From Phocaeicola paurosaccharolyticus JCM 15092 (GTDB lineage Bacteria > Bacteroidota > Bacteroidia > Bacteroidales > Bacteroidaceae): DNA of 64,000 nt. The DNA lies in the NCBI RefSeq assembly GCF_000613805.1, contig NZ_BAJR01000001.1:1-64000 (forward strand), read 5' to 3'. The notes beneath the pieces are model-generated. The model saw only the letters and a program-made list of their open reading frames with translations. It had not been told where the DNA came from and ran no database searches. Position 1 is the stretch's first letter. Each line of letters opens with the position of its first letter. A program made the translations under genes and the position numbers. This document shows positions 1 through 64,000 of the stretch, in pieces.

Positions 1-2
1 GT

Positions 3-107
3 TCCATCCCCAATTTATATGGTTGTGGCATGTCCTACAGGTTCCAAGCTCCTGAGCAACAAACCAAACATACACATTTTCTACATAAAAACACTATAAA
101 AAATTAA
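3..107 (+). CDS. Possible 3' end of a gene that begins before the window
   Basis: Frame 3 is open from the window edge to a TAA at 105-107 and would encode about 34 residues containing the string GCGMSYRF. An aromatic-ending SYRF string is common in outer-membrane barrels, but here it is internal and proves nothing. Frame 1 is also open to a stop at 97-99, so the reading frame is not certain. I do not recognise the family. Confidence 0.2.
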   Translation, partial: SIPNLYGCGMSYRFQAPEQQTKHTHFLHKNTIKN

Positions 108-173
108 TTATAACTTAAAATGGTTATTATTTATTTTATGAAGAATAATTGCCGAATATTTGCTTTTTAGGGC

Positions 174-215
174 AAAAAAAAGACCTTTATAACCAAATAG
201 TTATAAAAGTCTTTT
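174..215 (-). terminator. Intrinsic terminator of the tRNA-Arg transcript
   Basis: On the minus strand a 14-bp stem (AAGACTTTTATAAC with GTTATAAAGGTCTT, one U-G wobble) is followed by a run of T. The wobble pairs only on the minus strand, while the plus strand has a C/A mismatch. This fixes the direction and fits termination just after the tRNA. Confidence 0.75.
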
Positions 216-217
216 AG

Positions 218-289
218 TAGCCTGGAGGGGAATCGAACCCCTATCTAAAGTTTAGGAAACTCCTATTCTATCCGTTGAACTACCTGGCC
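218..289 (-). tRNA. tRNA-Arg (anticodon CCU)
   Basis: The 72-nt cloverleaf reads on the minus strand. The D-stem is GTTC/GAAT, the anticodon stem GGAGT/ACTTT with loop TTCCTAA (anticodon CCT, reading AGG), and the T-stem AGGGG/CCCCT with loop TTCGATT. The discriminator is A and no CCA is encoded. The acceptor stem is imperfect, with G1-U72 and an A5-A68 mismatch. An intrinsic terminator follows immediately. Confidence 0.92.
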
Positions 290-460
290 TTGATAAATCG
301 AGGGCAAATGTAATCTATTTTTTGACAAGTCACAAATAGAGTTATAAAAACAGCTAAACAAAATGTAATCCATTTGTAAGTAAAACGTTATTTATTCTTT
401 CAAAAAAAATATCAATTTATTCGTTTTTTATGCAATAATATATTATTTATTCATTTTTTC

Positions 461-491
461 TTTGATAATTGATAAAACTTAACGAACTTTG
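461..491 (+). promoter_or_regulatory. Bacteroides-type promoter of korAB
   Basis: TTTG (461-464), 19 bp, then GAACTTTG (484-491), which matches the TAnnTTTG -7 box except at the first position. The predicted start lies about 25 nt before the korA ATG. Confidence 0.5.
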
Positions 492-521
492 CATCTAGTA
501 ACTCACTAAAATAAATTTATT

Positions 522-2366
522 ATGGCAGACGAAATAGTAGTCAAGGAATTGGACCATGTCGTGATCAGATTCTCAGGCGACTCAGGCGACGGAATGCAAC
601 TTGCCGGAAACATCTTTTCAAATATTTCGGCAACTGTTGGAAATGATATAAGTACTTTCCCAGATTATCCTGCAGATATTCGTGCCCCGCAAGGCTCATT
701 AACTGGAGTATCAGGTTTCCAAGTACATATTGGTGCCAGAAAGGTTTTCACACCGGGCGATAAATGTGATGTGCTTGTAGCAATGAATGCAGCAGCACTC
801 AAAACACAATATAAATACGCTAAGAGTACAGCATGCATAATAATAGATACAGACTGCTTTAAGAAATCAGATTTAGAGAAGGCTGCTTTCCAGACAGAGA
901 ACCCTATCGAAGAGATGGGAATCAAACAAGATGTTATTGCTGCTTCAATATCACAGATGGTAAAAGACTGTCTGGCAGATAGCGGAATGGACAACAAATC
1001 TATTCTGAAGTGCAGAAACATGTTTGCTCTTGGTCTAGTATGTTGGTTATTCAACAGAGATATAAATATCGCAGAGACATTCCTCCGCGAGAAATTTGCA
1101 AAAAAACCTGCTATTGCAGAATCAAACATAAAGGTTTTACATGCAGGATACAACTATGGACATAACACTCATGCTTCAGTAAGCAACACATATAAGGTTG
1201 AGACTAAGGTAAAAGTTCCTGGAAAATATATGGATATTACAGGAAACAAGGCTACATCTTATGGTTTGATAGCTGCAGCAGAGAAAGCAGGTCTTAAGCT
1301 ATTCCTTGGTTCATACCCTATCACTCCTGCAACAGATATACTTCACGAGCTTTCTAAACATAAATCTCTTGGTGTAACAACTGTACAGTGTGAGGATGAG
1401 ATAGCAGGATGTTCTACTGCAATTGGCGCTGCCTTTGCCGGTAACCTTGCTGTTACCTCTACATCAGGTCCTGGTGTATGTCTTAAATCAGAGGCAATAA
1501 ACTTAGCTGTAATTACAGAGCTTCCTTTAGTTATTGTAAATGTTCAGCGTGGTGGACCTTCTACAGGTCTTCCAACAAAGTCTGAGCAGACCGACCTTCT
1601 TCAAGCTCTTTATGGACGTAACGGTGAATCACCTATGCCGGTTATCGCTGCTACATCACCAACACAATGTTTCGATGCTGCTTACCAGGCTTGTAAGATA
1701 GCTTTGGAACATATGACTCCGGTAATATTGCTTACTGACGCTTTTGTTGCTAATGGTTCAGGAGCATGGAAACTACCTGATCTCTCAACTTACCCAGAGA
1801 TTAACCCTCCTTATGCTACTGCAGAGATGAAGGATAGCTATACTCCCTATAAGCGCAATCCTGAAACAGGCGTTAGATACTGGTCTATTCCTGGAAATGA
1901 GGGATATATGCATATCTTAGGTGGACTTGAAAAAGATAGTAACACAGGAGCAATATCAACAAACCCTGATAATCATGACTTGATGTGCCGTCTGCGTGCT
2001 GAAAAGATAGCTAAGATTCCTGTACCAGACTTAAAGGTTGAGGGGAATGCTGATGCCGATCTTCTTATTGTCGGCTTCGGAGGTACTTATGGACATCTCT
2101 ATTCTGCTATGGAGGAAATGAATAATGCAGGACAAAAGGTTGCACTAGCTCATTTCACTAATATAAACCCACTGCCAAAGAACAGTGCGGAAGTTCTAAA
2201 GAAATACAAGAAAGTTGTTGTTGCTGAACAGAACCTTGGTCAGTTCGCAGCATACCTAAAAGGACAGATTGATGGATTTGTACCTTACAAGTATAATGAG
2301 GTAAAAGGACAACCTTTTGCTGTCAGCGAACTTGTTAAAGCTTTCACAGAGATCTTGAACAAATAA
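522..2366 (+). CDS. korA: 2-oxoglutarate/2-oxoacid:ferredoxin oxidoreductase, fused gamma-alpha subunit
   Basis: Catalytic subunit of the ferredoxin-dependent 2-oxoacid decarboxylase that makes acyl-CoA (most likely 2-oxoglutarate to succinyl-CoA) in the anaerobic cytoplasm. The 614 residues hold a gamma-type domain first (about 1-195, with GDGMQLAG and a PDYPADIRAP string). The alpha pyrimidine-binding domain follows (about 245-440, SYPITPATDIL and TSTSGPGVCL). The C-terminal transketolase-like domain ends the protein (VGFGGTYGHL, VVAEQNLGQFAAYL). This gamma-alpha fusion is the usual Bacteroidales form. korB starts 11 bp downstream, so the two are surely co-transcribed. The substrate could be another 2-oxoacid. 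2-Oxoglutarate is the customary assignment for this two-gene arrangement. Confidence 0.93.
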   Translation: MADEIVVKELDHVVIRFSGDSGDGMQLAGNIFSNISATVGNDISTFPDYPADIRAPQGSLTGVSGFQVHIGARKVFTPGDKCDVLVAMNAAALKTQYKYAKSTACIIIDTDCFKKSDLEKAAFQTENPIEEMGIKQDVIAASISQMVKDCLADSGMDNKSILKCRNMFALGLVCWLFNRDINIAETFLREKFAKKPAIAESNIKVLHAGYNYGHNTHASVSNTYKVETKVKVPGKYMDITGNKATSYGLIAAAEKAGLKLFLGSYPITPATDILHELSKHKSLGVTTVQCEDEIAGCSTAIGAAFAGNLAVTSTSGPGVCLKSEAINLAVITELPLVIVNVQRGGPSTGLPTKSEQTDLLQALYGRNGESPMPVIAATSPTQCFDAAYQACKIALEHMTPVILLTDAFVANGSGAWKLPDLSTYPEINPPYATAEMKDSYTPYKRNPETGVRYWSIPGNEGYMHILGGLEKDSNTGAISTNPDNHDLMCRLRAEKIAKIPVPDLKVEGNADADLLIVGFGGTYGHLYSAMEEMNNAGQKVALAHFTNINPLPKNSAEVLKKYKKVVVAEQNLGQFAAYLKGQIDGFVPYKYNEVKGQPFAVSELVKAFTEILNK

Positions 2367-2377
2367 AAAGGAATAAA

Positions 2378-3385
2378 ATGATGAACGAATATACAGCAAA
2401 AGATTTTAAAAAGGGACAGCCTCGCTGGTGCCCTGGATGTGGTGACCACTTCTTCCTAGCTTCTCTACATAAAGCAATGGCTGAAATAGGAATAGCTCCT
2501 CACGATACAGCAGTTATATCTGGTATTGGTTGCTCAAGTCGTCTTCCATATTATATGAACACATATGCCATGCAGACTATACATGGCCGTTCTGCAGCAG
2601 TTGCTACAGGATGTAAGGTAGCAAATCCTGATCTCGCTGTTTGGCAGGTATCGGGTGATGGTGATGGACTTGCCATTGGCGGTAACCATTTCATCCATGC
2701 AGTTCGCCGTAATATAGACCTCAATATGATTCTTCTGAATAACCGTATATATGGTCTTACTAAAGGACAGTACTCACCAACTTCTCCTCGTGGATTTGTA
2801 AGCAAATCTTCACCTTATGGAACAGTAGAAGATCCTTTCAATCCAGCAGAGCTTTGTTTTGGTGCCCGTGGACACTTCTTCGCACGTTCGGTTGCAACAG
2901 ATGCAGAGGGAACTATTGATATACTTAAAGCAGCAGCAAGTCATAAAGGTGCTTCTGTTTGTGAGATCCTTCAGAACTGTGTTATATTCAATGACGGTAC
3001 ACACTCATCTGTATCCACAAAAGAGGGAAGAGCAAAAAATGCTATCTATCTTGAACATGGAAAACCTATGCTGTTCGGTGAGAATAAGGAATTCGGACTT
3101 GCTCAGAATGGTTTCTCTTTGAAAGTTGTAAAACTTGGCGAGAATGGCATAACTGAGAAAGATATACTTGTTCATGATGCTCATTGTGAAGACAACACTC
3201 TTCAGCTTAAACTTGCTTTGATGGAAGGCCCTGACTTCCCTATTGCACTTGGTGTAATAAGAGATGTAGAAGCTCCAACATACAATGATGCTGTACACCA
3301 GCAGATAGACGAAGTTACTGAGAAGAAGAAATATCACAATTTCCAGGAACTACTTATGACAAATGATATTTGGGAGGTAAAATAG
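2378..3385 (+). CDS. korB: 2-oxoglutarate/2-oxoacid:ferredoxin oxidoreductase, beta (TPP) subunit
   Basis: Thiamine-pyrophosphate-binding partner of KorA; together they oxidise a 2-oxoacid and reduce ferredoxin. The N-terminus has the conserved WCPGCGDH (Cys18, Cys21). The TPP/Mg motif GDGDGLAIGGNH at about residues 90-102 leads to LLNNRIYGLTKGQ about 25 residues later. The 335 residues are full length for the family. Two ATG codons are adjacent (2378 and 2381) and either could start. The gene follows korA by 11 bp and is closed by a strong hairpin, so korAB is a two-gene operon. Confidence 0.94.
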   Translation: MMNEYTAKDFKKGQPRWCPGCGDHFFLASLHKAMAEIGIAPHDTAVISGIGCSSRLPYYMNTYAMQTIHGRSAAVATGCKVANPDLAVWQVSGDGDGLAIGGNHFIHAVRRNIDLNMILLNNRIYGLTKGQYSPTSPRGFVSKSSPYGTVEDPFNPAELCFGARGHFFARSVATDAEGTIDILKAAASHKGASVCEILQNCVIFNDGTHSSVSTKEGRAKNAIYLEHGKPMLFGENKEFGLAQNGFSLKVVKLGENGITEKDILVHDAHCEDNTLQLKLALMEGPDFPIALGVIRDVEAPTYNDAVHQQIDEVTEKKKYHNFQELLMTNDIWEVK

Positions 3386-3410
3386 TATAAAATTACTATA
3401 CCAATTATAT

Positions 3411-3449
3411 AAAAATCATCCTTGCTACATTGTAGCAAGGATGATTTTT
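3411..3449. terminator. Bidirectional terminator between korB and the DUF3108 gene
   Basis: Perfect 18-bp inverted repeat (AAAAATCATCCTTGCTAC, loop ATT, complement) with A-tract and T-tract on either side. It can terminate korAB rightwards and the minus-strand operon leftwards, and it touches the last codon of the DUF3108 gene. Confidence 0.88.
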
Positions 3450-4256
3450 ATTTGTTTACTATTGATGTCAAAGGATATTTGTTTCCTCTTACCTTGGTAA
3501 GAAAGGCTTTTGCCGAACCAAAGTTGAGATATAGATCCAACCTTACTGGCAGATGGTTTCTATCATCCGTAACAAAGAATGTGATCACCTCTTTCTCCTT
3601 TCTTCCCTTATATTCTACAAGTGAAAAAACAAGGCATCTATAGGTCACTCCGGCATCAGTCGTAAAGTTCTGCTTACCTCTATAGATAAGAGTCTCCTTC
3701 TCAACCTTCTTGCCTGTAGCCATAAGGAAATATAATTTCTGTCCTGTTACAAATGTTGATGGATCGTATGATCGTGCACGAAGAAGGATAGTAAGCATAT
3801 CGAATACGCAGTTCTTGCTTTGATATCTGCTTGTATCAATATTACCATCCTTGTGCAAACGTTTTTGGTTAACTATACACTCACCATTATTATACTTGAA
3901 CCAAGCCTCATCAACAGTATATCTGCTGCCCTCTTCTGCTCCTTTACGGAAATATAAAGGCTCCAGATTTGTTGTAGAGACAGATGTCAGTGTATCACGC
4001 ATCTTAAAGAAGAAGTCAACCTTCTTATTGCTTACAGAGACGAGTGAGGTACGAAGACATGGTTTGTTATCATAAGTCACCGACTGTACCGACAAATTTG
4101 CCTTACCAGCATCGACCCATATAACTTCCAGTTAAACTTCAAATCATACACTAGGTTTTCTCCTGGTTGAACTGCGTCATTTTCAGCAGTACATTGTGCA
4201 TATCCGTATGCAACTAAAGCAAAAAATAATATTATTGAAATTATGCTTTTTCTCAT
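3448..4256 (-). pseudogene. DUF3108 domain protein, frameshifted near its N-terminus
   Basis: Secreted protein of the DUF3108 family, a predicted periplasmic beta-rich protein of unknown function. The start is the ATG at 4256, which overlaps the upstream stop as ATGA and opens a signal peptide (MRKSIISIILFFALVAYGYA). After the string YDLKFNWK the frame is lost at about 4121-4126. Adding one base there gives FIWVDAGKANLSVQSVTYDN and joins the signal-peptide part to the 215-residue remainder (SYDPSTFVTGQKLYF, a family-like core). As written, the first 46 codons end at a TGA. It is the last gene of the GH3 and Ig-like lipoprotein operon. A sequencing error is more likely than true decay. Confidence 0.82.
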
Positions 4257-6175
4257 TTTGCTAATTTTCTTGCTCTCTCTTTATTGCGATCTCTAATCTT
4301 CTTCGCTTCATCCGGCTTCTGTTTCTTTATCTCATTAAGTTTCTGCCTATCAAAAGAGGTAGCATTAATATCCCAAGACTCGTTAAACTCAAAGTTTGCC
4401 TTCATCTGCCATGATTTAGGGAAATAATAGACCTCTTCTGCCTGGATACCTTTTTCAAAGTTTCCTGGATCCCAGATTCCATTATTGTTCCTGTCATTAA
4501 ACAAACGAATATAGTATTTTGTTTCAGGTTTCAGAAAATAGAAATCAGCAGCACCATTTTTACCTATTCTCACACTGCTAACTACCTCCTCTTTGTTATC
4601 CAACATCTCAACGATAGCATTATTATCTGCTCCGACAATATTGAGATATAGAGTTCCATAGTCTTCCAGTTTCTTTATCTTGAACTTCTGAGTGTACTTA
4701 TCTGTCTTGAGTCCGTATAATCCAGTAATTGCAAGAGAGTCCATTGTAAATTCATACTCTTTCTCCGGAAGCCACTCTGCAAGTAGGTTATACCGTCGCG
4801 GCACTATGGAATCCTCCATAATAAGGAAAGGTTCATCTTTCCATATTGTATCTTGTTTAACCTTAAGATGTACAGCTGCCGTATCAATCTTACTTACTGG
4901 CTCTTCGAATGAGAAAACTATGTTCTTGCCAAGATCGAACGTTTGAGGTATTTCAGCGTTCATCTTCAGGAAGGCGGTCGGCTCAACATACTCTTCACCC
5001 TTCTTACTCTTTTTCTTCCTCTCTTTTTCTTTCTCCTCTTTGGCTACCTTAGCAAACTTCTCTCTCTGTTCTTTATTGAATTTGTTTACCAATAATAACG
5101 TGTCGCACTTAGGAACAAGGTTCCCTAATGAGTCTGAGTAGAGATAATCCATCTTCATCTCTAAAGTATCTTGGTTACATAAAAGCGAGTCTTTTATCCA
5201 ATAGCATATAGAGTCATTCCTATTAGTCTTCTCAATTATGAAGGCATCTCTCTCATCAAAATTCAAACCTTTCAGTGCAGGCAGAGTATCTGCCTTAGCA
5301 CTGAACTGCAATATGAAGTGATTCTCCTTATCTCTCTGACTTTTCACAAAGAACTGTCTGTCATTCTCTGCTCTGAAAGCTTTAAGGATTATGTTATCGG
5401 GTAAGAAACGGGTATATTTTACAGTTTTAATAGTATCGATATGAACACTGTCCTTCCACAAAGTATCCTGACGTTCACTTGACATCATACTTGGAATTAT
5501 CAGAGAGTCACCAAAAGCCATCATTTCACTCTTTGAATCATATAGTGAGTTCTGGTTACCGTCCATGAGCGCATAAATCCTATACTTTCCCGGAGCTACA
5601 CCTCTTACTGTGAAATGTCCCCTACCATCTGTTCTGCCCACTCTTTCGAAAGATTTCTTTACAAAAGCACTATCAGCAAGGTCGGAATGAAGTCCTACCA
5701 ATATACCTTTAATAGGTTCTAAGTTCTTTGCATTCAGTACAGTTCCGGATACCTCCATAGAATCCACTGTACTGCCTGTAGAGAAGGTCAGTGCAAAATT
5801 GCCCAGAGGGTTTCCTTCGTTGTTATCAACAATAGCATCAGCGAAATCAATATTGTATGTAGTATTTGCTTTGATGGTGTCTTGAAGTTCCACAGTAATG
5901 TTCTTACCGACTGCCTTTATTTCAGGCATTTCAAGCTGTGGAGGTGAAACGATAACCTTTTCAGAAGCTTTTTCAATCTTCACATTCTCATCAAACTCAA
6001 TAGTAATCTTCTTACCTTTGAAGTTTACAGTGAAAGGAGCAGGTGAACTCTTTACGAATTTAGGAGGTACCTCATCAAATTCGCCTCCATCGGGCTGACC
6101 GATACTTGCACACGAATATACCCCTATAATCAGTAAAAGGAGGAAAAAGATTCTATATCTCTTGAAATAGCTCAT
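4253..6175 (-). CDS. Ig-like (Big_5) domain lipoprotein
   Basis: Predicted lipoprotein anchored by a type II signal (hydrophobic FFLLLLIIGVYSC with the lipobox Cys at residue 22). Residues about 33-135 form a bacterial Ig-like domain of the Big_5/SbsA kind (PPKFVKSSPAPFTVNF, IDFADAIVDNNEGNPL, FALTFSTG). A carboxypeptidase-regulatory-like segment follows (GTVLNAKNLEPIKGILVGLH), and the rest is further beta-sandwich. A Lys/Glu-rich linker sits at about 365-395 and the C-terminus is basic. The stop overlaps the DUF3108 ATG and the start is 5 bp from the restored GH3 stop, so the three genes form one transcription unit. The role is unknown. It is probably an envelope scaffold or surface protein. 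Confidence 0.85.
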   Translation of the reverse strand: MSYFKRYRIFFLLLLIIGVYSCASIGQPDGGEFDEVPPKFVKSSPAPFTVNFKGKKITIEFDENVKIEKASEKVIVSPPQLEMPEIKAVGKNITVELQDTIKANTTYNIDFADAIVDNNEGNPLGNFALTFSTGSTVDSMEVSGTVLNAKNLEPIKGILVGLHSDLADSAFVKKSFERVGRTDGRGHFTVRGVAPGKYRIYALMDGNQNSLYDSKSEMMAFGDSLIIPSMMSSERQDTLWKDSVHIDTIKTVKYTRFLPDNIILKAFRAENDRQFFVKSQRDKENHFILQFSAKADTLPALKGLNFDERDAFIIEKTNRNDSICYWIKDSLLCNQDTLEMKMDYLYSDSLGNLVPKCDTLLLVNKFNKEQREKFAKVAKEEKEKERKKKSKKGEEYVEPTAFLKMNAEIPQTFDLGKNIVFSFEEPVSKIDTAAVHLKVKQDTIWKDEPFLIMEDSIVPRRYNLLAEWLPEKEYEFTMDSLAITGLYGLKTDKYTQKFKIKKLEDYGTLYLNIVGADNNAIVEMLDNKEEVVSSVRIGKNGAADFYFLKPETKYYIRLFNDRNNNGIWDPGNFEKGIQAEEVYYFPKSWQMKANFEFNESWDINATSFDRQKLNEIKKQKPDEAKKIRDRNKERARKLAK

Positions 6176-6180
6176 ATTTC

Positions 6181-7688
6181 TTATTTATTCAAACTTAACA
6201 ACTCATCAATATAATCACGGTTATTGCTCAATCTTGCACTTTATGCTGTCCTCCAAGTTTGCCCTTTTCTTTCAACCAGTCATGGAAGAGATTTTCTCTA
6301 GCGACAATAATCTCTAAAGGCTGCAATGTAATATTTTTATGTCTCTTGGCTTCATAATCAGAGTTAATCTGCTGAAGTGAAGAGTCAAGCAATTCACTGA
6401 AATGTTCCAAAGAATCCGGCCTTTGAGAGAATTCAATAAGCCATTGGTGTCTGCATTTGGCATTTGAGTCCATAAACACAGGAGCGGCTGTATAATCTGT
6501 TATCTGAGCGCCAGTAGCATCACATGACTTCTTAAGACCCTGCTCAGCATTGTCAACCATAAGTTCTTCACCAAAGGCATTAATGAAATGCTTAGTTCTG
6601 CCTGATATGACAAACTTATAAGGACTTGTATTAGTAAATCTGACAGTATCGCCGATAAGATATCTCCAAAGTCCGCATGATGTGCTGATCACCATAGCAT
6701 AATTCTTATTCTTCTCTACACCCCATAGAGGAACTATATTGGGGTTCTCGCTATCCAACTCATCCATAGGAATGAATTCATAGAACACTCCATAATCTAT
6801 CATAAGCATCATGGAGCTATCTGTAAGGTCATTCTGCAATCCAAAGAAACCTTCGCTGGCATTATATGTCTCCATATAATGCATATTAGGAGTTGGAATA
6901 ATCTTTTTATATTGTTCACGATAAGGAGTGAAGGCAACGCCACCATGGAAAAATACTTCCAGGTTCGGCCAAATCTCCGTAAGGTCATTAGTACCTTTTA
7001 TCTCTAGCATATGCTTAATAACAGCAAGCATCCATGATGGTACTCCGGAAAGATTTGTAACATTCTGGTCCATTGTGCTTCTTGCTATCTTTTCCATCTT
7101 CTCCTCGAAGTCAGAGAGAAGAGCTATCTTCTTTTCCGGAACACGAACAAGGTTTACTAGAGGGTTCACATTCTCTATCAAAATAGCCGAAAGGTCTCCT
7201 ACAAGACTACTACTGAGATTATAGTTTGGCGAATGGCTTCCGCCAAGTATAAGTCCCTTACCTGAGAACATCTTACTATTTGGATTAGCAAGCATATAGA
7301 GTGCCACAGCATCTCTGCCGCCTGCGTAATGAATATCTTTTAATCCCTCTTTAGAAACGGGGATAAATTTACTCTTGTCATTTGTTGTTCCAGACGACTT
7401 AGCAAACCATTTTACTTCACCCGGCCAGAGAATATCCTTCTCTCCGCGTCGCATTCTCTCTACATACTGCTTAATCTCTTCATAAGTCTGGATAGGTACA
7501 TTCTTACAAAACTGTTCATAAGTGCCTATGCCAGAGTAATTATATTTCTTACCCCATTCAGTATTTTCAGCATCTTTTAGCAAACGCTTAAGAACCTTAT
7601 TCTGAATATATTCAGCCTCACAATAATATGAAGAAATGGCTTTCTGTCTCGGTTTGAAAAGTAAATTAATTAATGGTGTAGGATTCAT
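6181..7688 (-). CDS. GH3 family (auxin-responsive promoter-like) acyl-adenylate enzyme; C-terminus frameshifted
   Basis: Member of the GH3 branch of the adenylate-forming (ANL-like) enzymes. Plant members conjugate amino acids to acyl groups, and the bacterial substrate is unknown. Visible family strings are WFAKSSGTTNDKSKFIPVS (phosphate loop), YNASEGFFGLQ and YLIGDTVRFT. The start at 7688 (MNPTPLINLL) leaves about a 17-nt leader after the predicted promoter, whereas the upstream ATG at 7703 would be nearly leaderless. As written the frame ends at a TGA at 6228. Adding one C at about 6234-6238 restores PRLSNNRDYIDELLSLNK and a TAA at 6181-6183, 5 bp before the next gene. This is the first gene of the operon. 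Confidence 0.88.
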
Positions 7689-7711
7689 CTTGAAAATATT
7701 CATATTATCTG

Positions 7712-7740
7712 CAAATTTAACCTTATTATTATGAATTCAA
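7712..7740 (-). promoter_or_regulatory. Promoter of the GH3/lipoprotein/DUF3108 operon
   Basis: Minus strand: TTG (7740-7738), 18 bp, TAAATTTG (7719-7712), an exact TAnnTTTG box. The predicted start is near 7705. Confidence 0.6.
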
Positions 7741-7829
7741 GTTATTAGAATATTTTTTTTGCCCTTTATGCCTTTACTTTTGTTTTTTATTATCTTTACA
7801 ATAGACAAAATTATAAGTTATTGGGAGCA

Positions 7830-8838
7830 ATGAAGATAGGTATTCTTACATCAGGAGCGACTGCCCTGGGATAAATGCAACAATCAGAGGCGTTTGCAAA
7901 ACAGCCATCAATAATTATGGCATAGAAGTTTATGGCATCCATAGCGGATTCCGTGGATTATTGGATAACGAAATAGAGCTTCTTACTGACAAGTCATTAT
8001 CCGGCTTACTCAATATGGGCGGTACTATACTTGGCACATCACGTGAGAAACCTTTTAAGAAGAAGGGCTCCACTGTTGATGAGGATAAGGTGAATACAAT
8101 GTTAAGCAACATTGAGAAGGCTAATTTGGAGTGCATTGTATGTATAGGTGGAAACGGAACTCAAAAGACTGCTGCTAAACTTGCAGAAACTGGCGTAAAT
8201 GTAATCTCTATTCCAAAAACAATTGATAACGATGTCTGGGGTACAGATGTCTCATTCGGTTTTGACTCTGCAGTAACTATTGCTACAGATGCTATAGACA
8301 GACTTCACTCAACAGCAAGTCTCATCAGAGGGTGATGGTTATTGAGGTGATGGGACATAAAGCAGGGTGGATAGCTCTCTACTCAGGTATGGCAGGAGGA
8401 GGAGATATAATCCTTATCCCGGAACTTGAGTACGACATACACAACATCGGGAATACTATTATGAACAGACTTAAAAGAGGTAAACCATACTCTATAGTTG
8501 TTGTTGCTGAGGGGATAAAGACAGAGAACAATATGAAGGCTGCACAGTATATAGCAAACGAGATAGAGTACGAGACCGGATTCGAGACTAGAGAGACTGT
8601 ACTAGGATATATACAGAGAGGAGGCTCACCTACTGCTTTCGACCGCAACCTGGCAACAAGGATGGGAGGGCATGCCACAGAGCTTATTATAAATAAGCAG
8701 TTCAATAGGATGGTATCCCTTAATGGTTCGGACATCAGCTCTATACCACTACATGAAGTTGCAGGAAAGCTTAGATTAGTTCCTCAAGATAATGACTTGA
8801 TAATTCAAGGACGTAAGATGGGCATCTGTTTTGGATAG
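7830..8838 (+). pseudogene. pfkA: ATP-dependent 6-phosphofructokinase, two single-base deletions
   Basis: Glycolytic enzyme phosphorylating fructose 6-phosphate to the 1,6-bisphosphate. Restored, it has the nucleotide-loop start MKIGILTSGGDCPGINATIR, then GFRGLL, the core CIGGNGTQKTA and PKTIDNDVWGTD, VIEVMGHKAGWIA, and the end GRKMGICFG. That is about 336 residues, near normal for the family. The frame breaks twice. At about 7854-7858 one G is missing from GGAGGCGAC, giving an early TAA. At about 8319-8321 one T is missing, which produces TGA. Both repairs recover highly conserved residues. An intact phosphofructokinase is expected in a fermentative anaerobe, so I suspect sequencing error. 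The start is the ATG at 7830, just after GGGAGCA. Confidence 0.9.
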
Positions 8839-8918
8839 AGCAATTTATTGTTGCAGTATCGACACAGAAAGTGATAGATTGACCTGTTGCAGTAAGTCTG
8901 AAGCTATTGGAATTTATT

Positions 8919-8963
8919 AGCTATGAAAATAACCGACAATTTATGATAGGTTATTTAATAGCT
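8919..8963. terminator. Hairpin between pfkA and rnc, possible terminator
   Basis: AGCTATgAAAATAACC pairs with GGTTATTTaATAGCT around a 14-base loop, giving about 14 bp with one bulge. There is no long T-tract, so its use as a terminator for the convergent genes is uncertain. The remainder of 8839-9046 shows no gene. Confidence 0.45.
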
Positions 8964-9046
8964 TTACTGAATCCGCATCTTTGTTGGTGATTTATGAAAA
9001 AGCCAGAATTTTAAGATTGTATCTTAGGAAAGAGAAATTAAGGCAT

Positions 9047-9895
9047 TTATGCTGTCTCTGTATCTTGTGATTCAACAGAAGCCGATTCCTCTACAGCATT
9101 GTCGGCAGGCTCTTCGGCAGCAATCTTACTATCACGGATAGCAAACAGCTGTTTTGCGAAAGCAGAATTATTCTTAACCCTTTTCAGTGCCTCCTGTGCT
9201 GCATTCTGATGTGACTCTTTCTTTGAGTAACCCACACCATGGCCGCTTATAAGGTCTTCAATAAGTACATTACACTCGAAAGTTGGGCTATTGGTCTTAT
9301 CATAGTCATCATTAACAAGTTCATAGCTTATTGTCAACTTATTTTTCTGACACCACTCAATAAGACGCGATTTGAAGTTTACCTCCTCACGTGATACCTT
9401 CTCAAGGTTAATATATTTCCCTATGATTTTATTCTCTATGAAGTATTGACAAGCTTTATATCCTCTGTCAATATACATTGCCCCTACTAATGCCTCGAAA
9501 GCATTACCACATAGGTAACTGTTGTGTGAAGATTGTTGATTACTGAATTTGATAAGCTTGTCAAGGCCAAGTTCTTTGCCGATTTGGTTAAGTGTATCGC
9601 GCTGCACTATTTTTGAGCGGGTATTTGTTAGAAATCCCTCTCTTTTTCCATCAAACTTTTTGTATACAATGTCAGCTACTACCGCATCTAGAATAGCATC
9701 TCCGAGGAACTCCAACCTCTCATTATTAAGAAGACGCCCATTATCCGACCTGACAAGAATTGATTTATGCAGTAAAGCCTGTTCGTAAAGCTTAATATTC
9801 TTAGGGAAGAACCCAAGCATTCTATAAAAACAAAAATAAGACTCCCTATCCTTTCGAAAAAGAAGTCTTATTCTATTTACTATATTACAGTACAC
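9047..9895 (-). CDS. rnc: Ribonuclease III
   Basis: Double-strand-specific endoribonuclease for rRNA and mRNA processing. The signature NERLEFLGDAILD lies at about residues 57-69. A second acidic site (AFEALVGAMYID) follows, then a C-terminal dsRNA-binding domain (about 170-245, FKSRLIEWCQKN through GYSKKESHQNAAQEAL) and a disordered acidic tail. The 282 residues are slightly long because of this tail and an N-terminal extension. fabF lies 2 bp upstream and acpP before that, the common acpP-fabF-rnc order, so all three are one operon read from the acpP promoter. Confidence 0.95.
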   Translation of the reverse strand: MYCNIVNRIRLLFRKDRESYFCFYRMLGFFPKNIKLYEQALLHKSILVRSDNGRLLNNERLEFLGDAILDAVVADIVYKKFDGKREGFLTNTRSKIVQRDTLNQIGKELGLDKLIKFSNQQSSHNSYLCGNAFEALVGAMYIDRGYKACQYFIENKIIGKYINLEKVSREEVNFKSRLIEWCQKNKLTISYELVNDDYDKTNSPTFECNVLIEDLISGHGVGYSKKESHQNAAQEALKRVKNNSAFAKQLFAIRDSKIAAEEPADNAVEESASVESQDTETA

Positions 9896-9897
9896 TG

Positions 9898-11163
9898 TTA
9901 TTCTACAAATTTCTTAACGATAACACAAGCATTGTGTCCACCAAATCCGAAGGTATTACTCAACGCAGCTCTAACAGTACGTTTCTGAGCCTTATTGAAT
10001 GTAAAGTTGAGGTTGTAATCGATGTTTTCATCATTATCACCCTCTTCGTGATTGATAGTTGGAGGTACAATATCATTCTTGACAGCCAATATACTTGCTA
10101 TAGCTTCTACAGCACCAGCAGCACCTAGAAGGTGACCAGTCATTGATTTTGTAGAACTGATATTAAGTTTATAAGCATTATCGCCAAATACGTCTTTGAT
10201 AGCTTTAACCTCAGATACATCTCCTACAGGAGTTGATGTACCATGAACATTGATATAATCAATGTCTTCAGGTTTCATACCTGCATCTTCCAAAGCATTT
10301 TGCATTACAAGCTTAGCCCCCAATCCCTCAGGATGAGATGCTGTAAGATGATATGCATCTGCAGAAGCACCAACACCAGCTAATTCAGCATAGATCTTAG
10401 CACCACGAGCTTTTGCATGTTCCAACTCTTCAAGTATAAGACAGCCGGCACCTTCTCCCATAATGAATCCATCGCGGCTAGCGCTAAATGGGCGAGAAGC
10501 ATGTTGAGCGTCATCATTACGTGTTGATAATGCGTGCATTGCGTTAAAACCTCCTACACCAGCCTCAAAGATTGCAGCTTCAGCACCACCTGCAACGATA
10601 GCATTCGCCTTACCCAAACGGATATAGTTGAATGCATCAGCAATCGCATTTGATGAAGATGCACAAGCAGAAGTTGTTGTAAAGTTTGGTCCGTGAAAAC
10701 CATACATAATTGAGATTTGACCTGCTGCAATATCAGCTATCATTTTTGGGATGAAGAATGGGTTGAATTTAGGGCCAACCGTCTCTCTTGTAAGAGCATA
10801 GTTGATAACCTCTTCTTCGAAAGTATGAATACCTCCGATACCAACACCATAAATAACTCCAATCCTGTTTAAATCTTCTTTTTCGAGGTCCATACCACAA
10901 TCTTCAATAGCTTCCTTAGCGCAAACTATAGCGAACTGGGTATATAAATCCATCTTTCTCACCTCCTTGCGATCAAGGAAGTCTGTTGCATTGAAGCCTT
11001 TAACCTCACATGCGAACTGAGTTTTGAATTTGGACGCATCAAAATGAGTAATAGGTCCTGCACCACTCACACCTTTAAGAATATTCTCCCAAAATTCAGG
11101 ATAAGTATTTCCAACTGGAGTAAGTGCTCCAAGACCTGTTACTACAACTCTTTTTAATTCCAT
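9898..11163 (-). CDS. fabF: 3-oxoacyl-[acyl-carrier-protein] synthase II
   Basis: Elongating condensing enzyme of type II fatty-acid synthesis, joining malonyl-ACP to acyl-ACP in the cytoplasm. The 421 residues carry the Cys-His-His triad: TTSACASSS with the nucleophile at about residue 167, NVHGTSTPVGD, and STKSMTGHLLGAAG. The N-terminus (VVVTGLGALTPVG) is typical and the length is normal. It sits 18 bp after acpP, which encodes its carrier protein, and 2 bp before rnc. Confidence 0.97.
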   Translation of the reverse strand: MELKRVVVTGLGALTPVGNTYPEFWENILKGVSGAGPITHFDASKFKTQFACEVKGFNATDFLDRKEVRKMDLYTQFAIVCAKEAIEDCGMDLEKEDLNRIGVIYGVGIGGIHTFEEEVINYALTRETVGPKFNPFFIPKMIADIAAGQISIMYGFHGPNFTTTSACASSSNAIADAFNYIRLGKANAIVAGGAEAAIFEAGVGGFNAMHALSTRNDDAQHASRPFSASRDGFIMGEGAGCLILEELEHAKARGAKIYAELAGVGASADAYHLTASHPEGLGAKLVMQNALEDAGMKPEDIDYINVHGTSTPVGDVSEVKAIKDVFGDNAYKLNISSTKSMTGHLLGAAGAVEAIASILAVKNDIVPPTINHEEGDNDENIDYNLNFTFNKAQKRTVRAALSNTFGFGGHNACVIVKKFVE

Positions 11164-11181
11164 ATTATAAAATAGGGATAA

Positions 11182-11418
11182 TTACTTTGCGTTAGCTTCG
11201 ATATAAGAAACAGCGTCACCTACAGTAGCAATTTTCTCTGCTTGATCATCTGGAATAGAGATGCTAAACTCTTTCTCGAATTCCATGATTAATTCTACTG
11301 TATCTAATGAATCAGCGCCTAAATCATTTGTGAAGCTTGCTTCGTTTGTAACTTCTGACTCTTCTACACCTAATTTATCAACAATAATAGCTTTTACTCT
11401 TGATGCAATTTCAGACAT
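11182..11418 (-). CDS. acpP: Acyl carrier protein
   Basis: Small acidic carrier (78 residues) that holds growing fatty acyl chains on a phosphopantetheine arm attached to Ser37 in the motif [10 protein letters not shown]. Its composition is strongly acidic with almost no aromatic residues, and the length is normal. It is the first gene of acpP-fabF-rnc, with a predicted promoter about 55-85 bp upstream, divergent from purN. Confidence 0.97.
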
Positions 11419-11470
11419 AACTTTAAAATTTTAGTTAATAAATTGAATTATTTTATTTTCTTTGTGGCTG

Positions 11471-11501
11471 CAAAGGAATAAATATTTCTTGTGCTAAACA
11501 A
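11471..11501 (-). promoter_or_regulatory. Promoter of acpP-fabF-rnc
   Basis: Minus strand: TTG (11501-11499), 20 bp, TTCCTTTG (11478-11471), one base off TAnnTTTG. The leader is about 46 nt. Confidence 0.5.
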
Positions 11502-11517
11502 ATATTCGAGCAAATAA

Positions 11518-11553
11518 TTGCATTATACTGCACACATTTTTAATTTGTGTGCA
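11518..11553 (+). promoter_or_regulatory. purN promoter overlapped by a 25-bp inverted repeat (candidate operator)
   Basis: TTG (11518-11520), 19 bp, TTAATTTG (11540-11547), one base off the -7 consensus. A perfect dyad, TGCACACA (11529-11536), 9-bp spacer, TGTGTGCA (11546-11553), spans the -7 box. The symmetry suggests a regulator-binding site, but the protein is unknown. Confidence 0.45.
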
Positions 11554-11572
11554 CCATTAAAGTCTATTTTTC

Positions 11573-12133
11573 ATGAAAAATATAGCGATTTTCGCCTCTG
11601 GTGAAGGGACAAATGCCGAAAGAATAGTACGTTATTTCTTAGAAAATAGTACAATAAGGGTGGCAATAATTATAACCAACAAACCTAATGCAGGCGTTAT
11701 AAAAAGGGCGGAATCCCTTGGTATTCATGCTCTTTTCTTGACTAAAGAGGAACTTCAGGGTGAGAGAATAATGGAAGTTCTAAAAGAGCACGATATTGAC
11801 TTTATTGTATTAGCAGGCTATCTGGCTAAGATCTCAGATGAGATTTTGCATATTTTCCCAAACCATATAATAAATATTCATCCTTCTCTTCTACCAAAAT
11901 ATGGAGGTAAGGGAATGTACGGCCTAAAAGTGCATCAAGCTGTATTAGATGCTAAAGACAAAGAGAGCGGCATCACTATACATTATATAAATAGTGAATA
12001 CGACAAAGGCGAGGTAATTGTACAGGAAAAATGTGAAGTGCTGGATAGTGATACAGCCGAATCTTTAGCTGAAAGAGTACATAAACTCGAGTATAAATAC
12101 TTTCCTGAAACAATAGAGAAACTACTCTCATAA
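11573..12133 (+). CDS. purN: Phosphoribosylglycinamide formyltransferase
   Basis: Third step of purine synthesis, transferring formyl from 10-formyl-THF to GAR. The N-terminal IAIFASGEGTNAERIV is the phosphate-binding loop. IINIHPSLLPKYGG carries the catalytic Asn-His-Ser segment at about residues 103-116, and the Asp follows in YINSEYDKGEVI. The 186 residues are the normal short bacterial length. It is transcribed alone, divergent from acpP, and followed by a strong palindromic hairpin. Confidence 0.95.
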   Translation: MKNIAIFASGEGTNAERIVRYFLENSTIRVAIIITNKPNAGVIKRAESLGIHALFLTKEELQGERIMEVLKEHDIDFIVLAGYLAKISDEILHIFPNHIINIHPSLLPKYGGKGMYGLKVHQAVLDAKDKESGITIHYINSEYDKGEVIVQEKCEVLDSDTAESLAERVHKLEYKYFPETIEKLLS

Positions 12134-12185
12134 TATTATTATAGGTAGAGTGATTGAATATATTATTCTATCTAAACCATGAAAT

Positions 12186-12231
12186 ATTAATCCTAAGGCT
12201 TTGGACAATAATCCAAAGCCTTAGGATTAAT
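12186..12231. repeat. Palindromic dispersed repeat, copy 1 (likely terminator)
   Basis: A 20-bp perfect stem (ATTAATCCTAAGGCTTTGGA and its complement) closes a CAATAA loop. It lies between purN and the convergent pdxB. A further partial unit (GCCTTAGGATAA) follows at 12238-12249. The same 22-bp unit architecture recurs at 39121-39184. There is no T-tract on the plus side. Confidence 0.75.
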
Positions 12232-12294
12232 AAACTGTGCCTTAGGATAAGAGCATAGCCTTGACTATGAGTAATTAATTCAGGGAAAAGTCCT

Positions 12295-13312
12295 TTATAG
12301 TTCTCTTCTAAGTTTATAATCACCTCTTATCTTTTCAAAATTTTCAGGTTTGCTCTTAAGCACAGCGCTATCTTCAAGAGGATTATAGACCTCAAGGAAA
12401 TTATACCCCTCATTGTAATAATCTGATCCCTTATTGAAAGGTGATGGGGGCAGGGAAAGATATATAAGATTATTCAGCCAAAGAATTGGCATAATGAGAG
12501 TAGCGAGCTACGAGTAGCATTAATCTTTCCATCGGCCGAGTATCCTGCTATATGAGGAGTTGAAATATATGCCATATTCAATAGCCTCATATCAATATGA
12601 GGTTCATTCTCCCATACATCGATAATTGCATCTGATACTTTTGAAGATGAAATGTTTTCTATCAACAAAGGTGTATCTATAACCTCACCTCTTGACGTGT
12701 TTATTATATAAGGTCTTCTTTTTAATGATGAAAAGAAGTTAGCATCGGCGAGATGATATGTAGAATGCTTTCCATCCTTTGTCAAAGGCGTGTGAAAAGT
12801 GATTACATCTGCCTTCTCCATGATCTCATTCAGTTCTACGAACCTTCTTCGCCATCATCCTTTCTAGGAGGGTCGTTGAGCAAAACTTTCATACCAAGTT
12901 CACCTGCAACTCTCGCAATTCTGCTACCCACATGTCCCACTCCTATAACACCTATTGTTGAATCCTTCAATGAAAGGCCTTTATCTCTCTGTAACAGCAG
13001 AAGAACCGAATGAATGTATTGCTCCACAGCTCCTGAGTTACAACCCGCAGCATTAGTCCACTCTATTCCAGCCCTTTTACAATAAGATGTGTCAATATGG
13101 TCGAAACCGATTGTGGCAGTAGCGATAAATCTCACACTACTACCTTTAAGAAGTTCCTCGTTGCATTTTGTACGGGTTCGGATAACCAATGCATCGGCAT
13201 CTTTTATAATCTCATTGCTGAACTTATCACCCGGAACATAAACAGCAGTGAAGCCCAATAGTTCAAGAGTATCCTTAATATAAGGCACCTTTTCGTCTAC
13301 TATTACTTTCAT
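12295..13312 (-). pseudogene. pdxB: Erythronate-4-phosphate dehydrogenase, two single-base deletions
   Basis: NAD-dependent 2-hydroxyacid dehydrogenase family enzyme of pyridoxal-phosphate synthesis. The reassembled order is the N-terminal substrate domain (MKVIVDEKVPYIKDTLELLG), the Rossmann fold (GVIGVGHVGSRIARVA) and the catalytic region (INTSRGEVID, WENEPHID, STPHIAGYSADGK). The PdxB C-terminal dimerisation segment with YNPLEDS comes last. Frame breaks lie at about 12841-12844 (restores EEGFVELNEIMEKAD) and 12477-12480 (restores CQFFGLNNLIYL), each needing one added base. The reading ends RRELstop. A further shift there would extend it by a few residues, which I cannot decide. The GYSADGK string and the tail favour PdxB over a generic D-isomer dehydrogenase. 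Confidence 0.85.
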
Positions 13313-13363
13313 CAGTTCTTGTAAATTTCAATTCACAAAAATATACATATTTACTCAATAAAA

Positions 13364-13394
13364 TTGGCTAATTAGAAAAGTTTATATAGTTTTG
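13364..13394 (+). promoter_or_regulatory. Promoter of the DUF4254/LPS-core operon
   Basis: TTG (13364-13366), 20 bp, TAGTTTTG (13387-13394): full match to the Bacteroides consensus. It drives the plus-strand operon starting at 13439. Confidence 0.7.
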
Positions 13395-13438
13395 CTCATT
13401 TAATTCGCACTAATTATTAATTAATAAGACGATTAGAT

Positions 13439-14044
13439 ATGACTTTTACAGAACTATCCACTCCTATCTTCGAGAAATCAATAGCAAATTATCACATAAA
13501 AGACAATGTAGATACTCCTATTGAAAACCCATATCCATTAAGAAGTATAGAATACTATCTCTACTTAAAGAATTGGATTGATACAGTTCAATGGCATTTT
13601 GAAGATATTATCAGAGATCCAAATATCAACCCTGAAGAGGCTCTTTTATTGAAACGTCGCATTGATAAGTCTAATCAGGACAGAACTGATCTAGTGGAAC
13701 TTATTGACAGCTATTTTCTTGATAAATACAAGGATGTGGTAGTAAAAGCAGATGCAACAATTAACACAGAGAGTCCTGCCTGGGCTATTGACCGTCTTTC
13801 AATCCTTGCTTTGAAAATATATCATATGCGCCAGGAGGTTGAGCGTACTGATACATCTGGAGAGCATCTTAAGCAGTGTCAGACAAAACTTAACATCCTT
13901 TTGGAGCAGCAGAAAGATCTATCTTCTGCTATTGACCAATTAATATTTGATATTGAATCAGGCAACAAGTACATGAAGGTTTACAAACAGATGAAGATGT
14001 ACAACGATCCAAGCCTAAACCCAGTACTGTACGGAAAGAAATAG
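13439..14044 (+). CDS. DUF4254 domain protein
   Basis: A 201-residue, mostly helical cytoplasmic protein without signal or membrane segment. It matches my memory of the Bacteroidota DUF4254 family through the strings WHFEDIIRDPNINPEEAL, LKRRIDKSNQDRTDLVE and the C-terminal MYNDPSLNPVLYGKK. It is the first gene of the envelope operon, 7 bp before a GT9 heptosyltransferase-like gene. That position suggests a part in LPS assembly or its control, but no biochemical function is known to me. Confidence 0.85.
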   Translation: MTFTELSTPIFEKSIANYHIKDNVDTPIENPYPLRSIEYYLYLKNWIDTVQWHFEDIIRDPNINPEEALLLKRRIDKSNQDRTDLVELIDSYFLDKYKDVVVKADATINTESPAWAIDRLSILALKIYHMRQEVERTDTSGEHLKQCQTKLNILLEQQKDLSSAIDQLIFDIESGNKYMKVYKQMKMYNDPSLNPVLYGKK

Positions 14045-14051
14045 ATCATCA

Positions 14052-15089
14052 ATGGCTAAAATATTAGTAATCCGTTTTTCAGCATTAGGAGATGTTGCTA
14101 TGACCATTCCTGTTATTGCATCATTTGCCAATAAGTTTCCTGAACATCAGATAACTATATTAAGCAGAAGTTCTTTTTCTCCACTTTTAGATATCTCACT
14201 CCCATGTAATGTCAAATTAAAAGGGGTGGATCTAAAAAACAACTACAAGGGAATCAAAGGAATAACAAAATTATATAAGGAACTGAAGAATGAACATTTT
14301 GATTTCGTAGCAGATCTACATGATGTGCTACGGTCAAAGTATCTATGTTTTCTATTTTGGCTTAATGGTTATAAGACTGCTCATATAGACAAAGACAGAA
14401 AGGGCAAAAAGGAACTGGCAAGATATAAAGGTAAAAGACTTGTGCAGTTGAAGAGTTCATTCGAGAGATATCAGGATGTATTCAAGAAACTCGGATTTGA
14501 GTTCGACCTTAGCTTTGAATCTATTATTACTGATACAGTAATAGCAAGCTTTCTGAATTGTGAGGCTTACCAGAAGAGAGAGAATGAAAAATGGATAGGA
14601 ATAGCACCTTTTGCTGCACATAAAGGGAAAATATACCCGATAGAGAAGCAAGAAGAGGTGATAAGGCAATTATCTAAAGACTCTAATATCCATATATTCC
14701 TCTTCGGAGGTGGAATACAAGAGAAGGAAATCTTCAATAAATGGGAAAATATGGGTGGAAACATAACCTCCATGGCAGGAAAGTTGAGCCTTGACAAAGA
14801 GGTCTTATTCATGAATAAGCTTGATGTAATGATCTCTATGGATTCAGGTAACATGCATCTTGCCTCACTGGTTAATACTCCTGTTGTCTCTATATGGGGA
14901 GCGACACATCCTTTTGCCGGCTTCATGGGCTGGAATCAGCCATACAGCAATGCTATCCAGATAGATATGCAATGCAGACCTTGCTCCATCTTTGGGAATA
15001 AGCCATGCATCTATGGGGACTATAGATGTATGAGCAGTATCCCTGAAAAGATGATTGTTGAAAAGGTCAACTCAATCATATACAAATAG
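14052..15089 (+). CDS. Glycosyltransferase family 9 (heptosyltransferase-like)
   Basis: Predicted cytoplasmic transferase adding a sugar to the LPS inner core. The GT-B N-terminus ILVIRFSALGDVAMTIPVI is the GT9 opening. The C-terminal half carries SMDSGNMHLASLVNTPVVSI followed by WGATHPFAGF, the nucleotide-sugar-binding block. The 345 residues are normal. It sits in an operon after the DUF4254 gene and 7 bp before an LPS-kinase-like gene, which strengthens the LPS-core assignment. The sugar donor cannot be read from sequence. Confidence 0.9.
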   Translation: MAKILVIRFSALGDVAMTIPVIASFANKFPEHQITILSRSSFSPLLDISLPCNVKLKGVDLKNNYKGIKGITKLYKELKNEHFDFVADLHDVLRSKYLCFLFWLNGYKTAHIDKDRKGKKELARYKGKRLVQLKSSFERYQDVFKKLGFEFDLSFESIITDTVIASFLNCEAYQKRENEKWIGIAPFAAHKGKIYPIEKQEEVIRQLSKDSNIHIFLFGGGIQEKEIFNKWENMGGNITSMAGKLSLDKEVLFMNKLDVMISMDSGNMHLASLVNTPVVSIWGATHPFAGFMGWNQPYSNAIQIDMQCRPCSIFGNKPCIYGDYRCMSSIPEKMIVEKVNSIIYK

Positions 15090-15096
15090 AATTATA

Positions 15097-15855
15097 ATGA
15101 GAATAGAGATTCATCCAGACTATAAACAATATTCTGACTTTCTTAATAGCATTCCATCAATTTTTCAACAAGAAGGAAAGAGTATCTATGAAGGAAGAAA
15201 TAGCGTAAAGCTATTTTCTTCTCAAGGTATGGATTTCATTGTAAAGCGTTTCAAGAAGCCCAATATAGTACAGGGGATTTCATATTCCTTTTTCAAGAAG
15301 AGTAAAGCTGAAAGAGCATTTCTTTACGCTGGAATATTTAGAGATAGAGGTATAGATACACCTCACGAAATAGCCTTTATTGAGATAAAGAAAAATAGAT
15401 TATTATCCGATAGCTATTTTATATGTCAGATATGTAGTGCTCCTTCAATTATGGAGACCATTTCATCTGATGGTTTTGATAAAGATCTGATAAATGAGTT
15501 AGCAGCTTTCATTGTGAGACTACATGAAAGGAAGATATTCCACGGTGATTTAAACCTGTCAAATATTCTTTTCAACAGATTAGAAGGTCAGCCTACTCAG
15601 TTCACACTAATAGACACCAACAGATCGAATATAGGAGGTGAGGAAACACAAAGCAGGTGTCTGGAAAATCTGGTAAGAATAACTCACAACAGAGAATTGC
15701 TAAGATATTTTATCTTACAATATACTTCTCTACGAGGATGGGATTCTGAGAAATGCACTAATTTTGTATTTTCTAAGCTTGACAGCTTCGAAAATAGACG
15801 AATATTTAAAAGAAGAGTAAAATCAATTATTTTCAAATCAAAGAATAAGGAATGA
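15097..15855 (+). CDS. Lipopolysaccharide kinase (InaA/WaaP-like)
   Basis: Protein-kinase-fold enzyme predicted to phosphorylate LPS core sugar on the cytoplasmic side. Visible are a lysine-containing strand (DFIVKRFKKPN), the catalytic loop HGDLNLSNILF and a metal-binding DTNRS segment. I chose the ATG at 15097 (MRIEIHPDY), 7 bp after the GT9 stop; a longer reading from 15055 would overlap GT9 and adds unlikely residues. The stop overlaps the next start as ATGA, so translation is coupled. Confidence 0.85.
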   Translation: MRIEIHPDYKQYSDFLNSIPSIFQQEGKSIYEGRNSVKLFSSQGMDFIVKRFKKPNIVQGISYSFFKKSKAERAFLYAGIFRDRGIDTPHEIAFIEIKKNRLLSDSYFICQICSAPSIMETISSDGFDKDLINELAAFIVRLHERKIFHGDLNLSNILFNRLEGQPTQFTLIDTNRSNIGGEETQSRCLENLVRITHNRELLRYFILQYTSLRGWDSEKCTNFVFSKLDSFENRRIFKRRVKSIIFKSKNKE

Positions 15856-16757
15856 AAATAGTTTATTACATAGTATTTTTCACCTGGTATCTTCTCTCTT
15901 TATTGCCACTTAAGATACTTTACTTCATATCTGACATACTATTTTTACTAGTATACTACATTGTCAGATATAGAAGGACCATTGTCAGAAAAAATCTACT
16001 CGGTTCCTTCCCTGAAAAACCAAAAGAAAAAATAATCGAGATTGAGAAGCAGTATTATCACTTCTTTTGTGATTATATAGTTGAGACTCTTAAAATCTTC
16101 TCAATATCTAAAGAGGAATTGAAAAAGAGAATGACTTTCTCAGGAATAGAAGAAATAGAGAGAGAAATGCACGAGAAAGATCGTACATTTTGCTTTGCAT
16201 ACTTAGGTCATTACTGCAATTGGGAGTGGATAGCATCTCTTCCATATTGGGTATCCGATGATATGCTATGTGGACAGATATATCACCCACTATACAATAA
16301 GGCATTCGACAAACTTTTCCTAAACCTTAGAAATAAGTTTGGAGGTACCTCTATTCCGATGAAAGAAACTTTGAGAAGAATTATTGAGTTGAGGAGAGCA
16401 AAACAGAAAACAATTATCGGGTTTATCTCTGATCAATCTCCTAAATGGAACAGTATTCATCACTGGACTCCATTCTTAAACAGAGAAACTCCTGTATTTA
16501 CAGGTACTGAGAAGATTGGGAAACAGGTTAATGCTCTGATTTATTATGCTGATGTTAAGAGGGTAAGAAGAGGGTACTATCATTGTCAATTCAAACCTAT
16601 GTTTGATAACCCAAATGATATACCTGACTTTGAGATTACTGACGCATACATGAAAAATCTGGAGCAGATGATTTCAGTTACGCCACAATATTGGCTATGG
16701 AGTCATAACAGATGGAAAAGGACTAAAGAAGAATTTTTAAAGAGGCAAGAACTCTAA
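15852..16757 (+). CDS. Lysophospholipid acyltransferase family protein (LpxL/HtrB-like)
   Basis: Predicted inner-membrane acyltransferase of lipid A late acylation (LPLAT family). An N-terminal hydrophobic segment of about 40 residues is followed by a basic YRRTIVRKNL. The catalytic-type motif is LGHYCNWEW at about residues 116-124, where the His and following acidic residue match the HxxxxD/E box. A second block, GFISDQSPKWNSIHHW, contacts substrate in relatives. The 301 residues are normal. It starts within the LPS-kinase stop codon. Confidence 0.88.
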   Translation: MKIVYYIVFFTWYLLSLLPLKILYFISDILFLLVYYIVRYRRTIVRKNLLGSFPEKPKEKIIEIEKQYYHFFCDYIVETLKIFSISKEELKKRMTFSGIEEIEREMHEKDRTFCFAYLGHYCNWEWIASLPYWVSDDMLCGQIYHPLYNKAFDKLFLNLRNKFGGTSIPMKETLRRIIELRRAKQKTIIGFISDQSPKWNSIHHWTPFLNRETPVFTGTEKIGKQVNALIYYADVKRVRRGYYHCQFKPMFDNPNDIPDFEITDAYMKNLEQMISVTPQYWLWSHNRWKRTKEEFLKRQEL

Positions 16758-16789
16758 TTAAAGTTTCATAATTCAAAATAGAAACATTT

Positions 16790-17614
16790 ATGACAAAAAT
16801 TAGTCAGGATATATCGTTAATAATCACGACCTACAATAATCCTGCATTTTTAGAACTTATACTTAAAAGTATACTTTCTCAAAGACTTATGCCGTTAGAA
16901 GTAATTATTGCTGACGACGGATCTACATATGAAACAAGAGTTCTTATTGATTCATACCGTAAATTCTTTTTAGTCCCATTAATTCATTCATGGATTCCTG
17001 ATGAAGGCTTTAGAGTTGCAAAATCACGTAATAAAGCAATAGCAAGAGCGAAAGGTAATTATATTGTTGTAATTGACGGAGATATTGTAGTCAACAAATA
17101 TTTTATTTCCGATCATAATGCCTTAAAAAAAATAGGATATTTTGTAACAGGCAGTAGAGCTAGATTAAAAGAAGAAGCAACAATCAACCATTGCCAAAAT
17201 AAAGATGAAAGATTCGATCTTTTCTCCAAAGGATTAACCCGCAGACTTGTTATGCTGAGAATACCATATGCACATAAATTTATTAAGGGACATTCTGGAT
17301 TGAAAAATGCACGAAGTTGTCATATGGCATTCTGGAAAGATGATTTTATTAATGTAAATGGCTTTGAAGAGGACTTTGAAGGTTGGGGATTTGAAGATTC
17401 CGAATTCGTACAACGACTATATAATAATGGGCTAAAACGTAAAAATGCTAAGCTTATGGCCCCTGCAGTACACCTTTACCACAAAGAAAGCAATACAGAT
17501 AATGCAATAAACAATAGAAGAATTTTAGAAGAGACTATTAATTCTCACAAGAAAAAAGCTACAAAAGGAATTTTACAGTACTTAGATAGCTCAATTACTA
17601 ACGCAATAAAATAA
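16790..17614 (+). CDS. Glycosyltransferase family 2 with galactosyltransferase-type C-terminal region
   Basis: GT-A inverting transferase. SLIITTYNNPAFLELILKSI opens the fold, IIADDGS follows, and VVIDGDIVV is the DxD metal site at about residues 93-101. The C-terminal block NGFEEDFEGWGFEDSEFVQR resembles the Glyco_transf_7C segment, which suggests a two-domain sugar-binding site. The gene is 32 bp after the acyltransferase and 3 bp before a second GT2, so it belongs to the same operon. Base composition looks more AT-rich than upstream genes. Donor and acceptor are unknown. Confidence 0.85.
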   Translation: MTKISQDISLIITTYNNPAFLELILKSILSQRLMPLEVIIADDGSTYETRVLIDSYRKFFLVPLIHSWIPDEGFRVAKSRNKAIARAKGNYIVVIDGDIVVNKYFISDHNALKKIGYFVTGSRARLKEEATINHCQNKDERFDLFSKGLTRRLVMLRIPYAHKFIKGHSGLKNARSCHMAFWKDDFINVNGFEEDFEGWGFEDSEFVQRLYNNGLKRKNAKLMAPAVHLYHKESNTDNAINNRRILEETINSHKKKATKGILQYLDSSITNAIK

Positions 17615-17617
17615 TAT

Positions 17618-18508
17618 ATGACTCTTTCATTTATAATTTTAAATTATAATACAAGTCTTCAGACACTTAACTGTGTAAAATCAATAATCGATCATGCTCC
17701 AAATACTTCTTACGAAATCATAGTCGTTGACAATAACAGTAATAAGGAAGAGTGGGAAACCCTAAACTCATTATTGCAGGATTATGACCTAAACATCATA
17801 AAAAGCCGTATAAATTTAGGATTTGGTGCAGGCAATGTTCTTGGAGCTAACTTTGCTAATGGCGACTTTCTCTGTTTCTTAAACAGTGATATCATTTTCA
17901 CAGAAGATTGTATCACAACTTTAATTGAATATCTTAACAGACATAACGATGTAGGGTGCATAACACCTCAACAATATAACAGAAATAATATTATTGTACC
18001 TTCATTTAACCATGATTCAGGCATTACTGAGGAGCTATTTGGGAAAGAACTATTAGAAACTCTATTTTCCAGCAAGTATCCGAAACGTAAAAATACCATT
18101 TACAAGAAACCATTTTCCGTCAAACAGATAAATGGTTGTTTTATGATCTTCCCTAAAAATATTTTCTGGGAAGTAGGAGGTTTTGACCAGAATATTTTTC
18201 TTTACTATGAAGAACTTGACATTTGTTATAGACTAAAGGAGAAAGGTTACAAAAGCGTTGTTTACCCAAATTGCCGATTCAGCCATTTACATGGTGAGAG
18301 TACAAAAAAAGCTCATTCCAATACCGTAAGGGAACTTTATATTTCTAAAATGTACTGTTATCGTAAATATCATAATATTATATTGTCATCCTGCTTTAGA
18401 ATAATAAATATTATAAAGCTTATGACAAAACCTAACAAGTGGTATATCCTTCCTGTTGTATTACGAGGAGAAAGTTCAAGTAAGTCAATGAGGCATAATA
18501 GATTATAA
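17618..18508 (+). CDS. Glycosyltransferase family 2 (rhamnosyltransferase-like)
   Basis: GT-A fold transferase of the kind that extends LPS core or O-chain. It begins LSFIILNYNTSLQTLNCVKS. IIVVDNNS is the nucleotide-binding strand, FLCFLNSDIIF holds the metal-binding acidic residue, and IFLYYEELDICYRLKEKGY is the typical late block with the likely catalytic Asp/Glu pair. The last gene of the plus-strand envelope operon, it ends 68 bp from the convergent GT9. AT-rich. The specific sugar is unknown. Confidence 0.87.
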   Translation: MTLSFIILNYNTSLQTLNCVKSIIDHAPNTSYEIIVVDNNSNKEEWETLNSLLQDYDLNIIKSRINLGFGAGNVLGANFANGDFLCFLNSDIIFTEDCITTLIEYLNRHNDVGCITPQQYNRNNIIVPSFNHDSGITEELFGKELLETLFSSKYPKRKNTIYKKPFSVKQINGCFMIFPKNIFWEVGGFDQNIFLYYEELDICYRLKEKGYKSVVYPNCRFSHLHGESTKKAHSNTVRELYISKMYCYRKYHNIILSSCFRIINIIKLMTKPNKWYILPVVLRGESSSKSMRHNRL

Positions 18509-18576
18509 AAGCTTGACTAATATTCTTCAAACCCTATTTCGAGAATTATTTATCAATTTAATCTGCCATTATTATA

Positions 18577-19632
18577 TCATAATCTATCCAGATGAGGCAC
18601 AAGTCTGTTCCACACCTCATCGACAGAAATAGCATCAAACAGGTCTTGATAAGAATGTTTATCACGGTCTGTTTTTTCTTTTATGATATCTGATACCTCA
18701 ATACCCTCTGCAGGAACAGAGTTAATGGGAAGCCATATGGCTTTACTAATTTTTGGTGAGAAGATAGAGAATGATGGGACCCCCATTGCCTGAATCATAT
18801 GACGTGCACCTCCCTCATTTCCGAAATAGAAAGAGCTGTTATTGCACAATGCAACCAGTTCCAGCAATGATGATGCCTTAATATCTATCTTTACTCTCTC
18901 GGGAGAACTAAGTTGTTTAAACATTTCTCTGGCTTGCATCTCCTCCTCTCCTTTAGCATAGTTGAAAACAAGTTGTATTTCAGGATAGTTCTTAATTATC
19001 CTCTCTATTACCTGCTTCATGAACTCTATATTCCATCTCTTCGTAAGAATCTTCGTTGTGACACCTACTAAAACTACAGGCTTATCAAAATCTATACCTT
19101 CATCTTTCATATATCTTCTATACCTCTCATTCTCCTCATCTTTTATGAATAATGAAAAGTCTGAACGGTACTTTATATCATATCCTTTTTCCAGAGGTTC
19201 TAGAAACATAAGATCTCGCTTAACCATATCCAGATTAAGTGAACTATTGTCATTGTCTACAGAACAATTCAATACAGGATAAGTGTAGCCTTTCTTTTTA
19301 CCAATGCGCCATGGGGTTGATAAAGAAAAGAGGGAGAAAAGTAATGTTCTTATTGTAGAGCGCATATCAATGATTATATCATATTTCTCATTATGAACAG
19401 TTCTCCACACTTTACTGATATACTTCAGAAAGGTTTTATTTTCCTCTTTGCTGAAAGTAATAAGCCTATCTATTGAAGGATGATCTTTATATAAAGGAGC
19501 AATACCACTATTTATGACAAAATGGACCTCTGCATTAGGGAAACTAGATTTCAGGCTATTGCATAATGCCGTTGCCAATATAGAGTCTCCAATCTGCCTA
19601 AACCTGATAACAAGTATTTTCTTTACTTCCAT
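18577..19632 (-). CDS. Glycosyltransferase family 9 (heptosyltransferase-like), second copy
   Basis: GT-B transferase, 351 residues, opening with KKILVIRFRQIGDSILATAL and ending in the donor-binding block FYFGNEGGARHMIQAMGVPS. It is clearly a different member from the GT9 at 14052. It is transcribed alone against the plus-strand cluster. An imperfect hairpin sits about 50-95 bp upstream of the start. It probably adds another core sugar. Confidence 0.88.
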   Translation of the reverse strand: MEVKKILVIRFRQIGDSILATALCNSLKSSFPNAEVHFVINSGIAPLYKDHPSIDRLITFSKEENKTFLKYISKVWRTVHNEKYDIIIDMRSTIRTLLFSLFSLSTPWRIGKKKGYTYPVLNCSVDNDNSSLNLDMVKRDLMFLEPLEKGYDIKYRSDFSLFIKDEENERYRRYMKDEGIDFDKPVVLVGVTTKILTKRWNIEFMKQVIERIIKNYPEIQLVFNYAKGEEEMQAREMFKQLSSPERVKIDIKASSLLELVALCNNSSFYFGNEGGARHMIQAMGVPSFSIFSPKISKAIWLPINSVPAEGIEVSDIIKEKTDRDKHSYQDLFDAISVDEVWNRLVPHLDRL

Positions 19633-19681
19633 AGTATCATAAATTAATCAATATGCAAAGATAAATATTTATTATATATAG

Positions 19682-19727
19682 TTTCATAGTTGTTTAACCT
19701 AATTAATTTAGTCAAACTACTATGAAA
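19682..19727. repeat. Inverted repeat upstream of the second GT9 gene
   Basis: Arms TTTCATAGTTGTTT (19682-19695) and AAACTACTATGAAA (19714-19727) pair over 14 bp with one mismatch. The loop itself contains CTAA...TTAG. It lies between the divergent GT9 and GT2 genes and may be a regulator site or leader hairpin. The rest of 19633-19884 has no gene that I can support. Confidence 0.5.
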
Positions 19728-19898
19728 AAGGCATATTATAGAGTTAACTCTAAATATAAAAACGACATAGAGGAGTAATAAGTTTTTTAATATTTTGAGC
19801 CAATCATATAAAATATTCCAAAACTCTATCTAGTTAAAAAAGTTATATAATGATATATTATTCTCAATGATGATTAGGCCCTAATTGAAAAGGAATAC

Positions 19899-19906
19899 TA
19901 TATTTG
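19899..19906 (+). promoter_or_regulatory. -7 box of the GT2 gene at 19930
   Basis: TATATTTG matches TAnnTTTG exactly and lies 23 bp before the chosen ATG. No good TTG is found at the usual distance. Confidence 0.4.
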
Positions 19907-19929
19907 TAATAGTAACAACTATACATTTT

Positions 19930-20745
19930 ATGTCATTTACTATTGGAGTAATAATTTCGACTTATAACAACCCACTATGGCTTAAGAAGACACTATGGGG
20001 ATATACTATACAAGAGAGAAAAGCAGATGAAATAATAATTGCAGATGATGGTTCAGATAATGAAACAGAAGAAGTTATTAATAGTTTTAAGGATATCCTC
20101 CCGATAAAACATGTATGGCATGAAGACAATGGATTTCAGAAATGCATGATACTCAACAAAGCCATAACTGAATCTGTAAGCGATTATCTTATATTTACCG
20201 ACCAAGATTGTATACCAAGAAAAGATTTTATTTATACTCATGCTAAGTTTGCTCAGGATGGGTATTTCCTTTCAGGTGGGTATTTCAAACTCCCGATGAG
20301 TACAAGTAAAGCTATAACCCAAAATGATATACACCAACAGAAACCATTTCAACTGAAATGGCTTTTTGACAATGAGGTAAAGCGTTCATTCAAGTGCACT
20401 AAGCTCATAAACAACAGCACATTCACTACATTTATGAATTTTATTACTCCTGCTAAAGCATCGTGGAATGGATGTAATTCATCGACATGGAGGAAAAATC
20501 TTATAGAAGTGAATGGATTTAATGAAGATATGCTTTATGGAGGTGAAGACAGAGAATTAGGAGAGAGACTGTTTCATCTTGGTATACATTCAAAACAGAT
20601 TCGATACTCGGCAATAATTGTTCATCTTGATCATAACAGACCTTATAAGTCTCAGGAAGTTATGGACAAGAATAATATTATAAGGCAAAAAACTAAGAAA
20701 GAGAGAATCATTCAAACTCCAAATGGAATTAATAAGCTTGACTGA
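19930..20745 (+). CDS. Glycosyltransferase family 2
   Basis: GT-A transferase. The start is MSFTIGVIISTYNNP at 19930; a TTG-initiated reading from 19885 would cross the predicted -7 box and is unlikely. IIADDGSDNETEEVI and the metal-site strand IFTDQDCIPRKDF are visible. The late block NGFNEDMLYGGEDRELGERLFHLG has the galactosyltransferase-like form seen in the GT2 at 16790. It sits between two minus-strand genes and ends 6 bp from the epimerase stop. It is likely part of LPS or polysaccharide assembly. Confidence 0.85.
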   Translation: MSFTIGVIISTYNNPLWLKKTLWGYTIQERKADEIIIADDGSDNETEEVINSFKDILPIKHVWHEDNGFQKCMILNKAITESVSDYLIFTDQDCIPRKDFIYTHAKFAQDGYFLSGGYFKLPMSTSKAITQNDIHQQKPFQLKWLFDNEVKRSFKCTKLINNSTFTTFMNFITPAKASWNGCNSSTWRKNLIEVNGFNEDMLYGGEDRELGERLFHLGIHSKQIRYSAIIVHLDHNRPYKSQEVMDKNNIIRQKTKKERIIQTPNGINKLD

Positions 20746-20751
20746 TCTATC

Positions 20752-21768
20752 TCAGTCAAACTTATTTATATTCTTGAACCAAAGATACATCTCATCCAAT
20801 CCATCTTCCACTGATGTCTTTGGAGAATATCCATAATCCTTTTCAAGTTTTGTTGTATCGGCATATGTGCATGTTACATCTCCTGCTTTCATTCCCTCAT
20901 AAATATATGCACCTTTGACATTCAATACCTTTTCCATACATTTTATGAAATCCATGAGCTCTACAGGTGCTCCATGTCCAATGTTATAAACCTCTGAACG
21001 TACATTCTCAGGTTCCTTTTTTATAACATCTAAAACCCCATTTATAATATCGCTAATATATGTGAAGTCTCTTCGCATATTACCATTGTTAAAGATATGG
21101 ATAGGTTTACCATTCAGAATTGCCTTCATAAATATAAATGGAGCCATATCAGGGCGTCCCCAAGGGCCATACACAGTGAAAAATCTAAGACCGGTTGTAG
21201 AGAATTTATAAAGACTTGAATATGCATTTGCCATAAGTTCATTAGCCTTTTTTGTTGCAGCATAAAGGCTCACCGGAGAATCGGTTTTGTCATCTTCACT
21301 GAATGGGGTCTTATCATTCATACCATATACGCTGCTAGAGCTTGCATATACCAGATGACCTACTTTATAGTTTCTGCAACACTCAAGTATAGTTAAGAAA
21401 CCCATCAGGTTACTGTCAGCATACGAAAATGGATTCTCAATGGAGTACCTCACTCCTGCCTGTGCAGCAAGATTACAGACAATATCAAACTTCTCAGTAT
21501 CAAAAAGTCTATTTAAAAACTCTCTGTCGTTTATATCTGCCTTTATGAATTTCAGATTATCAAATACATGGCTCTTGCAAGCCTTATTTTCAGAAATTTC
21601 TTCTTTCTCTATACCACATATCTCACGTAATCTGCCATACTTCAGATTTACGTCATAATAATGATTTATATTATCTATCCCAACAACATCATACCCATTC
21701 TCTGCCAGTACTTTTGTCAGAAATGAGCCTATAAAACCCGCTGAACCAGTAACTAATACCTTTTTCAT
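20752..21768 (-). CDS. NAD-dependent nucleotide-sugar epimerase (UDP-glucuronate 4-epimerase-like)
   Basis: Extended SDR enzyme. Rossmann motif TGSAGFIGSFL and NINHYYDVNLKYGRL, a string typical of UDP-GlcA 4-epimerases. YASSSSVYG comes next, then catalytic YAATKKANELM (Tyr-x3-Lys) and FFTVYGPWGRPDMA. It would supply UDP-galacturonate for LPS. The start at 21768 (MKKVLVTG) lies 1 bp after the LAB_N stop, and an ATG at 21777 would overlap it. It is the last gene of the long minus operon. The exact substrate is inferred from resemblance only. Confidence 0.85.
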   Translation of the reverse strand: MKKVLVTGSAGFIGSFLTKVLAENGYDVVGIDNINHYYDVNLKYGRLREICGIEKEEISENKACKSHVFDNLKFIKADINDREFLNRLFDTEKFDIVCNLAAQAGVRYSIENPFSYADSNLMGFLTILECCRNYKVGHLVYASSSSVYGMNDKTPFSEDDKTDSPVSLYAATKKANELMANAYSSLYKFSTTGLRFFTVYGPWGRPDMAPFIFMKAILNGKPIHIFNNGNMRRDFTYISDIINGVLDVIKKEPENVRSEVYNIGHGAPVELMDFIKCMEKVLNVKGAYIYEGMKAGDVTCTYADTTKLEKDYGYSPKTSVEDGLDEMYLWFKNINKFD

Positions 21769-21769
21769 T

Positions 21770-22405
21770 TTATGCATTACCTTTTTTTGAGCTATTGTAA
21801 CCTATCATGAGGTTACGTATATAAGATACGCAACCAAAAGATTGTCCCAATATGAGTATAGGATCTTGTCTCATTATAGCATAAGCAATAATTACTGCTG
21901 ATCCTGTCAAACTAATCCACCAGAATGTAGGAGGCAATGATGATACCTTCTTTCTGACAGAGTATATCCATTGATAGACAAAGCGGAATGTAAATGTTAT
22001 CTGACCTATTGTTCCAAAGACAACTAACCAAAGTGGGATATCCTTATTACGTAAGAAAACATCTACAAATGACTCTCCGTCATTGTGCGAATATATAGTC
22101 AATATTATAGGTGGAGTTAAGATTATAAGCACCCTGAACAACAGAGGCACCTTCTTCCATACTCCCTTTAAACTTAGATTGCCTATATAGATATAAAAAG
22201 AGATAAACTGACCTACAATAATTGAGAAGTCATTTCTTAACCATCCATAATAGAACATGAGGTACGAGCCCATAAGACTGAATACCCAGAAGAGAGTAGG
22301 TGAAATAACTTCATGCTTCTTCTCGGAAAGGAACCACTGAATAAGAATTCTAGCTGAAAAGAAGACTTGGGCCAGTAACCCTATTAAAATTACAATAAAA
22401 CTCAT
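21770..22405 (-). CDS. Membrane protein with two lipid-A-disaccharide-synthase N-terminal (LAB_N) domains
   Basis: A 211-residue, hydrophobic protein made of two repeats of the LAB_N module. The first has ILIQWFLSEKKHEVISPTLFW (about 21-40) and the second FVYQWIYSVRKKVSSLPPTFWW (about 141-162). Each is followed by membrane segments, about six in total. Such stand-alone proteins occur beside polyprenyl-phosphate GT2 and GT39 genes, as here, suggesting that they help move or use a lipid-linked sugar. Its start overlaps the GT2 stop as ATGA. It has no LpxB catalytic domain. Confidence 0.88.
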   Translation of the reverse strand: MSFIVILIGLLAQVFFSARILIQWFLSEKKHEVISPTLFWVFSLMGSYLMFYYGWLRNDFSIIVGQFISFYIYIGNLSLKGVWKKVPLLFRVLIILTPPIILTIYSHNDGESFVDVFLRNKDIPLWLVVFGTIGQITFTFRFVYQWIYSVRKKVSSLPPTFWWISLTGSAVIIAYAIMRQDPILILGQSFGCVSYIRNLMIGYNSSKKGNA

Positions 22406-23133
22406 AGATTACTATCACCAATGTTATAATTAATATATCTGTGTGCCATCCATCTAAATGCAAAACAGTCTTTAAATGGAGAGATAAGGCGATTCCACAG
22501 GTTGTATTTTGAGACACCTGCCTCACGTGGGTAGTGTCGTACCGGCACTTCATAAAATGTTCCACCATCCTGAAGCTTTATCAATGCAGGCAGGAAACGA
22601 TGCATTCCGGTGAAGAAAGGTATGCGCTTTGCATAATCTGAATGAATAATCTTCAACGGACAGCCTGTATCTGTTGCTCCGTCATGTGTCATCATCCTTC
22701 TAAATGAATTGGCTATCTTCGACTGCATAAGTTTGAACGCAGAATCCTTCCTATTTGCTCTTATACCCATTACAAGCTTATATTGCTGTGCATACTTCAA
22801 GAGGGTTTCAAAATCTCTAACATCAGTCTGCATATCCGCATCCATATAACCAACATACTTGGATTCAGCAACATCAATACCAGCCTTCATTGCTGCAGAG
22901 AGACCGCTATTCTTGCTCAGGCTGATATAGAGAAAATCATTATTCTCATTACAAGCCTTCTTAATCAGATTCAAACTGTCATCTTTTGAGCCGTCATTAA
23001 CAAACAGTGCACAGCACTTAACGGAGCTCTCCTTTATATAATTAGAAAGAGTATTTTCTAATCTCTCCATATTATCCTGTTCATTGTACACAGGAATAAT
23101 AATAGTCAATTCATAGTTAGCAGTCTTATTCAT
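22402..23133 (-). CDS. Glycosyltransferase family 2, polyprenyl-phosphate sugar transferase (ArnC/DPM-like)
   Basis: Predicted to load a sugar onto undecaprenyl phosphate for the adjacent GT39 enzyme. It opens with ELTIIIPVYNEQDNMERL. FVNDGSKDDSL and YMDADMQTDVRDF give the metal site at about residues 97-109, and a conserved RKDSAFKLMQSKIANSFRR and TDTGCPLK region follows. The 243 residues are the soluble short form without C-terminal helices. It overlaps GT39 upstream (ATGA) and LAB_N downstream (ATGA), so expression is tightly coupled. Confidence 0.9.
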   Translation of the reverse strand: MNKTANYELTIIIPVYNEQDNMERLENTLSNYIKESSVKCCALFVNDGSKDDSLNLIKKACNENNDFLYISLSKNSGLSAAMKAGIDVAESKYVGYMDADMQTDVRDFETLLKYAQQYKLVMGIRANRKDSAFKLMQSKIANSFRRMMTHDGATDTGCPLKIIHSDYAKRIPFFTGMHRFLPALIKLQDGGTFYEVPVRHYPREAGVSKYNLWNRLISPFKDCFAFRWMAHRYINYNIGDSNL

Positions 23134-24767
23134 CTCTTCTTAAGTAATGTTATATTATAAACAAAATCGTCTTTATATCTCTTATCACTCTTGCTCCATC
23201 TGTTATCATCCGACCTTCCGATATAAACAGTATCAATCTTCTGCAATAATTCATCCGGCAGCTCATCTGATGCACTTTTATGCGTCAAAAGTACCATTGG
23301 AAGATGATTCATGACTGAGTCAGAATTCGCAACATCTAGTGGACGAATCTTTTTATTTGCAGCATATACCAGCTCAATACGCAAATCGTCTTTACTATTA
23401 TGATAAAATAGGATGCTCTTTATCTCTGAAATTTTTCTTGTCTTAGATATGCTATCCATCTCAGGATTATTAATAATATTTTCTGCGAAAGGAAGAACAA
23501 ACGCCTCAAGAAACAAAAACAAGGCTGTAACCTCCATCACAAATCTTTTAGGCTTTATGGCACTTGCTGATTTGACAAGTAAATAACCAATAACCTCTAT
23601 TGCCATACTTATCAATATAAAAAGAGGTAAAGAAATATACCCCTTTGCATAAACAAAATAGTAGGCTGGAGCAGGAAGCAATATAACAATAATAGCTATA
23701 AGCTATGCATTAACACTATAAGCTATTTTATCCAGGTTATGGCTTCTATTTACCTTAAATAATTCATTCCAGTAAACGACAAGATAACCGCATAGGTAAG
23801 AAGCCGAAATAAGAATAGGCAACAGATAGCGGCTCTTCTTCTCTGGAAGCAGAGATAGAAATATAAGTGTCAGAAACATCCATAGATATGGGAATAGCAT
23901 TGACTTGTCACTCCTGCTTTTTCTTGACCAAAATGGCAAAAAGATAGCTGAAAGAAGAAGTAGACTCCATATTCCTGTCTCAAGGAAGAACTTCCAATAG
24001 TAGTACCAAGGTCTTACACTTCTGCTTAACCATGCACCTGCCTCTTTATTGGCAACATGGTTCATGTCTTCATGATGGAAGATATATATATATGAGTACC
24101 ACCATCCACCTATAATGATAGCCAATATTACCATATAGAGTACCCACTTCCATTTTCCCTTCATTGATGGAGTGAAGCAGATATAGTATGAGATGATAAA
24201 AGGCAATAGTAAAGCATAGAATGAGACCGGTCCTTTACTCATGCACGAGAGGCCCATAAATATGCCCGCAGAAATAAAATACATGCCCGACTTTCTACTC
24301 TTGAAGGCTTTAATGAGAAAGTATATTCCCCCAAGCATAAATGCATGACAATATATGTCCCAAGAGGCTGTCCTGCCTATAAGAATAATGTTATAACATG
24401 TTGTTAAAATCAGTGTAGAGACAAGGGGAAGATCATCTTTGTCCGAGAACTCCTTAGCAATAAAAAAGAAGAAGAGAACAAGCATTGTAGCTGCTATTCC
24501 TGCCATTCCACGCTGAAGAGCTAGGCTATCAGGAGAAATTATCTCGGCAATGGCGGTTATCCATGTTGGCAATGGCGGTTTCTCAAGCCTTAAATCACCA
24601 TTCATTGTTGGTACAATCCAGTTCCCATCGTACACCATCTCGCGTGCAGTGACAATGTTTCGTGATTCCATGATATCAGGTACTACAACTCTGTTATTTA
24701 CAAAGAATGTAATAGAACATAGAATAACGATAAACACTACCTTCCAATTGAATATTGCCTTTCCCAT
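23130..24767 (-). pseudogene. Glycosyltransferase family 39 (ArnT-like), interrupted by an in-frame TAG
   Basis: Integral membrane GT-C transferase expected to move a sugar from a polyprenyl carrier to lipid A or protein. The N-terminal periplasmic loop ESRNIVTAREMVYDGNWIVP and DLRLEKPPLPTWITA carries the acidic GT39 residues, and about ten hydrophobic helices follow. The frame stops at TAG (23705-23703) after residue 354. The same frame continues open for a further 191 codons (LIAIIVILLPAPAYYFVYA) to the stop overlapping GT2. This is a nonsense change, not a frameshift. An 11-bp direct repeat, CTATAAGCTAT, flanks it at 23696 and 23716. Confidence 0.83.
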
Positions 24768-24785
24768 AGCAAGAATTTGTTTTAG

Positions 24786-26608
24786 TTATTTTCTAGCACC
24801 TAGATCATCATATACAGTCTGAAGAATAGCTTTTCCTCTATCTATCCTATCTGATGATTCAGATGGATCTTGATATATAACTTTATTAGAGTTATTATCA
24901 TAGACGGTAACTCCAGTACTATCACGGAAAGAAAAACCATTATTAAAAGTATAAAAAGCAAACGGATATTTATAACTACTCGATAAAATATTACGACTGA
25001 AGTTGAACTTAGAATGATCAATACCCAACTGCGCAAGAAGTGTAGCAGACAAATCTGCCTGATTCATTATCTTATCGACAGCCATAGGCTCCTTTATTGC
25101 CCCTCCAAGCCATAACATAGGAATATGGTAGAACTTAGGAAGAGTGTTTAACCCCTCTTTAGGATAATAGAATCCATGATCTGCAACACATATTATAAGC
25201 AGATTATCCCATGCCGGACTTTTCTTCAGCTTATCTATAAATTTCCCAAAACACTCATCTGTATATGCAAAAGCATTTGGTATCTTATCTTTAAGACGGC
25301 TATATGGCACTTCAAAAGGTTCATGGCTGCTCAAAGTCAGGAATCCTGTATGCCATGGTTCTTTTCTCTTTTTCTCTATTTCAGAGAATAGATAATTGAA
25401 AGTGATATTATCATTTACACCCCATGCATTGCTCCTCTGTTCTGATAGAGAGAAATCCTTATCAGCAGTGGTTTTTTGATATCCTTTGCTAAGGAGGTAG
25501 CTCTTCATGTTTGTGAAGTTTATATCTCCTCCATATAGGAAGTCAGTAGTATATCCAACCTTTACAAGTTCATCTGATATAGCCGGAAGAGTCTGACTCT
25601 TAACCGGAAGTTTCATTACAGATGCAGTAGGAAGGCCCAGATACCCGCTTAAGGCACATATTGTACCTCTATCTGTACGATAGCTGTTTGCATAACAGTT
25701 TGTGAAAAATACTCCCTCCTTTGATAAACGGTTAAAATTAGGAGTGACATCCGGCAAACCTCCCAATGGCTCTATGAAAGATGCTCCAAAGCTCTCCATC
25801 AAAATCAACAAAATGTTTGGCTTTTTTGTTTTGAGGACATTGACAATGCTATCTCCGTCACTATTTGGGTAAAGCGCTTCAAACAGTTTCTCTCGCCTAT
25901 CTTCATCAAAGAAATTAAACTCTTCTCCAAAATCCTGAGTCTTATTCAATGATGATAAAAGACTGAAAGTCGGATTTACTGCAGAGTGATTAAGGAACTG
26001 GTCATTAGAAAAATAGACCTGTCCAACATTTGATGTCGACTCTGTAACACCTCCACGTATGAATATGAACAATACACCTGTTGTAAGTAACATCAGCAGG
26101 GACTGTGTCACCTTACGGAATCTTGAGACGAATTTATCAGGAATAATGATTGTGAGCAGATAGCAATAGAGTGCAGCTAGCACAAGCATTGCAATAACTC
26201 TAATAATAATAAATCCCAGTGAAACACTTGCTAAGGCATCTTTGGGGAGTCCATATATAGGAATATAGATGCATCCAATTTAAATCCCCAAAAAGGATAA
26301 AGTCCACTATCTACAACAAAAAGAATGGATATAAAGAGAGCGACAAATATGTTGTATACAAATAATATCTTTTTGAATGGCAACTTCTGTGTAAAGAGTG
26401 AAATTGCCGATAGAAGTAATGGTATAACTGTAAAATACCCTGCTGTAGCAGCATCAAGGCTAGCTCCATTGTACATAACCGATATAAAATCGGATAGTGA
26501 ATATATGTCAAGGTCTCCATCAAGGAGCATAAATATTGGTTTCTGTAGTACAAAGAGAGAAACCAGCATTAAAAAATAGATTATAACAAACCCGATTCTT
26601 GTTTTCAT
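24786..26608 (-). pseudogene. LtaS/EptA-type sulfatase-fold membrane enzyme, one base deleted
   Basis: Alkaline-phosphatase-superfamily transferase. N-terminal membrane helices (MKTRIGFVIIYFLMLVSLFV onward) precede a periplasmic sulfatase domain (NILLILMESFGASF metal site, NSYRTDRGT with the likely Thr nucleophile, LLIICVADHGFYY, LSSHEPF). It probably transfers phosphoglycerol or phosphoethanolamine to envelope glycolipid. The frame is lost at about 26237-26242. One added base turns DSPKMPstop into DSPKDALASVSLGFIIIRVI and joins the two parts, restoring about 607 residues. It lies 18 bp before GT39 and 2 bp after rnhA. Confidence 0.87.
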
Positions 26609-26610
26609 TC

Positions 26611-27231
26611 CTATTTCCTTCCAAAATCAGCAGGTACCTCTCCCCAAAGTTCTGTCTCCCATTTCATTATCTTAGTGGAATAACGGTTCTCTTTGAGCCA
26701 TTTCTCTGCTCTTTCTATCATATTAAAAACCTCTTCGGTCTTTTTATTTCTTTCTAGTTTAGTCTTGCATTTCTTCTGCTTTACCCAACTTATAGCGTTA
26801 CGGCTATCAGAGTAAATCGTCATCTCTACACCTCTCTGCTTCATCAGTGCAAGAGCGTGAACAATTGCCAAAAATTCTCCTATATTATTGGTCCCAAATA
26901 TAGGACCGAAATGAAATATCTGTTGTCCGGTAAGCAGATAAACACCTCTATACTCCATAGGACCGGGATTACCACTACAAGCTGCGTCCACAGCAAGAGT
27001 ATTCATATCAAAATTGTCTGGTAACCTCTTATCGTAGCTCTCTTTCTTAGAGCTCCTATTTATATATTCAAAAGGTGTGTGTGCCATAGCCTCTTCAGCC
27101 TCCTCCCTGGTAGAGAAAGATTTATACTGGGCACCTTCATATCCTTTTATCTGCAGTTGGCAGTCAGTCCAAGAATCATAGATTCCAGGACTGACACCTT
27201 TCCAAACTACATAATATTTATTTTTAGCCAT
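26611..27231 (-). CDS. Viroplasmin-type ribonuclease H
   Basis: Degrades RNA of RNA-DNA hybrids. Residues 1-45 form the caulimovirus viroplasmin-like hybrid-binding domain (YYVVWKGVSPGIYDSWTDC). The RNase H fold begins at about 75, with acidic sites in VDAACSGNPGP, TNNIGEFLAI and TIYSDSRNAISWV. The 206 residues are normal for the Bacteroidota form. It is linked to argS (3 bp) and to the sulfatase gene (2 bp), so housekeeping and envelope genes share one transcript. Confidence 0.92.
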   Translation of the reverse strand: MAKNKYYVVWKGVSPGIYDSWTDCQLQIKGYEGAQYKSFSTREEAEEAMAHTPFEYINRSSKKESYDKRLPDNFDMNTLAVDAACSGNPGPMEYRGVYLLTGQQIFHFGPIFGTNNIGEFLAIVHALALMKQRGVEMTIYSDSRNAISWVKQKKCKTKLERNKKTEEVFNMIERAEKWLKENRYSTKIMKWETELWGEVPADFGRK

Positions 27232-27234
27232 GAA

Positions 27235-29055
27235 TTACATTCTTTCCGGAACGTCGATTCCAAGTAATCCCATAGCCTCATTTATTATCTTTCCAACATT
27301 AACACTCAGTGCAAGACGGAAAATCTTAACCTGTTCATTCTCCTCACGAAGTATTGAATAGTCGTGATAGAACTGATTGTACTCTTTAACCAAATCGTAT
27401 GTGTAGTTAGCAATGACAGAAGGGTTATAATCTGTTCCAGCCTGACGTACCACAGTTGCGAAATCTGCCATCAACTGTATCAGATCCTCCTCCTTATTGC
27501 TTAGTTGTATACCTGTAGCCAACTTCTCAGGTATAACAATACCCGATTCAGTAGCCTTACGCATTACCGACTGTATTCTGGCATAAGTATACTGAATAAA
27601 TGGTCCGGTATTACCATTGAAATCTATAGACTCTTTAGGATTGAATGTCATATTCTTACGAGCATCAACCTTGAGTATAAAGTATTTCAATGCGCCAAGT
27701 CCTACAATACGTGATATACTATCTGACTCCTCTTTAGTAAGTCCGTCAAGTTTACCAAGTTCAGCAGATGTCTCTTTTGCAGTCTCAATCATAGACTCCA
27801 TAAGGTCATCAGCATCAACCACAGTGCCCTCACGGCTCTTCATCTTACCTTCAGGAAGTTCAACCATACCATATGAGAAATGAACAAGATCTTTACCCCA
27901 CTCAAAGCCAAGCTTATCAAGTAGAATTGATAGAACTTGGAAGTGGTAGTTCTGTTCGTTACCCACTACATATATCATCTTGTTGATAGGGAAGTCCTGG
28001 AAACGTAGTTTTGCAGTACCTATATCCTGCGTCATATACACAGAAGTACCATCACCACGGAGAAGAAGTTTATGGTCAAGGCCCTCTGCAGTAAGGTCAG
28101 CCCATACAGAGCCATCCTCTTTTCTGTAGAAGAATCCCTTATCCAATCCCTCTTGAACTTTGTCCTTTCCTTCAAGATAAGTTTCTGATTCATAATATAT
28201 CTTGTCAAAGCTTACTCCCATCTCCTTGTAAGTCTCGTTGAATCCGGCATAAACCCATTCGTTCATCTTCTTCCATAGAGCTCTTACCTCAGGATCGTTA
28301 GCCTCCCATTTACGTAGCATCTCACGAGCTTCCTGCATAAGTGGAGATTCAGCCTCAGCTTTTGCCTTAGCCTGCTCTTCATTCATTCCTTCTGCAAGGA
28401 ATTTCTCCATGAGCTCTTTAACCTCTGCTTTGTAGTGCTTGTCGAATGCTACATAGTAGTCGCCTACCAAGTGGTCACCTTTCTTTCCTGAAGTTTCTGG
28501 AGTCTCGCCATTACCATATTTCAGCCAAGCCAACATAGACTTACAGATATGAATACCACGGTCGTTAACAATATTAGTCTTAACAACCTTGTTTCCATTA
28601 GCTGCTACAATATTTGCAAGTGCATTACCAAGCAAGTTGTTACGCACATGTCCTAAGTGAAGTGGCTTGTTAGTATTTGGAGATGAATATTCAATCATTA
28701 CAAGTTTAGAATCCTCTGTAGCATTTGTAAATCCAAATTTTGGATCTGAGTTTATGCTATCAAGGAGTTCAATCCAGCAATCAGATGCAATTACAAGATT
28801 TAGGAAGCCTTTTACAGCATTAAATGCAGCAATAAGCTCAGGACTATTACTTTTCAGATACTCACCAATTTCTTGAGCAGTCTGTTCTGGTCCCTTCTTT
28901 GACATTCTCAAAAAGGGGAAGACAACTAGTGTGAGGTGCCCTTCAAACTCCTTCTTGGTCTTCTGTAATTGTACCATACTTTCAGGTACTTCCTGACCAT
29001 ATAACGCCTTAATTGCATCAACCACAGATGCACAGAGTCTCTTTTCTATCTTCAT
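27235..29055 (-). CDS. argS: Arginine--tRNA ligase
   Basis: Class I synthetase charging tRNA-Arg. The N-terminal additional domain (1-110) precedes the HIGH-type motif SSPNTNKPLHLGHVRNN at about 124-140. KMKSREGTVVDADDL serves the KMSKS role, and a helical anticodon-binding domain ends the protein. The 606 residues are a little longer than usual because of a charged insertion (KAEVKELMEKFLAEGMNEEQ) at about 210-260, which is common in Bacteroidota. It heads the long minus-strand operon running to the epimerase. Confidence 0.96.
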   Translation of the reverse strand: MKIEKRLCASVVDAIKALYGQEVPESMVQLQKTKKEFEGHLTLVVFPFLRMSKKGPEQTAQEIGEYLKSNSPELIAAFNAVKGFLNLVIASDCWIELLDSINSDPKFGFTNATEDSKLVMIEYSSPNTNKPLHLGHVRNNLLGNALANIVAANGNKVVKTNIVNDRGIHICKSMLAWLKYGNGETPETSGKKGDHLVGDYYVAFDKHYKAEVKELMEKFLAEGMNEEQAKAKAEAESPLMQEAREMLRKWEANDPEVRALWKKMNEWVYAGFNETYKEMGVSFDKIYYESETYLEGKDKVQEGLDKGFFYRKEDGSVWADLTAEGLDHKLLLRGDGTSVYMTQDIGTAKLRFQDFPINKMIYVVGNEQNYHFQVLSILLDKLGFEWGKDLVHFSYGMVELPEGKMKSREGTVVDADDLMESMIETAKETSAELGKLDGLTKEESDSISRIVGLGALKYFILKVDARKNMTFNPKESIDFNGNTGPFIQYTYARIQSVMRKATESGIVIPEKLATGIQLSNKEEDLIQLMADFATVVRQAGTDYNPSVIANYTYDLVKEYNQFYHDYSILREENEQVKIFRLALSVNVGKIINEAMGLLGIDVPERM

Positions 29056-29084
29056 TTCCGTCTGTTCTGTTATATTATAATGTG

Positions 29085-29092
29085 CAAAGATA
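29085..29092 (-). promoter_or_regulatory. -7 box upstream of argS
   Basis: Minus strand TATCTTTG, an exact TAnnTTTG, about 30 bp before the ATG. No TTG lies at the expected spacing. Confidence 0.4.
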
Positions 29093-29150
29093 AAAATAAT
29101 CGACGTATTTTTTTACTATAAAAGCAATAAATACAATACTCTATAATTAA

Positions 29151-31216
29151 CTAGAGGTTAAAGTGATAATTAAATCCTGCCATAATACAAAAACCCGGCT
29201 GCAGCACATTACCATAATCAATATATTCCTTATTGAATATGTTGTTAGCCTGTACAAAGAGTTTATAGTCTTTAGCATTCCACACCACTTTGGAATCAAG
29301 GAGAGAATATGGCTTGTAATCAGCTGTTCCAACAGAATTCTTACCCTCATATTTCACATAGTTCCCCTCTCTATCCTGCCAACGGAAGGACCAGTTGGCC
29401 TCCAGTTTACTCCATATTTTATGATCAAGACGTACCACAAACTTATGTTTCAGATACTCGAGAGCATATTGTGATACCTCATCCGGGTTCTCCTTCTTAT
29501 CCTGATTGATATAAGTGTAACCCAAGTAGATTTCTCTGATTAATGAGTTTTCCTTGCTTAGCTCAGCAAAGTTCATTGTTACTCCCATCTCTAATCCTGT
29601 TGAGTTTATTTTGGTATGGTTTATTGAGCTCCACACCTCTTCATCAACACTTTTCACCCAATCGATGAGGTTACTTCCTCGATGATGGAAGAGCGCCGCT
29701 GTGGCATTTATTAATTGATTGTTATATTTCACACCTAACTCATATGCAGTCATCTCTTCGGGTTTGAGATTCTTATTCCCCTGGTGTGTCTCATTTGTTG
29801 TATAATATAGTTCTGTAAATGTAGGAAGCCTCAATGACCTATTCCATGAACCATAAACTTTCAGATGTGGAGTCAATCTATACGATGCATCTATACCCGG
29901 ATATATTTTAAATCCATCATCATACATACTGTTTTTTGTTGCCATCATGCCGGCAGAGAGTGTAAAGTTATTCAGAAGTATGTTATGCTCAAGGTGAATA
30001 CTTAGATTCGTTCTGTCTAACCCTTTTGTATATTGTCTATCTGAGCCATTGATATCCAAAGGTTTATCAAGAAGCTCTCCCAGAACTGTGCTTTTAATGT
30101 TCTCGTTTCTCATCTCTGCTCCTACAGCAGTCTTACCAAGAATAGTGCTGAAATAAGCATTTAGATTTATACCAAAAATATCTGTACGATGGTAATTGAA
30201 AGGAACTTTATCCTCACTGCCTCTTATCAGTTCGAACCTGTCTTCTCCTCTAGTCCAGTATACTACCGGTTTGAACTGAATATCTCCATTAGTCTGAGCT
30301 TGCACAGATGTGAAGAACTTACGTGTATGCTCAAATTGATTATCATATTTAGCGCTATAGAATGTGTTTGATCCATAGTTTCTGTCGCTGTATCCTGCCA
30401 GCCAATCAATATTGGCCGATGAATTAGATAATCTTCCCTGATAAAATAATTTAGATGAGTTGAAGTCGGCTGTAAGTTTTCCTTCACTGTTTCTGAGATA
30501 GCCATCACTACGGTTGTAGCTACCGGAAACCATGTTGATTACTTTGCCTGAAGATATATTCAGTTTTGCCCCTCCATTTGCACTGCCATATGATCCTGCA
30601 GAGCCAAAGATATCCACAAAATTTTTCTCCTCTTTTTTGGTAACTATATTAATAGCTCCAAGAAGTGATGATGTGCATATACCCTTGCTGCCGGGCCCTC
30701 AAGAATCTCTATTCTCTCGATATCATTGATATCTACAGGCAGGTCGACTGCATTATGACCGGTCTGCGGATCGCAGATGTTCACGCCATTAAGAAGGATG
30801 GTAATCTGATCGTAGGTACTGCCTCGCAATGAGATATCGGTCTGCATGCCTTGCATGCCTCTTTGCCGAACATCCACGCCGACAGCGTACTTTAGCAGGT
30901 CGTTAACACTCTGCACAGGGGCCTGTGCAATTGACTTACGGTCGAGTATTGTAACCATTCTTGCACCCTGGCTTACAGTCAGTGGCGCTCGCGTCGCGGT
31001 TACCTCAACCTCTTCCAATTCATATTCTCTATCATTTGCATCAGTTTTGGCATTAGCCTGAGCTTTTACCTCTGCAGGAGTTGCATAAGCAAGCATACCA
31101 ACAAGCAGTACACCGATGTTTACCTCCTTACCAATACTTCTGAATACAGAGTAAGATTGGTTTGCGAAACGGCGAAAATGAATTCTTTCGCTGCTTCTTC
31201 TCTTTTTTTCTTTCAT
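29151..31216 (-). pseudogene. TonB-dependent receptor (BtuB-like), one base deleted
   Basis: Outer-membrane uptake channel. A long basic N-terminus with a membrane segment is followed by the TonB box region (ELEEVEVTATRAPLTV). The plug (VGVDVRQRGMQGMQTDISLRG, LLNGVNICDPQTGHNAVDLP, ERIEILEGPAARVYG) precedes a beta-barrel ending in FNYHFNL. The frame breaks at about 30672-30676. One added G restores VYGTSSLLGAINIVTKKEEK and about 688 residues. The plug resembles BtuB-type receptors, but no cobalamin riboswitch, SusD or metal protein gene is adjacent, so the ligand is open. Confidence 0.87.
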
Positions 31217-31271
31217 GATTAAAAATTATATTTATACCTTTTCAACAGTGAATAGGTCCATTATAAGAAAA

Positions 31272-31302
31272 CCAGAAAAGTGGAGAAATTCTGCTCTTCC
31301 GG
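31272..31302 (-). terminator. Hairpin in the U32/TonB-receptor gap, terminator or attenuator
   Basis: On the minus strand CCGGAAGAG pairs with CTTTTCTGG (two G-U wobbles, so only this strand folds fully). TTTTCTTAT follows. It is downstream of the U32 gene and inside the leader of the receptor gene. A second imperfect stem (TCTCAT...AGAGTG...ATGAGA) lies at about 31319-31355. Confidence 0.45.
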
Positions 31303-31366
31303 TTTATTCTCTTTTAAGATCTCATACACTCACTCTTTGCAGAGTGATAATGAGACCAATACAATT

Positions 31367-32628
31367 TTAATTTTTCTTCAATGATTCCGGAGAAACAAGT
31401 TTATATAGCTTGTCGCTAGGACGAATCTTCTCAGGAACTTTAAATGATACATGTTCCCCTTTTCTGACTATCTCAACAGGTTTAAGGTCAACTCTTGGAT
31501 CTTCCAGATTTAAGAACAGAGCTCCTGTTGTAGGTCCGGTGATAAGAAGTTTCTCACCAACTTTTATCTCTCCAGCTTCAATAAGAAATTCTGCCACGCC
31601 TATATTTGAGAAGTGTTTAATAGCCTTTCCTACATATACTTTTCTCTCAGTAGCCTCTGAACCATAGTTCTTGCTCCATTCACCTAGTCTCTGTCCCAAG
31701 TAATATCCATTCCAGAAACCTCTGTTGAATACAGTCTTCAGCCTCTCATCCCATACCTTAACCTTCTCGTCAGAGAAAGTACCATCAAGACAAGACTTTA
31801 TTGCCTCTTTATAGCACTCTACTACTGTACGTACATATTCAGGTCCTCTTGCCCTACCTTCTATCTTGAACACTCTCACACCTGCATCAATCATTTCGTC
31901 CATGAAGTGGATAGTCTTCAAGTCTTTAGGAGACATTATATATTTATTGTCAACCTCAAGTTCTATATCGCTCTCATTATCTTTTACAGTATACCCTCTG
32001 CGACATATCTGATTACATGCGCCTCGATTTGCCGATACATTCATCTCATGAAGACTCAGGTAGCACTTACCCGAAACAGCCATGCATAGAGCACCATGCA
32101 GAACATCTCTATTCTTACCAAGTCACCCTTAGGGCCTTTTATCTGTTCATTATGTATGGCATCATATATCTTGCGCACCTGTTTCAAATTCAATTCACGC
32201 GCAAGAACAACGACATCAGCAAACTGAGCGTAGAACTTTAAAGCCTGTGCATTACCTATATTTAACTGAGTAGAAAGATGAACCTCCTGTCCTACTTCAA
32301 TACAGTAAGACATAACAGCTACGTCGGCAGCAATAACGGCACTTATCTGAGCTTCTTTAGCTGCATCCACGATTTTACGCATCAACTCAACATCCTCATC
32401 ATATATTATAGTATTGATGGTAAGATAACTCTTTATAGAATGCTCTTCACAGATCTGTGCAATCTCACGCAAGTCATTAATGGTAAATGTATTTGCTGAA
32501 CGTGCACGCATATTCAAACTCTCTATGCCGAAGTAAATAGAGTCGGCACCCGCCTGAATAGCAGCTGCAAGGGATTCACGAGAACCCACAGGAGCCATAA
32601 TTTCAAAATCTTTTATATCCTGTTTCAT
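31367..32628 (-). pseudogene. U32 family peptidase / RlhA-like protein, one base deleted
   Basis: U32 family member; characterised relatives act in tRNA or rRNA hydroxylation rather than proteolysis. The N-terminal TIM-barrel start (EIMAPVGSRESLAAAIQAGADSIYFG) is clear. The cysteine-rich cluster region after the break contains NRGACNQICRRGY, and the C-terminal beta domain has VGEKLLITGPTTG. The frame is lost at about 32096-32100. One added C restores RIEMFCHGALCMAVSGKCY, which supplies the conserved first Cys residues of the cluster. Restored length is about 420 residues. Its promoter faces that of dus. Confidence 0.88.
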
Positions 32629-32650
32629 ATTCTTATCAATTCTGAGACTG

Positions 32651-32678
32651 CAAAGGTAGAGTTTTTTCTGTACTTTTG
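32651..32678. promoter_or_regulatory. Back-to-back -7 boxes for the U32 gene and dus
   Basis: Minus strand TACCTTTG at 32658-32651 and plus strand TACTTTTG at 32671-32678, both exact TAnnTTTG. Neither has a good TTG. Each box lies inside the other's upstream promoter region, so the two polymerases would compete. Confidence 0.45.
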
Positions 32679-32699
32679 CATTGATATTAATGTTAGAAA

Positions 32700-33682
32700 A
32701 TGAAAATACGCAATATTGACTTAGGCAAATATCCTATTTTACTGGCACCAATGGAGGATGTAACCGACCCTGCTTTCCGTCTGTTATGCAAGGAGTTCGG
32801 CGCTGACATGGTATATACAGAGTTCGTATCAAGTGATGCACTCATAAGGTCGGTAGGTAAGACTATGCAGAAACTTAACATAAGCGATACCGAACGTCCA
32901 GTGGCCATTCAGATTTATGGCAAAGAGACAGATGCAATGGTTGAGGCTGCCCAAATTGTAGAGCAGGCTAATCCCGATATTCTAGACCTTAATTTCGGCT
33001 GTCCAGTAAAAAGAGTGGCAGGAAAAGGCGCCGGTTCAGGTATGCTTCAGAACATTCCAAAGATGCTTGAGATAACGAAGGCCGTTGTTGATGCAGTAAA
33101 GATACCTGTCACTGTCAAGACAAGACTGGGATGGGACAATAACAGTAAGATTATAGTCGAGTTGGCAGAGCAGCTTCAAGATTGCGGTATAGAGGCACTG
33201 ACAGTTCATGGAAGAACTCGTGCACAGATGTATACAGGCGAAGCAGATTGGACCTTGATAGGAAAGATAAAAGAGAATCCAAGGATGCGTATACCTATCA
33301 TAGGTAATGGCGACGTAATCACTCCAGAGAGAGCTAAAGAGTGCTTTGATAAGTATGGAGTTGATGCTGTTATGATAGGAAGAGGCAGTTTTGGTCGCCC
33401 ATGGATATTCAAAGAAGTTAAGTACTATTTACAAAATGGCGAAGAAATTGAGCGTTATCTTTCGATTGGAAACTCAATGTCCTTCGCCGACAAGTTCAAG
33501 AGAGCGTTAATCTGCTCGACGAGCGTCGTGGTATTCTTCATGTACGCCGTCACCTTGCTGCTTCTCCAATATTTAAAAATATTCCTAATTTTAAATCTAC
33601 AAGGATAGCTATGTTGCGTGCTGAGACAACCGAAGAGTTATACTCGATACTCGATAAAATAAAAGAGAGTTATTACCTATAA
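32700..33682 (+). pseudogene. dus: tRNA-dihydrouridine synthase, one base deleted near the C-terminus
   Basis: FMN enzyme reducing uridines in tRNA D-loops. Strings LLAPMEDVTDPAFR, the catalytic DLNFGCPVKRVAGKGAGSGML (Cys at about 100), VTVKTRLGWD, LTVHGRTRAQMYTG and VMIGRGSFGRPW are all present. The frame is lost at about 33453-33456. Adding one T restores ERLSFDWKLNVLRRQVQESV and the helical tRNA-binding tail, ending ESYYL with TAA at 33680-33682 instead of the TAG at 33608. Restored length is about 327 residues. It ends 6 bp from the convergent GIN gene. Confidence 0.88.
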
Positions 33683-33688
33683 AATATT

Positions 33689-34513
33689 CTATTTCCTTAT
33701 ATCAACACGTGCAGGGTTTCCTGAGAAAGAGATACCTCCTGCACTAGATTTTCTACCTACTATTGATTGTGAAGCGTAGCATTTTACATCGCCGGCGGAG
33801 TTTGCTTTAGCCTCAACGACTTTAGCTTTAAGACCACCTGCATCTATATCACCGCTACTTGAGGCTTCAAAGAATGCATAGTTGCAATTTCCTGAAAGTG
33901 ATACATCACCCGATGAACTTGCATTTGCTCTGACCTCTTGACATTCTACACTATTCAGTGAAAAGTCGCCTGAACTGCTACAATCAGCATATAATTTATT
34001 ACATTTTACATTGCCTAACAATATATTGCCACTGCTTGAAGATGATCCATCAAGATCTTGGCAATGTATATCACCACCCTTAATATCACCACTGCTAGAT
34101 GCATGCAGAGAGACATTACCTCTGTTGTTTAAGCCGTTTTTAAGTATTATATCCCCACTACTTGAAGCTTTAAGAATGTTTACAGCCGGTGCACTTACTC
34201 TTACCTCCATCTTATGAGATCCAAAGTTTGTGATACTGGTATTATTCTTCATCCCTACTTTCAGCATGTCGCCTTCTTCTTCAACATAAATATAAGGAAT
34301 AACATTATCAGATGCATATATCTCAACACTCCTATCACCCGATGTCTGGGTATATATAACATCTACTGAACAACTAGTTGATATTCCACTGAAATATCCA
34401 ACTTTTACTTTTTGAGTGACATAGTTCTTACTTGGAACAACTCCATTAACAAAACTGCAAGAACATATTGTCAGTACTAATAGAAGAGAAAAACTGATGA
34501 TTAACCGTTTCAT
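33689..34513 (-). CDS. Head GIN domain (DUF2807) lipoprotein
   Basis: Predicted lipoprotein (lipobox LTICSC, Cys about 19) with a beta-helix domain of the GIN/DUF2807 family, which forms repeated short beta turns. The signature ASSSGDI-type turn recurs about every 17-22 residues from 115 on (KASSSGDI, HASSSGDI, DCSSSGDF, NASSSGDV, EASSSGDI, KANSAGDV). The 274 residues are normal. The function of the family is unknown; a surface or periplasmic adhesion or sensor role is only guessed. It is monocistronic, convergent with dus. Confidence 0.88.
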   Translation of the reverse strand: MKRLIISFSLLLVLTICSCSFVNGVVPSKNYVTQKVKVGYFSGISTSCSVDVIYTQTSGDRSVEIYASDNVIPYIYVEEEGDMLKVGMKNNTSITNFGSHKMEVRVSAPAVNILKASSSGDIILKNGLNNRGNVSLHASSSGDIKGGDIHCQDLDGSSSSSGNILLGNVKCNKLYADCSSSGDFSLNSVECQEVRANASSSGDVSLSGNCNYAFFEASSSGDIDAGGLKAKVVEAKANSAGDVKCYASQSIVGRKSSAGGISFSGNPARVDIRK

Positions 34514-34651
34514 AATATTATTATTTTGTTAATATTTCAATCAATACTTTTTAGACGGAACTAAAAGAAAAAAAGTTGCAAATAATATTTATTATTATCA
34601 AAACAACTTCCATACCAAAGTAGTAACTATCTAACTTTCAACAAAATAAAA

Positions 34652-34689
34652 TTCGCACATATTGTTCAATAATGGACAATATGTGCGAA
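34652..34689 (-). terminator. Terminator of the SDR-PAP2 operon
   Basis: TTCGCACATATTGT (34652-34665) pairs perfectly with ACAATATGTGCGAA (34676-34689), extended by a wobble pair. On the minus strand the stem is followed by TTTTATTTTG. Confidence 0.8.
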
Positions 34690-34716
34690 AATATAATTGT
34701 TTTATTAAAAACGATA

Positions 34717-35694
34717 CTATTCTATCAGTTTTCTGAACACTCCTGATGCAAACCAACGTTTATACATCCATGTAGAAACCATATATATAAGTACTGCACT
34801 TATCCATCCTGCAAATACATCGATAAGATAATGTGCCTGAATATATACAGTAGCACAGCATAGAAGGAAATATAGCGGCAGTAGAGTATAACATAATTTC
34901 CTGTTCACTCTATAAGCCATAATCATAATAATTGTCGATATACCGACATGTGAACTAGGGAATGCAGCTGTAGGGCGTTCCCCAACCTCTTGTGAGGCCT
35001 CGACAAGGTTATAGAAGAATCCATGACTATATCCAGGCTTAGGAAGTAGTATAGAGTTATTATTAAAATAATCACCTATCGCAGGGAAGTTTTCAGCCAT
35101 TACATTATCCATACCTATGGCAGGGAAATAGAACTGAGGGCCAGCTACAGGAAGAAAGATATATATAAGGTAATATATAAAGAAAGCTGTCACCAACACA
35201 AAAGATACCTTTTCGAAAAGTTCAAAACGGTATATAAAGTAGTATATTGTAACAATTGCTATCAATGGGTAATAGAAGAAATACCCCATATTGAATGGCT
35301 CACTAAACCACATTGAGGGGAACATCTCCGAAAAGTTCACTGAAGGCTGGAAAGAGAAAATGAACTGCTCTGCACTGGCGAACAGGTGATCAAGATTTGG
35401 AAAAAGTCTGTTGAACTCGAATGTGTCAGGATACCAGTAAGCTAGAAATCCCATCTGTACAGCCATCCTTGCAAATGCCGATATCCTGCATGGATATTTC
35501 TGATAAATGTATATCATGGCAAAAGTAATCAGCACTATGCATGCACGTTCAATTAACATAACACCTGGATGGTCCATCCTATTGAATAGGAAGAATATCA
35601 TCACTGTAGTAACAGCATTGTATATTAAGCTAATACTCTCTACTGCAAAAAGACCATTTTTCTGATCTACACGCTTGAACCAATTTAAATCCAT
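34717..35694 (-). CDS. PAP2-family membrane phosphatase/phosphotransferase
   Basis: Integral membrane protein with about six to eight helices and the PAP2 active-site blocks. TAAFPSSHVGIST is the second motif, with His, and AHYLIDVFAGW the third, with His and Asp. The first motif is weak, as in the inositolphosphotransferase-like (PAP2_3) group. That group includes enzymes moving phospho-head groups onto lipids, so action on a polyprenyl or sphingolipid phosphate is plausible. The start overlaps the SDR stop by 10 bp, meaning coupled translation. Confidence 0.85.
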   Translation of the reverse strand: MDLNWFKRVDQKNGLFAVESISLIYNAVTTVMIFFLFNRMDHPGVMLIERACIVLITFAMIYIYQKYPCRISAFARMAVQMGFLAYWYPDTFEFNRLFPNLDHLFASAEQFIFSFQPSVNFSEMFPSMWFSEPFNMGYFFYYPLIAIVTIYYFIYRFELFEKVSFVLVTAFFIYYLIYIFLPVAGPQFYFPAIGMDNVMAENFPAIGDYFNNNSILLPKPGYSHGFFYNLVEASQEVGERPTAAFPSSHVGISTIIMIMAYRVNRKLCYTLLPLYFLLCCATVYIQAHYLIDVFAGWISAVLIYMVSTWMYKRWFASGVFRKLIE

Positions 35695-36695
35695 CCTTCT
35701 TTTTTATACCATTCAATTATTTCCTTAACCCCTTTCTCCAGAGGATATTGAGCTTTATAACCAAGTTCATCTTTCAACGGGCTTATATCACATCGCCAGT
35801 TACGTTGTTTCATTATTTTATACTTATCTGCATTCAAAGTACTTGCCTTTCCCATAAGTTTTGCAAAAAATTCTGACAGCAAAGATACTATTTTCAGAAT
35901 AAATAAAGGACATTTGATATGAAGTACATGATTAATGCCTAACTCCTTCTGTATTAAATCAGAGAAGTCACGACTTGAATAGACACATTCATCACTTATA
36001 AAATAGCTTCTCTGTGCTACCTCCTTCTCTATAGAGAGGAATATTGCCTGAATAACATCCTTGACATATACAAATGTTATATCCTGACGGGAAAAACCAG
36101 CCGCAAAATCTATATGCTGCTTAATTGATTTTACCATTAAGAAATAATCTTTCTCACGAGGTCCATAAACACCTGTAGGACGTAAAATAATATATGGGAA
36201 TCTCGGAATGCTCTTGATATACTCCTCAGTCTTTATCTTACTCTCACCGTATGCCGTATTTGGTCTTGGAGTATCCTTTTCCGAAATAGGCTGGAAACAT
36301 TTCTCATGAATAGGCCCGAATATACTCAATGAGCTTATATATATAAATTTATCGGGAGTCATTCCGCTCTCTTCAAGTGCCTCTATAAGGTTCCTAGTTG
36401 CTATATAGTTCCCTTTATCAAAGCCATCTTTGTCCTTACTCTTTGTCACTCCACCACAATGAACAATATAATCCCATTTGCCATTTTTCTCTTTAAAGTC
36501 AAGCAATTCAGACAATAGCTTTGCCTTATCATTAAAGTCTAGAGTAACAAATCCCAATTCAGGCTGTTTCAGATATTTTCTGCTACTGCTTTTCCTCACG
36601 CCTGCCCATGTATGATAACCTCTCTCTATTGCACCTTCTACAATAAAGCTACCTATAAAGCCACTTGCTCCTGTAATCAAGACCTTATTTGCCAT
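35685..36695 (-). CDS. NAD-dependent epimerase/dehydratase (extended SDR)
   Basis: Rossmann opening KVLITGASGFIGSFIVEGA, IYISSLSIFGP, catalytic YGESKIKTEEYI (Tyr-x3-Lys) and LRPTGVYGPREKDYF. The 336 residues are normal. The middle lacks the strings that mark UDP-sugar 4-epimerases, so a nucleotide-sugar, sterol-like or polyprenyl substrate cannot be settled. It is co-transcribed with the PAP2 gene, which suggests a shared lipid or glycan head-group pathway. Confidence 0.83.
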   Translation of the reverse strand: MANKVLITGASGFIGSFIVEGAIERGYHTWAGVRKSSSRKYLKQPELGFVTLDFNDKAKLLSELLDFKEKNGKWDYIVHCGGVTKSKDKDGFDKGNYIATRNLIEALEESGMTPDKFIYISSLSIFGPIHEKCFQPISEKDTPRPNTAYGESKIKTEEYIKSIPRFPYIILRPTGVYGPREKDYFLMVKSIKQHIDFAAGFSRQDITFVYVKDVIQAIFLSIEKEVAQRSYFISDECVYSSRDFSDLIQKELGINHVLHIKCPLFILKIVSLLSEFFAKLMGKASTLNADKYKIMKQRNWRCDISPLKDELGYKAQYPLEKGVKEIIEWYKKEGWI

Positions 36696-36837
36696 AACTT
36701 GATAAAGTCAAACTTTTTTTGTGGTTCAACATGCAAACCTAAATTGGATTAATAATAAAATTAGACAAAGATAAATCTTTATTCAACATTAAATCAAAAA
36801 AGAGGTAGTTATTGAACATGCCATTAAAATATTTTGT

Positions 36838-36845
36838 TTACTTTG
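36838..36845 (+). promoter_or_regulatory. -7 box of rnr
   Basis: TTACTTTG, one base off TAnnTTTG, with TTG at 36812-36814 (23-bp spacing, slightly long). It lies inside the upstream extension of the open frame and so supports the downstream ATG at 36875. Confidence 0.35.
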
Positions 36846-36874
36846 TAGTAATATACTACGTAATTGCATACGCT

Positions 36875-39043
36875 ATGTCTAAAAAGAAAGATAAAAAAGG
36901 TGGTAAGAGAATAAATAAAAGCGAACTCTCTGAACGCTTGGTAAACTATCTCTACACAAAAGTCAATGAATCGTTGACCACTAAACAGATTTTCAGAGAC
37001 CTTAACCTAACCACACACCCATTAAAGATGCTCTGCTCAGATATTATAAGCGAGATGATGGATGATGGTTTATTGACCATGACTGAGAAAGGTCAGTTTA
37101 AACTGAATGACCACGGGCTTATTATGACTGGTAAATTCCAAAGGAAGAGTAATGGTAAGAACTCGTTCATTCCTGATGATGGAAGTGAGACCATATTCAT
37201 TGCCGAAAGAAATTCAGCACATGCAATGAACAATGACAAGGTCAAGATTGCCCTATTTGCAAAGAAGAAGAATAAAGAAGCCGAAGGTGAAGTTATTGAT
37301 ATTCTTGAGAGAGCAAACGACACCTTTGTCGGTACTCTAAAAGTAGATAAATATTATGCGTTCCTGCTTACTGAAAACAGGACTCTTGCTAACGATATTT
37401 TTATCCCTAAGGATAAACTGAAAAGCGGAAAGAATGGAGATAAAGCTGTTGTGAAGGTTATAGAGTGGCCTGACCAAGCTAAGAATCCTATAGGACAAGT
37501 TATTGACATACTTGGCCAAGCCGGAGATAACACAACAGAGATGCATGCCATCCTTGCTGAATTCGGACTCCCTTATGTCTACCCTAAGAGCGTGGAAGAG
37601 GCTGCCGATAAGATTCCTACTGAGATAACCGAAGAGGATTTGGAGGGAAGAGAAGACTTTCGCGATGCCGTCACATTCACTATTGACCCAAAAGATGCTA
37701 AAGACTTCGACGATGCCCTATCTATACGTGAGATAAAGAGCGGACTATGGGAGATTGGTGTACATATAGCAGATGTAACACACTACGTAAAAGAGGGAAG
37801 CATAATCGATAAGGAGGCAGAGAAACGTGCCACATCGGTTTACCTGGTAGATAGGACAATACCTATGCTACCTGAGAAACTGAGTAACGGTCTCTGTTCG
37901 CTAAGACCTGACGAAGAGAAACTCACATACTCTGTTATCTTCACGATGAACGAAAAAGGTGAGGTCAAAAACTCGCGCATCACAAAGACTATCATAAAGA
38001 GTAACCGCCGATTTACTTATGAAGAGGCACAGGAGATAATAGAGACAGGAAAGGGTGATTATAGCAATGAGCTACTTGAACTGAACAAACTTGCACAGAT
38101 ATTAAGAGCTCAAAGGCTTTCAAATGGTGCTATAGACTTCGACCGTGTAGAGGTAAGATTCGAGATAGATGAGACAGGAAAACCCGTAAGCGTATATTTC
38201 AAAGAGTCTAAAGAGGCTAACAAGCTTATCGAAGAGTTCATGCTTATGGCAAACAGGTCAGTGGCTGAATATGTAGGTAAGGTTCCTAAGGACAAGAAAG
38301 CTAAAGTATTCCCGTATCGTATACACGACCTTCCAGATCCTGACAAACTTGAGAATCTGAACTTCTTCATTAACCGTTTCGGATATAAGATAAGAACCTC
38401 AGGAAGTAGTAAAGAGGTAGCTAAATCAATAAACAAACTGCTTCATGACATAAATGGTAAGAAGGAGAGTGAACTTATTGAGACTGTCTCTTTGAGAGCT
38501 ATGCAGAAAGCACGCTATTCAACCGATAATATCGGCCACTACGGACTTGCATTCGATTTCTATACACATTTCACATCACCTATTCGTCGTTTTCCGGATA
38601 TGATGGTTCACAGATTACTTACTAAGTATCTGGCAGGAGGACGTACAGTGCAGAAAGATAAATATGAGGAGTTATGTGTACACAGTTCTGAGATGGAGCA
38701 AATTGCAGCAAATGCAGAGAGAGCATCAATTAAATACAAACAGGTGGAATATATGTCTGAACGCATTGGAAAAGAGTTCGATGGCATTATATCAGGAGTT
38801 ACTGAATGGGGCCTATATGTTGAGGTTGATGAGAGCAAGTGCGAAGGAATGGTTCCTATGCGTGACCTTGCCGACGACTATTACGATTTCGATGAAAAGT
38901 GTTACTGCCTGACAGGAAGGAAAAAACATAAGAAATATAGCCTTGGAGATCATGTAACAATAAAAGTGGCTAAAGCTAATCTTGAGAAGAAACAACTCGA
39001 CTATACTTTAGTTGAAGATATTCATGAAAAAAAGAGTAAATAA
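36875..39043 (+). CDS. rnr: Ribonuclease R
   Basis: Processive 3'-5' exoribonuclease of the RNB family for structured RNA. An N-terminal winged-helix region (LSERLVNYLYTKVNESLTTKQI) precedes two cold-shock domains. The RNB core follows (FTIDPKDAKDFDDALSIREI, with the catalytic Asp series), then HYGLAFDFYTHFTSPIRRFPDM and a C-terminal S1 domain (GIISGVTEWGLYVEVDE) ending in a basic tail. I start at 36875 (MSKKKDKKGGKR, 722 residues). The frame is open 21 codons further to a TTG, but that part is hydrophobic and overlaps the predicted promoter. Confidence 0.94.
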   Translation: MSKKKDKKGGKRINKSELSERLVNYLYTKVNESLTTKQIFRDLNLTTHPLKMLCSDIISEMMDDGLLTMTEKGQFKLNDHGLIMTGKFQRKSNGKNSFIPDDGSETIFIAERNSAHAMNNDKVKIALFAKKKNKEAEGEVIDILERANDTFVGTLKVDKYYAFLLTENRTLANDIFIPKDKLKSGKNGDKAVVKVIEWPDQAKNPIGQVIDILGQAGDNTTEMHAILAEFGLPYVYPKSVEEAADKIPTEITEEDLEGREDFRDAVTFTIDPKDAKDFDDALSIREIKSGLWEIGVHIADVTHYVKEGSIIDKEAEKRATSVYLVDRTIPMLPEKLSNGLCSLRPDEEKLTYSVIFTMNEKGEVKNSRITKTIIKSNRRFTYEEAQEIIETGKGDYSNELLELNKLAQILRAQRLSNGAIDFDRVEVRFEIDETGKPVSVYFKESKEANKLIEEFMLMANRSVAEYVGKVPKDKKAKVFPYRIHDLPDPDKLENLNFFINRFGYKIRTSGSSKEVAKSINKLLHDINGKKESELIETVSLRAMQKARYSTDNIGHYGLAFDFYTHFTSPIRRFPDMMVHRLLTKYLAGGRTVQKDKYEELCVHSSEMEQIAANAERASIKYKQVEYMSERIGKEFDGIISGVTEWGLYVEVDESKCEGMVPMRDLADDYYDFDEKCYCLTGRKKHKKYSLGDHVTIKVAKANLEKKQLDYTLVEDIHEKKSK

Positions 39044-39059
39044 TTGACTAAAAAAAATT

Positions 39060-39103
39060 AAGAAGTGCAGAGTGATAATATTTATCCTTTGTACTTCTTT
39101 TTT
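39060..39103 (+). terminator. Terminator of rnr
   Basis: AAGAAGTGCAGAG...TTATCC TTTGTACTTCTT forms an imperfect stem of about 17 bp with wobble pairs. It is followed by TTTTTT, 17 bp after the rnr stop. Confidence 0.7.
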
Positions 39104-39120
39104 ATGTTATTACAACAGAT

Positions 39121-39184
39121 ATTAATCCTATGACGTAGGATATTAATCCTAAAGCTTAGGACAATAATCCTAAGGCTTAGGATA
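39121..39184. repeat. Palindromic dispersed repeat, copy 2 (three tandem units)
   Basis: Three 21-22-bp units, each built on ATTAATCCTAAxGCTTAGGA: 39121-39141 (centre diverged), 39142-39163 and 39164-39184. Each unit is itself nearly palindromic, and adjacent units can also pair with each other. The GGACAATAATCC junction is identical to that at 12203-12214. It lies between rnr and the small minus-strand ORF and may terminate the latter. Confidence 0.75.
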
Positions 39185-39203
39185 AAGGATTTGTTAAATA
39201 AAT

Positions 39204-39332
39204 CTACTTTACCCTTCTATTAAGTTGGTTGTTTGCTTTAGTTAGTTTTGACTTCCCAACTCTCTTTCCACTACTCTTCTTTGCCGAATTACTTTTTGCT
39301 TTAGTTGCAAAAGGATTATTCTTATTTACCAT
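39204..39332 (-). CDS. Small basic protein, 42 residues, family not recognised
   Basis: ATG at 39332 to TAG at 39204. The product is very rich in Lys, Arg, Asn and Ser (MVNKNNPFATKAK at the start, KRVGKSKLTKANNQLNRRVK at the end), with no acidic residue and no cysteine. Support for a real gene is a promoter of full consensus (TTG, 20 bp, TACTTTTG) whose predicted start lies about 15 nt before the ATG. Such a composition fits an RNA- or ribosome-binding peptide, but that is only inference. It does not resemble the THX or SRA ribosomal proteins as I know them. It is divergent from cysE. Confidence 0.55.
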   Translation of the reverse strand: MVNKNNPFATKAKSNSAKKSSGKRVGKSKLTKANNQLNRRVK

Positions 39333-39354
39333 ACACTTTATTACAAATTATAAA

Positions 39355-39385
39355 CAAAAGTAATCTTAAATATCTACTTCTTCAA
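39355..39385 (-). promoter_or_regulatory. Promoter of the 42-residue ORF
   Basis: Minus strand: TTG (39385-39383), exactly 20 bp, TACTTTTG (39362-39355). Full consensus in both elements. Confidence 0.65.
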
Positions 39386-39394
39386 TATAATTGC

Positions 39395-39402
39395 TACTTT
39401 TG
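39395..39402 (+). promoter_or_regulatory. -7 box of cysE
   Basis: TACTTTTG, exact TAnnTTTG, 21 bp before the cysE ATG. The upstream element is weak and would overlap the divergent promoter. Confidence 0.45.
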
Positions 39403-39423
39403 CTGAAATATTAATTTAATAAG

Positions 39424-40311
39424 ATGACATCTTCAAACCATACATTGATATTGACCGAGGTTGTCAAGGAACTTTCCGACAGCAAATCGTATCAGGGATT
39501 GTTCCATCAGCATAATGATGGAGAACCTTTGCCATCTGCAAAAGTTCTGAAGAATATCATAGAGCTGGCACGCTCAGTAATATTTCCAGGATATTTTGGA
39601 AATTCTACCATAAACAGTCAGACTATAAGTTACCACATAGGAGTAAACTTAGAGAAGCTGTTCAACTTGCTTACAGAACAAATTCAGGCAGGCCTCTGCT
39701 TTTCTCATACATCCGAAGATAAGGATGAAAACAAGTGCAGAGAAAAAGCATCATCTCTGGCTGCAAAGTTTATAAGTAAACTTCCTGAAATGAGAAGAGT
39801 ACTAGCTACAGATGTGGAAGCTGCTTACTATGGAGATCCTGCTGCTACAGGTTTTGGAGAGATTATAAGTTGTTATCCGGCTATACGTGCCATAAGTAAC
39901 TACAGAATTGCTCATGAGCTACTTCTTCTTGGTGTTCCTTTAATCCCTAGAATAATAACTGAGATGGCACATTCGGAAACTGGAATAGATATACATCCGG
40001 GAGCAAAGATTGGAGACCATTTCACAATAGACCATGGCACAGGTGTAGTTATCGGTGCAACAAGCATAATCGGCAATAATGTTAAATTATACCAAGGAGT
40101 TACATTAGGTGCAAAAAGTTTCCCGCTAGATGATGACGGAAACCCAATAAAGGGAATACCTCGTCATCCTATCATTGGGAACAATGTTGTAATCTACTCA
40201 AATGCAACAATTCTTGGACGTATCACTATCGGAGAAGGAGCTACAGTAGGAGGCAATATCTGGGTTACCGAGGATGTAGAGCCAGATGCCAGAATAGTTC
40301 AGAAGAAATAA
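39424..40311 (+). CDS. cysE: Serine O-acetyltransferase (EpsC-type)
   Basis: Acetylates L-serine with acetyl-CoA as the first step to cysteine. The N-terminal helical part (1-155) leads to a left-handed beta-helix of hexapeptide repeats. The strings are ATGFGEIISCYPAIRAISNYR, TGIDIHPGAKIGDHFTIDHG with the catalytic Asp-His region, and TGVVIGATSIIGNNVKLYQG. GIPRHPIIGNNVVIYSNATI and GATVGGNIWVTEDV complete it. The 295 residues match the longer EpsC form of Bacteroidota. It is monocistronic, with a hairpin terminator just downstream. Confidence 0.94.
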   Translation: MTSSNHTLILTEVVKELSDSKSYQGLFHQHNDGEPLPSAKVLKNIIELARSVIFPGYFGNSTINSQTISYHIGVNLEKLFNLLTEQIQAGLCFSHTSEDKDENKCREKASSLAAKFISKLPEMRRVLATDVEAAYYGDPAATGFGEIISCYPAIRAISNYRIAHELLLLGVPLIPRIITEMAHSETGIDIHPGAKIGDHFTIDHGTGVVIGATSIIGNNVKLYQGVTLGAKSFPLDDDGNPIKGIPRHPIIGNNVVIYSNATILGRITIGEGATVGGNIWVTEDVEPDARIVQKK

Positions 40312-40332
40312 GATAAAAATATAGAAATAAGT

Positions 40333-40369
40333 AATGGGCTTTGGTATGTTATTACCAAAGCCCATTTTT
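40333..40369 (+). terminator. Terminator of cysE
   Basis: AATGGGCTTTGGTA and TACCAAAGCCCATT form a 14-bp stem with a short loop, followed by TTTT. Confidence 0.85.
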
Positions 40370-40460
40370 AATATATGCTTATATAAGAACTCCTTAACTT
40401 ATAGCTCATTATATAATGATACTATTTAACTTATTAATAGAACAATAATAAACCCAATCG

Positions 40461-40491
40461 TTGAGCTGCTCAGTATTTTTGATTAAATTTG
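40461..40491 (+). promoter_or_regulatory. Promoter of the rlmL-znuC gene run
   Basis: TTG (40461-40463), exactly 20 bp, TAAATTTG (40484-40491). Full consensus, 34 bp before the rlmL ATG. A GAAATTACGTAATTTTC palindrome sits in the leader. Confidence 0.68.
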
Positions 40492-40525
40492 CGCAATAAT
40501 TTGAAATTACGTAATTTTCATAAAG

Positions 40526-42438
40526 ATGAAGGAAGAATTCGAGCTTATAGCCAAGACTTTTCAGGGACTTGAAGAGGTATTGGCAAAAGAACTCACAGAA
40601 CTGGGCGCAGGGGATATTGAGATAGGCCGCCGCATGGTATCGTTTACCGGTGATAAAGAGATGATGTATAAAGCAAACTTTTGTTTGCGCACCGCAATCA
40701 GAATATTAAAACCTATAAAACATTTTACAGCCAACAATGCTGACGAAGTTTACAATGGCATAAAAAATATAAATTGGGAAGATTATTTGGATAATGATAA
40801 GAGTTTCTCTGTTGATTCAGTTGTATTCTCTAATGAATTCCGCCATTCTAAATTTGTGGCATATAAGGTTAAAGACGCCATAGTAGATTACTTCCGTGAA
40901 AAGACAGGCAACCGTCCTTCTGTTAGAATCAACAATCCTGATATTGCAATAAACTTCCACGTTGCAGAGAACAAGTGTACTCTCTCTCTGGATAGTAGTG
41001 GTGAGTCACTGCACCGCCGTGGATATCGCCAGGAAGCTGTTGAAGCTCCACTTAATGAGGTACTTGCAGCAGGAATGATTATGATGACAGGCTGGAATGG
41101 TGAATGTGACCTTATAGATCCGATGTGCGGTTCGGGAACAATACCGATCGAGGCTGCACTCATTGCTCGTAACATCTCTCCGGGAGTATTCAGAAAAGAG
41201 TACGCCTTCGAAAAATGGAATGACTTCGACCAAGATCTGTTCGATAGAGTTTATAATGATGACTCAACAGAAAGAGAGTTCGAACATAAGATATATGGAT
41301 TTGACAACAGCCCTAAGGCAAATGAGATTGCTACTCACAATATAAAGGCTGCAGGTGTAAGCAAAGATATTGTACTACGAATCCAACCATTTCAACAGTT
41401 TGAACAACCTAAAGAGAAGAGCTTAATCATAACCAACCCTCCTTACGGAGAGCGTATATCAACTAATGACCTATTAGGATTATATCAGATGATAGGCGAA
41501 AGATTGAAACACTCTTTTATAGGAAATGAGGCATGGGTATTGAGCTACAGAGCTGAATGTTTTGATCAGATTGGTTTGAAACCATCTGTGAAGATTCCTC
41601 TTTTCAATGGTTCATTGGAGTGTGAATTCAGAAAATATCAAATCTTCGACGGAAAGTTCAAAGAGTTCAAGGCAGACAAAAACGATGGTTCTTTAAATGA
41701 GGGAACATTCGACGGAGGTTCTGACATAAGAAAATCGGACGATTCTAGACCTAGAAGAAGTTTTGGGGATGGTGACGATAAACCAAGAAGAAGCTTTAGA
41801 GACTCAAAGGATGGTGAAAGAAGAAGTTTCTCATCTAGAGAAGATAGACCTAGAAGAAGTTTCGGAGAGTGTGAAGATAAGCCTATAAGAAGCTTCAGAG
41901 ACTCTAAAGATGGCGAAAGAAGAAGTTTCTCATCTAGAGAAGACAGACCTAGAAGAAGTTTCGGAGAGGGTGAAGATAAGCTAGGAGAAGTTTCAGGGAC
42001 TCTAAAGATGGTGAAAGAAGAAGTTTCTCATCTAGAGAAGATAGGCCTAAAAGAAGTTTTGGGGATGGTGACGATAAACCAAGAAGAAGCTTTAGAGACT
42101 CAAAGGATGGTGAAAGAAGAAGTTTCTCATCTAGAGAAGATAGACCTAGAAGAAGTTTCGGAGAGGGTGAAGAAAAACCAAGAAGAAGCTTCAGAGATTC
42201 TAAAGATGGAGAAAAAAGAAGTTTCTCATCTAGAGAAGACAGACCCAGAAGAAATTTCGGAGAGGGCGAAGATAAGCCAAGAAGAAGTTTCAGAGACTCT
42301 AAAGATGGAGAAAGAAGAAGTTTCTCATCTAGAGAAGATAGACCTAGAAGAAGTTTCGGAGAGGGTGAAGATAAGCCTAAAAGAAGCTTCCGTAGTTCGG
42401 ATGACAAACCAAGAAGAACTCCAAAGAGAGATATATAA
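40526..42438 (+). CDS. rlmL: 23S rRNA (guanine-N2) methyltransferase with a long repetitive tail; frameshifted in the repeat
   Basis: THUMP-containing SAM-dependent RNA methyltransferase of the RlmL N-half type. Residues 1-160 hold the ferredoxin-like and THUMP parts. DLIDPMCGSGTIPIEAAL is the SAM-binding motif and ITNPPYGERI the catalytic NPPY motif at about 310. From about residue 390 a disordered tail of 33-residue repeats (KPRRSFRDSKDGERRSFSSR unit) follows. One base is missing at about 41980-41982. Restoring it keeps the repeat in register to PRRTPKRDI and TAA at 42436-42438, whereas the unrepaired frame runs to 42457 with an unrelated acidic tail. It heads the operon with DPP IV, purD and others. 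Confidence 0.88.
41780..42372 (+). repeat. 99-bp minisatellite inside rlmL (six units)
   Basis: Six near-identical 99-bp units, each coding for KPRRSFRDSKDGERRSFSS plus REDRPRRSFGEGED. A partial unit lies before and after. The total is one base short of 6 x 99 because of the deletion. Differences between units are mostly single bases (CED, PIR, PKR, GDGDD, GEEK, RNF variants). Confidence 0.92.
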
Positions 42439-42472
42439 AGATAATAACTATATCTAAATTAATTTATCAGCA

Positions 42473-44662
42473 ATGAAATCACGAGATTTTCTGCTTTTAC
42501 TCTTTTTATCAATATTCACTACGACAATGGCACAAGAGAAGAAAAGTTTTACTTTGGAAGATTTGATGCCTGGAGGTAGTAACTATTACAACCTACAACC
42601 AAAAAATGAGTGGTATGAGTGGTGGGGTGACAAAGCATGCATGAAGCTCGGCATAGATGATATTCAAGGTATTTGGACAGGCATAGATGGCAATAAGGCA
42701 GGTAGCAGATTTACTGTCATTACATTAGAAGAGGTAAATAACTTGTTAGTGAAAAATGGTTTATCTAAAATAAGCCATTTCTACAATGCAAGTTTCCCTT
42801 TTGACAAGAAAAGGCCTGACGATAAAATGCTTCTTGTAAATACTAAATCGGATAGAGTCTTAATAGATTGGGCAAAAAAGGCGATTGTTTGGAGCCAAAA
42901 AAGAGATGAGAAAGGAGCAAATGAGGATTGGAATACTTTGAGCAGAAATCTCGCTTTCACTATTGATAATAATCTATATATAAAAACTGCAGATGGCAAA
43001 CAGTATCAGGTAACAGACGAACCTGACGGAATAGTATGCGGACAATCTGTTCACCGTAACGAGTTTGGCATAACAAAAGGTACCTTCTGGTCGCCTAAAG
43101 GTAATAAGCTTGCTTTTTATAGCATGGACCAAAGTATGGTTACTGACTATCCTCAGGTAGATATATCGAAAAGAGTTGCTGAACTTGTACCCGATAAATA
43201 CCCTATGGCGGGAATGACAAGCCATAAGGTCAAGGTTGGTATATTTAATCTATCAACTCAGAAAAGTGTATACCTAGATACTGGTGACAATACAGACAAA
43301 TATTACACATGCATAAGCTGGTCGCCAGATGAGAAGAACATCTATCTAGTTGAGTTGAACAGAGACCAGAACTGCGCTGAGCTGATAAAATTTGATGCTT
43401 CTACGGGTGAAAAATTGATGACATTGTTCCGAGAGGAACATCCTAAATATGTTGAGCCTTCACATCCTCTTACTTTCCTTCCTTGGGATGATAGCAAATT
43501 TATCTATCAGAGTCAAAGGGATGGGTTCAATCACCTATATCTTTACAACACTAACGGGAAGGAGATAAAACAGTTAACGAGTGGTAAGTGGCTTGTTCTG
43601 GATTTACTTGGTTTCAACATAAAAGATAAAGAGGTTATAATATCAAGTACTGAGATATCTCCGCTGCAGAGCAATATCTTTGGTGTGAACATTGCAAATG
43701 GCAAACGACATCTTATAGGTGAAAAAGATGCATACAACAGCCCTATGCTATCACATGGAGGAGGATTCGCTCTCAATAAGTTTACATCACACAATGTGCC
43801 TAGAACAATTGAACTTATCTCTACTTCTGCGAAAGGCAGGAAGTTCAATTTGACTCTTCTATCTCAGGAAAACCCTATGAAGGATTACAAGATGCCTGAG
43901 ATAACTGTTGGAACAATTAAGGCTGCTGATGGCATTACAGATCTTTATTACCGAATGGTGAAACCTATAGACTTTGATGCCAAAAAGAAATATCCTGCTG
44001 TGATATATGTATATGGTGGTCCTCATGCACAGCTTATACACAACACACTAAACTACGATACCCGTGGATGGGATATCTATATGGCTCAGAAAGGTTATAT
44101 AGTATTTACTGTCGACAACCGCGGAAGCGAGAACAGAGGACTTGAGTTCGAAAATGTTACATTCCGTAATCTTGGTACAGAAGAGATGAAGGACCAGATA
44201 AAAGGTGTAGAGTTTCTTAAGTCACTTCCTTATGTTGATGCAGATAAACTTGGAGTTCATGGATGGAGCTTTGGCGGATTCATGACAACAAACCTTATGC
44301 TAACTTATCCTGAGATATTTAAGGTTGGTGTAGCCGGAGGTCCGGTTATAAACTGGGAATATTACGAAATAATGTATGGAGAGAGATATATGGACAAAGC
44401 ACAAGATAATCCAGAAGGTTACAAGAAAGCCAACCTCACCTTGAGAGCAGGCAATTTGAAGGGTCGTCTTGAGATTATTATCGGTGGTAATGACCCTGTA
44501 TGTGTACCACAGCACAGCTACTCCTTCCTTCGTGCTGCTATTGATGCAGGTGCGCAGCCTGATTTCTTTGTTTATCCAGGTAGCGAACATAATATGGTGG
44601 GAAAAGATAGAGTGCACTTATATGAACATATAACAAGATACTTTGAAGATCATTTGAAATAA
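42473..44662 (+). CDS. Dipeptidyl peptidase IV (S9B family)
   Basis: Secreted serine exopeptidase removing Xaa-Pro dipeptides from peptides. The signal peptide covers residues 1-20 (LLLLFLSIFTTTMAQ). A beta-propeller spans about 40-470 and an alpha/beta-hydrolase domain ends the protein. The catalytic triad is readable: Ser599 in GWSFGGFMT, Asp674 in GGNDPVCVPQ and His706 in GSEHNMVG. DPP IV usually has GWSYGG. The propeller Glu pair expected for DPP IV is not obvious to me, so a related S9 activity is possible. It is 34 bp after rlmL and 9 bp before purD. Confidence 0.9.
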   Translation: MKSRDFLLLLFLSIFTTTMAQEKKSFTLEDLMPGGSNYYNLQPKNEWYEWWGDKACMKLGIDDIQGIWTGIDGNKAGSRFTVITLEEVNNLLVKNGLSKISHFYNASFPFDKKRPDDKMLLVNTKSDRVLIDWAKKAIVWSQKRDEKGANEDWNTLSRNLAFTIDNNLYIKTADGKQYQVTDEPDGIVCGQSVHRNEFGITKGTFWSPKGNKLAFYSMDQSMVTDYPQVDISKRVAELVPDKYPMAGMTSHKVKVGIFNLSTQKSVYLDTGDNTDKYYTCISWSPDEKNIYLVELNRDQNCAELIKFDASTGEKLMTLFREEHPKYVEPSHPLTFLPWDDSKFIYQSQRDGFNHLYLYNTNGKEIKQLTSGKWLVLDLLGFNIKDKEVIISSTEISPLQSNIFGVNIANGKRHLIGEKDAYNSPMLSHGGGFALNKFTSHNVPRTIELISTSAKGRKFNLTLLSQENPMKDYKMPEITVGTIKAADGITDLYYRMVKPIDFDAKKKYPAVIYVYGGPHAQLIHNTLNYDTRGWDIYMAQKGYIVFTVDNRGSENRGLEFENVTFRNLGTEEMKDQIKGVEFLKSLPYVDADKLGVHGWSFGGFMTTNLMLTYPEIFKVGVAGGPVINWEYYEIMYGERYMDKAQDNPEGYKKANLTLRAGNLKGRLEIIIGGNDPVCVPQHSYSFLRAAIDAGAQPDFFVYPGSEHNMVGKDRVHLYEHITRYFEDHLK

Positions 44663-44671
44663 TTATATATC

Positions 44672-45940
44672 ATGAAACTTTTACTCTTAGGTTCAGGAGG
44701 ACGTGAACATGCCCTTGCTTGGAAAATAGCTCAAAGTCCTAAAATCGAGAAACTTTTTATTGCTCCAGGAAATGCTGGCACAAGAAATGTAGGCGAAAAT
44801 GTAGACGTCAACCCTACTGATTTTGATGCTGTAAAAGCATTTGTCCTTAATAATTGCATCGACATGGTCATAGTAGGACCTGAAGATCCATTGGTAAAAG
44901 GTATTTATGACTACTTCAAGAATGATGAAGAGTTGAAAGGTATACCTGTTGTTGGTCCTTCAAAAGCTGGTGCTGAATTAGAAGGCAGCAAAGAATTTGC
45001 AAAAGGATTTATGATGCGTCATAACATCCCTACTGCAAGGTACAAGAGCATTACATCTGCTAATATTGAAGAGGGAATAGAGTTTCTTGAGTCACTTGAA
45101 GCTCCTTACGTTCTTAAAGCTGACGGACTATGCGCCGGGAAAGGTGTTCTTATACTTCCTACACTTGATGAGGCTAAGAAGGAACTTAAAGAGATGCTTG
45201 GAGGTATGTTCGGCGATGCATCATCAACAGTAGTTATTGAGGAGTTCCTCAGCGGAATAGAGTGCTCTGTTTTCGTTATGACAGATGGCAAGAACTATAA
45301 AATATTACCTGAAGCAAAGGATTACAAGCGTATCGGTGAAGGAGATACCGGCTTGAATACCGGAGGCATGGGTAGTGTATCACCAGTACCTTTTGCAACT
45401 AAAGAGTGGATGGCAAAGGTTGAAGAGAGAATCATCAAACCAACCATCAACGGACTCGCAGAAGAGAAGATTGAATATAAAGGCTTTATCTTCCTTGGAC
45501 TTATAAACGTTAAGGGCGAACCTATGGTCATTGAGTACAATGTAAGAATGGGTGATCCTGAAACAGAGAGTGTTATGTTAAGAATTGAAAGTGACCTGGT
45601 AGATCTATTCGAAGGTATAGCAGAGAATAATCTTAACACTAAAGAGCTTAAAGTAGACAAGCGTTCGGCTGTATGCGTTATGCTTGTATCTGGTGGATAT
45701 CCTGAACACTACGAAAAAGGATTTGTTATAAATGGCATTGATGATGTTAAAGATAGCATCGTCTTCCATGCAGGTACAACTGTGAAAGATGGTAATGTAG
45801 TAACTAATGGCGGACGAGTAATAGCAGTAAGTTCATATGGAACTGATAAAGCAGAAGCTTTAGCTCTATCATTCCAAAGTGCGAACAAAATAGACTTTGA
45901 GAAAAAATATTTCCGTTCTGATATAGGAGCAGATTTATAA
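44672..45940 (+). CDS. purD: Phosphoribosylamine--glycine ligase
   Basis: ATP-grasp enzyme making GAR, the substrate of PurN encoded at 11.6 kb. The N-terminal [17 protein letters not shown], then [14 protein letters not shown], the ATP-grasp core [25 protein letters not shown] and the metal-binding [14 protein letters not shown] are all present. The 422 residues are full length. It lies in the tight operon after DPP IV, 13 bp before a membrane protein gene. Confidence 0.96.
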
Positions 45941-45953
45941 TAATATCTATTTG

Positions 45954-46892
45954 ATGAAGAAAAGAAACAAAATACAGACAGCCATTGCAACGGGAAGGTT
46001 TACTCTTCCCGTTGTGGCTATTATTGTTTTGTTTATCTGGCTGATAAGTATGGGGCCAGGGACGGAGGTTATCAATATGTTACTCTTTGCAGCAACAGGA
46101 TATCTCCTTATAGAGCTTAATACAACCTTCTCTTTAATCAGAGTAAGAACAACACTGCATGTCAGCATCTATTGGATAGCTACATCAGTATGTATATTCC
46201 TGCACCCATTTAATGCCTCAAGCTTTATCCCATTGCTATTCACAGCCTCACTGTTCTTCTTTCTGAATAGCTATGAGCATGCAAACCCTGCTCCATCAAT
46301 ATTTTCTTCAGCACTATTCTTAAGTGCAGCAAGCATTCTCTTCCCATACATCATATATTACGCACCACTTCTAATCTTATCGATGATAAGTTTCAGGTGC
46401 ATGAATGTAAAGAGCATTTTAGCTGCCTTGATAGGACTAGCTACTCCTTACTGGTTCTTTTTTGCTTATACTTTTCTTACTGATAATACCGATATATTCT
46501 TTTTACCATTTGCAGAGATCACCAAAATATCTCCAATGGATTTCAGCAAAGTCGGTTTGGGCGAGATTGTAACATCAATAGTAATACTTTCTCTCTCATT
46601 CATATGTTCAATATACTATATCAGTTCATCATATCTAGACAGAATTAGGAGCAGAGCATCCTTGACATTCATTATATTAATTGAATTGTGGGGCGTTGTA
46701 CTATGGCTATTATATCCTAGTACCACAGTGGGAATAATGCAGATTCAAATTTTATGCTATTCCCTTCTTGCCGGACATTTCTTTGCTGTTAATAAAAACA
46801 GGTTCTCTAACATTTTCCTTATTATAACTATTATTTGTTTTATCTTTTTAGCTGTATTCAATATATGGACGCAATTCTTCAGTTTTTTATAG
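45954..46892 (+). CDS. Hypothetical multi-pass membrane protein
   Basis: About 312 residues with eight or more hydrophobic segments, a positively charged N-terminus (MKKRNKIQTAIATGRF) and no motif that I recognise. I place the start at the ATG at 45954; a TTG at 45951 is also in frame. It sits 13 bp after purD, and its end overlaps the next gene by 28 bp. It may be an inner-membrane protein specific to Bacteroidales. No function is proposed. Confidence 0.75.
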   Translation: MKKRNKIQTAIATGRFTLPVVAIIVLFIWLISMGPGTEVINMLLFAATGYLLIELNTTFSLIRVRTTLHVSIYWIATSVCIFLHPFNASSFIPLLFTASLFFFLNSYEHANPAPSIFSSALFLSAASILFPYIIYYAPLLILSMISFRCMNVKSILAALIGLATPYWFFFAYTFLTDNTDIFFLPFAEITKISPMDFSKVGLGEIVTSIVILSLSFICSIYYISSSYLDRIRSRASLTFIILIELWGVVLWLLYPSTTVGIMQIQILCYSLLAGHFFAVNKNRFSNIFLIITIICFIFLAVFNIWTQFFSFL

Positions 46893-47329
46893 ATTGGGGT
46901 TACCTAGGAATGTTTATAAGTGCTTTTGCTGCCGGTAGCATACTACCTTTCAGCTCTGAAGCTGTACTTGTAGCTTGTATAGGTCTTGGCCTTGATCCCG
47001 TTCTTAGCACAATAGCAGCTACTGCAGGTAATGTTGGAGGCGAGATGACATGTTACTGGATGGGACACCTAGGTAAACGGGAGTGGATAGAGAAATATCT
47101 TAAGGTAGAAAAAGATAAGTTGGAAAAAGCCGAGAGATTCATTCATGGACGTGGTGCTTGGATGGCATTCTTCTCTTTTATACCTATTATAGGAACTGCA
47201 GTAGTAGTTGTATTGGGACTTATGAGATCTAATACATGGATTGTATTGCTAGCTATGACACTGGGAAAAGCTTTGAGATATATAATAATTGTTTGGGGTG
47301 TGTTAGAAGCCTCATCTCTTATTAAGTAA
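46865..47329 (+). CDS. YqaA-like DedA/SNARE-associated membrane protein
   Basis: A 155-residue inner-membrane protein. The start is MDAILQFFIDWGYLGMF at 46865, because the 10 codons before it lie in the upstream gene and look unnatural. Family strings: ISAFAAGSILPFSSEAVLVA, ATAGNVGGEMTCYWMGHLG and IPIIGTAVVVVLGLMRSN, close to the YqaA branch of the DedA superfamily. Relatives are linked to lipid scrambling and membrane homeostasis, but the exact role is unknown. Confidence 0.85.
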   Translation: MDAILQFFIDWGYLGMFISAFAAGSILPFSSEAVLVACIGLGLDPVLSTIAATAGNVGGEMTCYWMGHLGKREWIEKYLKVEKDKLEKAERFIHGRGAWMAFFSFIPIIGTAVVVVLGLMRSNTWIVLLAMTLGKALRYIIIVWGVLEASSLIK

Positions 47330-47332
47330 ATT

Positions 47333-47992
47333 ATGATTGAAATAGAAAGAACAGACGACGGAAGTAATACTATATTTGTACCTGAATTGGATGAGCACTA
47401 CCACTCTACCAAGGGAGCATTTACTGAATCGAAATATATATTTATAGAACAAGGATTCAACCATTCAGCAAAGAATAGTATCTCAATATTAGAGATAGGA
47501 TTCGGAACCGGACTAAATGCCATCCTTACATATATTGAAGCTGAAAAGAGAGGTGTTGAGACAATTTATGATTCTATAGAGAAATATCCTCTCAAGAAAG
47601 AGGCAGTTGACCAACTGAATTACATCCCTCTAATTGGAGAAGAGAATAGAGAGAGATTTGAAGAAATACATAACTGCCAATGGGATAATGATGTTACGCT
47701 ATCTCCATTTTTTACCTTGCATAAGATAAATGGAGATTTCACCTCGTTTGATTTCAGCAGAGAGTATGATGTGATATATTTCGATGCCTTTGCACCGGAA
47801 AAACAGCCGGAGATGTGGACGCAAGAGATTTTTGATGAGATGTACAGTCTATTAAGACCTGAAGGAGTTATTACAACTTATTGTGCCAAAGGGATTATAC
47901 GAAGAATGCTTCAAGCAGCTGGCTTTAAAGTGGAACGACTGCCTGGACCACCTAACGGAAAGAGAGAGATATTACGTGCCACGAAAATATAA
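47333..47992 (+). CDS. mnmD: tRNA (5-methylaminomethyl-2-thiouridine) methyltransferase MnmD
   Basis: SAM-dependent methylation of wobble uridine precursor in tRNA, corresponding to the N-terminal half of MnmC. LEIGFGTGLNAILTYIEA is the SAM-binding motif at about residues 50-66. YFDAFAPEKQPEMWTQEIF is the defining active-site string and GPPNGKREILRA the end. Like other stand-alone MnmD proteins it lacks the FAD oxidase half of MnmC. It starts 3 bp after the YqaA-like gene, and its stop overlaps the znuA start (TAATG). Confidence 0.92.
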   Translation: MIEIERTDDGSNTIFVPELDEHYHSTKGAFTESKYIFIEQGFNHSAKNSISILEIGFGTGLNAILTYIEAEKRGVETIYDSIEKYPLKKEAVDQLNYIPLIGEENRERFEEIHNCQWDNDVTLSPFFTLHKINGDFTSFDFSREYDVIYFDAFAPEKQPEMWTQEIFDEMYSLLRPEGVITTYCAKGIIRRMLQAAGFKVERLPGPPNGKREILRATKI

Positions 47993-48873
47993 TGATTATG
48001 AAGAAGCTTTTTTTTATATTTATTTTATTGATAACATTTGTGGGATGCACTGAAAAAAGAGCAAATAATGATAAGCCTACAATAACTGTCACACTTGAGC
48101 CATTAAGATATTTCACCTCAGCAATAGCAGGTGATAAATTTGATGTCGTAAGTATGGTTCCTGAGGGAACAAGCCCTGAAACTTACGACCCTACTCCACA
48201 ACAACTTGTGAGTCTGGGAAAAAGCATAGCATACCTAAGAATAGGATACATCGGATTCGAACAGGTATGGATGGATAAACTTGAGGAAAATAATCCTAAA
48301 CTTAAAGTATTCAATACCTCTGAAGGTGTGGAACTTATCGGAGAAGAGAAAGATGCACATGAGCATAGTCATGAAGGACATAACCACGCAGGTGGTGTTG
48401 ACCCACATATATGGAACTCAACTACCAATGCTGCTATTATTTCAAGAAATATATATAATGCTCTTTGTGAGCTATCACCAAAGGATAAAGAGTATTTCAC
48501 TGCGAGGCTAGACTCTATGAATAATCTATTCAAAGATGTTAACGTAGAGATAAAAGGCTTACTAGAAAACTCAGACTCAACATTTCTAATATATCATCCT
48601 GCTCTGAGCTACTATGCAAAAGAGTATGGATTGAAGCAGATTAGCATGGAAGATGGTGGTAAGGAGCCTACTCCTAACTCACTGAAGAGACTAATAGACA
48701 GCAGCAAGGCAGATAAACCTCATGTAATATTCATACAGAAAGAGTTTGACACTAGAAACGCAGAAATTATTGCCAAGGAGTTAAAACTGAACATAGTGAT
48801 AATAAATCCTCTAAGTTATAATTGGGTAAAAGAGATGTTGGAACCTGCTAAAGCATTGAAACATAATGAATGA
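47992..48873 (+). CDS. znuA: Zinc ABC transporter substrate-binding lipoprotein
   Basis: Periplasmic metal-binding protein, cluster A-I. The lipoprotein signal has Cys at about 18 (LITFVGC). Ligand strings are LEPLRYFTSAIAG, a His-rich loop (EHSHEGHNHAGG, about 124-135) and DPHIWNS. FLIYHPALSYYAKEYGL and the late Glu/Asp region complete it. The His-rich loop favours zinc over manganese. An ATG at 47998 is an alternative start. It overlaps znuC by 8 bp. No permease gene follows. Confidence 0.92.
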   Translation: MIMKKLFFIFILLITFVGCTEKRANNDKPTITVTLEPLRYFTSAIAGDKFDVVSMVPEGTSPETYDPTPQQLVSLGKSIAYLRIGYIGFEQVWMDKLEENNPKLKVFNTSEGVELIGEEKDAHEHSHEGHNHAGGVDPHIWNSTTNAAIISRNIYNALCELSPKDKEYFTARLDSMNNLFKDVNVEIKGLLENSDSTFLIYHPALSYYAKEYGLKQISMEDGGKEPTPNSLKRLIDSSKADKPHVIFIQKEFDTRNAEIIAKELKLNIVIINPLSYNWVKEMLEPAKALKHNE

Positions 48874-49648
48874 AATAATATCTCTAACTAATATATCAGC
48901 CGCTTATGAAAATAAGAGAGTGCTGACTGACGTAAATCTGAATATATACGAGAAGGATTTCCTTGGGCTTATAGGACCAAATGGAGGAGGAAAGACAACA
49001 CTAATAAAAATTATCCTGGGTTTGATAAAGCCTGTTTCAGGAGAGATACATTTTTATGAAAATGGGAAAGAGATAGAGGAGATAACTATGGGATATCTTC
49101 CTCAATACAGCTCCATTGACAAGGAATTTCCAATATCGGTTTATGACGTTGTACTTTCCGGATTGAGTAAGCAGAAGTCTATTCTTCATAAATATACAGA
49201 GGAGCAACATAAAAAGGTTGCCGAAGTTATTGAACGCATGGGGCTTGAAAAAATTCAACAGAAAGCTATTGGGAAACTTAGTGGCGGACAGTTACAGAGA
49301 GCTCTTTTGGGAAGAGCTTTGGTATCGGATCCTAAAGTGTTGATACTGGATGAACCAAATACATACATTGATAAGCGTTTCGAGGCTAAACTATATTCTC
49401 TGTTGGGAGAGATTAACAAAGAGAGAGCAATAATCCTTGTCAGTCATGATATAGGAACAGTTCTGCAAAATGTGAAGAGCATAGCCTGTGTAAATGAAGA
49501 GGTTGATTATCACCCAGATAACGAAGTTCCTGCTGAATGGTTGGAAGAGCACTTCGGTTGCCCTATAGAGTTGCTTGGTCATGGTTCATATCCGCATCGT
49601 ATATTGAAATGTCATCATGAGCATGAACATAGCCATAACGATGACTGA
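48866..49648 (+). CDS. znuC: Zinc ABC transporter ATP-binding protein
   Basis: Cytoplasmic ATPase of the zinc importer. Walker A GPNGGGKTT at about 37-45, the Q-loop YLPQYSS, signature LSGGQLQRALLGRAL, Walker B VLILDEPNTYID and switch His in VSHDIG are all present. The C-terminus is His-rich (CHHEHEHSHNDD), which may sense zinc. It overlaps znuA by 8 bp and ends the operon. The usual membrane subunit (ZnuB) is not next to it; the DUF2723 gene follows with its own promoter. Confidence 0.92.
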   Translation: MNEIISLTNISAAYENKRVLTDVNLNIYEKDFLGLIGPNGGGKTTLIKIILGLIKPVSGEIHFYENGKEIEEITMGYLPQYSSIDKEFPISVYDVVLSGLSKQKSILHKYTEEQHKKVAEVIERMGLEKIQQKAIGKLSGGQLQRALLGRALVSDPKVLILDEPNTYIDKRFEAKLYSLLGEINKERAIILVSHDIGTVLQNVKSIACVNEEVDYHPDNEVPAEWLEEHFGCPIELLGHGSYPHRILKCHHEHEHSHNDD

Positions 49649-49697
49649 ACAATGCTAAATAAGGTAATTTAATATCAAAATTTTATTATAACTTTAT

Positions 49698-49705
49698 TAT
49701 CTTTG
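49698..49705 (+). promoter_or_regulatory. -7 box of the DUF2723 gene
   Basis: TATCTTTG, exact TAnnTTTG, 37 bp before the ATG. No TTG lies at the usual distance. Confidence 0.4.
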
Positions 49706-49741
49706 TTCGAAATTTGAAATTAATATAACAATAATATTTAC

Positions 49742-52700
49742 ATGAAACGTTACAACCTGGTAAACAACATTGTAGGTTGGATGGCTTTTTTAGTCGCAGC
49801 AATAACTTACTGCATGACTATAGAACCCACAGCCAGTTTTTGGGATTGTCCTGAATTCATAACAACGGGGTATAAATTAGAAGTAGGTCATCCACCCGGA
49901 GCACCATTCTTCATGTTGACTGCCAACCTATTCAGCCAATTTACTAGTGACCCATCGCAAGTGGCTATGATGGTAAATACCATGAGTGCACTGATGAGCG
50001 CTGCATGTATTTTATTCCTTTTCTGGACAATCACACATCTTGTAAAGAAACTTATATGTCCTGATGAGAGTGAGATGACTCTTACCAAGCTTATAACAAT
50101 TATGGGCTCCGGCATTGTAGGTGCTTTGGTGTACACATGGAGCGACACATTCTGGTTCAGTGCTGTAGAGGGCGAGGTATATGCATACTCAAGTCTCTTT
50201 ACTGCTCTCGTTTTTTGGCTTATTTTGAAATGGGAAGATGTTGCCGATCAAGATCATAGTGACCGTTGGCTTGTTCTTATAGCATATCTCACCGGATTAT
50301 CAATTGGTGTCCATCTGCTAAACTTATTGTGTATCCCTGCTATAGTGCTTGTATACTACTACAAAAAGAGACCTGACGCAGATCTTAAAGGTAGCCTTAT
50401 TGCACTATTACTGTCAATGGTAATAGTAGCAGCTGTTCTTTATGGTATTGTACCTGGTGTTGTAAAAGTTGGAGGATGGTTTGAACTATTCTTTGTAAAC
50501 ACATTATCAATGGCTTTCAACACAGGTCTAATTATATATATCATTGTTCTGGCAGCCTCAATTATTTGGGGTATCTACGAAAGCTACCAGCAGAAGAGCA
50601 AGAAGAGAATGAACTTATCTTTCCTACTTACTGTAGCTCTTTTAGGCATTCCTTTCTATGGACATGGAACAAGTAGCATATTGATCGGTTTAGTTGTATT
50701 AGGAGTATTGGCACTATATCTTTTTGGGAAAATATTCAAGAAGTATGGTATCAGTGCACGTACACTAAACACTTCACTTCTTGCTATAATGATGATTATG
50801 ATTGGATACTCATCTTATGCACTCATCGTGATACGTTCTATAGCAAATACTCCAATGGATCAGAATTCACCAGAAGATATTTTCACTCTAGGCGAATATC
50901 TAGGACGTGAACAGTATGGTACACGACCACTTTTCTATGGTCAGACATACAACTCTAAACCTCAGTTAAAAGAGGTTGACGGTGGCTGCATGTATGATGT
51001 TGAAGAGGGTGCTCCTATCTATCAGAGAAAAGAGAAATCTTCTAAAGATGAGAAAGATAGCTATGAGGTAGTACGCAACAGAACAGAATATAAGTATGCA
51101 CAGAATATGTTATTCCCTCGAATGTACAGCGATGCCCATGCCGGAGCTTATGAAAGCTGGCTTGGTGGAGTAGAGGGTAAACAGGTGCCATACGACCAAT
51201 GCGGTCAGAGCATAATGGTTAAGATTCCTACTCAGGTAGATAATATAAGGTTCTTCTTGATGTATCAGGTAAACTACATGTATTGGAGATACTTTATGTG
51301 GAACTTTGTAGGAAGACAGAACGATATTCAGGGACAGGGTGAAATAGAGCATGGAAATGTACTCACAGGTATTACATTCATTGATAACATGTTCTATGGC
51401 GATCAGTCACTGCTTCCTAGTGATCTTAGAAACAACAAGGGACATAATGTATTCTTTGGACTGCCACTGTTACTTGGTCTTATAGGACTTTTTTGGCAAG
51501 CTTACAAAGGAGAGAAAGGTATAAAGCAGTTCTGGGTTGTATTCTTCCTTTTCTTCATGACAGGCCTTGCAATTGTATTATACCTTAACCAGACTCCGCA
51601 GCAGCCCCGAGAAAGAGACTATGCCTATGCAGGCTCGTTCTACGCATTCTCGATATGGATTGGTATGGGTGTTGCAGCGCTGGCACAGATATTAAGTAAG
51701 AAGTTATCAGCTAGAACTTCAGCTATAATAGCAAGTGTACTTGGAATCTGTGTTCCTATACAGATGGTAAGTCAGACATGGGATGACCACGACAGAAGTG
51801 GCAGATATGCAGCACGTGACTTTGGATCAAACTACCTGAACACTCTTCAGGATGAGGGAAATCCTATAATATTCACTAATGGCGATAACGATACATTCCC
51901 ATTGTGGTACAACCAGGAGACTGAAGGAATGAGAAAAGATGTAAGAGTGTGCAACTTGAGCTATCTGCAGACAGACTGGTATATTGACCAGATGAAACGT
52001 CCTGCTTATGACTCTCCTTCAGTGCCAATTAACTGGAACCGTTTGCAATATGTACAAGGTCAGAATGAGGCCGTACAAATTCAGCCTGAGGTTATGGAAA
52101 GCCTTAAGAACTATTACAAACAAAACCCTAAAGAGGCAGCTAAAGAGTTCGGTGATAACCCATATGAACTAAAGAATATCATGAAATATTGGGTACGCTC
52201 ACCAAAAGAGGGATTGCAACTCATTCCTACCGACAGCATCGTAATTAAGATTGATAAGGAGGCTGTTAAACGTTCCGGAATGATGATTCCAGACTCTTTG
52301 AAAGGTAACATACCTGACTACATGACTATATCATTAAAAGGTAAGAGGGTACTCTACAAGAGTGAGTTGATGATGCTAGAGATGCTTGCAAATACTAACT
52401 GGGAACGTCCGATATATATGGCTATCACTGTTGGAGAAGAAAACCGTCTGAATCTAGACAACAGCTTCATGCAGGAGGGTCTTGCTTATAGAATAACACC
52501 ATTCAATACAACAGCTCTGAATGCAACTATTGATTCAGAGAAGATGTACGATAACTTGATGCACAAGTTCAAGTTTGGTGGTATAGAAAACCCTAATGTT
52601 TATCTTGATGAAACAGTTCTCAGAATGTCTCAGACTCATAGAAGAATGTTCATACAGGTTGCAACTCAGCTTATAAAAGAGGGTAAGAAGGAAAAAGCTC

Positions 52701-53092
52701 TTAAGGCTCTTAACTACTGCCAGAAAGTAATCCCATCTAAAACAGTTCCTCATGACTATATAATGAGTAGTTCTAAGGAGATGGCTCAAGATTACTTGGC
52801 TCTTGGAGAGACAACAATGGCTGATGCTATTCTGAATGAACTTGCCAACAAGTCTGTGGAATATATTACATGGTATCTTAGCCTTAATGACAAACAGCTT
52901 GCAGGTTCATATGAGGATGTTGTCCGCAACTTCTATATTTTGGATGATGTGAATAAGCTTCTTATACAATCACATAATATGGCTGTTAAGTCAAAAGAGG
53001 GTAAGAGCAATGATATGGCTTCTCACTATACAAATAAGTTTGAGCAGCTATATAAGATATTCAACTCAAGAGCTGGAGTTATAAAGAGATAA
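49742..53092 (+). CDS. DUF2723 family membrane protein (putative GT-C glycosyltransferase)
   Basis: Large Bacteroidota membrane protein of 1116 residues. The N-terminal DUF2723 region is clear (CMTIEPTASFWDCPEFITTG then KLEVGHPPGAPFFML), with an acidic residue in the first periplasmic loop as in GT-C enzymes. About ten to twelve helices run to residue 390, with another group at about 575-690. A soluble C-terminal part has helical repeats at 960-1110. The family is thought to act in protein O-glycosylation or similar polyprenyl-linked transfer. I rate that as inference. It is monocistronic with its own strong terminator. Confidence 0.87.
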   Translation: MKRYNLVNNIVGWMAFLVAAITYCMTIEPTASFWDCPEFITTGYKLEVGHPPGAPFFMLTANLFSQFTSDPSQVAMMVNTMSALMSAACILFLFWTITHLVKKLICPDESEMTLTKLITIMGSGIVGALVYTWSDTFWFSAVEGEVYAYSSLFTALVFWLILKWEDVADQDHSDRWLVLIAYLTGLSIGVHLLNLLCIPAIVLVYYYKKRPDADLKGSLIALLLSMVIVAAVLYGIVPGVVKVGGWFELFFVNTLSMAFNTGLIIYIIVLAASIIWGIYESYQQKSKKRMNLSFLLTVALLGIPFYGHGTSSILIGLVVLGVLALYLFGKIFKKYGISARTLNTSLLAIMMIMIGYSSYALIVIRSIANTPMDQNSPEDIFTLGEYLGREQYGTRPLFYGQTYNSKPQLKEVDGGCMYDVEEGAPIYQRKEKSSKDEKDSYEVVRNRTEYKYAQNMLFPRMYSDAHAGAYESWLGGVEGKQVPYDQCGQSIMVKIPTQVDNIRFFLMYQVNYMYWRYFMWNFVGRQNDIQGQGEIEHGNVLTGITFIDNMFYGDQSLLPSDLRNNKGHNVFFGLPLLLGLIGLFWQAYKGEKGIKQFWVVFFLFFMTGLAIVLYLNQTPQQPRERDYAYAGSFYAFSIWIGMGVAALAQILSKKLSARTSAIIASVLGICVPIQMVSQTWDDHDRSGRYAARDFGSNYLNTLQDEGNPIIFTNGDNDTFPLWYNQETEGMRKDVRVCNLSYLQTDWYIDQMKRPAYDSPSVPINWNRLQYVQGQNEAVQIQPEVMESLKNYYKQNPKEAAKEFGDNPYELKNIMKYWVRSPKEGLQLIPTDSIVIKIDKEAVKRSGMMIPDSLKGNIPDYMTISLKGKRVLYKSELMMLEMLANTNWERPIYMAITVGEENRLNLDNSFMQEGLAYRITPFNTTALNATIDSEKMYDNLMHKFKFGGIENPNVYLDETVLRMSQTHRRMFIQVATQLIKEGKKEKALKALNYCQKVIPSKTVPHDYIMSSSKEMAQDYLALGETTMADAILNELANKSVEYITWYLSLNDKQLAGSYEDVVRNFYILDDVNKLLIQSHNMAVKSKEGKSNDMASHYTNKFEQLYKIFNSRAGVIKR

Positions 53093-53128
53093 TTTTACAC
53101 ATGAGATTGTGCAATTATTTATAAAATA

Positions 53129-53197
53129 AAAACAGATCATTAAAATGCTCCATAAGCAGTAGATTCTACTTTAGGACATTTTAATGGTCTGTTTTTT
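53129..53197 (+). terminator. Terminator of the DUF2723 gene
   Basis: AAAACAGATCATTAAAATG pairs with CATTTTAATGGTCTGTTTT over 19 bp (one wobble) around a 29-base loop, followed by a T-run. The loop is unusually long. Confidence 0.82.
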
Positions 53198-53231
53198 ATA
53201 TATTTTGAAATTTCATTAAAAAACTAATAAA

Positions 53232-53843
53232 ATGCTTATTGAACAACCCCCTCTAATACTACGTTGGCTATATCCTAAAGCATTATGGCGAATGGACAGA
53301 AACGATAAATCTGTTTATCTGACATTTGATGATGGACCTATCCCGGAAATCACACCATGGGTGTTAGATTTATTAGATAAGTATCAGATTAAAGCCACTT
53401 TCTTCTTAGTAGGAGATAACGTAAGAAAACATCCCGAAGAGTTCAAAATGATACTAGAAAGAGGACACAGAGTAGGGAATCACACATTTAATCATATACG
53501 CGGCTTTGAATACTTAAGCGAGAACTATCTTGCAAACACAGATAAAGCAAACGAACTGATAAAGAGCGATCTCTTCAGACCACCACACGGACACATGAGG
53601 TGGGTTCAATATTATACTCTTCGAGATAAATATAGAATAGTAATGTGGGATCTTGTTACACGCGATTACAGCAAAAGACTAAATGGCTTTGATGTCTTCT
53701 TAAAGGTTAAGAAGTATGTCCGTAATGGATCAATAATTACTTTTCATGACTCCCTGAAATCGGAAAAGAATCTAAAATATGCTCTCCCAAGATCTATAGA
53801 ATGGCTATTAAAAGAGGGATATACTTTCAAGGTTTTTGATTGA
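53232..53843 (+). CDS. Polysaccharide deacetylase family protein (NodB domain)
   Basis: Carbohydrate esterase 4 fold. VYLTFDDGPIPEITPWV holds the catalytic base and first metal Asp at about 33-36. GNHTFNH supplies the two metal His residues, FRPPHGHMRW the third motif (Arg-Pro-Pro-His) and ITFHDS the last. The 203 residues correspond to a catalytic domain alone. There is no signal peptide, so the product may act in the cytoplasm or be exported by another route. The substrate could be a GlcNAc polymer or lipid-linked sugar. It stands alone between terminators. Confidence 0.9.
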   Translation: MLIEQPPLILRWLYPKALWRMDRNDKSVYLTFDDGPIPEITPWVLDLLDKYQIKATFFLVGDNVRKHPEEFKMILERGHRVGNHTFNHIRGFEYLSENYLANTDKANELIKSDLFRPPHGHMRWVQYYTLRDKYRIVMWDLVTRDYSKRLNGFDVFLKVKKYVRNGSIITFHDSLKSEKNLKYALPRSIEWLLKEGYTFKVFD

Positions 53844-53970
53844 TAATGCTGTGCACCATTTAAACTTAAGGAGAAACAGCATTATCTATAAAATCACATA
53901 GCGGAAATAGCCAACATTTATACTAATACTAAGTCATAAATAACATTATATTACTATCTCTCTATATGTA

Positions 53971-53997
53971 AAAAAGGGAATTTAGCATTCCCTTTTT
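53971..53997. terminator. Bidirectional terminator between the deacetylase gene and dacB
   Basis: AAAAAGGGAAT, TTAGC, ATTCCCTTTTT: 11-bp perfect stem with A and T tracts on both sides. Confidence 0.8.
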
Positions 53998-54039
53998 ATA
54001 TTTTTGCATCAATATTGCTCTTTGGAGAAATAATAAAAA

Positions 54040-55434
54040 TTACTCTACGAGTATATTACATATTTTGTCTTGAAAGATATGAGCCTTTTTATTGCTAAGG
54101 AAATTCTGATTAATTATAACAAAAGCATATTGATGCCCATTCTTAGCTTTTACATATCCTGCTAAAGAACTAACGCCGGTGAGTGACCCTGTCTTTGCTC
54201 TTAGATTTCCATGCGCATCACTGTTACGTAACCTATTCCTCATTGTACCATCAACACCTGCAATTGGCAAGCCATTATAAAAGCTATAAAATACATTTTG
54301 GTGGTAATATGCATATTTCAGGAATTCAATAATCAATTCTGGTGAAACATAGTTATAAGTAGAGATTCCACAGCCATCTACAATATTATATTTTGTGGGA
54401 TTGAAACCTAATGATTTCTTTATAAAGCTATTAATTGCCTCGACTCCATCTTTGAAACCCACCCTCTTCTTGTTACTGCTCTTTGCTGCAAGATTAAATA
54501 GTATAGCTTCAGCACTAAGGTTATCACTCTTTTTTAATGCCCTATCTAGGACTTTTTGGAAGGGGCGTTGAAGCGTATAAAGAGAGGTACTTGTGCTATC
54601 TCCCAATAACTCTCCGAATTCATAACTATTAGCATTTATTCCCTCCTTCGATAGCTTACTAACAAACAAATTAACAAAGAAGTCTGCTGAATTTGACACA
54701 GATACACGCTTGGTTGTGATATAAGCTGCATTCCCTGATACTGTAATATCATTGCCGCCATCCATATAATTACGATAGGCCAGCAACTTCCCTGCACCTT
54801 TATTCCTACTCTGAGCCTTATTAATGATTTTATAATAGTTGGATTGAGGAGAGGATTTAATTCTTGGTGCCTTATACCTTCTCATAGGATATACAGTTAC
54901 ATCAACGCATCCCCTGTTTACCATCAATGGAGATAGATATGGTTGGAAAGAGAAACCTGCATCATCCCATGCCCAACCAGGACCCCAGTACGCTGAATCT
55001 TTCATTGATACATCAAAAATTAGAGAATCACTTATATGCTTTATACCACTCTTCTTTATTGCATCAACAATCATATCCATATCCTTTTCCATGAATTCCG
55101 GATCAAACCCTCCAATGATATAGAGATTACCATTAAGAGTACCATCTTTAATATCTCCTGTATAGCATACCTTTGTATCAAAGGTGTAGTTCTCACCTAG
55201 CTTGTCTATTGCTGTAACAGTTGTGATGATTTTCTCAACAGAAGCGGGTCTAAACAGCTTCTGGTCCTGATATCTGTAAATTGAATTCCCATCAGTAAGA
55301 TCGAATATTGTAATGCCATACTCCGATGAATTAAGGATCTCACAGTTTAACAATGAATCCAATTTTTGAGGTATTGGCTGAGACATTATCGGAAGACTCA
55401 GAACAATAAATAATACAAGCAACAAATTTTTCAT
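54040..55434 (-). CDS. dacB: D-alanyl-D-alanine carboxypeptidase/endopeptidase (PBP4, S13)
   Basis: Periplasmic peptidoglycan-trimming enzyme. The start is at 55434 (MKNLLLVLFIVLSLPIMSQ), a clear signal peptide; the 9 codons before it are unlikely. Penicillin-binding motifs are all present: SVEK (Ser65, Lys68), SDN in KKSDNLSAEA, and KTG in RAKTGSLTGVS. DGCGISTYNYVSP also marks the S13 family. The 464 residues are normal. It follows lpdA on the same strand at 89 bp, so co-transcription is possible but not certain. Confidence 0.93.
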   Translation of the reverse strand: MKNLLLVLFIVLSLPIMSQPIPQKLDSLLNCEILNSSEYGITIFDLTDGNSIYRYQDQKLFRPASVEKIITTVTAIDKLGENYTFDTKVCYTGDIKDGTLNGNLYIIGGFDPEFMEKDMDMIVDAIKKSGIKHISDSLIFDVSMKDSAYWGPGWAWDDAGFSFQPYLSPLMVNRGCVDVTVYPMRRYKAPRIKSSPQSNYYKIINKAQSRNKGAGKLLAYRNYMDGGNDITVSGNAAYITTKRVSVSNSADFFVNLFVSKLSKEGINANSYEFGELLGDSTSTSLYTLQRPFQKVLDRALKKSDNLSAEAILFNLAAKSSNKKRVGFKDGVEAINSFIKKSLGFNPTKYNIVDGCGISTYNYVSPELIIEFLKYAYYHQNVFYSFYNGLPIAGVDGTMRNRLRNSDAHGNLRAKTGSLTGVSSLAGYVKAKNGHQYAFVIINQNFLSNKKAHIFQDKICNILVE

Positions 55435-55523
55435 AATAATAAATCTAACCAACCAGCCCAAATAAGCTTACTCATAATTTTAAATGATTAATAATATAAC
55501 TTTATATCAGGCTATCTAACAAA

Positions 55524-56865
55524 TTAAAATTCTCTAAGTATCTCACTCACTGTAGGATGAGGAAAAACAAAAACGTTTAAAATCTTCTAAATGCATTCCT
55601 TGCTCAATAGCAATGTTGGCTGCTATAATAAATTCTGATGAGGAATTACCAAGTATATGAACACCAATAATCTTATCATCATTGTCAGTAAGCAACTTGC
55701 ACATCCCATTCAGCCCTTCATTTTCAGCAACGAACCTTCCTGAATAGCTCATGGGAAGTTTAAAGGTTTTATACTCGACACCATCTATCACCAACTCTTC
55801 TTCACTCTTACCTACACAAGAGACTTCAGGATTTGTATATACAACAGATGGTATTGCATCATAATTCATCCTATCCTGTTTTCCAATAATATTAGCTACA
55901 GCCACTTCTGCCTCTCTTACAGCAGTATGGGCAAGCATTGAACGACCATTTATATCACCACAAGCATAAATTCCCTTACATGAGGTCTCCAAATGTTCAT
56001 CAACTATTATTGTACCTCGTCTATCTACATTAAGATTCAGAAAATCTAAACCTAGTAAATCCACAGAAGGGCGCCTTCCAACACTCATCATAACCTTATT
56101 AGCTGATAGTTGTCTCTCTTCTCCATCAACTTTATAGGCTACTGATATCCCATCAACTTCATTAGCCAACTTAGTGACCTTAGCAGAGAGTATGAACTTT
56201 ACACCCTTCTTTGTATATTCAGCACGTAATAGAGAAGATATTTCATTGTCAATAGGCCCTAGAATCTCATCCAGCATCTCAATAACAGTAACATCTGTAC
56301 CTAGAGAGTTAAAGAATGAAGCAAACTCCATTCCTATCACTCCACCTCCTATAATAATAAGTGAACGAAGAGGTTCTTTATTCTCAAGAGCCTCCTTATG
56401 AGTCCAATACTCTACATTCTCAATACCATCTATTGGAGGTATGAAGGTCTTACTTCCAGTACATATAATAATGTTGTCACATTCGTAAACCTCATCATTG
56501 CAACAAATAGAGTGAGCATCATTAATCTTTGCCTCACCGGTAACTATAGTGACTCCAACACCCTCCATCTTTGCTTTAATACCAAGGCCAAGTTTACGTA
56601 CAACTTTGCCTTTCCTTGCAATAACTTTAGGAAGATCAATATCGACATCGCCTACCTTCACACCAAACTTATTGCCTTCTTTTGAGTGATCAGCTATTTT
56701 GGCTGAACAAAGTAGAGTTTTAGTAGGGATACATCCCTCATTCAAGCAAACACCTCCCAACTTATCCTTTTCGAATAATACTACACTCATTCCTGCCTTG
56801 CCAGCTGCCTCAGCTGCTGTATATCCAGCAGGTCCTCCACCAATTATTGCAACTTGGTATTTCAT
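55524..56865 (-). CDS. lpdA: Dihydrolipoyl dehydrogenase; one inserted base near the C-terminus
   Basis: FAD flavoenzyme reoxidising dihydrolipoamide for 2-oxoacid dehydrogenase or glycine cleavage complexes. GGGPAGYTAAEAA (FAD), redox pair Cys40/Cys45 in GGVCLNEGCIPTK, IIIGGGVIGMEFASF (NAD), and ACGDINGRSMLAHTAVREAE are present. The written frame ends SSSYSE at 55543. Removing one T from the five-T run at 55569-55573 gives FVFPHPTVSEILREF and TAA at 55524. That restores the catalytic His-Pro-Thr and Glu of the family, so the shift is probably an error. Restored length is about 447 residues. No acyltransferase genes lie nearby. Confidence 0.92.
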
Positions 56866-57022
56866 AATATCTAGGTTATTTTGATTGTGAATTCAACATT
56901 TGTATATCTCAAAGTAGCTATCTTTATATAAATAGCTATCGCTAATAGCCATTTAAATCAACTGCAATTTACAAATTATTCAATTATTAGGCATTATTAG
57001 AACAATTAAATAAGGAAATTAG

Positions 57023-57030
57023 TAGTTTTG
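57023..57030 (+). promoter_or_regulatory. -7 box of nadB
   Basis: TAGTTTTG, exact TAnnTTTG, 21 bp before the chosen ATG. No TTG lies at the usual spacing. Upstream are repeated TAGCTAT palindromes (56928-56952). Confidence 0.45.
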
Positions 57031-57051
57031 CACCCGACAAACATAATTATT

Positions 57052-58635
57052 ATGGTAAGAAAATATGATTTCCTTGTGATTGGCTCCGGTATAGCAGGCA
57101 TGAGCTTTGCTATGAAAGTTGCTCATAAAGGAAGAGTTGCATTAATCTGTAAGGCTGGTCTGGAAGAGGCTAATACATATTTCGCTCAAGGAGGCATAGC
57201 ATCTGTTACAAACTTGAAGGTCGATAATTTTGAAAAGCATATTGAAGACACAATGATTGCCGGAGATTGGATTAGTGATCGTAATGCAGTTGAAAAAGTC
57301 GTTCGCGAAGCTCCTACTCAGATTGAGGAACTTATAAACTGGGGTGTTAATTTTGACAAAAAGGAGGATGGGGAATTCGATCTCCACAAAGAGGGAGGAC
57401 ATTCCGAGTTTAGAATACTACATCATAAAGATAATACTGGTGCTGAAATACAGACTTCGTTGATAAATGCAGTCAAATCCAATCCAAATATTGACATATT
57501 TTCAGACCACTATGCTGTGGAAATTATCACTCAACATCATCTGGGAATAATAGTTACAAGATATACTCCGGGAATAAAATGTTTCGGTGCTTATGTTCTA
57601 GATGAATCAACAGGAAGAGTTGATACATTTCTATCCAAAGTAACTGTCATGGCTACCGGTGGTTGTGAGGCTGTATATCGTAATACCACTAACCCACTCG
57701 TTGCAACTGGTGATGGTATAGCAATGGTATACAGAGCAAAAGGCGTTGTGAAGGATATGGAGTTTATACAGTTCCACCCTACAGCACTGTTCCACCCAGG
57801 TGACAGACCAAGTTTCCTTATCACTGAAGCAATGCGAGGATATGGTGGAGTACTACGTAATCAGTCGGGTGATGAGTTCATGCAGAAATATGACCCAAGG
57901 CTCTCACTCGCTCCACGCGACATCGTAGCAAGAGCTATAGATAATGAGATGAAACAGAGAGGTGAAGACCATGTATTCCTTGATGTGACTCAGAAAAATG
58001 CTGAAGAGACAAAGAAACATTTCCCCAATATATACAAGAAGTGCCTTAGCATAGGTATAGATATTACTAAAGACTATATACCTGTAGCTCCTGCTGCTCA
58101 CTATCTTTGTGGTGGTATAAAAGTAGATCTTGACGGACAATCAAGCATAAACAGACTATATGCTATCGGCGAATGCTCTTGTACAGGACTGCATGGCGGT
58201 AACCGTCTAGCTTCAAACTCCTTGATAGAGGCTGTGGTATATGCAGATTCAGCAGCAAAACATGCTCTTAGCGTTTTAGACAGATACGACTATAATGAAG
58301 ATGTTCCTGAATGGGATGATGAAGGTACTATATCAAATGAAGAAAGAGTGCTTATAACTCAGAGCATGAAAGAGGTTAACCAAATCATGGAATCGTATGT
58401 GGGAATAGTAAGAAGCAACCTTCGACTTATCCGCGCCTGGAACAGATTGGACATCCTTTATGAAGAGACAGAACGTCTCTTTAAGCATTGCAAGGCATCA
58501 AGAGAACTTTGCGAACTTAGAAACATGATAAACATAGGATATCTTATTACTCGCCAGGCTATGGAGAGGAAAGAGAGTCGTGGATTGCATTACACCATTG
58601 ACTATCCTCACGCTCAACAAGAAAAGAATAATTAA
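57052..58635 (+). CDS. nadB: L-aspartate oxidase
   Basis: FAD enzyme converting aspartate to iminoaspartate for NAD synthesis; in anaerobes fumarate is the likely acceptor. The start is at 57052 (MVRKYDFLVIGSGIAGMSFA); the 8 codons before it overlap the -7 box. GGIASVTNLKVDNFEKH, HKEGGHSEFRILHHKDNTG, QFHPTALF, and the long GECSCTGLHGGNRLASNSL string are diagnostic. The 527 residues are normal. nadA and nadC are not in the window. The divergent lpdA gene lies 186 bp upstream. Confidence 0.95.
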   Translation: MVRKYDFLVIGSGIAGMSFAMKVAHKGRVALICKAGLEEANTYFAQGGIASVTNLKVDNFEKHIEDTMIAGDWISDRNAVEKVVREAPTQIEELINWGVNFDKKEDGEFDLHKEGGHSEFRILHHKDNTGAEIQTSLINAVKSNPNIDIFSDHYAVEIITQHHLGIIVTRYTPGIKCFGAYVLDESTGRVDTFLSKVTVMATGGCEAVYRNTTNPLVATGDGIAMVYRAKGVVKDMEFIQFHPTALFHPGDRPSFLITEAMRGYGGVLRNQSGDEFMQKYDPRLSLAPRDIVARAIDNEMKQRGEDHVFLDVTQKNAEETKKHFPNIYKKCLSIGIDITKDYIPVAPAAHYLCGGIKVDLDGQSSINRLYAIGECSCTGLHGGNRLASNSLIEAVVYADSAAKHALSVLDRYDYNEDVPEWDDEGTISNEERVLITQSMKEVNQIMESYVGIVRSNLRLIRAWNRLDILYEETERLFKHCKASRELCELRNMINIGYLITRQAMERKESRGLHYTIDYPHAQQEKNN

Positions 58636-58640
58636 AATAT

Positions 58641-58684
58641 AATAGGTCATCTCCAACTCAATATAGAGTTGAGATGACCTATTA
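58641..58684. terminator. Bidirectional terminator between nadB and rubrerythrin
   Basis: AATAGGTCATCTCCAACTC and GAGTTGAGATGACCTATT form a 17-18-bp stem with one bulged C around a 6-base loop, with A/T tracts outside. Confidence 0.83.
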
Positions 58685-58732
58685 AAATATCAATAAATAA
58701 GAGTAATAATGTACTCTTGCTCAAATAAGCGG

Positions 58733-59311
58733 TTAGTAGTTTGTTTTCATAACCTCAAAATGAGCTTTCGGATGTAGACATGCAGGACAAACTTCAGGAG
58801 CTTCCATACCTACATAAATATATCCACAGTTTCGGCATTGCCAAACAGTCTCCTCATCTCTCTTAAATACTCTACCTTTCTCAACATTCTCAAGAAGCTT
58901 AAGATATCTCTCTTCATGACCTTTCTCAGCCTCAGATATTCTACGATACATAGTTGCTATTGCAGGGAAACCTTCTTCCTCAGCAACATCTGCAAAATGA
59001 GGATAATCCTTAGTCCATTCTTCATTCTCACCGGCAGCAGCTGCTTTTAAGTTTTCTGCAGTAGTACCAATAATACCAGCAGGGAATGTTGCTGTAAATT
59101 CTACCATCCCACCTTCAAGCCATTTGAACATACGTTTTGCATGCTCTTTTTCTTGATTTGCTGTCTCCTCAAAAATAGCTGCAATCTGTTCGAAACCCTC
59201 TTTTTTTGCAGCACTAGCAAAATAAGTGTAACGATTTCTTGCTTGAGATTCACCAGCAAATGATGTCAAAAGATTTTTCTCTGTCTTTGTTCCTTTTACA
59301 CTCTTACCCAT
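58733..59311 (-). CDS. rbr: Rubrerythrin
   Basis: Non-haem diiron peroxidase that protects anaerobes from peroxide. The ferritin-like domain carries Glu and His ligands in [34 protein letters not shown] and [19 protein letters not shown]. The C-terminal rubredoxin-type iron site is [20 protein letters not shown] with four Cys. The 192 residues are normal. It is monocistronic, divergent from the SulP gene. Confidence 0.96.
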
Positions 59312-59355
59312 AGTTTTTCGTTTTTTAGATATTAATATTTTATTTGGCTAATAAC

Positions 59356-59363
59356 CAAAGATA
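59356..59363 (-). promoter_or_regulatory. -7 box of rubrerythrin
   Basis: Minus strand TATCTTTG (59363-59356), exact match, 45 bp before the ATG. A GGTTATTAGCC inverted repeat follows in the leader. Confidence 0.4.
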
Positions 59364-59474
59364 ATAAAAACTTTATTCAAGAAAATATTTTTTTATTATT
59401 TATACTTGTAATAACATTTTTAAATTATATAATAGATTAGTCACTATTATGTTTTTAAACATAAAAAAAGTCTT

Positions 59475-59482
59475 TAACTTTG
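59475..59482 (+). promoter_or_regulatory. -7 box of the SulP gene
   Basis: TAACTTTG, exact TAnnTTTG, 50 bp before the ATG. The upstream element is T-rich without TTG. Confidence 0.4.
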
Positions 59483-59531
59483 CACCTTCTTAAAAAAATA
59501 TAATTTTTCTCACCAAGAAAAACTCATATAA

Positions 59532-61214
59532 ATGAAAGCATTTGATTTTAAGCCAAAACTTTTCACTTCATTAAAGAACTACAAAAAGCAAGATCTTTCT
59601 GCCGACATAATGGCGGGAATTATTGTAGGTATCGTTGCTCTTCCTTTGGCGATTGCATTCGGTATTGCATCAGGAGTATCGCCTGAAAAAGGTATTATCA
59701 CAGCAATTGTTGCTGGTCTGATAATCTCTCTATTGGGAGGAAGTAAAGTACAGATAGGTGGTCCTACAGGAGCATTTATTGTAATTATCTATGAAATCAT
59801 ACAACAATATGGCATTGCAGGTCTTACTGTTGCAACAATTATTGCCGGAGTCCTTCTTATTCTTCTTGGAATATTTAAACTTGGAGCAGTAATCAAGTTC
59901 ATACCATATCCTATCATTGTAGGTTTCACAAGTGGTATAGCACTTACTATCTTCACTACTCAAATAGCCGATGTGTTTGGTCTCACTTTTGGTGGAGAGA
60001 AGCTTCCTGGCGACTTCGTTGGCAAGTGGATTATGTACTTCCAACATTTTGACTCAATAAATTGGTGGAATACTTTAGTAAGTATTGTAAGTATAACCAT
60101 AATAGCTATCACTCCACGCTTCTCGAAAAAAATACCTGGTTCACTTATTGCAATTATTGTTGTAACAATAGCTGTCTATTTTATGAAAGTATATGGAGGC
60201 ATAGAATCTATAGATACCATTGGAGATAGATTTATTATTCAGTCAAAACTTCCTGCAGCAGTTATTCCTGAACTAAATTGGAATGCAATAAGAGAACTGT
60301 TCCCTGTAGCAATAACAATTGCTGTACTTGGAGCAATTGAATCTTTACTCTCTGCAACTGTTGCTGATGGTGTTATAAACGACCGTCACGATTCAAATAC
60401 AGAGCTTATAGCTCAAGGTGTAGCAAATATAGCTTCTCCAATATTCGGAGGTATCCCTGCTACAGGTGCTATTGCGAGAACAATGACTAATATAAACAAT
60501 GGCGGTAAAACTCCTGTTGCCGGTCTTATTCATGCTGTTGTGCTTCTACTCATTTTTCTGTTCTTTATGCCTCTTGCTCAATATATCCCTATGGCATGTC
60601 TTGCCGGCGTATTGGTAATTGTATCATATAACATGAGCGGATGGCGTACATTCAAGGCATTATTGAAGAATCCAAAATCGGATGTTACCGTACTATTTAT
60701 AACATTCCTGCTTACAGTTATTTTCGACCTTACAGTGGCAATAGAGGTAGGACTTGTTATAGCATGTGTACTCTTTATGAGACGTGTTATGGAGACAACA
60801 GAGATATCTGTTATCAAAGATGAGATTGATCCAAACAATGATACTGATGCTACTTTAAATGAAGAGAGCCTTACAATACCTAAAGGTGTAGAGGTTTACG
60901 AAATCAACGGACCATACTTCTTCGGTATTGCAACCAGATTCGAAGAGACAATGGCTCAACTTGGCGATCGTCCGAAAGTACGTATCATTAGAATGCGCAA
61001 AGTTCCTTTCATAGATTCAACAGGTATTCATAACCTTACTAACTTATGTAGAATGTCTAAGAGAGAGAATATACATATCATTCTTTCCGGAGTAAATGAA
61101 AAGGTACATAATGTACTTGAGAAATCGGGATTCTACAATCTGCTTGGAGAGGATAATATATGCAAAAACATTAATGAAGCTCTTGAGAAAGCTGAAAAGA
61201 TTGTTTCAAAGTAA
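59532..61214 (+). CDS. SulP family inorganic anion transporter with STAS domain
   Basis: Inner-membrane secondary transporter of the SLC26/SulP family, for sulfate, bicarbonate or other anions. The membrane domain spans about residues 20-430 (family strings AGIIVGIVALPLAIAFGIAS, GPTGAFIVIIYEI, GFTSGIALTIF). The C-terminal STAS domain is at 445-560 with VPFIDSTGIHNL. No sulfate-assimilation or carbonic anhydrase gene is adjacent, so the substrate cannot be read. It is monocistronic with a clear terminator. Confidence 0.93.
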   Translation: MKAFDFKPKLFTSLKNYKKQDLSADIMAGIIVGIVALPLAIAFGIASGVSPEKGIITAIVAGLIISLLGGSKVQIGGPTGAFIVIIYEIIQQYGIAGLTVATIIAGVLLILLGIFKLGAVIKFIPYPIIVGFTSGIALTIFTTQIADVFGLTFGGEKLPGDFVGKWIMYFQHFDSINWWNTLVSIVSITIIAITPRFSKKIPGSLIAIIVVTIAVYFMKVYGGIESIDTIGDRFIIQSKLPAAVIPELNWNAIRELFPVAITIAVLGAIESLLSATVADGVINDRHDSNTELIAQGVANIASPIFGGIPATGAIARTMTNINNGGKTPVAGLIHAVVLLLIFLFFMPLAQYIPMACLAGVLVIVSYNMSGWRTFKALLKNPKSDVTVLFITFLLTVIFDLTVAIEVGLVIACVLFMRRVMETTEISVIKDEIDPNNDTDATLNEESLTIPKGVEVYEINGPYFFGIATRFEETMAQLGDRPKVRIIRMRKVPFIDSTGIHNLTNLCRMSKRENIHIILSGVNEKVHNVLEKSGFYNLLGEDNICKNINEALEKAEKIVSK

Positions 61215-61235
61215 TTTAAATTACATACCATAATA

Positions 61236-61275
61236 AAAATGGATTGTTCGTGAAATATGAACAATCCATTTTTTA
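61236..61275 (+). terminator. Terminator of the SulP gene
   Basis: AAAAATGGATTGTTC and GAACAATCCATTTTT form a 15-bp perfect stem with an 8-base loop, ending in a T-run. Confidence 0.88.
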
Positions 61276-61571
61276 TACCATTAAATATAATAATAAACAT
61301 ATTGTTGAAAACATTATAAACAGCGGTTTATCAAGATTCAATATATTATTTATTATATTTATATAACTATTATTCAAAAATTTAACAATACCATTATCAC
61401 AATAAATCATTCATTAAATCTACAATCATCAACTCTTTATCAACAGCGTTATTAACATACTGTCAACAATTGATAAATACAGTGTGAAATATTGATAGCC
61501 AAACCAATACATTGTAAAATATAGGTTTATTATCTGATAATATTGTATTAGTTTATCTTTTTATTAAGAGA
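61276..61571. other. Non-coding AT-rich stretch before the glycosidase gene
   Basis: No ORF that I can support. It holds several sequences close to a DnaA box (TTATCAACA at 61438, TTATTAACA at 61449, TTATCACAA at 61394), without an exact TTATCCACA and without a replication gene nearby. The likely content is upstream regulatory DNA. Confidence 0.35.
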
Positions 61572-61579
61572 TAATTTTG
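61572..61579 (+). promoter_or_regulatory. -7 box of the GH127-like gene
   Basis: TAATTTTG, exact TAnnTTTG, 23 bp before the ATG. The nearest TTG (61543) is too far, at 26 bp. Confidence 0.4.
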
Positions 61580-61602
61580 TGATATAACTTATATAAATCA
61601 AA

Positions 61603-63555
61603 ATGCTAAAAAAAATATCATTTCTATTGTTTTGCTGCTTTTTGCATAATCAAGCTTTTTCACAAGTAATCTATATCAACGACAATGGTAAGGTTAAGAC
61701 AGATAAAAGTGAGTTGTTCAAATCTATTAAAGAGCCGGATATCTCAATTAGCCCTTTACCACTGAAGAATGTAAAGTTACTTAACAGCCTATTTTATCAA
61801 AGATATGAGCTGAATAGAAAATATATGCTAAGCTTGGACAATAATAAGCTCTTACAGAACTTCTATTATGAAGCCGGTATATCAAAATCTGGTAATATTA
61901 CTGTCAATAAAGATGGCAATTATCAAGATTTCTATTGGGGTTGGGAATCACCAAGTAATCAGTTGCGCGGCCATTTTCTTGGTCATTGGCTTTCGGCTGC
62001 TGCCTATATGTATGCTGAAACAGGCGATCCTGTAATTAAAAATAAAGCTGATCAGATTATTGATGAATTGGCTATTTGCCAGAAGAATAATGGAGGAGAG
62101 TGGGTTGGTTCAATTCCTGAGAAATACCTTTATCTCATGGCTAAAGGAGAACAGATATGGTCACCTCAATATACTCTTCATAAAACATTGATGGGACTTT
62201 ACGATATGTATGCTAAAGCAGGGTCAAAAAAGGCTCTTGAAATAGCAGACAAATTTGCAGATTGGTTTCATAAATGGACAGGTGAAATGATAGCCCAAAA
62301 TAACATTAGTGCGATATATGGTGGTGAAACAAGTGGTATGTTGGAAATATGGGCTGACCTATATGAGGCAACCCATAAACAGAAATATATCGATCTTATG
62401 GAGAGATATGGTAATCCACAACTGTTTCAATCACTGATGAACGGTGAAGATGCTTTGACATGTGAACATGCAAATGCAAGTATTCCTTGGTCTCATGGCG
62501 CTGCAAAGACATATGAAGTTACCGGTAATAGCTATTGGAAAGAGCTAACATTGGCTTTTTGGAAAAATGCCGTTACTGATAGAGGTTACTATTGCACAGG
62601 AGGACAAAATGCAGGAGAGTTTTGGATCCCAAAAAATAAGTTACCTCAGTTTATGGGAAAAAATAACCAGGAACATTGTACTGTATATAATATGATACGT
62701 ACCGCAGATTACCTATACAGATGGACTGGAGATGTAAAGTATGCAGATTATATCGAAAGAAACATTTATAATGGCCTTTTAGCCCAACAACACCCTGCTA
62801 CCGGAATGGTAGCATATTTCCTACCTATGGGTTCAGGATATCTAAAAGGAGGAGAAAAAGGATGGGGACATCCTACAATGGACTTTTATTGTTGCCATGG
62901 GTCATTGGTCCAGGCACAAACCCGTTATCTGGAGTATATATATTATCAATCTAATAATGGTATCATTATTAGTCAGTATATACCTTCTGAACTTCAATGG
63001 GAAAAAGATGGAACTAAAGTATCATTAAAACAAGATTTTGCTGCCCACAAATTCAGCAGAGATTATTCTGTCAACAGATGGAAAATGGATATTGAAGTAA
63101 ACAGTGAAAAACCTGTTACTTTCGATCTCCAATTGCGCTTACCATGGTGGCTGAAAGAAAAAGCTATAATCTTTGTAAATGGCAAACAAGAAAATGTAAA
63201 TACTATAAATGGCTATTTTACTATAAAACGTGAATGGAATAATGATAAAATATCTGTTGAATTCCCATCCGAAATATACGCTGAGCCACTACCTGATTCC
63301 AAAAATGTAGTTGCATATATGGAAGGCCCTGTTGTACTTGCCGGGTTATGCGATAATGAAGTAGAATTACAATGTAATCCGAAAAAACCTGAATTGGTTT
63401 TATCACGTGAGTATAACCAAGAGTATAAGGAAATACGTTGGACACAAAGCCATTATAAAACTACAGGACAAAAGAATAATATACGTTTTGTTCCATTATA
63501 TGAAATAGGTGATGAACACTACAGCATATATTTCCCTCTGAAAAGTGAAAAGTGA
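61603..63555 (+). CDS. GH127/GH146-like beta-L-arabinofuranosidase (DUF1680)
   Basis: Secreted glycoside hydrolase (signal peptide 1-20, FLLFCCFLHNQAFSQ), 650 residues. The alpha/alpha-barrel strings are LRGHFLGHWLSAAAYMYAET, YTLHKTLMGLYDMY and EHANASIPWSHG. The zinc-cysteine active site of the family is readable as Glu357 and Cys359 (QEHCTVYN) plus Cys430 and Cys431 (DFYCCHGS). This matches the Glu/Cys3 arrangement of the Bifidobacterium HypBA1 enzyme, whose nucleophile is the second Cys of the pair. GH127 and GH146 cannot be separated by eye. No SusC/SusD or other PUL gene is adjacent within the window. Confidence 0.9.
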   Translation: MLKKISFLLFCCFLHNQAFSQVIYINDNGKVKTDKSELFKSIKEPDISISPLPLKNVKLLNSLFYQRYELNRKYMLSLDNNKLLQNFYYEAGISKSGNITVNKDGNYQDFYWGWESPSNQLRGHFLGHWLSAAAYMYAETGDPVIKNKADQIIDELAICQKNNGGEWVGSIPEKYLYLMAKGEQIWSPQYTLHKTLMGLYDMYAKAGSKKALEIADKFADWFHKWTGEMIAQNNISAIYGGETSGMLEIWADLYEATHKQKYIDLMERYGNPQLFQSLMNGEDALTCEHANASIPWSHGAAKTYEVTGNSYWKELTLAFWKNAVTDRGYYCTGGQNAGEFWIPKNKLPQFMGKNNQEHCTVYNMIRTADYLYRWTGDVKYADYIERNIYNGLLAQQHPATGMVAYFLPMGSGYLKGGEKGWGHPTMDFYCCHGSLVQAQTRYLEYIYYQSNNGIIISQYIPSELQWEKDGTKVSLKQDFAAHKFSRDYSVNRWKMDIEVNSEKPVTFDLQLRLPWWLKEKAIIFVNGKQENVNTINGYFTIKREWNNDKISVEFPSEIYAEPLPDSKNVVAYMEGPVVLAGLCDNEVELQCNPKKPELVLSREYNQEYKEIRWTQSHYKTTGQKNNIRFVPLYEIGDEHYSIYFPLKSEK

Positions 63556-63596
63556 AAAGTAATACCTAATACTATTTAGAAATATAATTCAATTTT

Positions 63597-63630
63597 ATGC
63601 CGATTAGCCACTGTAGGCTAATCGGCATTT
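63597..63630. terminator. Bidirectional terminator after the GH127-like gene
   Basis: ATGCCGATTAGCC and GGCTAATCGGCAT form a 13-bp perfect stem with a 6-base loop, and T-rich and A-rich flanks. It lies between convergent genes. Confidence 0.85.
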
Positions 63631-63658
63631 TCTATTCTAAATATTCTCGCTGTATTAA

Positions 63659-64000
63659 TCAATAAGATATTGAACATTCAATTCCTGCAGCTTCAACTTT
63701 CTTACCTATTCTATCAAGCTCCTCTTTAGTGGCTTTAAGCAGATCCTTATTTGGAGTTTCCCTGTCAATGGTATATATCATAACTTGACTTGGAGAGATA
63801 TATTTTACCTTTTCCAACCATTTGTCAACAAACTCATCACCTGTGTTATCAACACTCTTTCCATTAACTGTGCCCTTCATAAACATGGTCTGAATGATAC
63901 ACTTACCATTAAAGTCCTTCATCTTTTCAATGATCTTATCAACATCAAAATTACATGATGGACGGTCCACTTCATTGATATAGTCTTTGTCAACAGTATC
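63659..64000 (-). CDS. Radical SAM protein, C-terminal part (cut by the window edge)
   Basis: The frame is open to the right edge and ends at 63659 (TAA). The visible 113 residues include DTVDKDYINEVDRPSCNFDV, CIIQTMFMKGTVNGKSVDNT and VMIYTIDRETPNKDLLKA. These match my memory of a Bacteroidales radical SAM protein of about 300 residues. The CxxxCxxC cluster would lie outside the window, so the family rests only on these C-terminal strings. Confidence 0.65.
   Translation of the reverse strand, partial: DTVDKDYINEVDRPSCNFDVDKIIEKMKDFNGKCIIQTMFMKGTVNGKSVDNTGDEFVDKWLEKVKYISPSQVMIYTIDRETPNKDLLKATKEELDRIGKKVEAAGIECSISY

Follow-up and report, generated by a model that had tools for sequence, protein, structure and literature searches.

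What does a gene encode when the end of its reading frame is a tandem repeat that stays open in more than one frame, and when one copy of that repeat is a base short? The question is raised by the RlmL gene of Phocaeicola paurosaccharolyticus JCM 15092, found in the 64,000 nucleotides of DNA analysed here (contig NZ_BAJR01000001.1, positions 1 to 64,000; 'the window' in what follows). The explanation that we favour, and which taken as a whole we consider likely, is that RlmL carries a basic tail grown by duplication, that the missing base is an error, and that the tail would act as a tether to rRNA.

The RlmL gene and its repeated tail

RlmL starts at 40526, on the forward strand. Its neighbours are a gene for a hexapeptide-repeat protein, which we take to be a serine acetyltransferase, and a gene for a DPP IV-type peptidase. 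The gap between the former and a gene for an RNB-domain exoribonuclease holds a 21-bp tandem repeat in 3.2 copies (39118-39184).

The core of the protein (40526..41680, forward strand) associates a ferredoxin-like domain, a THUMP domain and a UPF0020 methyltransferase domain. These three RlmL domains are found, in this order, above the Pfam cut-off (PF22020, PF02926 and PF01170), and the solved RlmL chains 3v97 and 3v8v match the core at E 7e-63, over about the first 380 residues of these chains, which supports the identity put forward in the original prediction. N/DPPY is the catalytic motif of such methyltransferases; it is present here as NPPY, residues 304-307 (N304-P305-P306-Y307), and is invariant across 14 aligned sequences. 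Among the best 80 of 344 loci the nearest RlmL, with 88% protein identity, is that of Phocaeicola vulgatus. In Escherichia coli, methylation of 23S rRNA to m2G2445 is an activity of RlmKL (work cited in PMC4041423), and G2445 would be the target here if specificity may be carried over from the E. coli enzyme.

A stretch running from the end of the query to the array start given by TRF (41681..41745, forward strand) joins the core to a 99-bp tandem array of 6.5 copies (41746..42390, forward strand), delineated by TRF, by alignment of the copies and by their identities. A 99-bp repeat placed after the methyltransferase domain is what had been predicted. With 88% matches and a TRF score of 1003, it is the top of the five TRF rows in the window. 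Its copies start at 41746, 41845, 41944, 42042, 42141, 42240 and 42339. TRF also recovers an inner period of 33 bp (19.1 copies, 60% matches), and the encoded 33-residue unit splits into three 11-residue modules, RRSFGEGEDKP, RRSFRDSKDGE and RRSFSSREDRP; an 11-residue RRSF module may have given rise to the 33-residue unit, and this unit to the 6.5 copies. The length of the unit is a multiple of three, whereas on/off contingency by slippage calls for a unit that is not divisible by three.

Alignment of the copies shows that copy 3 (41944..42041, forward strand) has 98 bases, one base being missing after 41980. This deletion is flanked by two exact 115-bp copies revealed by comparison of the units (41755-41869 and 42051-42165, hence 41755..42165 overall, forward strand), which begin in copies 1 and 4 and are 296 bases apart. 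Copies 1 and 4 are identical at 97 of 99 positions. Because the deletion sits between exact repeats, where assembly is hard, the number of copies is uncertain, and it may have been made by the assembly itself, through collapse or expansion, the true tail being shorter or longer. Assembly errors are known to arise at tandem repeats (PMC6868369), and the genome is a draft of 89 contigs displaying several single-base deletions. This has to be set against the substitutions that distinguish copies 1-6 from one another (83-97 identical positions of 98 or 99) and against the presence of TRF arrays in the tails of 31 of 82 relatives, coming from other assemblies. An assembly-made copy number is thus possible, if doubtful, and it is compatible with our preferred explanation of a basic tail extended by duplication. 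As for the six 33-residue units of the original prediction, the DNA does contain them, but the assembly does not place them in a single protein: with copy 3 one base short, only about 2.4 units are read.

Three open frames, one under selection

As a consequence of the base missing in copy 3, the RlmL reading frame leaves the Arg/Ser/Asp frame (hereafter the RS frame) after these 2.4 units or so. The contig open reading frame (40526-42457, 643 residues) is made of 485 residues followed by 158 in another, acidic frame (41981..42457, forward strand), with a pI of 4.8, a net charge of -16 and a KEEVSHLEKIDLEEVSERVKISQEEASETLKM-like sequence running to a stop. The RS frame can be resumed past the deletion (41983..42438, forward strand), where its translation gives 151 residues, with a net charge of +17 and a pI of 11.1, ending with KPRRTPKRDI and a stop. 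The RS part ahead of the deletion, 100 residues, is nearly neutral (net +2). Taken together, the two RS parts would endow the core with a net-basic tail (net +19, pI 10.6) that falls within the range of its relatives, whereas the literal tail of the contig, 258 residues, is acidic (net -14, pI 5.1). A third open frame, of 152 codons, appears in the list of open reading frames on the reverse strand (41949..42407).

Comparison of the copies bears on which of these frames has been selected. There are 27 variable columns over the seven copies, of which 19 fall at third positions of the RS frame, five at second positions and three at first positions. For this count the partial copy 7 was extended to 42398, 8 bases beyond the end given by TRF; without those 8 bases, three of the 27 columns, all outside third positions, would be invariant. 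Both the excess at third positions (19 of 27 columns, binomial P 9e-5) and the values of pN/pS between copies, 0.14 in the RS frame, 4.77 in the +1 frame taken by the contig reading frame and 0.15 in the antisense frame, are indicative figures, as copies exchange sequence and columns are not independent events. Because the copies differ mostly at its third positions, it is the RS frame that has been selected. The low value of the antisense frame is to be expected, its third positions being those of the RS frame as well.

Why, then, are the other frames open? When the consensus 33-residue unit is back-translated with the codon use of ten genes of the window, the +1 (acidic) frame and the antisense frame are devoid of stops in 20,000 of 20,000 trials. 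Their openness is therefore a by-product of the encoded amino acids, as had been proposed for the reverse-complement frame. A genuine overlapping gene on the reverse strand is accordingly rejected, both its pN/pS and its openness being what the RS frame leads one to expect. In the real array, the +1 frame meets a single stop among the seven copies, in copy 2, ahead of the deletion. An intact gene would read the RS frame throughout and produce a tail of about 252 residues, while the translation of the contig would have switched to another frame, which owes its openness solely to the amino acids it overlaps.

Tails of RlmL in related bacteria

The relatives examined are near ones: the best 80 of 344 loci, together with further loci from another search. 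From 111 rows we removed the window itself (L001, L002), three loci where the contig ends before a stop (L092, L095, L102), one with masked bases (L082) and duplicates, keeping L079 despite its contig ending soon after, which left 85 distinct complete tails besides that of the window. For TRF and for comparison of pairs, loci on the minus strand were also removed, leaving 82 relatives and the window.

Every one of the 85 tails of these near relatives has a pI above 9 (range 9.3-11.2) and a net charge of +2 or more. The basic tails announced for homologues in Bacteroidota are thus well in evidence. In length the tails range from 16 to 208 residues, with a median of 105, and the window tail in its RS frame exceeds them all; serine, with a median of 4%, is usually less abundant than in the window tail. 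The longest other tail, that of L040 (after 4146), has 208 residues with KERSFD and DRKYGD motifs. Internal repetition is widespread: in 21 of the 85 tails the best autocorrelation is higher than in any of 200 shuffles, and TRF finds arrays in 32 of 83 tails, the window included, vs three of 83 cores. In all 32 of these tails the best period is a multiple of three. Among tails, the window array scores highest, the next being 493. Bacteroidaceae RlmL thus has a low-complexity, net-basic and probably disordered tail that would often have grown by in-frame tandem duplication, as several relatives suggest.

How fast do these tails change? The change in length that had been anticipated is seen between some close relatives: of the 28 pairs whose cores share at least 90% identity, four have tails that differ by more than two residues. 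Three loci (L045, L050, L062) whose cores are 96-97% identical differ in tail length (106, 130 and 88 residues), as do P. vulgatus and L033 (98 and 59 residues; cores 92% identical). The remaining 24 pairs differ by only 0-2 residues, so that many tails do not change fast.

Beyond the family, an RlmL match is present in 98 of 119 genomes of the order. Counting by eye, and considering only the length of the open frame, we find a frame of at least 450 residues in 14 of the 96 matched genomes that lie outside the family; by the same count this is 12 of the 19 genomes where identity of the core reaches at least 53%, and two of the 77 others. Long C-terminal extensions therefore seem to be frequent in the vicinity of Bacteroidaceae and scarce at greater distance. 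In G500, a genome of the order, two RlmL matches are about equally strong (contigs 66 and 53, 63 and 62% identity); their open frames are 547 and 637 residues long.

It might be argued that such a tail is no more than a tolerated by-product, slippage or recombination adding in-frame repeats to a loosely constrained C-terminus that has no role in RNA binding. The variety of the 85 tails, where neither sequence nor length is conserved, would fit this view, as would the divergent lengths of tails attached to nearly identical cores (96-97%) and the scarcity of long frames outside the family (14 of 96). Yet all 85 tails have kept a net-basic composition, and pN/pS between copies is low, both of which speak against this view. 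We regard the tolerated by-product as a rather unlikely account.

The missing base, error or mutation

To return to the basic tail lengthened by duplication, its reading as a single frame implies that the base lacking in copy 3 is an error. The window as a whole is informative here. It was compared with 178 open reading frames from 200 kb around the P. vulgatus RlmL gene, excluding best hits below 55% identity and hits overlapping a place already used. In the window, five of the 32 genes that could be compared are interrupted by a small change of frame, and so is one of six over the 40 kb that follow on this contig. The control, 160 kb of P. massiliensis, has no split gene among 46 comparable ones (Fisher P 0.0095 for five of 32 vs none of 46, and 0.0068 when the next 40 kb is added); P. 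massiliensis may, however, be a nearer relative of P. vulgatus than the organism of the window. Frameshift-aware alignment, which covered the five split genes and RlmL, places seven shifts in the five genes, every one of them a single-base deletion, and none in the RlmL core. The phosphofructokinase gene (7836-8838) shows two single-base deletions relative to P. vulgatus, which are probably sequence errors; the other four genes (12298-13312, 24792-26608, 31373-32628 and 32700-33679) also display single-base deletions relative to P. vulgatus reading frames. We see these split genes as the sign of an indel-prone assembly. With seven such deletions in five of 32 genes of the window vs none of 46 in the control, we take the deletion of copy 3, located between two exact 115-bp repeats that make hard ground for assembly, to be probably an error, of sequencing or of assembly.

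Could the deletion nevertheless be real in the strain? The core would then be intact while, in the tail, the basic RS repeats gave way to an acidic repeat which, judged by its composition, may be prone to form helices. A real frameshift would not truncate the protein, as downstream of the deletion no copy of the array has a stop in the +1 frame: the open reading frame runs to 42457, the only +1 stop of the seven copies stands upstream, in copy 2, and the consensus unit never meets one in that frame in 20,000 back-translations. Moreover, at the rate of the window, 0.14 deletions are expected in the 758-bp tail, so that the chance of at least one is just 0.13 there, and 0.30 over the whole 1.9-kb reading frame. 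However, the excess of single-base deletions in the window over the related genome, the fact that none of the 85 other distinct complete tails has a net charge of zero or less, and the pN/pS of 4.77 in the +1 frame all run counter to a real deletion, which we hold to be improbable. On the same grounds (pN/pS, basic tails of relatives, pattern of deletions) an acidic tail is unlikely to be the true product. The literal acidic product of 41981..42457 is probably not real, and the last 158 residues of the RlmL protein predicted from the contig are probably incorrect. A bolder proposal, in which the deletion is real and the tail tolerates the shift to the +1 frame, single-base indels replacing a basic tail that binds RNA by an acidic tail and leaving the enzyme untruncated, so that one gene could switch the chemistry of its tail between strains, appears very improbable indeed.

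If the base is missing by error, as we prefer to think, there is a lesson here for gene prediction. Because the repeat keeps its other frames open, a single-base error yields a longer and plausible reading frame, with no visible break.

A repeat found in one genome among those searched

The unit was said to be unfamiliar elsewhere, and the searches bear this out. DNA of the array is found in one of 61 genomes of the genus, and the 66-residue double unit, at E up to 1e-5, in one of 399 genomes of the family drawn from a larger group; each time this is the genome of the window. In that genome, at E up to 10, the double unit gives four matches, all inside the 99-bp array. A 26-base pattern has no match in viral contigs. 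Our literature searches returned nothing on RlmL in Bacteroides nor, judging by titles, on disordered RlmL tails; they gave no relevant title on C-terminal extensions of rRNA methyltransferases in Bacteroidetes, and nothing on arginine-rich disorder with rRNA or on Bacteroides arginine-rich low-complexity RNA-binding proteins or DEAD-box proteins.

What the tail might do

Past the shift, the RS frame has low hydropathy and 58% of charged residues. In a charge-hydropathy plot the RS-frame tail lies on the disordered side of the line, where the core does not; the acidic frame lies there too, so that the plot does not separate the frames. Composition thus suggests that the tail is probably disordered. 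A structure model of the 484 residues up to the deletion, based on 14 sequences, is poor throughout, known domains included (mean pLDDT 47.9).

We propose that the tail is a multivalent electrostatic tether. Blocks of arginine and lysine would hold the rRNA of the pre-50S particle near the folded enzyme, while blocks of aspartate and glutamate would keep the binding between tail and rRNA weak and reversible. Such a putative weak, multivalent tether to rRNA would be the most likely role of the tail.

Other RNA-related proteins of the same genome were surveyed at ten loci, comprising five of 19 DEAD matches and five of five pseudouridine synthase matches. Two have long extensions (L166, L147), two have short basic ends (L148, L163), in five no extension is seen, and the gene of L157 was not recovered. 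L166 (contig 89, near 297584) is a pseudouridine synthase, presumably RluB-like, with a long N-terminal stretch rich in R, N, Y and G and repeats such as RPYNGGE. L147 (contig 89, near 185005) is a DEAD-box helicase with a C-terminal tail rich in R, K, D and S.

Comparison with known systems

Four systems invite comparison. Eukaryotic RS-rich proteins are of low complexity and rich in arginine and serine; the RlmL tail differs in that it has no runs of RS dipeptides, its RRSF modules being spaced by acidic residues. With E. coli RlmKL (3v97, 3v8v) the window protein has the RlmL part in common, its residues 7-375 being matched. The 703-residue chain of the E. coli enzyme extends beyond the match, into what we take to be its RlmK half, whereas the window RlmL has a low-complexity tail instead.

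A third comparison is with Rho of Bacteroides thetaiotaomicron (BtRho), a protein that binds RNA and comes from the same family of bacteria, and which, like RlmL with its probably disordered tail, has a long charged disordered region (PMC13269538). RNA-dependent condensation is reported to be driven by the K/E-rich part of the region, whose composition is kept while its length and sequence vary (PMC13269538). The pattern of RlmL tails agrees with this description. BtRho nevertheless differs: it is another protein, its region combines a K/E-rich part with a prion-like N/Q-rich part, and condensation has been tested there, while the RlmL tail is known from sequence (PMC13269538 for BtRho).

Closest of all are the other Bacteroidaceae RlmL tails, such as those of P. 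vulgatus (L032), Bacteroides fluxus (L075) and L103. They belong to the same gene, stand at the same place after the methyltransferase domain, and are likewise net-basic, rich in R, K, E and D and often made of in-frame repeats. They differ in the periods of their best arrays, which include 24, 48, 54, 81 and 114 bp, and in being shorter. The tail of P. vulgatus has the ERRSF motif in common with that of the window, but is without the 99-bp array. The tail of the window appears as an extreme but otherwise ordinary case of a kind of tail that is already known.
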